Shown: piece by piece, positions 1-32,532 of the stretch
How the letters are laid out: each line of letters starts with the position of its first letter
Numbering within the stretch: the first letter of the stretch is position 1
NCBI GenBank assembly: GCA_020832555.1
Contig: JAFIEM010000034.1
Span: 1-32,532 of the forward strand
Origin: Natronohydrobacter sp.
GTDB lineage: Bacteria; Pseudomonadota; Alphaproteobacteria; Rhodobacterales; Rhodobacteraceae
Reading direction: 5' to 3'
DNA length: 32,532 nucleotides
The notes under the pieces: generated by a model
What the model saw: only the letters and a program-made list of their open reading frames with translations
What the model was told of the DNA's origin: nothing
Database searches by the model: none
Position numbers and translations under genes: made by a program

Positions 1-1
1 G

Positions 2-688
2 CTCAAGCGTCCTGCGCGCCGGATTTCCCGGCTGGCGCAGCGCCGCCGCAGTCGCCTCGCCGATCACCATCGTCATCTGCCGCCCGCCACGCCCGTCGGG
101 TTCGTCGCGGGTTGAAACCGGCTGGCCAGAGTAGTTGTGCACGTTGACCGGCATATGCAGCACGGGTGCTGCGTCCGCATCTCGCGCCCGCCCTGCATAT
201 GTGCTGGGCGGCGGCGCGGGTACATGGCCGAATGCTGCCCCCTTGGCAAACGGGCGGATGTTGAGATTGGCAGGCAGCTCGACCCCGAGCTTGCCCGAGG
301 CCAATCGGGTCAGCGGCAAGGTGGTTTCGCGCCCCTCGAACATCGCGCCCACGCCCATCCCCATGGCATGGGTCAGCGGCATGATGGCCTCTGGCCCGGC
401 CTCACCCATCACGCCGAGCTGGCCCGGCCGGTCGCCATAGGCAAAGAGCGTGGGCGCTCCGACGACATCACCCAAAGCGTTGGGCACGACACCCCTCGGA
501 AGCGAAGGAGAAGCGGCACCCGATGTGCCGCCTGAACCGCCAAAGATCTTGCTCAGCCAGCCACCGCCACCGCCACCGCCACCGAGCAGCATCTGCAAAA
601 ACTGATCCGCAGCGAGATCAGCGAGACGCGCCGCGATCCGGTCGAGCGCATTGACGAAGGCATCGCTGGCGCTCAAGCCCCGAGCGCA
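2..688 (-). pseudogene. Tail tape-measure protein, C-terminal fragment (Mu-like prophage)
   Basis: This minus-strand reading frame is open from the left window edge and is cut by it, so it has no visible stop. It contains MGEAGPEAIMPLTH (around 370-409), the signature I recall from the C-terminal part of phage tail tape-measure proteins. Upstream is an AFVNALDRIAARLADLAADQ stretch and a run of eight or more glycines encoded by GGCGGT repeats (about 560-582). A complete tape-measure protein would be many hundreds of residues long, and no tape-measure start or body is present here. The frame simply emerges, around 670-688, from inside the portal gene, which is read in another frame. I infer that this is the surviving 3' end after an internal deletion. 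Codon use (high GC3) looks coding throughout. Confidence 0.75.
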
Positions 689-1289
689 GCGGCAGGCCGG
701 ACTTGGCCGCGATATTGGCATAGATGAAGCGGAACGGCTCCAGCGGGGATTCCCGCCCGTCCTGCAATACCATGCGCGGGGTGGTCAGATCGGACCGCTC
801 GAAACGAAACAGGCGCGGATCCCAGCGCTCCAGCCTGAGCGGCTGCCACTGGCCTTCCGACCTGTCCCAGTCGATCCGCGTGAATGAGACGCCCTTGCCC
901 AGACAGTCGAGAATATCGAACATTTCCTCGGTCAGCTCGTCACGGCGCAACCAGTCGCGGATCATGTCGGCGATCTTCACGTCCTCGGGGGCGTCAGAAG
1001 CGGCCTCGATCGTGATCTCGATCTGGCTGACCGAACGCTTGCGGGTGCCGAGCACACCGTGATAATGCGCATCGCGCTCTTCCATGGCCTCGGCAAGTTC
1101 CAGATAGCGCACGGGCTCTCCGGCATCGGCTGCGCGCAGGATCGCGGCCAGCGACAGCGGATCGAGCCCGTCTGCCGGATAGCCTGAAAGCGGCGAGCGG
1201 ATACCGCCATACATCGGCATCTGTTCGGTGAGTTTCCCCCGGCTGACCGGATTGCCCCAGCGGTCCAGAAGTTGTGGTGTTTTCGCCAT
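618..1289 (-). CDS. Portal protein, DUF935/Mu gp29-like, C-terminally truncated
   Basis: The start at 1289 has AAGGGG seven bases upstream and gives MAKTPQLLDRWGNPV, a typical DUF935 start. The next 200 residues fit the family: a region of short helices, IRDWLRRDELTEEMFDILDC, and WDPRLFRFERSD followed by PFRFIYANIAAKSGLPLRSG. DUF935 portals are usually about 450-530 residues and continue after the KSGLPxRxGL motif. Here similarity stops at that motif, and the frame ends within 20 unrelated residues at 618 because it has run into tape-measure sequence in the wrong frame. The normal role would be the dodecameric portal ring through which DNA is packaged, next to the terminase. The truncated product is very probably non-functional. 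It lies 11 bases downstream of the terminase stop. Confidence 0.8.
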   Translation of the reverse strand: MAKTPQLLDRWGNPVSRGKLTEQMPMYGGIRSPLSGYPADGLDPLSLAAILRAADAGEPVRYLELAEAMEERDAHYHGVLGTRKRSVSQIEITIEAASDAPEDVKIADMIRDWLRRDELTEEMFDILDCLGKGVSFTRIDWDRSEGQWQPLRLERWDPRLFRFERSDLTTPRMVLQDGRESPLEPFRFIYANIAAKSGLPLRSGLERQRCLRQCARPDRGASR

Positions 1290-1300
1290 GGCCAATCCCC

Positions 1301-2740
1301 TTAAAGCCGCCCGGTGATGCGCGCGCCAAGCGGCCCGTCCCACCAGCCGCGTGCGTCGCTCTCGAACATTGCCTGCCTGTCACCCACGCTGTTGAGATCA
1401 GGACGTGGCGCGGGCTGATACCCGTAGACCCTCGGGCCTTCACGCGCGGCCGACACGGCCAGCGCACCTGCCCAGAAGCGGTCCGCATGCCCGTCACTGT
1501 CTCCATCGGCGATCAGACGACGCGCGCCGGTGACGCCCACGACACTCTTGATCGCATGCAGATCGGCGCGCAGCAGCCGGTCACCTGCGGGCAGACGCGC
1601 GCGGCGATCCTGCATGGTCTCTTTCAGCGCCGTCGCCATATCCAGCTTGGCGGGTGCCGTGAACAGAACTCCCTCGACGCGCAGCGCACCATGGCGGCGC
1701 TGCGCATCCTCGACCGGTTTCTCGCCCATGCCGGTCTGGTCCATCCGCACGCGCACCACATTGAAGCGGCGCATCACGTCATCAAGCAGCATGTCCTGCT
1801 CGGCAAAGCTGATCCGGCGGCGGGCGATGATCTCGCGCGTCCAGAGCACATCGCCCACTTGTTCCAGAACCCAGATCACAAACAGGTCATTGCGCGCCGC
1901 GATATCGACGCCGACGAAACAGGGGCCACCGCCATATAGCTCGGGGAGACCTGCCTCCGGATGCTCACAAGACGAGATAAGATCGTAATCCAGCCAGGCG
2001 CTGGCCTCATCGAGCCATTTCAGCTCGTATTCCTGCGCCCAGGCATCTTCGTCTGCCATGCCCTTGCGCAACATGTCGATGTCGCGATCGAGGCCCTGGC
2101 GCACGGCCTCATAGATATCGACCACATGACGCGACCAGACACTGTCCTCGGCGGTCATCAGCTCATAGAACTTGTTGCCCTTGCCATTGGGCGTCGAGAT
2201 CACGCGCAGCTTCAGGCCGGATTTCGAGGTCACCGGAAACAGCGCCGCCCAGATTTCGCGAGATTTCGCATGGAAGCCAAATTCGTCGAGGATCACATTG
2301 GCCGAGAAGCCCCGCGCTGTGTCCGGATTGGCAGGCAGCGCCGTGATGCGCGAGCCATTCGGGAACTTGACCTCAAGCTGCTTGTAGACCGCATCGGGGC
2401 CTTTCTCCTGCGGCGCGCGGAACTCGCCCTCTTCAAAGCGCGGCTCGCCGCCCTTTAGAAGGGTGTTATAGACCTCGTAAAACCCCTTGGTGAAGGGCTT
2501 GATGACCTCGGTCATCATCTCGGCCGCCTGCCGCTCTCCGCGCGACAGGATCACCCAGCGCGCGCGCCGGTCCTCGATCCATGCCTGAAAGCAATCATCC
2601 GCGCATTCGCCACCGGTGCTGAAGGTCTTGCCGGTCTGGCGCGAGAACATGCCGATCTTGAACCGGCTCTGATCCATGATCCAGCGGTTCTGGTAGGGCA
2701 GGAAGTTGACGACACGGGAAAGCGCGGGGTCAGCTGGCAT
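1301..2740 (-). CDS. Terminase large subunit, Mu gp28-like
   Basis: A 479-residue protein with the two parts expected of a phage DNA-packaging motor. The N-terminal ATPase has a Walker-A-like loop SRQTGKTF (residues 33-40) and a Walker B VILDEFGFH (149-157), followed by the STPNGKGN coupling motif (182-189). The C-terminal RNase-H-like nuclease starts with GVDIAARND (277-285), where D279 would be the first metal ligand. I chose the ATG at 2740 because GAGG sits six bases upstream and it overlaps the preceding gene's stop by 11 bases. The upstream in-frame extension is in the neighbouring gene. The length is normal for Mu-type gp28 and the frame is undamaged, unlike the portal next to it. It normally acts with the DUF3486 protein as small subunit. 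Confidence 0.88.
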   Translation of the reverse strand: MPADPALSRVVNFLPYQNRWIMDQSRFKIGMFSRQTGKTFSTGGECADDCFQAWIEDRRARWVILSRGERQAAEMMTEVIKPFTKGFYEVYNTLLKGGEPRFEEGEFRAPQEKGPDAVYKQLEVKFPNGSRITALPANPDTARGFSANVILDEFGFHAKSREIWAALFPVTSKSGLKLRVISTPNGKGNKFYELMTAEDSVWSRHVVDIYEAVRQGLDRDIDMLRKGMADEDAWAQEYELKWLDEASAWLDYDLISSCEHPEAGLPELYGGGPCFVGVDIAARNDLFVIWVLEQVGDVLWTREIIARRRISFAEQDMLLDDVMRRFNVVRVRMDQTGMGEKPVEDAQRRHGALRVEGVLFTAPAKLDMATALKETMQDRRARLPAGDRLLRADLHAIKSVVGVTGARRLIADGDSDGHADRFWAGALAVSAAREGPRVYGYQPAPRPDLNSVGDRQAMFESDARGWWDGPLGARITGRL

Positions 2741-3044
2741 TTTCGGCCTCAACAGCGAGCACATGCAGGCACCGCATGGCACGGTAGAGCGATGTCGAAA
2801 GCTGCGTGGCTCCGAAAACAAACTGCCAATGCGCGACCGCCTGCGCATGCTCTCGCATCCAGTCGCTGGCACGCTTCAGCCGCTTGATCAGACCCTTGCG
2901 CGGGCCGGTCCTGACCGCTGCCTCGATCAGCTGCGCGGCACGCTGCATATGCGTGATCAGGCGCGCGGATTTCGGCAGTCGCTGCTGCCAGTACCGGACC
3001 TGCGCGCGCAGATCATTTGCGATCTCACCGCTACCGGCGTCCAT
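2730..3044 (-). CDS. Hypothetical phage protein upstream of terminase
   Basis: A 104-residue protein that I do not recognise. The ATG at 3044 has GAGG eight bases upstream, and the stop overlaps the terminase start. The sequence is basic and helical (RYWQQRLPKSARLITHMQRA, then RLKRASDWMREHAQAVAHW), with no obvious motif, signal peptide or membrane segment. Its place between the Acb2-like gene and the terminase, and the coupled spacing, argue that it is a real member of the packaging operon. Function unknown. Confidence 0.65.
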   Translation of the reverse strand: MDAGSGEIANDLRAQVRYWQQRLPKSARLITHMQRAAQLIEAAVRTGPRKGLIKRLKRASDWMREHAQAVAHWQFVFGATQLSTSLYRAMRCLHVLAVEAENAS

Positions 3045-3049
3045 GCAAA

Positions 3050-3298
3050 CTACCTCTTCGGCTTTGGTGGTGGGGGCGTGGTCGGGGCGCTCGCGATCAA
3101 GCCGCGCTTCTCATCGATACACCACAGATAGGGCACGCCCTTCCAAACCGTGATGCGATTGAGACAACCCAGGTGATCGACCACGCGATGCGCACCAAAA
3201 ATCACCGCCGCGATGCGCGTGGTCCAGGGTGCATCGCGCCAATGCGCATCGGCGGCGAGGACAAGAATCGAGCGGCGGATGCCGGCAGCGTCAATCAT
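3050..3298 (-). CDS. Hypothetical small phage protein
   Basis: An 82-residue protein starting MIDAAGIRRSILVLAADAHW and ending in a proline/lysine-rich tail (TTPPPPKPKR). I prefer the ATG at 3298, which overlaps the stop of the Acb2-like gene by eight bases and has a GGGGG run about nine bases upstream. ATGs at 3304 and 3307 are alternatives. The middle part (ITVWKGVPYLWCIDEKRG) is compact and hydrophobic, and there is no clear transmembrane segment. I do not recognise the family. Its tight spacing on both sides supports translation as part of the phage operon. Confidence 0.5.
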   Translation of the reverse strand: MIDAAGIRRSILVLAADAHWRDAPWTTRIAAVIFGAHRVVDHLGCLNRITVWKGVPYLWCIDEKRGLIASAPTTPPPPKPKR

Positions 3299-3548
3299 CG
3301 GCATCATCCCCCGGCAGGCTGATCCGCGCGGGCTGCATGATCGCGCGGGTGATCGACATGAACCCCTTCTCGACATCGGTGCGCCCCGTGGCCAGCCAGC
3401 GCTTGTCGGTCTCGGGCATCTCAGCCAGATCATCGAGCGCGCGCAGGAGCTTTTCCTCATGGTGCTTCATAGCGCGCACGATCGCGCGCGCCCCGGGCGA
3501 CTGGGGCCGGTATCCGGGCAGCGGCAGGCCCTCAACTGGATTGCTCAT
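3291..3548 (-). CDS. Acb2/Tad1-like cyclic-nucleotide sponge (candidate anti-CBASS/anti-Thoeris)
   Basis: An 85-residue protein with GGGAG eight bases before the ATG at 3548. After a short N-terminus with the PGYRPQSP motif, it has a long helix (KHHEEKLLRALDDLAEMP) and then TDKRWLATGRTDVEKGFM, followed by RAIMQPARISLPGD. This [D-x-RW-x-x-x-x-RTD-x-x-x-GFM-x-x-x-RA] pattern is the one I associate with the small helical-hairpin family now named Acb2/Tad1. Phage members of that family bind cyclic oligonucleotide or cADPR-like signals made by CBASS and Thoeris defences. Family membership is by remembered pattern; the sponge activity is inference. It overlaps its upstream neighbour's stop by four bases (ATGA) and is intact although the genes on either side of the block are truncated. 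Confidence 0.7.
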   Translation of the reverse strand: MSNPVEGLPLPGYRPQSPGARAIVRAMKHHEEKLLRALDDLAEMPETDKRWLATGRTDVEKGFMSITRAIMQPARISLPGDDADD

Positions 3549-3760
3549 GCGGCAACTCCCTGCTGGATCAAAACACAAAGGGTGCGGTCGCGGATGGGAA
3601 TACCCAGCTCCCGGCTCAGATGCACCGCAACCTCGGCGATGCGCGGAGCCTCCTCCTGAAGATGCTCGATGCAGGCGCCGGGATCGGCGAAGCTGTCCGC
3701 GCTCTTGAAGGTGGCGACTGGCCCAGGCAGCGACAGAAAGATGACGACGGCGTGGATCAT
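3545..3760 (-). CDS. Hypothetical small phage protein with hydrophobic N-terminus
   Basis: A 71-residue protein beginning MIHAVVIFLSLPGPVATFKS, a short hydrophobic stretch that might be a weak signal or membrane anchor. It is followed by an acidic helical part (ACIEHLQEEAPRIAEVAVHL) with two cysteines in the chain. The start overlaps the DUF3486 stop and the end overlaps the Acb2-like gene start, both as ATGA junctions, so the three are probably translationally coupled. I do not recognise the family. Confidence 0.55.
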   Translation of the reverse strand: MIHAVVIFLSLPGPVATFKSADSFADPGACIEHLQEEAPRIAEVAVHLSRELGIPIRDRTLCVLIQQGVAA

Positions 3761-4224
3761 TCCCCAAACCCCATGATGCGCCGCGCCTTGGCGGCGGCTT
3801 CCTTGTCGATGTCTCCGGCCTCGACGGCCTCATCCAGCTTGGCGGCTTGCGCCTTGCGCTCGGCCACGATCAGGCTTTCGCGAATGCCAGAGGACGCCAT
3901 CACGTCCTTCAGCATCCGCCCCAGAAAATGCAGCTCTTTCGGATCAATCTGGCCGCCTTCCTTCAGCATCTGCGATTGCATGACCTTGAAGGCGAGTGTG
4001 GTGATCATCTGGAAGAGCACGTTGTGGCGCTTGGCTTCCTCGGCCAGACCCTGTTCCTGCATCCAGTCCGCCGCCCAGGCACTGGCCTGTTCCTGATATT
4101 TGACGAATTCCTCGTATTCCTGCCCGAAGGCATGAAGCGCGGATTTGCGGATGCGCAGGTCAAGGCCCGCTTCTTCCAGCCGGAAGTTCAGCGCCTCGGC
4201 AAGATCCTCATATCCGCCGCCCAT
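3757..4224 (-). CDS. DUF3486 family protein (Mu gp27-type small terminase), N-terminally truncated
   Basis: The 155-residue frame matches what I recall of DUF3486: GGYEDLAEALNFRLEEAG, KSALHAFGQEYEEFVKYQEQ, a core containing HNVLFQMITTLAFKVMQSQM, then DPKELHFLGRMLKDVMASSG and a C-terminal AKARRIMGFGE. Family members normally start with 25-40 further residues including a (K/R)(I/L)D-x-LP motif and a GFGGY turn. Here everything before GGYEDL is missing. The only available ATG (4224) has no Shine-Dalgarno and lies inside the end of the DUF3164 gene in another frame. The upstream frame gives no DUF3486-like extension. I infer a deletion endpoint at about 4220-4226. The protein is the probable small terminase/DNA-recognition subunit partnering gp28. 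Any expression would depend on coupling to the upstream gene. Confidence 0.75.
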   Translation of the reverse strand: MGGGYEDLAEALNFRLEEAGLDLRIRKSALHAFGQEYEEFVKYQEQASAWAADWMQEQGLAEEAKRHNVLFQMITTLAFKVMQSQMLKEGGQIDPKELHFLGRMLKDVMASSGIRESLIVAERKAQAAKLDEAVEAGDIDKEAAAKARRIMGFGE

Positions 4225-4616
4225 TCATTCAGGCATTCATCGATCAACTCCTTGGCGATCTGCAACTGGGGGCCGAAGTCGATGTGATCGGCCACCTGCA
4301 CCTGCACCTTGTAGAGCCCGTCATGGCTCATGAAGGTCTTGTTGCCCTTGGCACCGCCCTTGGTCTGCCCGTATTCCTGCGCCAGCAACGCCTCCAGCGC
4401 GCCAAGGTCCTCGAACACATGCCCCTTGAACCGCGCGACCTGTTCGCTCAGCGCCATGGCATAGCCCATGATCTTGCGCACGGTCTCGTCCTCAAGCTGG
4501 CTCGCAGGCGCGACCAGCTCGAGGGGCACAAGATTGCCTTTTGCATCGACCATGTAGATCTGGCCGCCGACACGAATGCGGCCATCAGGGATCGGGATGG
4601 GGGTGAACTCAGTCAT
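4188..4616 (-). CDS. DUF3164 family protein, C-terminally truncated
   Basis: A 142-residue protein starting MTEFTPIPIPDGRI with GAAAGGAAG seven bases upstream. It shows the DUF3164 pattern: YMVDAKGNLVP near the start, a long helix ending in EDLGALEALLAQEYG, then KGNKTFMSHDGLYKVQVQVA, FGPQLQIAKELIDECLNEW. Mu-like phages carry this family in the early-middle region; its function is not established. Members I recall are about 200 residues and continue after the ECxxEW motif with a conserved RALV...RLDI...W...I...VVGSKxYxRFYER tail. Here that tail is absent: seven residues after EWAAD the frame stops, having entered the DUF3486 gene out of frame. This makes the C-terminus a deletion product. Confidence 0.78.
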   Translation of the reverse strand: MTEFTPIPIPDGRIRVGGQIYMVDAKGNLVPLELVAPASQLEDETVRKIMGYAMALSEQVARFKGHVFEDLGALEALLAQEYGQTKGGAKGNKTFMSHDGLYKVQVQVADHIDFGPQLQIAKELIDECLNEWAADMRILPRR

Positions 4617-4650
4617 GAGATCTTCCTTTCAGGGTTTTCGGGGTAAGAAG
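4562..4650. repeat. Direct repeat copy B (~90 bp), DUF3164 gene start
   Basis: This 89-bp stretch is an imperfect direct copy of 4768-4859. On the minus strand both copies run from LTPKTL-type codons (CCGAAAACCCT), through an AAAGGA ribosome site, to the ATG and the first ~14 codons (ending GCCGATCCC or CCGATCCC, then TGATGGCCGCATT). The longest identical block is about 21 bases. The repeat spans a gene end, an intergenic site and a gene start, so it looks like a recombination unit rather than convergent sequence. Confidence 0.8.
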
Positions 4651-4822
4651 CGCGTGGGGCGGGGATATCCGACAGCACGAGGAAGAATGGCATCTCGGCC
4701 ACCCGACCGCAGGCGGCCACACCATCGGCAAGACGCATGGCAATTGCGACGCTGCCAGTCTCGACCCGGCCCTCGACATCAATGCGGCCATCAGGGATCG
4801 GCATTGGGGTGTGTTCAGACAT
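4613..4822 (-). CDS. Small phage protein with DUF3164-like N-terminus
   Basis: A 69-residue protein. Its first 18 residues (MSEHTPMPIPDGRIDVEG) are a near copy of the N-terminus of the following DUF3164 protein (MTEFTPIPIPDGRIRVGG). The rest (IAMRLADGVAACGRVAEMPFFL) is unrelated to DUF3164. It starts inside the end of the preceding gene (8-base overlap) with AAAGGA upstream, and overlaps the DUF3164 start at its stop. In another frame its last codons read LLTPKTLKGRSHD, matching the end of the preceding protein (LLTPKTLMKGPSDV). The gene is therefore bracketed by the two copies of a ~90-bp direct repeat. It is probably translated but may be a by-product of a duplication or insertion. Function unknown. 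Confidence 0.5.
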   Translation of the reverse strand: MSEHTPMPIPDGRIDVEGRVETGSVAIAMRLADGVAACGRVAEMPFFLVLSDIPAPRASYPENPERKIS

Positions 4823-4859
4823 CGGACGGTCCTTTCATGAGGGTTTTCGGTGTGAGAAG
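4768..4859. repeat. Direct repeat copy A (~90 bp), start of the 69-aa gene
   Basis: Partner of 4562-4650. On the minus strand it covers the last codons of the 71-residue gene (LLTPKTL), its stop, the AAAGGA ribosome site and the start of the 69-residue gene. The two copies differ by scattered substitutions and a few small indels, so the event is not very recent or the copies came from related but different phages. Confidence 0.8.
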
Positions 4860-5030
4860 TTCATCGGGCAGCGCGCCCGACAGAGCGAGGACAGCGGCCA
4901 TCGCCGCCAGCTCATCGCAGGTGACAAGCGTGGTGCCGCGCACGCCCATCAGATCGACCTTCAACACACCGCGCGCAGCAAGGCGCAGCATCTCGGGCTC
5001 AGACCAGCGCGTGGTGTCAGGCATCGGCAT
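4815..5030 (-). CDS. Hypothetical small phage protein
   Basis: A 71-residue protein. GGAGG lies five bases before the ATG at 5030; a second ATG at 5024 is possible. The start overlaps the previous gene by 14 bases. The sequence is helical (PEMLRLAARGVLKV, DELAAMAAVLALSGALPDEL) and ends LLTPKTLMKGPSDV; its 3' end lies inside direct repeat copy A. No motif is recognised. Its position in the early operon between a small acidic protein and DUF3164 is typical for unassigned Mu-like early genes. Confidence 0.55.
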   Translation of the reverse strand: MPMPDTTRWSEPEMLRLAARGVLKVDLMGVRGTTLVTCDELAAMAAVLALSGALPDELLTPKTLMKGPSDV

Positions 5031-5286
5031 CTCCGCCTCCACGCGAAAGGCGGGCAAGGAATGCATCGGCATCTGCGACGGCATCCGGGACATCTTTCGC
5101 TGCACCCCAGACCTCATCGGAGAATATTCTGATTGATCTGGAGATCTGTGAGCGATTGCCCGTCGCCGCGAGCATGCGCGATGCGGCCAGCAGGACAGCG
5201 GCGGCAAAATCGGTATCCTCTTTTGCCCTCACAATCAGCGCCTCTGCATGGCTTTCGATGGCCAGATCGTCAAATCCGTCATCCAT
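5017..5286 (-). CDS. Hypothetical acidic early phage protein
   Basis: An 89-residue protein starting MDDGFDDLAIESHAEALIVR. The start is well supported: AAAGGAGG lies five bases upstream of the ATG at 5286, and it overlaps the preceding gene's stop. The protein is acidic and predominantly helical (FAAAVLLAASRMLAATG, ADADAFLARLSRG) with no cysteine, signal or membrane segment. I do not recognise the family. Confidence 0.6.
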   Translation of the reverse strand: MDDGFDDLAIESHAEALIVRAKEDTDFAAAVLLAASRMLAATGNRSQISRSIRIFSDEVWGAAKDVPDAVADADAFLARLSRGGGDADA

Positions 5287-5653
5287 CGCTACCTCCTTTG
5301 GAAAAACGCGGGCACCGCTGACAGGCACGAAACATCCGCACCCGGTGATGATTGCTGTTGCTGTACCCGCGCGCCTTGGCCATCCAGTCGTGACACGCAT
5401 GCAAAGGCATCACGCCCAGTTCCGGGCAGGTCAGAGTTGCATCCATGAAATGACCGCGAAACAACTCCTCGATCCGCTGCAAATCGCCTGGATATTTGTT
5501 GCGCAACACCTGGCTGATCAGAGACGCCGAAAGCCCCATAGCGGCGGCGACACGATTCTGCGACGTTGCGGCGCAGCGCAGCGCAAGCTGCGCGACCCAT
5601 TCCGGCGGACAACCGTTCCAGGACACCTGCGCAATCTGTTCAGGACCGCTCAT
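5279..5653 (-). CDS. Phage HTH protein with C-terminal cysteine cluster
   Basis: A 124-residue protein with an XRE-like helix-turn-helix around residues 32-58 (NRVAAAMGLSASLISQVLRN, then a YPGDL turn and RIEELFRGHF). The C-terminal part carries TCPELG...LHACHDW and FRACQRCPRF, a cysteine arrangement I recall from a conserved protein next to the MuB gene in many Mu-like phages, possibly metal-binding. The ATG at 5653 overlaps the upstream gene's stop, indicating translational coupling. It probably regulates early or middle phage transcription. That role is inferred from the fold and position only. Confidence 0.7.
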   Translation of the reverse strand: MSGPEQIAQVSWNGCPPEWVAQLALRCAATSQNRVAAAMGLSASLISQVLRNKYPGDLQRIEELFRGHFMDATLTCPELGVMPLHACHDWMAKARGYSNSNHHRVRMFRACQRCPRFSKGGSDG

Positions 5654-6216
5654 CACAGACCCCCGAGATGCGTGAATTCGCACAGATTGTCGTCATAGAT
5701 CGCGCGCACTCGCCGCTCGCGCGGTGGCATCGGTCCGGTATTGCGGATCAGGCGGTACACGGCCTCGCGCCGACCGGGCTGGGCCTTACGTATGACCTTC
5801 AGATAGGCTGCGCGCACAAGACACTGACAATAGGCCTGAGCCTCGGAAACGCTGACAGGGCAGGTCGCGGTATTCGCATGCGCGGCAATATCGGTCGGCG
5901 TGAACTGCGGCAAGCGGCGCATGGCCGTCCAGCAGTTGCCCTGAATGGTTTCTTCACGCCGCGCGCGCCCGTCTGGCCGCAGGCTGGCAGGGGTGGTTTC
6001 TCCCGCCACCACGCGGAACATGATCAGACCGTTGCGCTCGCGCCGGGCCTCGATCACGACGCCCTGCCGCAGCCACCCGGTGACCAGCGCCTGCACGCCC
6101 GAGCGCGAGACTTCGGCCTCACCGGCAAGCGAATGATAGGTGAACTCGCCAAGGCGGACCGCCGCCTGCCAGATCAGGGCATGACGCGCCCGGCGCATAT
6201 CCTGCACTGCACTCAT
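5653..6216 (-). CDS. Winged-HTH phage protein downstream of MuB
   Basis: A 187-residue basic protein. Residues 10-60 (ALIWQAAVRLGEFTYHSLAG, then VSRSGVQALVTGWLRQGVV) read as a winged helix-turn-helix, and a second similar module may lie around PQFTPTDIAAHANTATCPVS and EAQAYCQCLVRAAYLKVI. The C-terminus (EAVYRLIRNTGPMPPRERRV) looks like the second wing and a proline-rich linker. Tandem winged-helix proteins of this layout are common unassigned genes after the A-B transposition genes in Mu-like phages of Rhodobacterales. The start overlaps the MuB-like stop by four bases (ATGA). Its function is unknown; a DNA-binding role is likely. Confidence 0.65.
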   Translation of the reverse strand: MSAVQDMRRARHALIWQAAVRLGEFTYHSLAGEAEVSRSGVQALVTGWLRQGVVIEARRERNGLIMFRVVAGETTPASLRPDGRARREETIQGNCWTAMRRLPQFTPTDIAAHANTATCPVSVSEAQAYCQCLVRAAYLKVIRKAQPGRREAVYRLIRNTGPMPPRERRVRAIYDDNLCEFTHLGGL

Positions 6217-6956
6217 GCGACTTCCCTCCTCGGCGCGGGTGCCGCCCCGGTGAAGAACCGCCTGATGTCGTAATCCTGAAGACGCATATGCTCGCGCCCG
6301 AGCTTGTGCGCCTCGCTCGCGATATCAGCGATATTGACGCTCAGCCGCCGGATCGACTTGTTGGAATGCTTGAGACAGGCCTGCCGCAGGTCAGCGGCAA
6401 TCCCGATCCCGCCGGAATAGATCGGCAAAAGCTTCTCCAGATCATCCATGCTCGCGGGATCGGCTCCGACCCATGCCAGCATCCGCCCATGCACCCGCTC
6501 CCATTCCTGCAACTTCTGCGGCAACAGCTCTTCACCGATCAGGATGACCGGAGCCTGACTGCCCTCATAGATATCGCGCACCAACTCGATCATCTTGCGC
6601 GAGACCAGGTGATCTGCCTCATCGATCAGGAGCGGCACCCCGGTCACTGCCAACCGCTCAGAGATCTGGTCGATCATGTCGCCGATCGTCCGCGCGGGTC
6701 GAAGCGACATTTCCGAAAGGATCGCCTCGCAGAACTTTTTCTTGGACCAGGCCGACTTGACCTGAACCTGAAACGCCTGGAACCGGTTCTCGGCATAGAC
6801 GGCCGAAGTGCTCTTCCCGAACCCTGACGGGCCGTAGAAACACGCCATGCCGGGCAGGCCAAGCGCCCGGTTTTGAACCCTGTCGATCAGCGCGACCAGC
6901 GCCGCCACATTGCGCAGAGGCGCAACGCTGTTGTATAGCTGCCTGTCATCTGTCAT
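6213..6956 (-). CDS. DNA transposition protein B, AAA+ ATPase (MuB-like)
   Basis: A 247-residue AAA+ ATPase. The Walker A is GPSGFGKST (residues 42-50) and the Walker B is LLIDEADHL (109-117). It ends with a lid-like helical segment (GIGIAADLRQACL, then KSIRRLSVNIADIA). In Mu, B binds target DNA in an ATP-dependent filament and brings it to the A transposase, and gives target immunity. I use the ATG at 6956 because TGGAG lies six bases before it; the in-frame ATG at 6968 would put that site inside the coding region. It lies about 60 bases downstream of the transposase stop and overlaps the next gene. All motifs are intact. Confidence 0.88.
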   Translation of the reverse strand: MTDDRQLYNSVAPLRNVAALVALIDRVQNRALGLPGMACFYGPSGFGKSTSAVYAENRFQAFQVQVKSAWSKKKFCEAILSEMSLRPARTIGDMIDQISERLAVTGVPLLIDEADHLVSRKMIELVRDIYEGSQAPVILIGEELLPQKLQEWERVHGRMLAWVGADPASMDDLEKLLPIYSGGIGIAADLRQACLKHSNKSIRRLSVNIADIASEAHKLGREHMRLQDYDIRRFFTGAAPAPRREVA

Positions 6957-7017
6957 TCTGAACTCCATTCATCTGCTCTTGCCGCCGGAACTGCAGGCCC
7001 GCAGTCCCGGCGGTTCC

Positions 7018-9126
7018 TCATCCGAGGTAGCTTTCCCCGAAATCTTCCAGCATCCGCTTCTGTGCGCGGTATTCCGAACTCTGTGTGTAACTGCGCAGGA
7101 ACCGCTCCTGCTCGGGCGCAAGCACCGCGCCGCTCTCACGGCGCGCCTCCAGTTCCAGCGCGCGCTTGAACCGCGCGATCTCGGTCTCGACCGGCTCGGC
7201 CGGGGCATCCCTGCGCGCCTGAAACTCCGCCACGATCGCGGATTGGCTCTGTGAGACATCAGGAGCCGCGACATCCGGTGCCACCACTGGCTTGCGCGCC
7301 TTGAACACTGGCCTGACGACCTTCGCTTCAAGTGCAGGCGCGATATGGGGTACAGGGGCCGCGTCCAGATCATCGCCCAATTCGCGCGCGGTCATCTTGC
7401 GATGCGCGGCCACTGCAGCACGCTCGGCCTTCATCCAGGCCGCGCGGTCGCGGGCCGTGCGCCGCGCCTCGTCGATGGACAGGAAGCCGCCCTTTCTGCG
7501 GGCAGGCGCATGGCCCAGATAGGCATTCTCAAGCGAGTAAAGATGCAGACCGTCCCATAGGTCAACCGGATCAAACCGCGCAATCACGCGCTTGCCCGCC
7601 AGGTCATGCATCCACGGTGCCCAGTACTGATTGCCCCGAAACACCAGCTCGCCAGTTCTGGAATTGCCGCGCAACCCCTTGGCACCCATCAGCCAAAGAC
7701 GCCGTTGTGCCTCAGTGGCCTTGCGGATGGGCGAGCGCTCGTAACTCTCCTCGAACACCTCCGCAAAGGACCGGCCCCATGCAACTTCCGAGCGCCGCCC
7801 CTGCCGCAGGTTATGCTCCTCGATCCCTTCGGCAACGATACGCTTGAACTCTTCAAGCGGGATCGCCCGGTTGCCGTAATTCTCGGGCTTGGCGTCGATG
7901 GTGTTGCCGGTCCACGCGCCCTCGAAACGCGGGTCACGGCTGATCGCATCACACATATCGCGGAAGGCCCGCTCGATGGGCTTGGACTGCCCGCTATAGG
8001 GGGTAGCCCAGTGGATTTCGCATCCCAATGACACGAACAGGCCGGGTATATCGTCTTCCAGCACCTTGAACCGGAAGCGGGTTTTTGCCCCGCCCGTCAC
8101 CAGTTTCGATGCAAATTCCCGGCCATTGTCGAGCACCACATGATCAGGAATGCCCCAGTCCTCGATCATGTCGCCTGCCGCCAGCATCACCCCGCTGGAA
8201 TTGGCGGTCAGATCAAGACGCCAGGCCAGAATACGACCCGAATAGACATCCTGAAACGCCACCATCTGCGGGCGCACGGGTGCTGCCTCGCCGGGCCAGC
8301 GCACGAAGACATCGAACTTGTGATAATCCGCATTGACCACTTCCAGCGCGCGCAACGCAGACTTGTCGCGTACCTGTGCCGGGAACATGCGCTTGAGCCG
8401 GTCCAGCCCATAGCGTGCCAGAACCTCGGTCGGACGTGAGACCTGCTCCTTGTAGCGCCGCCGCACGGTATGCTCTGGCGCGATGCTCCAACCCTTGGAC
8501 TGCGCCACCCGTATGGCCCGCCGATAGCAGGTCGCGAAGCTGGGCCGCGTCAGCCGCAGATAATCCGATTTCAGCCAGTCCATGAAATCCGGATCAACAG
8601 CGTCGCGGGTCTCCTTGCGCTTCGCCGCACGATGACGCGGGGCCAGATAGGCCAACCGGTCGTCGCGCCGCACCCCCTCGATCAGCGACAGCCAGTTCCA
8701 GATGCTACGCGCACTGACACTTTCCATCCGCGCAACCGTCTCGACCGCCATATAGCGACCATCCTGGCCTTCCAGCGCCTCGACCGCCTGGATGCAGCGC
8801 AGCCGCGCGCGCGCCTTGTCCTGCACACTTTCCGGCAGCCCTTCAAACCACTGCCAGGCTGCATCCCGCGCGACCGGCAAACTCGCCACAGGCGCTTGTG
8901 CCTCGCTCAGCAGCTTGCGCTGCGCCCGCGCGGGCAGCGCTTTCCAGTGATATTCCCAGCCGCCACCACGCCCCGCTCGCTTGCGGGCATAGTCCGGATG
9001 CGCGCGCAGATGGATACGCTTCACCCAGAGCTCTACGCCTTTTTGTGTGTTTGCTATATCGGGTAATCCGGCCTCTGCCAGATCGGACGCCGTCCACCAT
9101 ATGCGCTGCGGGGCAAGCTCGCTCAT
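7018..9126 (-). CDS. Mu-type DDE transposase A
   Basis: A 702-residue transposase. The N-terminus (RIWWTASDLAEAGLPDIAN) is the Mu-type DNA-binding domain. The RNase-H-like core has ADYHKFDVFVRW (D267), VVLDNGREFA (D333) and QSKPIERAFRD (E385), matching the MuA D-D-E triad in order and spacing. Further MuA-like landmarks are LVTGGAKTRFRFKVLEDD and the following beta-barrel region. The C-terminal 100 residues are basic with charged helices, where MuA contacts MuB and ClpX. The ATG at 9126 overlaps the stop of a small upstream frame (ATGA). It catalyses strand transfer for integration and replicative transposition at the phage ends. It is slightly longer than MuA (663) and shows no damage. Confidence 0.92.
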   Translation of the reverse strand: MSELAPQRIWWTASDLAEAGLPDIANTQKGVELWVKRIHLRAHPDYARKRAGRGGGWEYHWKALPARAQRKLLSEAQAPVASLPVARDAAWQWFEGLPESVQDKARARLRCIQAVEALEGQDGRYMAVETVARMESVSARSIWNWLSLIEGVRRDDRLAYLAPRHRAAKRKETRDAVDPDFMDWLKSDYLRLTRPSFATCYRRAIRVAQSKGWSIAPEHTVRRRYKEQVSRPTEVLARYGLDRLKRMFPAQVRDKSALRALEVVNADYHKFDVFVRWPGEAAPVRPQMVAFQDVYSGRILAWRLDLTANSSGVMLAAGDMIEDWGIPDHVVLDNGREFASKLVTGGAKTRFRFKVLEDDIPGLFVSLGCEIHWATPYSGQSKPIERAFRDMCDAISRDPRFEGAWTGNTIDAKPENYGNRAIPLEEFKRIVAEGIEEHNLRQGRRSEVAWGRSFAEVFEESYERSPIRKATEAQRRLWLMGAKGLRGNSRTGELVFRGNQYWAPWMHDLAGKRVIARFDPVDLWDGLHLYSLENAYLGHAPARRKGGFLSIDEARRTARDRAAWMKAERAAVAAHRKMTARELGDDLDAAPVPHIAPALEAKVVRPVFKARKPVVAPDVAAPDVSQSQSAIVAEFQARRDAPAEPVETEIARFKRALELEARRESGAVLAPEQERFLRSYTQSSEYRAQKRMLEDFGESYLG

Positions 9127-9278
9127 GCTGCCCCCCGCCGCGAAGCGAACGCAGGGTTGTCGCGATGGTCAACTGTTTCGTCATCGGCGGAACGCCAATC
9201 GCTCAGCGCCGCGCCCTTGTTCGAGGCCTCCCAGACCTCTTGCGCACGTTCCAGCAGGAACCGCTTCTTCGCGGCCAT
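9123..9278 (-). CDS. Small ORF overlapping the transposase start; probable 3' part of a frameshifted HTH gene
   Basis: A 51-residue frame (MAAKKRFLLERAQEVWEASN, then KGAALSDWRSADDETVDHRD) whose TGA overlaps the transposase ATG, the junction style seen through this operon. The codons are strongly GC3-biased. No ribosome site precedes the ATG at 9278. The open frame continues upstream to about 9356 (HSFTSGARRDWSRAP), where it would join the HTH gene 9181-9546 after a +1 shift. I think it is the true C-terminus of that protein rather than a separate gene, but a reinitiating separate gene is possible. Confidence 0.45.
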   Translation of the reverse strand: MAAKKRFLLERAQEVWEASNKGAALSDWRSADDETVDHRDNPAFASRRGAA

Positions 9279-9546
9279 CGGCGCGCGGGACCAATCGCGC
9301 CGCGCTCCGCTGGTGAAGCTGTGATCCGTCCCGCAGGATGTGAACCGCGCGATTATTCACCCCCGCACGATCCGCTATCTCCCAATCGCTAAGTGCAGTC
9401 GCCATCTGGAAGGCATCCACAAGTTTCAACAGGGATGAAATTCGATTATCTTGCAGGTGCTCAGAGCTTTCTGCCCGCTGTGTCGTGCTGCTAAGCTCAG
9501 GGCAAACAGCCAGCGCAATGCGGCGGCGCAAATTAAGCCAAATCAT
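9181..9546 (-). CDS. Early phage HTH protein, possibly frameshifted near 9311-9330
   Basis: The ATG at 9546 has AAGGAA upstream and overlaps the preceding gene's stop. The product begins MIWLNLRRRIALAVCPELSS and contains an HTH-like segment, MATALSDWEIADRAGVNNRA, then VHILRDGS. After that the reading frame becomes arginine-rich and low in coding character (ARLVPRADGREEAVPAG). The +1 frame carries the GC3-biased, sensible sequence that ends exactly on the transposase start. This suggests a one-base indel (or a genuine shift) at about 9311-9330. As drawn, the 121-residue product has an intact HTH and an aberrant tail. It is a probable early regulator next to the Ner-like gene. Confidence 0.5.
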   Translation of the reverse strand: MIWLNLRRRIALAVCPELSSTTQRAESSEHLQDNRISSLLKLVDAFQMATALSDWEIADRAGVNNRAVHILRDGSQLHQRSAARLVPRADGREEAVPAGTCARGLGGLEQGRGAERLAFRR

Positions 9547-9788
9547 GCGGCTATTTCCTTCTTGGACGGGCGCTCGATATGTCGTGGCCATTCAAGATCA
9601 TCTGCCCAGTTCTGATCGAACCAATGCAGGACGCGGGTAGCCGTGGCAGTGCGGCAATCGCCCCCCGCCATCAGCTTCTTGAAGAAATCACCCTTTTTCA
9701 GGGCACGCATGGAGATCGCGTAATGCGTCACGCCCTGATGGGCGGCCAGCGTCTCTGCGAGGGTTATGAGGGCACTGCTCTGTGTCAT
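9543..9788 (-). CDS. Ner-like small DNA-binding regulator
   Basis: An 81-residue protein, first gene of the leftward early operon and divergent from the repressor. It reads as a small helical DNA-binding protein: AETLAAHQGVTHYAISMRAL, KKGDFFKKLMAGGDCRTATA, TRVLHWFDQNW, then a WPRHIERPSKKE tail. The pattern resembles a family of small phage/plasmid regulators in which a start-region helix is followed by an F-x-x-x-L-x-x-G-G-x-C-T/R-T-A-T turn. In Mu, Ner occupies this position and turns down the early and repressor promoters. The Ner assignment is by position and size, not direct homology. The start at 9788 lies next to the first operator palindrome (9800-9813), so this protein or the repressor likely controls it. 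Confidence 0.6.
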   Translation of the reverse strand: MTQSSALITLAETLAAHQGVTHYAISMRALKKGDFFKKLMAGGDCRTATATRVLHWFDQNWADDLEWPRHIERPSKKEIAA

Positions 9789-9799
9789 GCCCGCATATT

Positions 9800-9873
9800 G
9801 GCTAAACTTAGCCAGCTTTGCAAGGCTAATTTAAGCGATTATTGTGCGATTAGCTAAACTCGGCTAAATAGCG
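9800..9873. promoter_or_regulatory. Operator array between repressor and early operon
   Basis: AT-rich divergent control region in an otherwise GC-rich window. It has a perfect inverted repeat GGCTAA-AC-TTAGCC at 9800-9813, a further GGCTAA at 9824-9829, a palindrome TTAGCTAA at 9850-9857 and GGCTAA at 9862-9867. Repeated GGCTAA half-sites on both strands are what one expects for cooperative repressor and Ner-like binding. TAAATA at 9865-9870 could be the repressor -10 element, which would leave almost no 5' leader before its ATG at 9876. Confidence 0.7.
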
Positions 9874-9875
9874 AT

Positions 9876-10544
9876 ATGGACCCGATTCTATCAGAGATCG
9901 AGAAAGCCCTAGAAAATAAGGGCTTGAGCGCTGCGGCAGCCTCTATGATGGCCGCAGGGCACTATTCTTTGATAAAGAACATGAAGGCTTCGAAGGCTGG
10001 CGGTAAGCGCTACAGTGTTGAGACACTTGAAAAGCTAGCTGAAGTCCTCGGTCTCGAACTGTATTTTGGCCCGCCGAGAGGTGCCGATCCCGAACCGCCT
10101 GTGCTCGATATCGACGGCGATGATTTCGCGGCGATTCCGCGCCTCGCGGTGGAAGCCAGCGCAGGCACAGGCGCGCTCAATGACGACACCCCCGAGATCG
10201 TGGGCAAACTCGCCTTTCGCCGCGACTGGCTGCGCAAGATCGGCGTGAAACCGGACCGCGCGATGCTGATCACCGTCACTGGCGACAGCATGGCCCCCGA
10301 CCTGCGCCCCGGCGATCTGGCCCTGATCGACCAGGACCGCAACGCCTGGGAACACAACCGCGTCGTGGCGCTCGTCGATCTCGATGGCGGTCTGCGCATC
10401 AAGCGCGTGCTCCTCGACCCCGGTCGCGCCATGGTTCTCGCCTCTGACAACCCCGCCCATCTGCCCGAACTGCGCACGAAACACGAAGCTGCGCGCCTGA
10501 CATGCCTCGGGAGGGTGGTCTGGTCAGGGCGTCATTGGGAATAA
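9876..10544 (+). CDS. Prophage repressor, HTH plus S24 (LexA-like) autopeptidase
   Basis: A 222-residue protein. Residues 1-65 form a small HTH domain (LSAAAASMMAAGHYSLIKNM, then YSVETLEKLAEVLGLELYF). Residues 90-222 are an S24 peptidase: a possible self-cleavage site in AVEASAGTGA (A96-G97), the nucleophile in TGDSMAPDLRPGD (S138) and the general-base lysine in LRIKRVLL (K176). Such repressors hold lytic genes off and cut themselves when RecA is activated, so induction by DNA damage is expected. The gene is divergent from the early operon across the GGCTAA array, which it probably binds. No Shine-Dalgarno is visible before the ATG, consistent with a near-leaderless mRNA. All catalytic residues are present. 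Confidence 0.88.
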   Translation: MDPILSEIEKALENKGLSAAAASMMAAGHYSLIKNMKASKAGGKRYSVETLEKLAEVLGLELYFGPPRGADPEPPVLDIDGDDFAAIPRLAVEASAGTGALNDDTPEIVGKLAFRRDWLRKIGVKPDRAMLITVTGDSMAPDLRPGDLALIDQDRNAWEHNRVVALVDLDGGLRIKRVLLDPGRAMVLASDNPAHLPELRTKHEAARLTCLGRVVWSGRHWE

Positions 10545-10560
10545 GCGTGAAGGATAGACA

Positions 10561-10830
10561 ATGGAAATCGTGATTCTCGGGATCGTCTGGATATCACTCG
10601 CCATGATGGTTGGTGCGCTCGCCGAACACTGGAACCGCTCCGGTCTGGCATGGGGTCTCGCCGCGCTGATCCTGACCCCGATACTGACCTTGGCCTATCT
10701 GTTGGTCGCTGGAAATGCTCATCCTCGCTGCCCGGCATGTCTCGGCCACACGTTTAGTGGGGCATCCACCTGCCGCAATTGTGGCCAAGAGATAACAGTG
10801 CCGCAAACACGGCCGCGCGAAACTGTGTGA
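10561..10830 (+). CDS. Membrane protein with C-terminal zinc ribbon, prophage cargo
   Basis: An 89-residue protein 16 bases downstream of the repressor and on the same strand, so probably expressed in the lysogen. Two hydrophobic segments (about residues 2-20 and 29-50) are followed by CPACLGHTF and STCRNCGQEI, a CxxC...CxxC zinc ribbon. It lies between the repressor and the phage left end, a usual spot for lysogenic-conversion genes. The TM-plus-zinc-ribbon layout suggests a small membrane-attached protein. I cannot name a function. Confidence 0.6.
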   Translation: MEIVILGIVWISLAMMVGALAEHWNRSGLAWGLAALILTPILTLAYLLVAGNAHPRCPACLGHTFSGASTCRNCGQEITVPQTRPRETV

Positions 10831-10860
10831 CATCACTATACGCGCCGAGCGACCGAAAAT

Positions 10861-10876
10861 CAGTTCTAAGTTCCGG
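10861..10876 (-). promoter_or_regulatory. Putative transposase end-binding site (inverted copy)
   Basis: On the minus strand this reads CCGGAACTTAGAACTG. It shares the core AACTTAGAACYG with 10934-10946 and 10953-10965 but in the opposite orientation, about 60 bases further inside. Mu ends carry several transposase sites in mixed orientation and spacing within ~180 bp of the end. Confidence 0.55.
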
Positions 10877-10933
10877 CTTCCGGTAACATCGCGTTTTTGC
10901 GTCTGTTAGTATTTTATTTCAATGGCTTGCGGT

Positions 10934-10982
10934 GAACTTAGAACTGCGCGGCAAACTTAGAACCGTGCTACTAGGTTCCAAT
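10934..10982 (+). promoter_or_regulatory. Putative transposase end-binding sites near the prophage left end
   Basis: Two direct copies of the same core, GAACTTAGAACTG (10934-10946) and AAACTTAGAACCG (10953-10965), start 19 bases apart. A weaker inverted copy (minus strand ATTGGAACCTAG) lies at 10971-10982. They sit just beyond the cargo gene, where the left end of a Mu-like element should be. The terminal dinucleotide may be the CA at 10987-10988, which would read TG from outside inward, but without the right end I cannot fix it. Confidence 0.55.
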
Positions 10983-10984
10983 AT

Positions 10985-11146
10985 GTCACGTCTTGTGACC
11001 TGTTCGCATGAAACCCCTGTAAAACAAGGCTTGAACGGGTCTTCAAGGAACCCTTCACCCAACCGCCACAAGCGCGGTCTGCCCCACATTTCGCCGATCC
11101 GTGCAAACTTCGCCGCACCGCTCTCATCGACCCCCGACGCCACCAA
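10985..11146 (-). pseudogene. Possible host reading frame interrupted by the prophage
   Basis: A minus-strand frame begins at GTG 11143 (or TTG 11146) with AAGGGG five bases upstream. It encodes VASGVDESGAAKFARIGEMW, GRPRLWRLGEGF, FKPCFTGVSCEQVTRRD before meeting the inferred phage end at about 10988. The good ribosome site suggests it may once have been a real gene whose 3' part is on the far side of the prophage. Codon bias is only moderate and I do not recognise the protein. Confidence 0.25.
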
Positions 11147-11196
11147 AACCCCTTATTTCCTTGACCTATTCGTCATAGCCCTTCCACAGACGGTCA

Positions 11197-11273
11197 CTTC
11201 CGGTTTCCTGCAGATATCTCTGTCAACGCACATTGTGTGTGCGTTGACAGAGATATGTGCAGGAAACCGGAAG
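11197..11273. repeat. 77-bp near-perfect palindrome
   Basis: Two 36-base arms (11197-11232 and 11238-11273) are exact inverted copies except for one mismatch, separated by a five-base loop (ttgtg). The outer ends are CTTCCGGTTTCC and GGAAACCGGAAG; the inner part is CTGTCAACGCACA. This is far longer than a typical terminator stem, has no adjoining T-run and lies about 210 bases outside the inferred prophage end. It could be a small inverted-repeat element or a remnant of two copies of some element end. Function not known. Confidence 0.85.
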
Positions 11274-11312
11274 AGGCCGGGGGTCGGTGGTCTGAAGCAG
11301 CGGTCCTGAAAG

Positions 11313-11341
11313 AAAAAACCCCATCCGGACGGGATGGGGTC
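11313..11341 (-). terminator. Rho-independent terminator of the 53-aa gene
   Basis: On the minus strand, a hairpin with stem ACCCCATCC/GGATGGGGT and a short GC loop is followed directly by TTTTTTC. It lies 50 bases after the stop of the 53-residue gene and is the clearest intrinsic terminator in the window. Confidence 0.85.
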
Positions 11342-11390
11342 AATCAAAAATATGCCATGCGGTAAAGGCAGGCTTCGGGCAGATCGCGTC

Positions 11391-11552
11391 TTACTCGACC
11401 AGTGCGATTTGTCCTTCGAGGATCCGCAGGACGCGAAGATTGCGCATCTCTTCGCGCAGACGATCCAGTTCGATATCTGCGGCATCATCCATGTCACAAT
11501 CGAAATCAAACACCTCGGCATCTGCGGCTTGAGCATTGTAGAAGTCGAGCAT
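11391..11552 (-). CDS. Small acidic protein (53 aa), unrecognised
   Basis: The ATG at 11552 has AAGGAG nine bases upstream. The product is MLDFYNAQAADAEVFDFDCD, followed by MDDAADIELDRLREEMRNLR and VLRILEGQIALVE. It has an acidic first half and an amphipathic helix in the second half that could form a coiled coil. A strong intrinsic terminator follows. It comes four bases after the stop of a 33-residue frame, so the two may be coupled. The good ribosome site, sensible codons and terminator make it likely to be real although it is short. No family is recognised. Confidence 0.65.
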   Translation of the reverse strand: MLDFYNAQAADAEVFDFDCDMDDAADIELDRLREEMRNLRVLRILEGQIALVE

Positions 11553-11556
11553 CTGT

Positions 11557-11658
11557 TCAGTCTCCTTGATCTGCTGCCAGCAGAATTTCGGCAGCCATCG
11601 GTCGATACGTCATGTCGTCAAACGCAAATCTGCGTCCCTTGTCATTCGGTATAGACAT
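11557..11658 (-). CDS. Possible very small protein (33 aa) upstream of the 53-aa gene
   Basis: This frame reads MSIPNDKGRRFAFDDMTYRP followed by MAAEILLAADQGD and contains the ribosome site of the next gene in its last codons. Its sequence is plausible for a real peptide (balanced, no low-complexity bias). However, the ATG at 11658 lacks a Shine-Dalgarno, so the start is uncertain. It could be a leader peptide coupling translation to the 53-residue protein. Confidence 0.4.
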   Translation of the reverse strand: MSIPNDKGRRFAFDDMTYRPMAAEILLAADQGD

Positions 11659-11740
11659 GATTCGTGACAGTACGATGACCGCGCGCGCCAAATCTCGACA
11701 TGTTTGCCCAGCACGCGCTGCAAGTCGCGGGGCTTCTGCC

Positions 11741-12358
11741 TCAGCGATCCGGCTCCAGGAAACCCAGTCCCCGCAGGTAGATTCCGATCCCGGTTTCCAG
11801 CAAATCCTCGGGGGTGAACGGACCGCGCGATCCGGGAGCGCCGCGTGCATAAAGTTCGACAATGCCGTGGCTCATGGCGCTGACATGGGCCGCGAACATT
11901 TCTGTCGGCGGGCGCCGGTCCGGCGGCAATCGCTGCGAGAGATCTTCAGCGGCGCGCACCAGCACCTTGTTGGCCCTTGCGCAGGCTGTGGCCAGTTCAC
12001 GCGTTGCATTGGGCGAAATACCGGATTCGAACATCGCCACATAATGCCCCGGATGCTTGCGCGCGAAGGCCAGATAGGCCCTGCCCACGGCCTCGAACGC
12101 GGCCAGGGGTGAGGGCTGTCCGTCGCGATAGGCATATTCCAACAGATCCGCGAAGAGTTCGAATCCCTGCCGCGCGAGTTCCACGATCAAGTCTTCGCGC
12201 CCGGTGAAATGGCGATAGGGGGCCGCTGCGGATACATCAGCCAGCTTCGCAGCCTCGGCCATCGTAAAGCCTTGCGGCCCCTTCTCGGCGATCAGATCAA
12301 GCGCGGCTTCGACCAGTGCCTGTTTCAGATTGCCGTGATGATAGCCGCGTTTGGCCAT
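11741..12358 (-). CDS. TetR/AcrR family regulator with WHG-type C-terminal domain
   Basis: A 205-residue protein. Residues 8-58 are a TetR helix-turn-helix: LKQALVEAALDLIAEKGPQG, FTMAEAAKLADVSAAAPYRH, FTGREDLIVEL. The remainder fits the WHG ligand-binding domain (AYLAFARKHPGHYVAMFESG, and a late SAMSHGIVELYARG helix). It would repress its own or a neighbouring gene until a small effector binds. The nearest divergent transcription unit is the SRP RNA about 120 bases away. No obvious efflux or enzyme target is adjacent, so the regulated gene is unknown. The ATG at 12358 has no strong ribosome site close by; no better start is seen. Confidence 0.85.
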   Translation of the reverse strand: MAKRGYHHGNLKQALVEAALDLIAEKGPQGFTMAEAAKLADVSAAAPYRHFTGREDLIVELARQGFELFADLLEYAYRDGQPSPLAAFEAVGRAYLAFARKHPGHYVAMFESGISPNATRELATACARANKVLVRAAEDLSQRLPPDRRPPTEMFAAHVSAMSHGIVELYARGAPGSRGPFTPEDLLETGIGIYLRGLGFLEPDR

Positions 12359-12478
12359 GATGGTGCGCTACTCCCTGCCCCTTATCCCTTATCTAGGCCA
12401 AAGAGTCGCGATGCGAAACTGCAAACCCCATGGCAGGTCTGCTTGCAAAGCCCGCGCGAAACGCTTATCTGCACGCTC

Positions 12479-12572
12479 GAGAGGTTGGCGCGGGCAGACG
12501 CCTTGCCAACCCGGTCAGGTCCGGAAGGAAGCAGCCGCAGCATTTCCCGTCTGGGTCGCAGTCCAGCCTCTC
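12479..12572 (+). ncRNA. ffs: Small (4.5S-type) signal recognition particle RNA
   Basis: It contains the universally conserved apical sequence GGTCAGGTCCGGAAGGAAG followed by CAGCC (about 12512-12536), which binds Ffh. The ends pair: GAGAGGTTGG at 12479 with CCAGCCTCTC at 12563-12572, allowing a wobble. The length of about 94 nt suits a bacterial 4.5S RNA without the Alu domain. With Ffh it directs membrane proteins to FtsY and SecYEG. The exact ends are set by the outer stem only. Confidence 0.93.
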
Positions 12573-12675
12573 ACCTTCAGATTCTGCTGCGACATCGCCA
12601 AGGGACAGAATCATTTTCCCATCTCAGAAGCGTGCTATCCTGCAAGCAGGATTTGCAGCACGATGAGCGCGTCAC

Positions 12676-13539
12676 ATGGCATTCAATCTTCTTCCAACAG
12701 AGGCTGTTTTTCGTAATCTGCTGGCGGCGGCTTTTCTGTCAGCTTCTGCGGTGGCGGGTCTGGCGCAAGGGTCAAGCAGGGCTGAACCCGTGACCGGCGC
12801 CGGGGTGACAACCATCGGAGGCATCGCGACACATGCGGCTGTGAATGTCAGGGTCGGGCCAGCGCCTGTCTTTCCGGTCGTGGCGACCCTCGGCTATGGC
12901 ACGCGTGTTCAGAAGGGATACTGCATCGGCGGGGGATCAGCCCAGTGGTGCAAGATTGAAACCATGGATGGCCGGATCGAAGGATATGTCGCGGGGCGGT
13001 TTCTTGTCTCGGGGGATAGCCGCCCCCCTGACGGCGGTATCGAGGATGGCGGGCCCGATTACTGGGTTGTGACGGGTATTCCAGCGGGGTCGCGGCTGAA
13101 CGTCCGCCGCGATCCTTCCACCAACGCCCCTGCCCTTGCCACATTGAGTGAAGGCGAGATCGTGCAGAATCTTGGGTGCCAGATCCACGACCGAGCGCGC
13201 TGGTGCAGGATTCGTTCGATCATCGGCATGGATGTGACGGGTTGGGTGGCCGGACGTTACCTGAGCGAGTCCCAAGGACCGATTGCGATACAACCGCCTG
13301 CCGGTGGGGCGCATGGTCCTGATTTCTATGTTGTTCACGGACTGGCGGCGGGTGACAGCCTGAATATACGCGCAGAGCCCTCTGCGCAGAGCGCCATTCT
13401 GGGGCGGCTCAATTCAGGTGCGAGGGTGAGAAACCTGGGATGCCGCCAGAGCGGGTCAACCCGCTGGTGCCGGATCGAGACAACAGGCGGTGTAGTCGTC
13501 AATGGCTGGGTGAACGGTCGATATCTTCGGGAAGGCTAG
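12676..13539 (+). CDS. Secreted triple bacterial SH3 (SH3b) domain protein
   Basis: A 287-residue protein. A hydrophobic N-terminal stretch (FRNLLAAAFLSASAVAGLAQG, ending about residue 32) is a probable Sec signal. Three SH3b repeats follow, at about residues 50-112, 128-198 and 214-286. Each starts with a (V/L)N(V/I)R-x-x-P motif (LNVRRDPS, LNIRAEPS), has a pair of cysteines in the C...WC(R/K)I core, and ends with G-W/Y-V-x-GR-(Y/F)L. Paired cysteines at the same place in each repeat suggest a disulfide in the periplasm. SH3b domains bind cell wall or protein peptides. No catalytic domain is present, so it is an adaptor or envelope-binding protein of unknown target. Confidence 0.82.
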   Translation: MAFNLLPTEAVFRNLLAAAFLSASAVAGLAQGSSRAEPVTGAGVTTIGGIATHAAVNVRVGPAPVFPVVATLGYGTRVQKGYCIGGGSAQWCKIETMDGRIEGYVAGRFLVSGDSRPPDGGIEDGGPDYWVVTGIPAGSRLNVRRDPSTNAPALATLSEGEIVQNLGCQIHDRARWCRIRSIIGMDVTGWVAGRYLSESQGPIAIQPPAGGAHGPDFYVVHGLAAGDSLNIRAEPSAQSAILGRLNSGARVRNLGCRQSGSTRWCRIETTGGVVVNGWVNGRYLREG

Positions 13540-13650
13540 CCTCGACGCAGCGGGCGTCAGCGGACAATACCCGACAAGTGCTTGACAGGGTCAGGGCATG
13601 GGCGCATGGCACGCGCGCGCAAGTGCTAGCGCTGAGTGAAAGTCAAGGGC

Positions 13651-14316
13651 ATGCCCATTTCCCCCTACGAGCAGACTGGCTTCTATGACACGGCAACCGC
13701 CGCCGGACGCCATCGTGCGATTGTCGGCGGACGCTGGGACGAAACCGGGCGCGTTGCGATGACGGCACTGATCGACGCCGGGCTTGCGCCGCATCATTGC
13801 CTGCTCGATGTCGGCGCTGGCGCGCTGCGACTGGGCTGCAAGGCCGTGCCTTATCTGCAACAGGGGAATTATTGGGCGACAGATGCCTCGCTTGCGCTGA
13901 TGCGCGCGGGGTATGAAGCAGAGCTCGACGACCCGGCACGGCTGGACCCGGCACAACTGATCGAGGATGCGGATTTCGCGTTTCCCGGTGTGCCTGACAG
14001 GATCACCCATGCAATCGCCTTCGCCGTTTTTCCGCATCTTCCGCGCGGCAAGCTGGACCTTGCCCTGACCCGGCTGCACCGCTTCACGCGGTTGGAGAAA
14101 TTCTTGTTTACAGTGTTTCTGGCCCCGGATGCCGAAACGGCTGCCGGGCCGTACCGGCAGGCGGATGGTGTTGTGACGCATGGCCAGCGCGCGCCCTATC
14201 ATTTGCTGTCTGGCGATATTGAGGACATGGCGCAGTCCAGCGAGTGGCACCTGAGCCGCAGCACGCAGATGCTGCCACGCGGCCAGATCCTGTTTATCGC
14301 CGAACCCTCGCGCTAA
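13651..14316 (+). CDS. SAM-dependent methyltransferase-like protein
   Basis: About 221 residues. The motif LLDVGAGALRLG (around residues 52-63) is the class I methyltransferase glycine-rich loop, followed by YWATDASLALMRAG, the segment that would hold the acidic ribose-binding residue. Later elements (HAIAFAVFPHLPRGKLDLAL, KFLFTVFLAPD) fit the rest of the Rossmann fold. I take ATG 13651, which gives MPISPYEQTGFYD; GTG 13636 is possible, and neither has a clear ribosome site. Substrate unknown. It lies between a secreted SH3 protein and a gamma-glutamyltransferase, with no functional hint from context. Confidence 0.7.
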   Translation: MPISPYEQTGFYDTATAAGRHRAIVGGRWDETGRVAMTALIDAGLAPHHCLLDVGAGALRLGCKAVPYLQQGNYWATDASLALMRAGYEAELDDPARLDPAQLIEDADFAFPGVPDRITHAIAFAVFPHLPRGKLDLALTRLHRFTRLEKFLFTVFLAPDAETAAGPYRQADGVVTHGQRAPYHLLSGDIEDMAQSSEWHLSRSTQMLPRGQILFIAEPSR

Positions 14317-14441
14317 ACGCAGTCCGGGCTGAAACCGGGTTGCCAGACCCCACCCGCGACACTACCGTGGGTTGCAACAGGGAGAGCAGGCATGCTGCCC
14401 CCTTTCCCGCCCAGGAAGGTTTTGCAGCAAGGGAGGATCGG

Positions 14442-16241
14442 ATGGTCCAGAGTACTCGTTTCACATCAACTGCACTGGTGGCGCTGCTGGCGGGCTGGCC
14501 TGCCATGGCACAACAGACCTCGGATGTGGTGGTGCCAGAACCGCAGACCGAGGTCACGCAGGATTTTCCGGGCATTTCCGATGCGGCCCGTGCCGCGCTG
14601 GAAGCGAAAACCGCAGGCATGAGTGTCGAGGCCGAGACATGGATGGTTGCCGCTGCCAACCCGTTGGCCGTCGAGGCGGGCGCGCGGGTCTTGCGCGAGG
14701 GCGGAAATGCCGCTGATGCCATGGTTGCCGTGCAGGCGGTGCTGGGGCTGGTCGAGCCACAATCCTCGGGGCTGGGGGGGGGTGCGTTTCTGGTCTGGCA
14801 TGATGCCGCAACCGGCGAGATCACCACGCTGGACGGGCGCGAAACAGCCCCGCTTGCAGCCGACCCACGCTATTTTCAGGATGCCGAGGGCGAGCCGCTG
14901 AATTTCCAGACCGCTGTTGTCTCTGGTCGCTCGGTCGGCACGCCCGGCACGCCGCGTCTGATGGAAGAGGCCCATCGCCGCTGGGGGCAGGCAAACTGGC
15001 GCAGTCTGTTTGACGATGCGATCGGGCTGGCCGAGGACGGGTTCACGGTTTCGGCCCGTCTGGCGGAGTCGGTCGCAGGGGCTGCGGAAACGCTGGCGGT
15101 TTTCCCGGCGACTGCCGCCTATTTCCTGCCCGGTGGGGCGCCGCTCGCCGCAGGGGATACGCTGGTCAACACAGACTATGCCGAAACGCTGCGCCAGATC
15201 GCCGCGCGCGGGGCAGCGGCATTCTATACGGGCGAGATTGCCGCCGATATCGTGGGCGCAACGCGCACGGCGGAACATCCGGGGCTGTTGTCCATGACCG
15301 ATCTGGCGCGTTATGAGGTGATCGAGCGCCCGGCCATTTGCACTGATTACCGCGCGCATCAGGTCTGCGGGATGGGGCCGCCTTCCTCCGGGGCTGTGGC
15401 GATTGCGCAGATCCTTGGCAAGCTGGAGCATTTCGATCTGCCCGATATGGACCCACAATCCCCCGAAACCCGCCGCCTGATGGGCGATGCCACGCGGCTG
15501 GCCTTCGCGGATCGGGGCCGGTATCTGGCCGATAGCGATTTCGTGCCGGTTCCGGTCAAGGGACTGATCGACCGGGATTATCTGGCCACGCGCGCGGAAC
15601 TCTTGCGCGGGGATGATGCCCTGCCCGAGGTCGCACCGGGGGAACCGGCCTGGGATCATGCGATGCTCTGGGGCGATGATCTGCGCGAGGAACGGCCCGC
15701 GACCTCTCATATCTCTATCGTCGATGGCGCGGGAAATGTCCTGTCGATGACGACGACCATCGAAAGCGGTTTTGGTGCACGCATTTTCACGCGCGGCTTT
15801 CTGCTGAACAATGAATTGACGGATTTTTCCTTCCGCACCCATGCCGGGGGCTGGCCGATTGCAAACCGGGTCGAGCCGGGCAAGCGGCCGCGGTCGTCGA
15901 TGTCACCGACAATTGTGCTGCGTGATGGTGCGCCGGTTCTGAGCATCGGCAGCCCCGGCGGGGCCACGATCATCGGCTTTACCGCGCAGGCGATCATCGC
16001 GCATCTGGACTGGGGCATGGATGTGCAGGACGCGGTGTCGATGCCGCATCTGGTCAACAGCTTCGGCACCTATCAGATTGAGGCCGGGACATGGGCCGAG
16101 GATCTGGTTGATCCGCTGTCAGAGATGGGGTTTCAGACCAATGTGACGGCACTGACTTCGGGCCTGCACGCGATCTCGATCGGGGAGAGTTTGCGCGGGG
16201 GCGCTGATCCGCGCCGCGAGGGGATTGCCCTAGGCGAGTGA
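14442..16241 (+). CDS. ggt: Gamma-glutamyltransferase (GGT) precursor
   Basis: A 599-residue periplasmic enzyme of the Ntn-hydrolase class. The ATG at 14442 has GGGAGG about six bases upstream and gives a signal peptide (TSTALVALLAGWPAMAQQ). The longer in-frame extension to 14244 overlaps the previous gene and is not used. Family features: GGNAADAMVA (substrate pocket), SSGLGGGAFLVW, and the autocleavage site ERPATSHISIVD. The Thr of TSHIS (about residue 421) becomes the new N-terminal nucleophile of the small subunit. SPGGATIIGFTAQ forms the oxyanion region. It transfers or hydrolyses the gamma-glutamyl group of glutathione and gamma-glutamyl peptides. It is full length, with no sign of damage. 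Confidence 0.93.
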   Translation: MVQSTRFTSTALVALLAGWPAMAQQTSDVVVPEPQTEVTQDFPGISDAARAALEAKTAGMSVEAETWMVAAANPLAVEAGARVLREGGNAADAMVAVQAVLGLVEPQSSGLGGGAFLVWHDAATGEITTLDGRETAPLAADPRYFQDAEGEPLNFQTAVVSGRSVGTPGTPRLMEEAHRRWGQANWRSLFDDAIGLAEDGFTVSARLAESVAGAAETLAVFPATAAYFLPGGAPLAAGDTLVNTDYAETLRQIAARGAAAFYTGEIAADIVGATRTAEHPGLLSMTDLARYEVIERPAICTDYRAHQVCGMGPPSSGAVAIAQILGKLEHFDLPDMDPQSPETRRLMGDATRLAFADRGRYLADSDFVPVPVKGLIDRDYLATRAELLRGDDALPEVAPGEPAWDHAMLWGDDLREERPATSHISIVDGAGNVLSMTTTIESGFGARIFTRGFLLNNELTDFSFRTHAGGWPIANRVEPGKRPRSSMSPTIVLRDGAPVLSIGSPGGATIIGFTAQAIIAHLDWGMDVQDAVSMPHLVNSFGTYQIEAGTWAEDLVDPLSEMGFQTNVTALTSGLHAISIGESLRGGADPRREGIALGE

Positions 16242-16247
16242 GACAAG

Positions 16248-16280
16248 ATCAGACCGTATGGCCCTGCCATGCGGTCTGAT
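16248..16280. terminator. Hairpin between convergent ggt and cytochrome genes
   Basis: Arms ATCAGACCGTATGGC and GCCATGCGGTCTGAT (one G-T wobble) flank a three-base CCT loop. It lies seven bases after the ggt stop and just beyond the cytochrome gene's end on the other strand, so it may end transcription in both directions. T-runs are weak on both sides. Confidence 0.65.
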
Positions 16281-16292
16281 ATCCTGTCGGGC

Positions 16293-16697
16293 TCAGTTCG
16301 ACAAGCTTTGCAGCCAGCGAAACAGCTCGCGCCCGCCTGTGCGCAACTCGACATGCATGCCGCTCTGGGCATCGGCATTGCCAGTGGTGCTGCGCAGGAA
16401 CTGGTCGGGATTGGCCAGATAGGCCACGAAATTATCCTCGCTCCAGCGTGCGCCGGTTGCGGCGGCGGCGCGCAGGTCATTCGAGTAGAAACCGAAGCCG
16501 GAAGCTGATGCCAGCGGTCTGCCTGCAATCCCGTAGAGATTCGGCCCCGACCGTCCGCCGCGCGCCAGAACAGTGCCGTCCGGCGCTTCGACCGCATGAC
16601 AGGTGCGGCAATCACGCCAGCGCGCCTCATCCGCCATAGCGCTGCCAAGGCTCGCAGCGAGAGCCAGTCCGGTGGCAAAGGTCGGAAGGATATTCAT
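16293..16697 (-). CDS. Class I c-type cytochrome, periplasmic
   Basis: A 134-residue protein starting at ATG 16697 with a signal peptide (FATGLALAASLGSAMA). The haem site is C30-R-T-C33-H34, and SGMHVEL (M114) offers the axial methionine, so this is a mono-haem, cyt c2/c-551-like electron carrier. GPNLYGIAGRPLASASGFGF, with the following YSNDLR, is typical of the cytochrome c2/c-Y family. Its partner cannot be named from the window. The next gene upstream on the same strand is an ABC permease about 100 bases away, probably unrelated. Confidence 0.88.
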   Translation of the reverse strand: MNILPTFATGLALAASLGSAMADEARWRDCRTCHAVEAPDGTVLARGGRSGPNLYGIAGRPLASASGFGFYSNDLRAAAATGARWSEDNFVAYLANPDQFLRSTTGNADAQSGMHVELRTGGRELFRWLQSLSN

Positions 16698-16775
16698 GCC
16701 CGCAGCGCCTTCATGCTGATTTTTTCGTGATATAGTCGTGATTTGGCCAAATCGCAACGGGTGAGCGGTCACGAC

Positions 16776-16793
16776 TCCGGCACTGTTGCCGGA
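16776..16793. terminator. Short hairpin at the end of the ABC permease gene
   Basis: TCCGGCA and TGCCGGA arms with a CTGT loop directly follow the permease stop on the minus strand. There is no T-run, so it is only a candidate terminator or mRNA-end structure. Confidence 0.4.
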
Positions 16794-17609
16794 TCACGGC
16801 TTGAGCCGGTAGCCGGTTCTGAGCCAGCGCCAGCATAGCGCGCCCACGGCCATTGTCGCACCAGAGACCACTGCAAGCCCCAGCCAGGGCGAGGCATCCG
16901 ATGCCCCGATCATCCCATAGCGCGCCCCGTCGATCAGGTAAAAGACCGGGTTCAGGCGGCTGGCCATTTCCAGCGCGGGGGGCAGCGTGGCAATGGAATA
17001 GAACGTGCCCGACAGGAAAGACAGCGGCACGACGATGAAATTGGTGATCGCGGCGATCTGATCGAATTTGTTCGACAGGATCCCTGCCGCGACGCCCAGC
17101 GCACCAAGAAAAGCTGCACCGAGTATGAGGAACATGAGCAGCCAGAGCGGATGTGCGATCCCCTGCCCCAGGAGCAGCCACAGCGCAAACGCAATGACGG
17201 CGCCCACCATCAGACCCCGCACGACTCCTCCTGCCAGATAGCCCAGAAGAAGCTCTGTCGCAGAAAGCGGCGGCATCAATGTGTCGACGATATTGCCCTG
17301 CACCTTTGCGATGACAATGGAAGAAGAGGTATTGGCGAAACTGTTCTGGATCACGGTCATCATCAGGATGCCGGGGGCCAGAAATGCCGTGAAGGGAACG
17401 CCGAGCACTTCGCCGCGTTGCGGACCTATGGCGAGGGTGAAGACCGCAAGGAACAACCCCGCTGTAACCAGCGGCGCTGCAAGGGTCTGGGTCCAGACAA
17501 CAAGGAAGCGCCTGATCTCGCGATCAGCCAGGGCGGCCAGACCCAGCCAGTTGACCCGCCCGAAGCGGCGCATGCCCATCTGATAGCCGGTTTTCGTGTC
17601 CTGTCCCAT
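16794..17609 (-). CDS. ABC-2 type transporter permease
   Basis: A 271-residue inner-membrane protein with about six hydrophobic segments: residues ~40-60, 75-90, 115-140, 148-168, 178-200 and 240-262. Signature phrases of the ABC-2 permease family are present: FLAPGILMMTVIQNSFANTS, NIVDTLMPPLSATELLLGYL and IVVPLSFLSGTFYSIATLPP. The family exports polysaccharides, drugs or lipids with a separate ATPase. No ATP-binding gene is next to it in the window, so it is either an orphan or pairs with a protein encoded elsewhere. The promoter would lie in the 143-base gap shared with gcrA. Confidence 0.85.
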   Translation of the reverse strand: MGQDTKTGYQMGMRRFGRVNWLGLAALADREIRRFLVVWTQTLAAPLVTAGLFLAVFTLAIGPQRGEVLGVPFTAFLAPGILMMTVIQNSFANTSSSIVIAKVQGNIVDTLMPPLSATELLLGYLAGGVVRGLMVGAVIAFALWLLLGQGIAHPLWLLMFLILGAAFLGALGVAAGILSNKFDQIAAITNFIVVPLSFLSGTFYSIATLPPALEMASRLNPVFYLIDGARYGMIGASDASPWLGLAVVSGATMAVGALCWRWLRTGYRLKP

Positions 17610-17752
17610 TGTCTGCGCCTCTCTATTGCCAGTTTCGGCGCGGTTTCACGCCTCTGGGCGATTGTCTTTCGCACCGTTGCCATGTATTTCATCCCTTCGC
17701 GCTTTTCCATGGGTGAGGCGCAGTCGCAAAGCCCGCAACCGGAGTTGACGTC

Positions 17753-18358
17753 ATGTCCTGGACTGATGAGCGTGTCGAATTGCTCAAGAAGATGTGGAAT
17801 GAAGGCCATTCGGCCTCGACGATCGCCAAGGAGTTGGGCGGCGTGACGCGCAATGCCGTGATCGGCAAGGTGCACAGGTTGGGCCTGTCGAACCGCAATG
17901 GCCCGGAGACCGAAGACTCCCCCAAACCTGTGGTCGAGACCGTCAAGCCCGAACCCGTGATCGAAACCCCGGCCGCGCCGGTTGTCGATCTGGCGCAGGC
18001 CAAGGCAGAGCGCGCCGCGCAGGCCCGACCGGTCGAAACACCCAAACCCGAGACCCCGGAAGTGCAAGCCTATACGCCGCGCCCGATCATTCCTGCAGGC
18101 CAGCCGCTGCCCCCGCAACCCTCGGCCAACGAGATTGACCCGGAGGCATTGGCGAATGTGCGCGAGGTCGAAAAGACGGCGCGCAAGCTGACGCTTCTGG
18201 AACTGACCGAGCGGACCTGCAAATGGCCGATTGGCGATCCGGCAACCGATGATTTCTGGTTCTGCGGCCTGCCGGTGCAGGCAGGCAAGCCTTATTGCGA
18301 AGCGCATGTCGCGGTCGCCTTCCAGCCCATGAGCACCCGGCGCGACCGCAAGCGCTGA
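17753..18358 (+). CDS. gcrA: GcrA cell-cycle regulator
   Basis: A 201-residue protein. The N-terminal 47 residues (MSWTDERVELLKKMWNEGHS, ASTIAKELGGVTRNAVIGKV, HRLGLSNR) are the highly conserved GcrA DNA-binding helix-turn-helix. A proline- and acid-rich linker (about 55-130) leads to the C-terminal domain with CKWPIGDP, FWFCGLPVQAGKPYCEAH, whose cysteines and histidine are family-typical. GcrA binds sigma-70 RNA polymerase and activates promoters carrying methylated GANTC sites, controlling DNA replication and division genes in alphaproteobacteria. GGAG lies eight bases before the ATG. The gene is divergent from the ABC permease. Confidence 0.95.
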   Translation: MSWTDERVELLKKMWNEGHSASTIAKELGGVTRNAVIGKVHRLGLSNRNGPETEDSPKPVVETVKPEPVIETPAAPVVDLAQAKAERAAQARPVETPKPETPEVQAYTPRPIIPAGQPLPPQPSANEIDPEALANVREVEKTARKLTLLELTERTCKWPIGDPATDDFWFCGLPVQAGKPYCEAHVAVAFQPMSTRRDRKR

Positions 18359-18430
18359 GCATCGCGATTGACCCCTGCCAGACAGGGCATTACCACTGGG
18401 CGCAAGTAAAGCTTGCGCGCAGGATCAACG

Positions 18431-20242
18431 ATGTTTCAGAGCTATTCCGCCACGACCCGCCCCGAGGATGGGCCGCTGCGTTTGTCGGCATTGCGTGATG
18501 CGCTGCAGGCGCGGGGGATCGACGGGATGATTGTCCCGCGATCTGACGCGCATATGGGCGAATATGTCGCCGCCTGTGACGAGCGTCTGGCCTGGTTGAC
18601 GGGGTTCACCGGATCGGCGGGTTTCTGTGTCGTGCTGCCGGATCGGGCGGGCATCTTCGTGGACGGGCGCTACCGTGTGCAGGCGCGGATGCAATGTGCA
18701 GATGTCTTCACCCCGGTCAACTGGCCCGAAACCAAGCCCGCTGACTGGTTGCGCGCGGCCTGCCCGAACGGCGCGGTGATCGGCTTCGACCCCTGGCTGC
18801 ATACACCCGATGAGATCGGCACACTGGAGCGCGATCTTGCAGGCAGCGGCATTTCTCTGGCCCGGATCGCGAACCCGATTGACACGCTCTGGTCAGATCG
18901 CCCTGCCCCGCCGCTGGTCCCGGCGCGGGCCTATCCCGAGGCGCTGGCAGGAGCATCGTCGCTTGAAAAACGTGCGAACATCGCCAAGGCGCTGCGTGAG
19001 GCGGGCCAACGCGCCGCTGTGCTGACCCAACCCGACAGCCTGTGCTGGCTGCTGAACATCCGCGGGGGGGATCTGCCGCGTGTCCCGGTGATGCAGGGTT
19101 TCGCGATTCTGCACGATGATGGTCGGGTTGACCTGTTCTGCGCGCCGGAAAAATGTGCCGCGCTGCAATTTGATGATGCGGTCCATCCGCGCCCGGCCGA
19201 GGCGTTCGAGCCCGCGCTGCGAACCTTGCAAGGGCCTGTGCGGCTCGACAAGGCAACAGTGCCAGTGCAGATCGTCGATCTGCTGCAAGAAGCGGCGGTC
19301 GAAACTGTGTTCATGCAAGACCCCTGCCTCTTGCCCAAGGCCCGCAAGACCGAGGCGGAACTTTCCGGCGCGCAATCCGCGCATCTGCGCGACGGGGCTG
19401 CGATGGTCGAATTTCTGGCCTGGCTGGACGGGGAAGCCACGAAACTGGTCGCTGACCCCGAATATGCCCTGACCGAGATCGACATTGCCCGCCATCTGGA
19501 AGCCTGCCGCATGGCAACAGGGGCGCTGGAGGATCTGAGCTTCGACACGATCGCGGGATCTGGTCCGAATGGCGCGATCGTGCATTACCGCGTGACCGAA
19601 GACAGCAATCGCCGCCTGATTCCCGGCGATCTGATGCTGGTGGATTCCGGCGGCCAGTATCTGGACGGGACCACCGACATCACCCGTACCATCGCCATCG
19701 GTCCTGTGGGAACACTGGAAGCGGAGTGTTTCACCGCCGTTCTGCGTGGCATGATCGCGATTTCGCGCGCCCGCTTTCCGCGCGGGGTCGCGGGCGGGCA
19801 TCTCGATGCTCTGGCGCGCTATCCGCTGTGGATGCTTGGCCGGGATTATGATCATGGCACCGGGCATGGTGTCGGGGCCTTCCTGTCGGTGCATGAAGGT
19901 CCGCAACGGTTGTCGCGCATCTCGACCGTTCCGCTGGTCGAAGGCATGATCCTGTCAAACGAGCCGGGATATTACCTTGAGGGGCAGTTTGGCATCAGGA
20001 TCGAGAATCTGATCGCTGTGCGCAAGGCGCCGCCGCCTGAAGGGGGCGATGCGCGCGATTGGCTGGACTTCCAGACGCTGACACTCGCGCCGATTGACCG
20101 TCGCCTGATTCTTGCGGATCGGCTGATCGCAGAGGAACGGGATTGGCTCGACAGCTATCATGCCCGTGTCCTGACGCTGCTGCGCCCGTTGCTGACAGAA
20201 TCGGCAGGTCGGTGGCTGGAGACAGCCTGTCAACCAGTTTGA
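18431..20242 (+). CDS. M24 family aminopeptidase P (Xaa-Pro aminopeptidase), three-domain type
   Basis: A 603-residue protein with two creatinase-like N-terminal domains (first from about residue 15: LSALRDALQARGIDGMIVPR, DAHMGEYV) and a C-terminal pita-bread metallopeptidase. The dinuclear metal ligands are visible: VDSGGQYLDGTTDITRT (two Asp, about residues 403-415), GTGHGVGAFLSVHE (His, about 477-490), NEPGYYLEGQFGIRIEN (Glu, about 509-525). Length and layout match the cytosolic XPNPEP1-like type rather than the shorter E. coli PepP. It removes N-terminal residues before proline. I use ATG 18431 with AGGA upstream, rather than TTG 18413. Confidence 0.93.
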   Translation: MFQSYSATTRPEDGPLRLSALRDALQARGIDGMIVPRSDAHMGEYVAACDERLAWLTGFTGSAGFCVVLPDRAGIFVDGRYRVQARMQCADVFTPVNWPETKPADWLRAACPNGAVIGFDPWLHTPDEIGTLERDLAGSGISLARIANPIDTLWSDRPAPPLVPARAYPEALAGASSLEKRANIAKALREAGQRAAVLTQPDSLCWLLNIRGGDLPRVPVMQGFAILHDDGRVDLFCAPEKCAALQFDDAVHPRPAEAFEPALRTLQGPVRLDKATVPVQIVDLLQEAAVETVFMQDPCLLPKARKTEAELSGAQSAHLRDGAAMVEFLAWLDGEATKLVADPEYALTEIDIARHLEACRMATGALEDLSFDTIAGSGPNGAIVHYRVTEDSNRRLIPGDLMLVDSGGQYLDGTTDITRTIAIGPVGTLEAECFTAVLRGMIAISRARFPRGVAGGHLDALARYPLWMLGRDYDHGTGHGVGAFLSVHEGPQRLSRISTVPLVEGMILSNEPGYYLEGQFGIRIENLIAVRKAPPPEGGDARDWLDFQTLTLAPIDRRLILADRLIAEERDWLDSYHARVLTLLRPLLTESAGRWLETACQPV

Positions 20243-20321
20243 TCTGCCCACGCGCATTTGACCACTTTGCACTTGCGGATAAAACCTGCGAGAGTGCCGC
20301 GAAAGACGAGAGGACAGAAAA

Positions 20322-20660
20322 ATGACCAATGTCAGGATCTACCCCGCCCAGGGTAAATGGGTGGTGCGCGCCAATGGTGCGGTGATAGGCGAAAGCAGCC
20401 GGGCGCTTGAAATGATCCAGCGTGATTATCCCTTCGTGATCTATTTCCCGCGCGAAGACGTTGCCTCGGTCGTGCTCGACCAATCGGACCGTCCGCTGTT
20501 CTGCGATGATCGGGGCGAAGGGGTTTTCTATCATGTCTCCAGCCCGGAAGGTCTGATCCAGAATGCTGGCTACAGCCTGACGAACCCTACAGCAGAGGCC
20601 GAAGCCGTGCGCGATTACCTGGCATTCGATGCTGGCAAAGTGACGGTGGAACGGGTCTGA
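20322..20660 (+). CDS. DUF427 family protein
   Basis: A 112-residue soluble protein matching DUF427: WVVRANGAVIGES near the start, then YPFVIYFPREDV, CDDRGEGVFYHV and a C-terminal AEAVRDYLAFDAGKVTVE. The family forms a small beta-rich domain of unknown biochemical role. GAGGACAG lies about seven bases before the ATG. It stands alone, between aminopeptidase P and a convergent small membrane protein. Confidence 0.88.
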   Translation: MTNVRIYPAQGKWVVRANGAVIGESSRALEMIQRDYPFVIYFPREDVASVVLDQSDRPLFCDDRGEGVFYHVSSPEGLIQNAGYSLTNPTAEAEAVRDYLAFDAGKVTVERV

Positions 20661-20709
20661 ACCCAGTCCCGCAGGATTGCAGAAAGATCATTGTGGCGAC
20701 ACTGGGGCC

Positions 20710-20961
20710 CTAGTCGTCGCCACCATCACCTCCGTCACCAGCCTCATAGCAGGATGACGTGCGCCCCTCACCACCAAGACGAAAACCTCGAAACGGCAGA
20801 GAGATATCCATTTCCCACAAGACGCTGTCCAGCCGTTGGGCAGCAGCCCCGCATTCGGGCAGAAAGATGCGGAGAAACGCCACCAGTAGAAAGGCGACGA
20901 TGCCTCCGATAAACAATCCGATGAGAACGGCGTAGAAAACACCCTCTGTCAGTTCCGGCAT
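20710..20961 (-). CDS. Small membrane protein with acidic Gly-Asp tail
   Basis: An 83-residue protein with one long hydrophobic helix, FYAVLIGLFIGGIVAFLLVA (about residues 8-32), then an amphipathic soluble part and a C-terminal EAGDGGDGGDD tail. AGGGG precedes the ATG at 20961. One cysteine lies after the helix and one near the tail. I do not recognise the family. It is convergent with the DUF427 gene. Confidence 0.5.
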   Translation of the reverse strand: MPELTEGVFYAVLIGLFIGGIVAFLLVAFLRIFLPECGAAAQRLDSVLWEMDISLPFRGFRLGGEGRTSSCYEAGDGGDGGDD

Positions 20962-21337
20962 GGAGTCACCCCTGCAAGGCTAAATGCCGCAGTACATCAG
21001 GTGATTGCGTCAAATCTTTGGCCTTCTTCTCGCAAACGGACATAGTATGCGAACCGCCGATAGGGGCGCGCGGCGAAGGCGTTTGACGGGACCGAACCAG
21101 GGCCGAATGTCGAAGCGCGATCAGAACCTGTCGTGTCTGCCTTCCTGAACCGGGGTCCAACCGACTGTCATGAAGTGGGGTGGCCTTGCGAACACAAGAA
21201 TTTTAACCATGAATTACAACCATAGGTTGCATTTGTCGCGAATGTTGCCAAATTCCTGTAAGTAGCTCTCCGTTCCCGACAGTCGCGCAGGGAAGTCATA
21301 GCGAAAGCGGAACGCAGCAATAGCGAGAAACTTAATC
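20962..21337. other. 376-bp non-coding stretch with a CtrA-like site
   Basis: No convincing gene is seen on either strand; the short minus frame 20966-21160 lacks coding character. It is AT-richer near 21190-21250. The only recognisable signal is a CtrA-like motif at 21203-21217, so this region probably carries the promoter of the 57-residue membrane protein. Confidence 0.55.
21203..21217. promoter_or_regulatory. CtrA-like binding motif
   Basis: TTAA, seven bases (CCATGAA), then TTAC matches the CtrA consensus TTAA-N7-TTAA with one mismatch, and contains the alternative half-site form TTAACCAT. It lies about 120 bases upstream of the small membrane-protein gene at 21338. A single motif of this length can occur by chance. 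Confidence 0.35.
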
Positions 21338-21511
21338 ATGTTGATCTTCCAGTTTGCGTTGGCCATTTTTATCGGGCTGATTTTCGCGATTGCCGCCTTT
21401 GCCGGTGAACACGGTTTTGCAATATCGTTGCTGGTCTACAGCCTGACCGGTGCGGTAACACTTGTTCTGAGCATGGTTGCGACGATGATCTGGGCGGAAT
21501 GGCGAAACTGA
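21338..21511 (+). CDS. Small two-helix membrane protein (57 aa)
   Basis: The reading frame MLIFQFALAIFIGLIFAIAA, then FAGEHGFAISLLVYSLTGAV, ending WAEWRN, has two hydrophobic helices (residues ~2-21 and ~29-51) with a short polar turn. It looks like a small inner-membrane protein. The ribosome site is weak (AGCGAGAA). Upstream is a CtrA-like motif and downstream a strong inverted repeat, together suggesting a monocistronic gene. No family is recognised. Confidence 0.55.
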   Translation: MLIFQFALAIFIGLIFAIAAFAGEHGFAISLLVYSLTGAVTLVLSMVATMIWAEWRN

Positions 21512-21528
21512 ACGGACGGTCCATCCGC

Positions 21529-21578
21529 TCAGACCTTGCCGATCATGCGCGCGTGGCAATCAAGATCGGCAGGTCTGA
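21529..21578. terminator. Inverted repeat between the 57-aa gene and aroB
   Basis: Arms TCAGACCTTGCCGATC and GATCGGCAGGTCTGA (one bulged T) are separated by about 19 bases. Placed just after the stops of two convergent genes, it is a likely bidirectional terminator. Confidence 0.6.
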
Positions 21579-21593
21579 TGCACAGGCATTTTG

Positions 21594-22715
21594 TCAACGG
21601 CGCGCAGCCAGCGCGTCATTCAGCAGTCCCAGCAGTTTGTCGGATGGCACATCATCGCAGACAAAGGCCGCGCCGATATCGCGCGCGAGGATAAAGCGCA
21701 ACCGGCCATCCTGCACTTTCTTGTCCTGTCCCATCAGGCCGATCAGCGCCTCTGCCCCCGGCAGATCGCCGGGAATATCCGCGAGATCCGTGGTCATGCC
21801 CATGGCGCGCAGATGCGCGCGCACCCGGCCCGGAGTTTCCTGAGCACACAGTCCCATCCGGGCGGAAAGTTCATAGGCCAGTGCGCAACCGATCGCGACG
21901 CCCTCGCCGTGCAGCAGGCGATCAGTATAGCCTGTCGCAGCTTCAAGCGCATGGCAGAACGTATGGCCAAGATTCAGGAGCGCGCGTTCGCCCTGCTCGG
22001 TTTCGTCCCGCGCCACGATGCCCGCCTTCATCTCGACCGAGCGGCGCACTGCATATTGGCGCGCGACCTTGTCGCCGCGTGCCATTGCAGGTCCGTTGCG
22101 CTCCAGCCAGTCGAAAAAACCTGCATCGCCCAACAGGCCATATTTCACCACCTCGCCATAGCCCGCCAGAAAATCGCGCGCAGGCAGGCTGTCGAGCAGA
22201 TCGATATCCGCCAGCACAAGGCTTGGCTGGTGGAAGGCCCCCACAAGATTCTTGCCGTGGCGTGTGTTGATCCCGGTCTTGCCGCCAACTGAACTGTCCA
22301 CCTGCGCCAGAAGCGAGGTCGGCACCTGCACGAATCGTACACCGCGCCGCAGGATCGCGGCGGCGAAGCCCGCCAGATCGCCGATCACCCCGCCACCGAG
22401 TGCCACCACCATATCGCGGCGCTCGACCTTGGCATCCAGCAGCCATTCGACAGCTTCCGTCATCCCCTGCCAGCCCTTTGTGGCCTCGCCAGGGGTCAGC
22501 GCATGCGATTGAGCCGTGATCCCGTCGGCGGCAAGCCCTTTCTCAAGCGCCGCCAGATGCAACGCGCCGACGCGCGTCTCGGTCAGGATAGCAACCTGTT
22601 TGCGCGGCAAAAGCGGATCTATCAGCGCCCCGGCCTGCGCCAGAAGCCCCTGCCCGATCACCACATCATAAGCACGCGCGCCCAAGCGGACATGCACCCG
22701 GTCAATCTGAGTCAT
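21594..22715 (-). CDS. aroB: 3-dehydroquinate synthase
   Basis: A 373-residue enzyme of the shikimate pathway, converting DAHP to 3-dehydroquinate with NAD+ and a divalent metal. Diagnostic segments: VVALGGGVIGDLAGFAAA (residues 103-120, NAD-binding), VPTSLLAQVDSSVGGKTGIN (131-150, substrate phosphate site), GYGEVVKYGLL (185-195, metal-ligand Glu188) and LLNLGHTFCHALEA (metal-ligand histidines). The start overlaps the aroK stop by four bases (ATGA), so the two are translationally coupled, as in many alphaproteobacteria. Full length. Confidence 0.96.
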   Translation of the reverse strand: MTQIDRVHVRLGARAYDVVIGQGLLAQAGALIDPLLPRKQVAILTETRVGALHLAALEKGLAADGITAQSHALTPGEATKGWQGMTEAVEWLLDAKVERRDMVVALGGGVIGDLAGFAAAILRRGVRFVQVPTSLLAQVDSSVGGKTGINTRHGKNLVGAFHQPSLVLADIDLLDSLPARDFLAGYGEVVKYGLLGDAGFFDWLERNGPAMARGDKVARQYAVRRSVEMKAGIVARDETEQGERALLNLGHTFCHALEAATGYTDRLLHGEGVAIGCALAYELSARMGLCAQETPGRVRAHLRAMGMTTDLADIPGDLPGAEALIGLMGQDKKVQDGRLRFILARDIGAAFVCDDVPSDKLLGLLNDALAARR

Positions 22716-23257
22716 CCTGTCTGTCCTTCCAGCACATCCGGTCGGGTGAGCAATTCCGCCATGACCGCGCGGGCGGTGTCGGGAATGGCATAGCTGGCCC
22801 GCGCCTCGACCACCAGATCGGCCAGCGCATAAACTGGCGCACGGGCATCGAGCAGATCCGAGAGCGTCTGGCGCGGATTGTCCGTGCGCAGAAGGGGGCG
22901 CGTCGTCTTGTGGCGCACGCGCGCCCAGAGGAGATCCAGGTCCGCTTTCAGCCAGACGGATACGCCGAGATCCGTAATCAGCGCGCGTGTCTCGTCATTG
23001 AGGAAGGCGCCGCCCCCCACGGACAGCACCGAGGGCGTGTCCCGCAACAGTCGCGCAATCACCTCGGCCTCGCGCGCGCGAAAGAACGTCTCACCATCGC
23101 GGGCGAAGATTTCGGCTATGGTCATTCTGGACGCCGCGACGATTTCCTCGTCGGAATCGCGAAACGGAACTGACAGCATCCGCGCCAGTTCCTTGCCTAC
23201 TGCGGTCTTTCCCGCCCCCATCATGCCAACAAGCACGACTGTCTTGTGCAGTTTCAT
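22712..23257 (-). CDS. aroK: Shikimate kinase
   Basis: A 181-residue kinase, ATP-dependent phosphorylation of shikimate. P-loop GMMGAGKTAVGK (residues 11-22), substrate Asp in FRDSDEEI (about 34), ARDGETFFRAREAEV (substrate arginine), SVGGGAF (about 80-86, substrate glycines) and a lid region RHKTTRPLLRTDNPR. First gene of the aroK-aroB pair. The promoter would lie in the 144-base gap divergent from the small membrane-protein gene at 23402. The ATG at 23257 is the family start (MKLHKTVVLVG). Confidence 0.95.
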   Translation of the reverse strand: MKLHKTVVLVGMMGAGKTAVGKELARMLSVPFRDSDEEIVAASRMTIAEIFARDGETFFRAREAEVIARLLRDTPSVLSVGGGAFLNDETRALITDLGVSVWLKADLDLLWARVRHKTTRPLLRTDNPRQTLSDLLDARAPVYALADLVVEARASYAIPDTARAVMAELLTRPDVLEGQTG

Positions 23258-23401
23258 GCCAATCGCAACTCCCGTGACCCTACACTGTTCAACTTTTGTT
23301 GGCCTGTCTGTTTATTGTCGTGTTAATGCGGCATTGTCGACCGGAAAACCCCCCGAATGCAGGTCGCGAAAGAGGGGGAGGCGCGAGAAAGGCAGGCCGT
23401 A

Positions 23402-23536
23402 ATGAAATATATCTTCCGCTTGGTATTGATCCTTGTGATGCTGGCGGCGCTCGCTGTCGTGGGCTTTGCCTTTGTGGGTGATCTCTCGCCAAGCCGCGCT
23501 ACAGTGGAAACTCCGGTCATGCTGGAGGTGAATTGA
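23402..23536 (+). CDS. Small membrane protein (44 aa) heading the xerD operon
   Basis: The frame MKYIFRLVLILVMLAALAVV, then GFAFVGDLSPSRATVETPVM, LEVN has one hydrophobic helix with a short periplasmic tail. AAGGCAGG lies upstream of the ATG at 23402. Its stop overlaps the TTG start of the next gene by four bases, and its last codons contain that gene's GGAGG site, so the pair is coupled. I recall similar tiny proteins at this place in other Rhodobacteraceae, but no function. Confidence 0.7.
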   Translation: MKYIFRLVLILVMLAALAVVGFAFVGDLSPSRATVETPVMLEVN

Positions 23537-25104
23537 CCTCGGCGATGCGATATCGTCTGGCCTTTGTGCTGGGCCTTGCCTTTGTTCCTTGCTCTGGTTT
23601 CGCCCAGGGAAACGGTGAACCGCTTTCGGCGATCGACTGGCTGGAGCAGGCGCTGCGCGAACCTCCTCCTCCGGCGGTCGCACCTGAACCGCCGCCCCGG
23701 ATGATCGAACCTGCGCCAGTGCTGCCGGAATCGCATTTCGAGACCATCACTGTTGCCCCCCTGACGGGCGCGGAACCGGACGCAACCGGGCTGTTCACCG
23801 CAGAGCGCATCGGATTGCCGCGCGAGTTCTGGGGGCCGACCCCGCTGACCGAGATCATCGCAGCGGTCGAGGCCCTTCCCGGCGATACCTTGCCCAGTGC
23901 AGCGCGGCTGGGTTTGCGCCTGCTGATGGCAGAATTCGCCGCGCCGCATGGGCTGACGCTGGAAACGCGCGGAGCGCTTTTGCTGGCGCGCATCGACAAG
24001 CTGGTAAGCCTTGGTGCGCTGGAACAGGCCAGCCAGTTGATTGATGCAGCCCCTGAACCCAGCGCCGCGCTGCGCGCCCGCGCCTTCGACATCTCGCTTC
24101 TTCTGGGCGAAGAGGATCGCGCCTGCGCAAAGATGAGCGGGATGATCAGCGCGACCGAGGGACAGGCAGCACAGATCTTCTGCATGGCGCGGCGCGGCGA
24201 ATGGCAGACGGCCTGGTCCAGCCTGCAAGTGGCGCGAAGCCTGCGTCTGATCGACGAGATCGAGGCGGGCCTTTTGATGCGGTTTCTTGATGAAGAAGAA
24301 GCGGATTACCTGCCCCCGCCGCCGCAGAACATCACCCCGCTGGGCTGGCGGATACTGGAAGCGCTTGGCGATCCGGTTGCCACGACCAACCTGCCGGTCG
24401 CCTTCGCCCATGCGGATTTGCGCGGCGTGTCCGGCTGGCGCGCGCAGCTCGATGCGGCTGAGCGGTTGACGCGGATGGAAGTCTTGCAGGCCAACCGGTT
24501 GCATGGGCTGTACACCCAGCGCCGCCCCGCCGCTTCCGGCGGGATGTGGGAACGGGTGCGCGCGATGCAGGCGCTGGACAGGGCACTGGCCAGTGGTGAC
24601 ATTGACGTGATCAGTGCAGAACTGCTGAATGGATGGCCTCTCTTCGCTTCGGTCGAACTGGAAAGCGCGTTTGCCACGATCCATGCCGCAGCACTGGCAG
24701 ATTTACGCCTGACAGGCGCCGCATCTGAAATTCTGTGGTCGGCGCTGCTTTTGGCGCAGGAACGGCTTGACCGCGCAGCCCAGCTTGCCCCCGAGACCCC
24801 AACGGCGCGGTTCGTGATGGCGCTGGCAAGTGGTGCCCCCCTGCCCGAAATCGCAACGCCCGAGATGGCAAGCGCCGTCCGGCAGGGCTTTCAGGATGCG
24901 CCGCTGTCAGATCAGGCGCAATCGCAAATGCAGGAAGGTGCGCTTGGGCTGATGGTGCTCGATGCACTGAGCCAGATCGCACAGGCGGCGGCCGGCGACC
25001 CTGTGGCTGCGACACGCGGCTTGCAGCGTCTGCGGGCTGTGGGTCTTGACGCTGCCGCGCGGCAGATCGCGATCGAGTTGCTGCTGCTTGAACGGCGGGG
25101 CTGA
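23533..25104 (+). CDS. Conserved hypothetical secreted, helical-repeat protein
   Basis: A 523-residue protein. I choose TTG 23533 because GGAGG lies five bases upstream; ATG 23545 would be 17 bases away. The N-terminus (MRYRLAFVLGLAFVPCSGFAQG) is a signal peptide. Residues ~40-65 are proline-rich (EPPPPAVAPEPPPRM). The rest is alanine/leucine-rich helices (GLRLLMAEFAAPHG, ALLLARIDKLVSLGALEQAS, LLGEEDRACAKMSGMI), suggestive of TPR-like solenoid repeats though without clear consensus. Probably periplasmic. It sits between a tiny membrane protein and xerD in a tight operon (4 bases between its stop and the XerD start). Function unknown. Confidence 0.75.
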   Translation: MTSAMRYRLAFVLGLAFVPCSGFAQGNGEPLSAIDWLEQALREPPPPAVAPEPPPRMIEPAPVLPESHFETITVAPLTGAEPDATGLFTAERIGLPREFWGPTPLTEIIAAVEALPGDTLPSAARLGLRLLMAEFAAPHGLTLETRGALLLARIDKLVSLGALEQASQLIDAAPEPSAALRARAFDISLLLGEEDRACAKMSGMISATEGQAAQIFCMARRGEWQTAWSSLQVARSLRLIDEIEAGLLMRFLDEEEADYLPPPPQNITPLGWRILEALGDPVATTNLPVAFAHADLRGVSGWRAQLDAAERLTRMEVLQANRLHGLYTQRRPAASGGMWERVRAMQALDRALASGDIDVISAELLNGWPLFASVELESAFATIHAAALADLRLTGAASEILWSALLLAQERLDRAAQLAPETPTARFVMALASGAPLPEIATPEMASAVRQGFQDAPLSDQAQSQMQEGALGLMVLDALSQIAQAAAGDPVAATRGLQRLRAVGLDAAARQIAIELLLLERRG

Positions 25105-25108
25105 GCGC

Positions 25109-26041
25109 ATGGAGATTCTTGCCCAGCGTTGGATCTCGACCTTTCTTGACGCGCATGCGGCCGAACAGGGGTCCGCGCGGAACACACAACTGGCCTATGC
25201 GCGCGATCTGCGCGATTTCGCGGACTGGGCCGAGGACAAGGGACTGAGCGTCGAGACCCTCTGCCGCGCGGATATCGAAGCCTATCTTGTCCATTGCGAT
25301 GCACAGGGGCTGGCGGCTGCCACCCGCGCGCGCAGGCTGGCCGCGATCCGTCAGCTTTTTCGCTTCGCTTATGCCGAAGCCTGGCGCAAGGATGATCCGG
25401 CGAGCCGGATCAGCGGGCCGGGGAAGTCAAAGAAACTGCCGGTTACGCTCAGCCCTGCCGAAGTCGAGGCGCTTCTCGTTGCTGCGCGCAAGCTGGGCCG
25501 GTCCGAGGCCGAGCGCGCGCGCAATACCTGCCTGATGGAATTGCTCTACGCCACGGGGTTGCGCGTTACCGAACTGGTCAGCCTGCCCGTCGCGGCTGTG
25601 CGGGGCAATCCGCAGATGATCCTGGTACGCGGCAAGGGTGGCAAGGAACGCATGGTGCCGCTTTCTCTTCCGGCCCGCGACGCGCTGGAGATCTGGCTCG
25701 GGCATTGGGACGCGACCGCTGCCGAGGCGCGCGCCAAACGTCTGCCCGAGCCGCGTTTCCTCTTCCCTTCAAAAGGACGCGAGGGGCATCTGAGCCGGGT
25801 CACGTTCTTTCTGATGCTGCGCGAGATGGCGCTGCAGGCGGGGCTTGATCCCGCGCGCATCAGTCCGCATGTGCTGCGCCATGCCTTTGCCACGCATCTG
25901 CTGGCAGGCGGTGCCGATCTGCGCGCGATCCAGACGCTGCTGGGCCATGCCGATGTCTCGACAACCGAGATATACACACATGTTCTGGAAGAGCGGCTGA
26001 AAACGCTGGTGCTGGAGCATCACCCGCTGGCCAAGTCCTGA
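25109..26041 (+). CDS. xerD: Tyrosine recombinase XerD
   Basis: A 310-residue site-specific recombinase, which resolves chromosome dimers at dif with XerC. The N-terminal SAM-like core-binding domain spans about 1-95 (NTQLAYARDLRDFADWAEDK). The catalytic domain has R152 (ATGLRVTEL), K176 (RGKGGKER), H254 and R257 (SPHVLRHAFATHLL), H280 (LLGHADVSTT) and the nucleophile Y289 (EIYTHV). I use the ATG at 25109 (MEILAQRWISTFLDAH); the longer frame overlaps the previous gene. XerD rather than XerC is supported by the length, the HPxAxxLLxxG-type phrase near 258-267 and the operon context in Rhodobacterales. It converges on the amidoligase gene with only four bases between. Confidence 0.9.
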   Translation: MEILAQRWISTFLDAHAAEQGSARNTQLAYARDLRDFADWAEDKGLSVETLCRADIEAYLVHCDAQGLAAATRARRLAAIRQLFRFAYAEAWRKDDPASRISGPGKSKKLPVTLSPAEVEALLVAARKLGRSEAERARNTCLMELLYATGLRVTELVSLPVAAVRGNPQMILVRGKGGKERMVPLSLPARDALEIWLGHWDATAAEARAKRLPEPRFLFPSKGREGHLSRVTFFLMLREMALQAGLDPARISPHVLRHAFATHLLAGGADLRAIQTLLGHADVSTTEIYTHVLEERLKTLVLEHHPLAKS

Positions 26042-26045
26042 GCCT

Positions 26046-27014
26046 TCAGCTCCGCGTCAGATCAGACCAGCGCGACAGAACGTCCTCGCAAAAGTCAATC
26101 CAGTTCTGCCTGCGGGGCATGAACCTGTCGCGATGGGCCTGCCAGCCCGACGCCAGTTGCGCCAGCAACGCGGCATCAGCAGCGACACGCTCGACCAGCA
26201 CCCAGCGGTTCCATTCATAGGCCAGCGACCAGCCCGGATCGCCAAAGCGCGATTCCGCCAACCGGTAATGAAAAGTTGGTCGCCCGCCCTTGAGTTGGGA
26301 TTGCGGCACCTCGGTCAGCGCCTCGGGGCACAGATGTTCGAAAACAGGCAGCAAGTCGAGACCATAGCCGCGCGCCGGAGCCAACATGGCATAGAGACGC
26401 GCCAGATCCGGCACGGACCAGCGGGCCTGATCAGCCAGCGCATCAACCAGCGCGGCAGGCCAGGGATTGACGAATGGCAACGCGCGGCGCGCTGGATCGA
26501 GCGGGGCCGAGTTGCGCAACCAGTCCTCCAGCAAGGCATAGGCGCGGATGATCATGACCAGATTTTCCGCCCCGCCCGTCGGCACTTCGGGGTTCAGATG
26601 CACGCCAAAACCAAAGCCCAGCCGTGCCTGAGTGCCCATCCCGCCAGCCTCTTCAAGCGCTCTAGCCAAATCGGTCAAGGCCGCAAGCTGATCCTGTCCG
26701 AGGGGAGATGTGATGATCTCGACCGGCACCAGATCGCCCAACGCCTGCGTGGCAAGATCCTCCAACCAGGCTTTCTGCAAGGAAATATCCAGTTCGACCT
26801 GCACATCTCCATGGCGACCACCCTCGACAACGCAAGCGCGCGTGTTCAATGGGCGGATAGTGCCGCCCCAGAGACGCTGAATTAAAGTGGCTGTGTCACC
26901 CACACCCAGCCCTGAGAACTCGATTTCAATTCCCGTACGCCGGGTGGTGCTGCTTTCGCCAGCGTGGTCCGGTAGCGGCCAGTAATGGGCGCGCTCGATC
27001 CGGTCATGCAGCAT
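26046..27014 (-). CDS. Amidoligase family protein
   Basis: A 322-residue protein of the amidoligase family (glutamine-synthetase-like COOH-NH2 ligases). The landmarks I recall are all present: GIEIEFSGL (residues 28-36), GDVQVELD (69-76), VPVEIITSPL (97-105), GFGFGVHLNPEVP (133-145), RALPFVNPWPAALVDAL (177-193), and PTFHYRLAE then WNRWVLVE (246-254, 268-275). The ExE and HxN residues should bind Mg-ATP. The family is predicted to make isopeptide or gamma-glutamyl amides. AAGGGG lies seven bases before the ATG at 27014. It follows a GGCT-like gene after 24 bases, a linkage described for this family, and the two are downstream of murD and rarD. Confidence 0.85.
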   Translation of the reverse strand: MLHDRIERAHYWPLPDHAGESSTTRRTGIEIEFSGLGVGDTATLIQRLWGGTIRPLNTRACVVEGGRHGDVQVELDISLQKAWLEDLATQALGDLVPVEIITSPLGQDQLAALTDLARALEEAGGMGTQARLGFGFGVHLNPEVPTGGAENLVMIIRAYALLEDWLRNSAPLDPARRALPFVNPWPAALVDALADQARWSVPDLARLYAMLAPARGYGLDLLPVFEHLCPEALTEVPQSQLKGGRPTFHYRLAESRFGDPGWSLAYEWNRWVLVERVAADAALLAQLASGWQAHRDRFMPRRQNWIDFCEDVLSRWSDLTRS

Positions 27015-27038
27015 CGTAATGCCCCTTCCTGCCGCGTG

Positions 27039-27485
27039 TCAGTCCTGCACGGCCTCTATCCCTTCCGCCCCCTTGAGACGATAGACCCATGCGGGCGTTC
27101 CGTCCTCAAGCAGCATGAGATCACGGCGGTATTTTCGCCCGGTTCGTTCATAGCGGTCCAGTCGCGCCAACTCTTCAGGGCTGACGCGGAAGCGCACCCC
27201 GTCAAGCACCATGGCAGGTGCGCCGCGTAAATCGCGCCGGTCGCGTTGCCATCCGCGCAACTGCGCGGGCTCGGACGGAACGATACGCCCGACAACAACA
27301 AAGCGCACCACCGGATTGGTCAATGTGGCGAATCCGAATACATAGCTCTCCTCGTCCGGCACAGGTGGCGCATTCAAGTCCAGCCGTGGCAGATAGACCG
27401 GCGCGCGCGAGACCATCAGCAAGATCAGGGCAAGAAAGACGACAATCGCAAGCAAGAGAGATGGTTTCAAGGACAGCACGCTCAT
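27039..27485 (-). CDS. Membrane-anchored gamma-glutamylcyclotransferase (GGCT/AIG2)-like protein
   Basis: A 148-residue protein. Residues ~8-27 form one membrane helix (PSLLLAIVVFLALILLMVSR) with the rest likely periplasmic. The soluble part reads as a GGCT-like fold: YVFGFATLTNP (48-58), VVVGRIVPSE, MVLDGVRFRVSPEELARLDR, and the expected catalytic Glu in DRYE (E113), then YRRDLMLLEDGTPAWVYR. GGCT-type enzymes release 5-oxoproline from gamma-glutamyl amines or peptides. Paired with an amidoligase, the usual proposal is that one makes and the other edits a gamma-glutamyl-type bond. The anchor makes this member unusual. The start site is uncertain: there is no close ribosome site. Confidence 0.78.
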   Translation of the reverse strand: MSVLSLKPSLLLAIVVFLALILLMVSRAPVYLPRLDLNAPPVPDEESYVFGFATLTNPVVRFVVVGRIVPSEPAQLRGWQRDRRDLRGAPAMVLDGVRFRVSPEELARLDRYERTGRKYRRDLMLLEDGTPAWVYRLKGAEGIEAVQD

Positions 27486-27494
27486 GCGCTACAT

Positions 27495-28412
27495 CTAGCC
27501 CGCACCTTGCTGTGGCAAGGTTTTCTGCGCCAGTACGGCGCGACGCTTGCGCAACACTTCCCAGATATACAGCGCCATTGCACCCCAGATCATCGGAAAA
27601 GCGACTTGACGCGCACCCTCGAAAGGCTCGCGAAAAATGAAAACCGAAATCAGGAAGATCAGCGTCGGGATCGTATATCCGGCGATGGCAATGGTCGAGA
27701 GCGTGAGCCCCTTCGCACCATTGGCATAGAGCATGAGCGGGATCGCTGTAATCGCCCCGGCACCGATCAGGAGCGCCAGATCAAACGGACCGGCCTGCAG
27801 GATGAAAAGCGCGTCCTGCAAGTAAAGCCACAGCAGATAGCCCAGCGCGATGGGCAACAGGATGAGCGCCTCGAGTGCGAAACCCTGATTAGGGCCGATG
27901 GGGAGAGCTCGCTTGAAATACGCATACCCGCCCCAACTGAACACCAGCAGCAGCGCCCCCAAGGGCAACGATCCGGCCTCTAGTGTCAGCACCAGTACCG
28001 CCGCAGTGGCCAGCGCAACGGCTCCCCATTGCCGCAGACTGAGCTTGTCTCCCAGAAGCCCCGCGCCCAATGCGACCGCGAAAATCGGGTTGATGTAATA
28101 TCCAAGTGCGGCTTCCATCGCTTGCCCGGACTGGATCAGCCAGACATAGGTGATCCAGTTGACCGAAATCAGCGATGCCGTCACGAAGGCCATGCCCAAC
28201 ATCTTCGGGGTGCGCAGGGCTGCGCGCAGTTCTGTCGTGCGCCCGAGCCAGATCAGGATTACCAGCGCAACGGGCACAGCCCAGATCACACGATGCGCAA
28301 CGACTTCCACTGTAGGAACATGTGACAACACCTTGAAGTAAAATGGCAATGCCCCCCAGATCAGGAAGGCTGCCCCGGCGAAAGCAAAGCCGCGCGGGGT
28401 GTCTTCATGCAT
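27495..28412 (-). CDS. rarD: RarD-like EamA/DMT family transporter
   Basis: A 305-residue inner-membrane protein with about ten helices. The RarD pattern is clear: [20 protein letters not shown] near the N-terminus, [56 protein letters not shown], and a late [20 protein letters not shown]. Substrate is unknown; the family exports or imports small metabolites. I place the start at ATG 28412, overlapping the murD stop by eight bases. The upstream in-frame stretch is murD in the wrong frame. The GGCT-like gene follows after nine bases. Confidence 0.9.
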
Positions 28413-29808
28413 TGGACAGACCTGCACGCACAGCAGCCATAAAGGCCTCTCCACGCTTTTCGAAATCAGGGAACTGGTCGAAACTGGCCGCAGCCGGGGC
28501 AAGCAGGACGACATCGCCCGGCTCTGCCTCGGCCATGGCCTGCGCGACGGCGTGTTCCATGGTTTCGCTGATCTCATGCGGGGTTTCCCCCAGTTGAAGC
28601 GCGAATTCGCGTGCCGAATGGCCAATCAGATAGGCTTTGCGCACGCGCGACAGATGCGGCGCAAGAGATGCGATACCACCGTCCTTGCCAAGCCCGCCCG
28701 CGATCCAGCGAATACGCTCGAAAGCCTGCAACGCCTGCGCGGCGCTGTCGACATTGGTGGCCTTGGAATCGTTGATGTAGCGCACGCCATTCGACTCCCC
28801 GACAAGCTGGCTGCGATGTGGCAGGCCGCTGAAGGTCGAAAGCGCATCCTCGATCAGACGCGGGGCCAACCCCAGAGAGCGCGCAACCGCATAGGCCGCG
28901 CAGGCATTCTGGTGATTATGCGCGCCGGGCAGCCCACGCATGGAGCGCAGGTCGATGGAAGCCATCTGCTTGCCGCGTCGGTATTCCGAGAGAAAACCCT
29001 TGCGCGCAAAGACATTCCAGCCCGGCCCGGTCAGCTTTTGTCCCGATGAGATGCGGATCACACGGGCATCTTCCGGGGCCTGAGACAGTTGGCCTGCGAG
29101 AAACTGCCCTTCGATCTCATCCACCCCGATCACGGCCCGATCCGGTCCACCCTCGGAAAAAAGCCTGCGCTTGGCCGCAAAATACCCGCCCATCCCGTTG
29201 TGGCGGTCCAGATGGTCCGGGGACAGGTTGGTGAAAACAGCGATATCGGGCGTCAGGGCGCGCGCAAGTTCCGTCTGATAGCTCGACAGCTCCAGCACAA
29301 TCACCTCGCCATCACGCGGCGGATCGATCGAGAGCACGCCCTTGCCGATATTGCCTGCCATCTGCGCCGGGCGTCCTGTCTCGGTCAGGATGTGGTGGAT
29401 CAGGGCCGTTGTCGTGGATTTTCCGTTCGATCCCGTCACGGCGACCACTTTCGGCGGCTGATCAAACTCCATCGTCGCGAGCGTCGAGAGTGACCGGAAG
29501 AACAACCCGATATCATTGTCCACCGGCACCCCGGCGGCCAGCGCGGCGGCGATAATGCGATTGGGCGCGGGATAGAGATGCGGGATGCCGGGGCTGGTGA
29601 TCAGTGTTGCGACCTGCGCCCAGTCCACGCGGCCCAGATCGGTCAGGACGATGCCTTCAGCTTCGGCCTTGGCACGCGCTTCGGGCGACTCGTCCCAGGC
29701 GAGCACGATGGCCCCACCGGCGCTGAGCGCCGCGCATGTGGCAAGGCCCGACCGGCCCAAACCCAGCACGGCGACTTGCTGCCCCTCATGGCCCTGCACT
29801 GCGATCAT
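28405..29808 (-). CDS. murD: UDP-N-acetylmuramoyl-L-alanine--D-glutamate ligase
   Basis: A 467-residue cytoplasmic Mur ligase that adds D-glutamate to UDP-MurNAc-L-Ala. The N-terminal Rossmann domain is [17 protein letters not shown] (12-28) and TSPGIP (71-76). The ATP-binding domain has [11 protein letters not shown] (125-135, P-loop K130), LELSSYQTE and [11 protein letters not shown] (Mg and carbamylated-lysine region). The C-terminal domain starts around FSGLPHRSQ...[10 protein letters not shown]-Glu and ATP-site motifs are complete. ATG 29808 gives the family's usual short N-terminus. It is head of a tight minus-strand run with rarD, the GGCT-like gene and the amidoligase. Confidence 0.96.
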
Positions 29809-29913
29809 GGTTGTTTTCCCCGGCCGATATCCTGCCTTCTATCTGCGCCAAGTGATGAACATGTGCAAGACCGCTATCGGGTGACTTGCAGGCAGGGCGC
29901 GGCCGGGATAGGA

Positions 29914-29930
29914 TTGCTGCAATGCAGCAA
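29914..29930. promoter_or_regulatory. 17-bp palindrome before the permease gene, candidate operator
   Basis: TTGCTGCA-A-TGCAGCAA is a perfect inverted repeat placed directly upstream of the AAAGGA ribosome site of the GntP-like gene. It is the size and symmetry expected for a LacI-family operator, and the only local regulator gene is the convergent LacI-type protein. It could instead act on the mRNA as a hairpin. Confidence 0.4.
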
Positions 29931-29941
29931 AAGGACGTGAC

Positions 29942-31318
29942 ATGCTGGGTATCCTTGTCATCCTGCTGGCCCTGACCGCCCTGATCTGGCTTGCCTATCG
30001 CGGTGTCAGTCTGCTTCTGCTGACCCCTGCTTTGGCGATTCTGGCTGTGCTTCTAGCGGAAGGTGGCCCGCTTCTCGCAAGCTACACGCAGATCTTCATG
30101 TCCGCGACAGGCAGCTTCATCATTCAGTTCTTCCCGCTCTTCCTGCTTGGCGCGGTCTTCGGCAAGCTGATGGAGGCGTCGGGCAGTGCGCTGGCGCTTG
30201 CAAAGGGCATCATCCGCGGACTTGGTCCAAGCCGCGCAATCCTCGCCGTGATCCTGTCCTGCGCGGCCATGACCTATGGCGGCGTGTCGCTGTTCGTCGT
30301 GGCCTTCGCGGTCTGGCCCATTGCAGCAGCCCTGTTTCGCGATGCCGATCTGCCGAAAGCGCTGATCCCGGCGACGATTGCACTCGGGGCCTTCACTTTC
30401 ACCATGACCGCCCTGCCCGGCACACCTGCGATCCAGAACGCGATCCCGATGCCCTATTTTGGCACCACGCCTTTCGCGGCACCCGGTCTGGGCGTGATCA
30501 CCGGCGCGATCATGATGGGCTTGGGTTGGCTCTGGCTGGAACGCCGCGCCCGCGCGCTCGGGCCCGGTTACGGGGCCGAGCCGGATATCATCGAGGATGA
30601 CGCGCGCGCCCTCCCCTCGCTGCCGATTGCTGCGGCGCCGCTGGTGCTGGTGCTGGGGCTGAACCTGATCTTCACTTTCGTCGTGATCCCGCGTCTGGAG
30701 ACAGGCTATCTGGCCGAAACCCTCTATGGAGAGACCGATATCGGCGCGCTGCGCGGGCTGTGGTCCACGATTGCCGCACTGACATTCGCCTCACTGGCGC
30801 TGGTCGCGCTGAACTGGACGCGGCTGGCCGAAAGCCTTAGCGAGACACTGGACGCGGGCGCGAAATCCGCGCTGCTGCCGATCTTCAACACGGCCTCGCT
30901 GGTGGGGTTCGGCGCGGTCATCGCCTCACTGTCGGCTTTTGCGTTGATCCGCGACTGGGTGGTGACTGCAGGCGGCGATAACCCGCTGATTTCACTGGCG
31001 ATCGGCACCAGCCTTCTGGCCGGCATGACCGGCTCGGCCTCGGGCGGGATGTCAATTGCGCTGGCAACGCTGGGCGAGACCTATCTGGAGCTTGGCCTTG
31101 CAGCAGGCATCGCGCCCGATCTGATGCACCGTGTGACCGCTGTCGCCACGGGCGGGCTGGACGCGCTGCCGCATAATGGTGCCGTGATCACACTCCTGAC
31201 GATCTGCGGGCTGACGCATCGCGAGGCCTACAAGGATATCGCCATCGTGGCCGTGGTGATCCCGATTGCGGCCCTGATCGTTCTCGTCACGCTCGGCACG
31301 ATCTTTGGCAGTTTCTAG
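29942..31318 (+). CDS. GntP family permease
   Basis: A 458-residue inner-membrane transporter with about 12-14 helices. Characteristic GntP phrases are GVSLFVVAFAVWPIAAALFR, FTMTALPGTPAIQNAIPMPY, and, near the C-terminus, GMTGSASGGMSIAL, RVTAVATGGLDALPHNGAVI. GntP relatives carry gluconate, other sugar acids or hydroxybutyrate. The ALPHNGA signature is closer to the D-beta-hydroxybutyrate-type permeases I recall, so the substrate is open. AAAGGA lies six bases before the ATG. Its stop codon overlaps that of the convergent LacI gene (shared CTAG), and that regulator is its likely controller. Confidence 0.88.
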   Translation: MLGILVILLALTALIWLAYRGVSLLLLTPALAILAVLLAEGGPLLASYTQIFMSATGSFIIQFFPLFLLGAVFGKLMEASGSALALAKGIIRGLGPSRAILAVILSCAAMTYGGVSLFVVAFAVWPIAAALFRDADLPKALIPATIALGAFTFTMTALPGTPAIQNAIPMPYFGTTPFAAPGLGVITGAIMMGLGWLWLERRARALGPGYGAEPDIIEDDARALPSLPIAAAPLVLVLGLNLIFTFVVIPRLETGYLAETLYGETDIGALRGLWSTIAALTFASLALVALNWTRLAESLSETLDAGAKSALLPIFNTASLVGFGAVIASLSAFALIRDWVVTAGGDNPLISLAIGTSLLAGMTGSASGGMSIALATLGETYLELGLAAGIAPDLMHRVTAVATGGLDALPHNGAVITLLTICGLTHREAYKDIAIVAVVIPIAALIVLVTLGTIFGSF

Positions 31319-32346
31319 CTGCGGATCGTATCGCCCCGGTTCACGATGGGCGATAACTCAATCCGCTTTCCGCCAATCACCCCATCCACAGCTTTGCCCG
31401 ACACGATCTCAGCGGCCCGCAGACCGATTTCGCGGCGGCAGGCATCGGTCGTTGCAAGCCGCAGCTTGAACCCGTCGAGCAACTCCAGACCGTTAAACCC
31501 GGCAAGCCCGATCTTGCCCGGCACATCGAGCCCTTTGTCCAGACAATAGAGCAACCCCCCTGCCCCGATCATGTCATTGGAGTAATACAGGAAATCCAGA
31601 TCAGGCTGTCGCGCGAGAATCGCTGCCGTCATCTCGCGCCCCTTGGCCAGTGAGGAACCGCCCGCGTAATGCTCGGTCGCGGCCAGTTCCACCCCCGCAG
31701 CTTGAAGCGCCTCCGAGAACCCTTCCAGCCGTTTCCGCGCCCGATGATCGTCCGGCATCTTCGAGCCCAGAAACCCGATACGCCGATAGCCAGCGGCAAG
31801 GATTGCCTCGGCCATTTCGCGACCTGCGCGCTTGTGTGAAATGCCGACGACCGAATCGATCGGATCGCCGTCGACATCCATGATCTCGACCACCGGAATA
31901 CCGGAATTCGCCAGCATAGCGGTCGCGGCTTCGGTATGTTCCAGCCCGGCCACGATCATCCCGGTGGGGCGCCAGGAGAGCATTTCATAGATGACATTCT
32001 CTTCCTGCTCGGCCTTGTAGTCGGTCGCGCCGAACACTGGCTGCAGGCCCGAGTCTTCCAATGCCGCGGAAATCCCGCCAAGAACCTCGGGGAACACCAT
32101 GTTCGAAAGCGACGGGATCACCACGCCCACCAGATTGACCCGCTGGCTGGCAAGCGCGCCGGCGATCTTGTTGGGCACGTAGCCCAATGCCTTGGCGGCC
32201 GCGAGCACCTTCTCGCGCGTGGCAGGCGAGACATCAGCACGATTGCGCAGGACGCGGCTCACTGTCATCTCACTGACTCCGCTGGCTTCGGAGACATCGC
32301 GCAGGGTGAGAGGCCGCTGGGCTTCGGGAGGCAGATATGGGGGCAA
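31315..32346 (-). CDS. LacI family transcriptional regulator, GntR-type
   Basis: A 343-residue protein. The N-terminal LacI headpiece is LTLRDVSEASGVSEMTVSRV, LRNRADVSPATREKVLAAAK (about 13-52) with the hinge YVPNKIAGALASQR. The periplasmic-binding-like effector domain follows (VGVVIPSLSNMVFPEVLGGI, GIPVVEIMD, YYSNDMIGAGGLLYCLDKGL). The HTH and LSNMVF phrase are as in E. coli GntR-type repressors of gluconate genes, fitting the adjacent GntP permease. The start is TTG 32346 with AGGA seven bases before; the ATG at 32362 is out of frame. It converges on the permease with overlapping stops. Confidence 0.88.
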   Translation of the reverse strand: MPPYLPPEAQRPLTLRDVSEASGVSEMTVSRVLRNRADVSPATREKVLAAAKALGYVPNKIAGALASQRVNLVGVVIPSLSNMVFPEVLGGISAALEDSGLQPVFGATDYKAEQEENVIYEMLSWRPTGMIVAGLEHTEAATAMLANSGIPVVEIMDVDGDPIDSVVGISHKRAGREMAEAILAAGYRRIGFLGSKMPDDHRARKRLEGFSEALQAAGVELAATEHYAGGSSLAKGREMTAAILARQPDLDFLYYSNDMIGAGGLLYCLDKGLDVPGKIGLAGFNGLELLDGFKLRLATTDACRREIGLRAAEIVSGKAVDGVIGGKRIELSPIVNRGDTIRS

Positions 32347-32377
32347 GGCAATATCCTGTCATGCAAGACCGGATTTT

Positions 32378-32391
32378 ACGTTAGCGCCACA
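32378..32391. promoter_or_regulatory. Candidate LacI/GntR-type operator upstream of the regulator
   Basis: ACGTTAGCGCCACA contains GTTAGCGC, the centre of the ATGTTAGCGCTAACAT-type palindromes that LacI-family sugar-acid regulators often bind. One side is degenerate. Its location 30-45 bases upstream of the regulator's TTG start fits autoregulation. Confidence 0.35.
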
Positions 32392-32478
32392 TTTCTCCGG
32401 GGCCAAGCCCCTGATGACACTGGGTCCGTCCAAGGGGATGACAGCATAGGAAAAACTCGATAGAGGCGTGGTTTGTGT

Positions 32479-32532
32479 GGCCCCGTGGCTCAACTGGATA
32501 GAGCAGCCCCCTCCTAAGGGGCAGGTTACAGG
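32479..32532 (+). tRNA. tRNA-Arg (anticodon CCT), 5' part, cut by window end
   Basis: The sequence starts with the acceptor strand GGCCCCG. The D-arm follows (GCTC, loop AACTGGATA, GAGC), then an anticodon stem GCCCC/GGGGC with loop CTCCTAA, giving anticodon CCT (Arg, AGG codons). The window ends in the variable/T-arm region, so the 3' half is not visible. Confidence 0.9.

Follow-up and report, generated by a model that had tools for sequence, protein, structure and literature searches.

A shortened DUF3164/gp27 gene pair in a Mu-like prophage of Natronohydrobacter sp., probably the scar of an internal deletion

The contig of Natronohydrobacter sp. analysed here (JAFIEM010000034.1, assembly GCA_020832555.1; its 32,532 nt are referred to as the window) carries a Mu-like prophage in which the genes for DUF3164 and gp27 (DUF3486) are both shortened and meet at one place. 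This place (junction 1) is likely the scar of an internal deletion of ~4.2 kb, one of two scars in the element. The deletion reading follows from the genes on both sides, which keep to their families as far as one point and are broken beyond it, and from the relatives, which carry a block of genes in between. Moreover, the element has two joints, and its DUF3164, gp27, and portal genes are broken; judged from its sequence, it looks like a grounded (cryptic) prophage in which the deletions are recent.

The early region and the large terminase subunit are encoded as follows.
9876..10544, + strand: S24-type repressor (PF00717, phrog_4).
7018..9126, − strand: MuA-like transposase of 702 aa (PF02914, PF09039, PF09299), without frame break.
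6213..6968, − strand: MuB-like target DNA activator ATPase (phrog_296), aligned over residues 5–251 of 251 to the Mu-like prophage G455.
1301..2734, − strand: terminase large subunit, TerL (PF03237, PF17289), without frame break, in an ORF that extends to 2872.

MuA and MuB in tandem are a feature of Mu-like transposable prophages. The order in the window, that is repressor, A, B, regulators, DUF3164, gp27, TerL, and a portal gene like that of Mu gp29, is also that of G455 and of the Rhodovulum phage vB_RhkS_P1 (P1; KX077179, deposited as a complete genome). G455 resembles the window over nearly the full length of MuA (residues 6–702), MuB, and TerL (residues 5–477 of 477). In both G455 and a further Mu-like prophage, G284, the DUF3164, gp27, and portal genes and a weakly related tape-measure gene lie in the same order within one element; the G284 contig starts inside MuB, and its early region is outside view. 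A complete set of head and tail genes, likewise a Mu-like feature, is absent from the window, where the portal is cut at residue 207. In RcapMu and RcWaterboi, the transposition, lysogeny-regulation, and lysis genes lie to the left of central terminase genes [PMC8601537, in the part drawn on here].

The features at junction 1 are these.
4188..4616, − strand: DUF3164 gene, 142 aa, matching PF11363 positions 1–115 of 194 only.
4213..4219, − strand: junction 1, the overlap of DUF3164 homology (left parent) and gp27 homology (right parent) in the DNA alignment with L053.
3757..4224, − strand: gp27/DUF3486 (terminase small subunit family), 155 aa, matching PF11985 positions 24–168 of 173 and phrog_426.

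The closest relative found is L053, a Mu-like phage fragment from IMG/VR (IMGVR_UViG_3300000352_000077), in which DUF3164, gp27, the next gene, and TerL follow in the same order as in the window with 81–89% DNA identity, both flanks being collinear. In the DNA alignment, bases 1817–1376 of L053 pair with 4213–4650 of the window and bases 6462–6000 with 3757–4219, and base-by-base comparison shows a stretch of 7 nt, 4213–4219, that belongs to both homologies. A reading made earlier from the sequence alone had proposed that both genes change at one place and had put it at 4220–4226; the single place is upheld, while the L053 alignment moves the site to 4213–4219. The same reading had DUF3164 running out of frame after ECLNEWAAD, and the alignment with 16 relatives agrees: the protein is family-like to this motif and then continues with MRILPRR and a stop. 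Relative to L053, it is cut after residue 135, and 81 C-terminal residues of the L053 version are replaced by seven out-of-frame residues; in the profile comparison with the family genomes it covers positions 2–132 of 211. The N-terminal truncation proposed for DUF3486 was likewise confirmed, as gp27 lacks ~27 N-terminal residues relative to 14 aligned relatives and covers profile positions 28–171 of 171. Its ATG now lies inside DUF3164 DNA, and the gap from DUF3164 to gp27 is −12 bp. Both shortened frames are open. Chance would not be a reasonable cause of this pattern.

The stretch shared at junction 1 is at most ~8 nt long, which is an upper bound on any microhomology; a GGCGGAT microhomology is possible. 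Full-length structure models of the L053 proteins give a mean pLDDT of 69 for gp27, with block means of 74–91 over residues 1–60, and of 73 for DUF3164. In the gp27 model, the residues lost from the window protein would correspond to the first two helices. Neither full-length model had a PDB match at E 0.001 or better.

Upstream of the DUF3164 gene, a second DUF3164 start, MSEHTPMPIPDGR, lies at 4776–4822, where it opens a small ORF (window 4613–4822) and then gives way to other sequence. This second start is nearer to L053 than the real DUF3164 start, and the ~206 bp at 4613–4822 look like a diverged duplication or a recombination scar.

What would have been lost at junction 1 can be seen in L053, which differs from the window in having 4,182 bp between the two breakpoints. 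From the DUF3164 side, this block comprises the remainder of that gene and two small genes, then GemA (PF06252) and one more small gene. There follow a Mor-like late activator (phrog_836), genes for a lysozyme (PF00959) and a holin-like protein (phrog_3427, E 6e-6), and DUF2730; one small gene more and the beginning of gp27 close the block. In the window, the middle block (GemA, activator, and lysis genes) is absent from between DUF3164 and gp27. The sequence-only reading had expected that gemA/mor and lysis genes separate the two genes in Mu-like phages, that none of them is visible in the window, and that several kilobases were deleted; the 12-bp overlap and the collinear L053, with its intervening genes as predicted, support these points, with the qualification that the content of the block varies among phages. 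Lysozyme and holin of the L053 type have matches in G284 and in C131, a second Mu-like prophage contig of the same assembly, but none in G455 or in P1, which has an annotated amidase in its middle block instead; the Mor-like gene has a match in G161 and a weak one in C131. Searched against the window's own assembly, the L053 middle block found only the C131 version of the lysozyme–holin part, at 72%. The same difference in spacing sets the other relatives apart from the window: P1 has 3.18 kb between DUF3164 and gp27, with middle and late blocks present, and G455 and G284 have 4.5–4.7 kb.

Near junction 1, a stretch of 0.7 kb that is missing from L053 separates gp27 from the next gene of the shared order and holds one further gene.
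3291..3548, − strand: Acb2/Tad1 hairpin-domain protein (PF24729, E 2e-13).
It likely serves as a counter-defence against nucleotide-signal immunity; the literature search found no paper that treats Acb2 together with Mu-like phages.

How the two genes are spaced elsewhere was examined in 120 loci, seven from phages and genomes, 33 from a gp27 scan, and the best 80 of 244 from a DUF3164 scan. Both genes occur in 48 of the 120 loci (43 distinct records), and the gap between them is 2,814–5,389 bp in each; gp27 occurs without DUF3164 in nine. In a second sample of 394 family genomes from 393 genera, gp27 matched in 28, the window's own genome included. It is complete from profile position 1 in all 27 of the others, and in 20 of the 27 stretches fetched around it DUF3164 is present and reaches profile position 210 or 211 each time, with a gap of 2,884–6,689 bp in each of these 20 genomes. 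DUF3164 was not found in the other seven stretches, even at E 10; two of these (L251 and L260) stop at a contig end and five do not. The sequence-only reading had turned to close relatives for the same short proteins side by side, and this arrangement was found in 0 of the 48 loci and 0 of the 20 genomes with both genes. The exact junction 1 gave no match in viral contigs, and among 243 loci it is present in the window's own locus only. Among 59 other genomes, 35 of them from the same genus, with at most five first-look candidates scored per genome, no DNA match over the gp27 stretch was listed. DUF3164 itself is a common companion of such phages: in the part of PMC5488378 drawn on here, proteome analysis of two Mu-like-head roseophages detected the protein, and prophage-like elements of the Mu-like-head type are described as often harbouring it.

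The second scar lies closer to the contig end.
618..1289, − strand: portal (Mu gp29-like) remnant, PF06074 positions 2–144 of 336; 207 family residues of ~500, then out of frame.
665..670, − strand: junction 2, where the portal breaks off at codon 207 and passes, out of frame, into a tape-measure 3′ part.
2..673, − strand: 3′ part of a tail tape-measure gene (P0001), phrog_8892 at E 4e-7 and four further tape-measure families.

On a profile built for this work, the window portal covers positions 1–206 of 501; a portal was found in 25 of the 27 other genomes, and in these at least 409 positions are covered. In the seven of 16 records that matched, portal homology stops at residue 207; in the DNA it stops at base 670. 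The portal of L053 is more distant, and G069 covers the window portal over a far longer stretch (69% over 2–621) than the L053 record does (70% over 140–261). On the other side, tape-measure homology starts at residues 3–12 of P0001 in several genomes, and the gene part runs off the contig end; it has no Pfam match. From portal residue 207 to the matching tape-measure point the distance is ~12.0 kb in G455 and 10.9 kb in G284, so that these prophages differ from the window by ~11–12 kb here too. P1 differs in having annotated capsid, virion morphogenesis, and tail genes.

These distances suggest that ~11–12 kb were lost at junction 2, with a parent that is less sure than at junction 1. None of the seven portal-bearing late-region records matches the tape-measure tail, even at E 0.01. 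Its relatives reach at most 64% identity, over short parts; eight weak ones were found in viral contigs and one in genome contigs, and the Pelagibaca phage vB_PeaS-P1 gave one partial match (45% over residues 153–224). Matches occur in 234 of the 394 genomes, mostly weak and many of them in frames of only ~215–270 aa, which are perhaps the tape measures of gene-transfer agents. Because no portal-bearing late region matches it, its relatives are weak, and the matching frames are short, the tape-measure part could come from another phage type. The exact junction 2 gave no match in viral contigs. When the 19.9-kb late region of a relative was searched against the window's own assembly, it matched window 670–1289, where the portal served as positive control, and one 28-nt stretch; in this assembly, which is 86% complete, a capsid/tail block of that relative's kind was not found. 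Two P1 proteins, the capsid and the long tail protein, had no match in the window's own genome, in searches that carried no positive control.

The surviving genes bear on the age of the losses. Compared with L053, the gp27 remnant has a dS of 0.64 and a dN/dS of 0.034, the DUF3164 remnant 0.77 and 0.13, and TerL 0.88 and 0.16; for the portal remnant, compared with G069, the values are 1.03 and 0.25. The gene remnants thus bear purifying selection, which suggests constraint until recently and young losses. The losses look recent because the remnants are under purifying selection and MuA, MuB, and TerL show no frame break relative to G455.

Taken together, a model with two deletions can be proposed. 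One would have removed ~4.2 kb with the activator and lysis genes at 4213–4219, the other ~11–12 kb at ~670. Illegitimate recombination across very short matches, in the manner of slipped-strand or end-joining deletions, would have united the ends; at junction 1, this fits the short stretch shared there. In this model, the Mor-like activator, GemA, lysozyme, and holin would be gone, gp27 would be without its first helices, and the portal would be reduced to 207 of ~500 residues in an element in which no capsid genes were found; the prophage is predicted neither to make nor to release particles. The frames of the repressor, the transposase, and MuB are whole, and the element may still repress and transpose.

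Other explanations of the joints have been weighed against deletion. In an assembly of metagenome type, chimeric reads or scaffolding could have fused separate pieces of a single Mu-like phage or of several. Such an artefact is unlikely, although the setting lends itself to one: the assembly consists of 238 contigs, is 86% complete, and holds two Mu-like prophages, on C184 (the window) and on C131, and one end of the window is an assembly fork.
1..55, + strand: contig end common with the start of C131, identical base for base, after which the two differ at once.
Contig ends (70 in all) were compared for common ends of at least 15 nt. Eleven of 40 further sampled contigs are wholly N and were the source of pairs matching over 400 bases; with these dropped, 48 readable ends remained, among which four pairs share sequence, exactly 55 nt each, the window and C131 being one pair. 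An overlap of 55 nt seems to be what the assembler used. A plain mis-join at junction 1 is unlikely because contig ends share 55 nt (in four of four pairs) against at most ~8 nt there, and overlap alone is unlikely to have made junctions 1 and 2, since both lie inside the contig, 4.2 and 0.67 kb from its end and away from the fork. In addition, the window holds no N, and searches of the rest of the assembly found neither a middle nor a late block of a close relative in intact form. Within this explanation, chimeric reads or a rare variant are possible.

If recombination between different phages, rather than loss from one, had made the joints, the mosaic nature of Mu-like phages would account for it, and the second DUF3164 start that resembles L053, the longer cover of the portal by G069 than by the L053 record, and the unmatched tape-measure tail would fall into place. 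As an explanation of the joints, such exchange is improbable. Both sides of junction 1 are collinear with one relative, L053, and a function-preserving exchange would not leave the two genes cut out of frame; at junction 1 it was rejected because of this collinearity. Junction 2 in particular may be an exchange, since the tape-measure tail is unmatched in the seven portal-bearing late regions. That the window represents a compact phage type which never had a middle block is highly improbable. Both short frames are open and gp27 keeps an ATG, as such a form would require, but none of the 48 loci and 20 genomes with both genes shows it, and DUF3164 without its conserved C-terminal part, gp27 without its first helices, and a portal that is cut as well do not fit a natural short form. 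The spacing in relatives and the searches for the exact joint, absent from viral contigs and confined to its own locus, led to its rejection.

The deletion reading places the element among known systems. In the part of PMC6379469 drawn on here, prophages that lose parts by deletion and are kept in the chromosome are well known, and the window resembles the grounded (cryptic) prophages described there in both respects; what sets it apart is that the position of one joint is known to within a few bases and that its early genes for transposition are whole. Thus far, junction 1 has not been met in those portions of the literature on natural mini-Mu, prophage remnants, and prophage deletion with microhomology that were consulted (PMC6379469 and PMC11406979 included). 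The element appears to be an ordinary case of prophage decay of a known kind. What it offers is a well-mapped transposable prophage that two seemingly recent deletions have disarmed, with activator, lysis, and particle genes out and the early region whole, and it follows that the prophage should be annotated as deleted and not as a compact phage.

A second prophage of the same assembly shows similar features. On C131 (L039), MuA differs from that of the window, DUF3164 is whole at 216 aa, and GemA-like and lysozyme genes are present along with one that is weakly Mor-like (E 0.001). Within its bases 1–1000, the match of the holin-like gene ends at residue 103, where the gene passes into the tape-measure 3′ end that the window also has, and this prophage looks cut as well. 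Junction 2 at ~670, the cut-looking prophage on C131, and the 55-nt fork had all escaped the sequence-only reading. The 28-mer at the contig end gave no match in viral contigs.

Mini-Mu elements are laboratory deletion derivatives of Mu. The window resembles them in that the transposase genes and, likely, the left end are kept and the inner genes are gone; it differs in that its right end is off the contig and the element is known here from sequence alone. The window prophage and its C131 neighbour have both retained the transposase, MuB, and repressor genes together with the start of DUF3164, and both are without the particle genes, their joints ending in the same tape-measure gene; in the window, A and B are whole and one likely end is present, the second lying beyond the contig. 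It is decidedly improbable that the two are natural mini-Mu elements, movable and packageable by an intact helper phage together with long host DNA. Should the window element still be mobile with the aid of a helper, it would represent a naturally occurring equivalent of laboratory mini-Mu.

At the other side of the element, a candidate end can be placed.
11191..11232, − strand: likely left prophage end, which, read inward, begins TGTGCGTTGACAG; contig C83 of G024 is homologous as far as 11232.
The ends of Mu begin with TG. Within 11191–11281, two near-identical phage-end sequences (36 nt, one mismatch) face away from TTGTG at 11233–11237, and this arrangement looks like the left end of the prophage beside a ~43-nt remnant of another Mu-like end, with a 5-bp target site of the size used by Mu between them. 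The right end of the prophage lies beyond the contig of the window. In G024, a genome of the same genus, bases 16–544 of contigs C83 and C170 (L043 and L042) match the N-terminal stretch of the window MuA, which suggests that this genome, too, may hold two related Mu-like prophages. Finally, ARAGORN called no tRNA in the window, and by eye the right contig end, 32475–32532, looks like the first part of a tRNA gene that is cut by the contig end.
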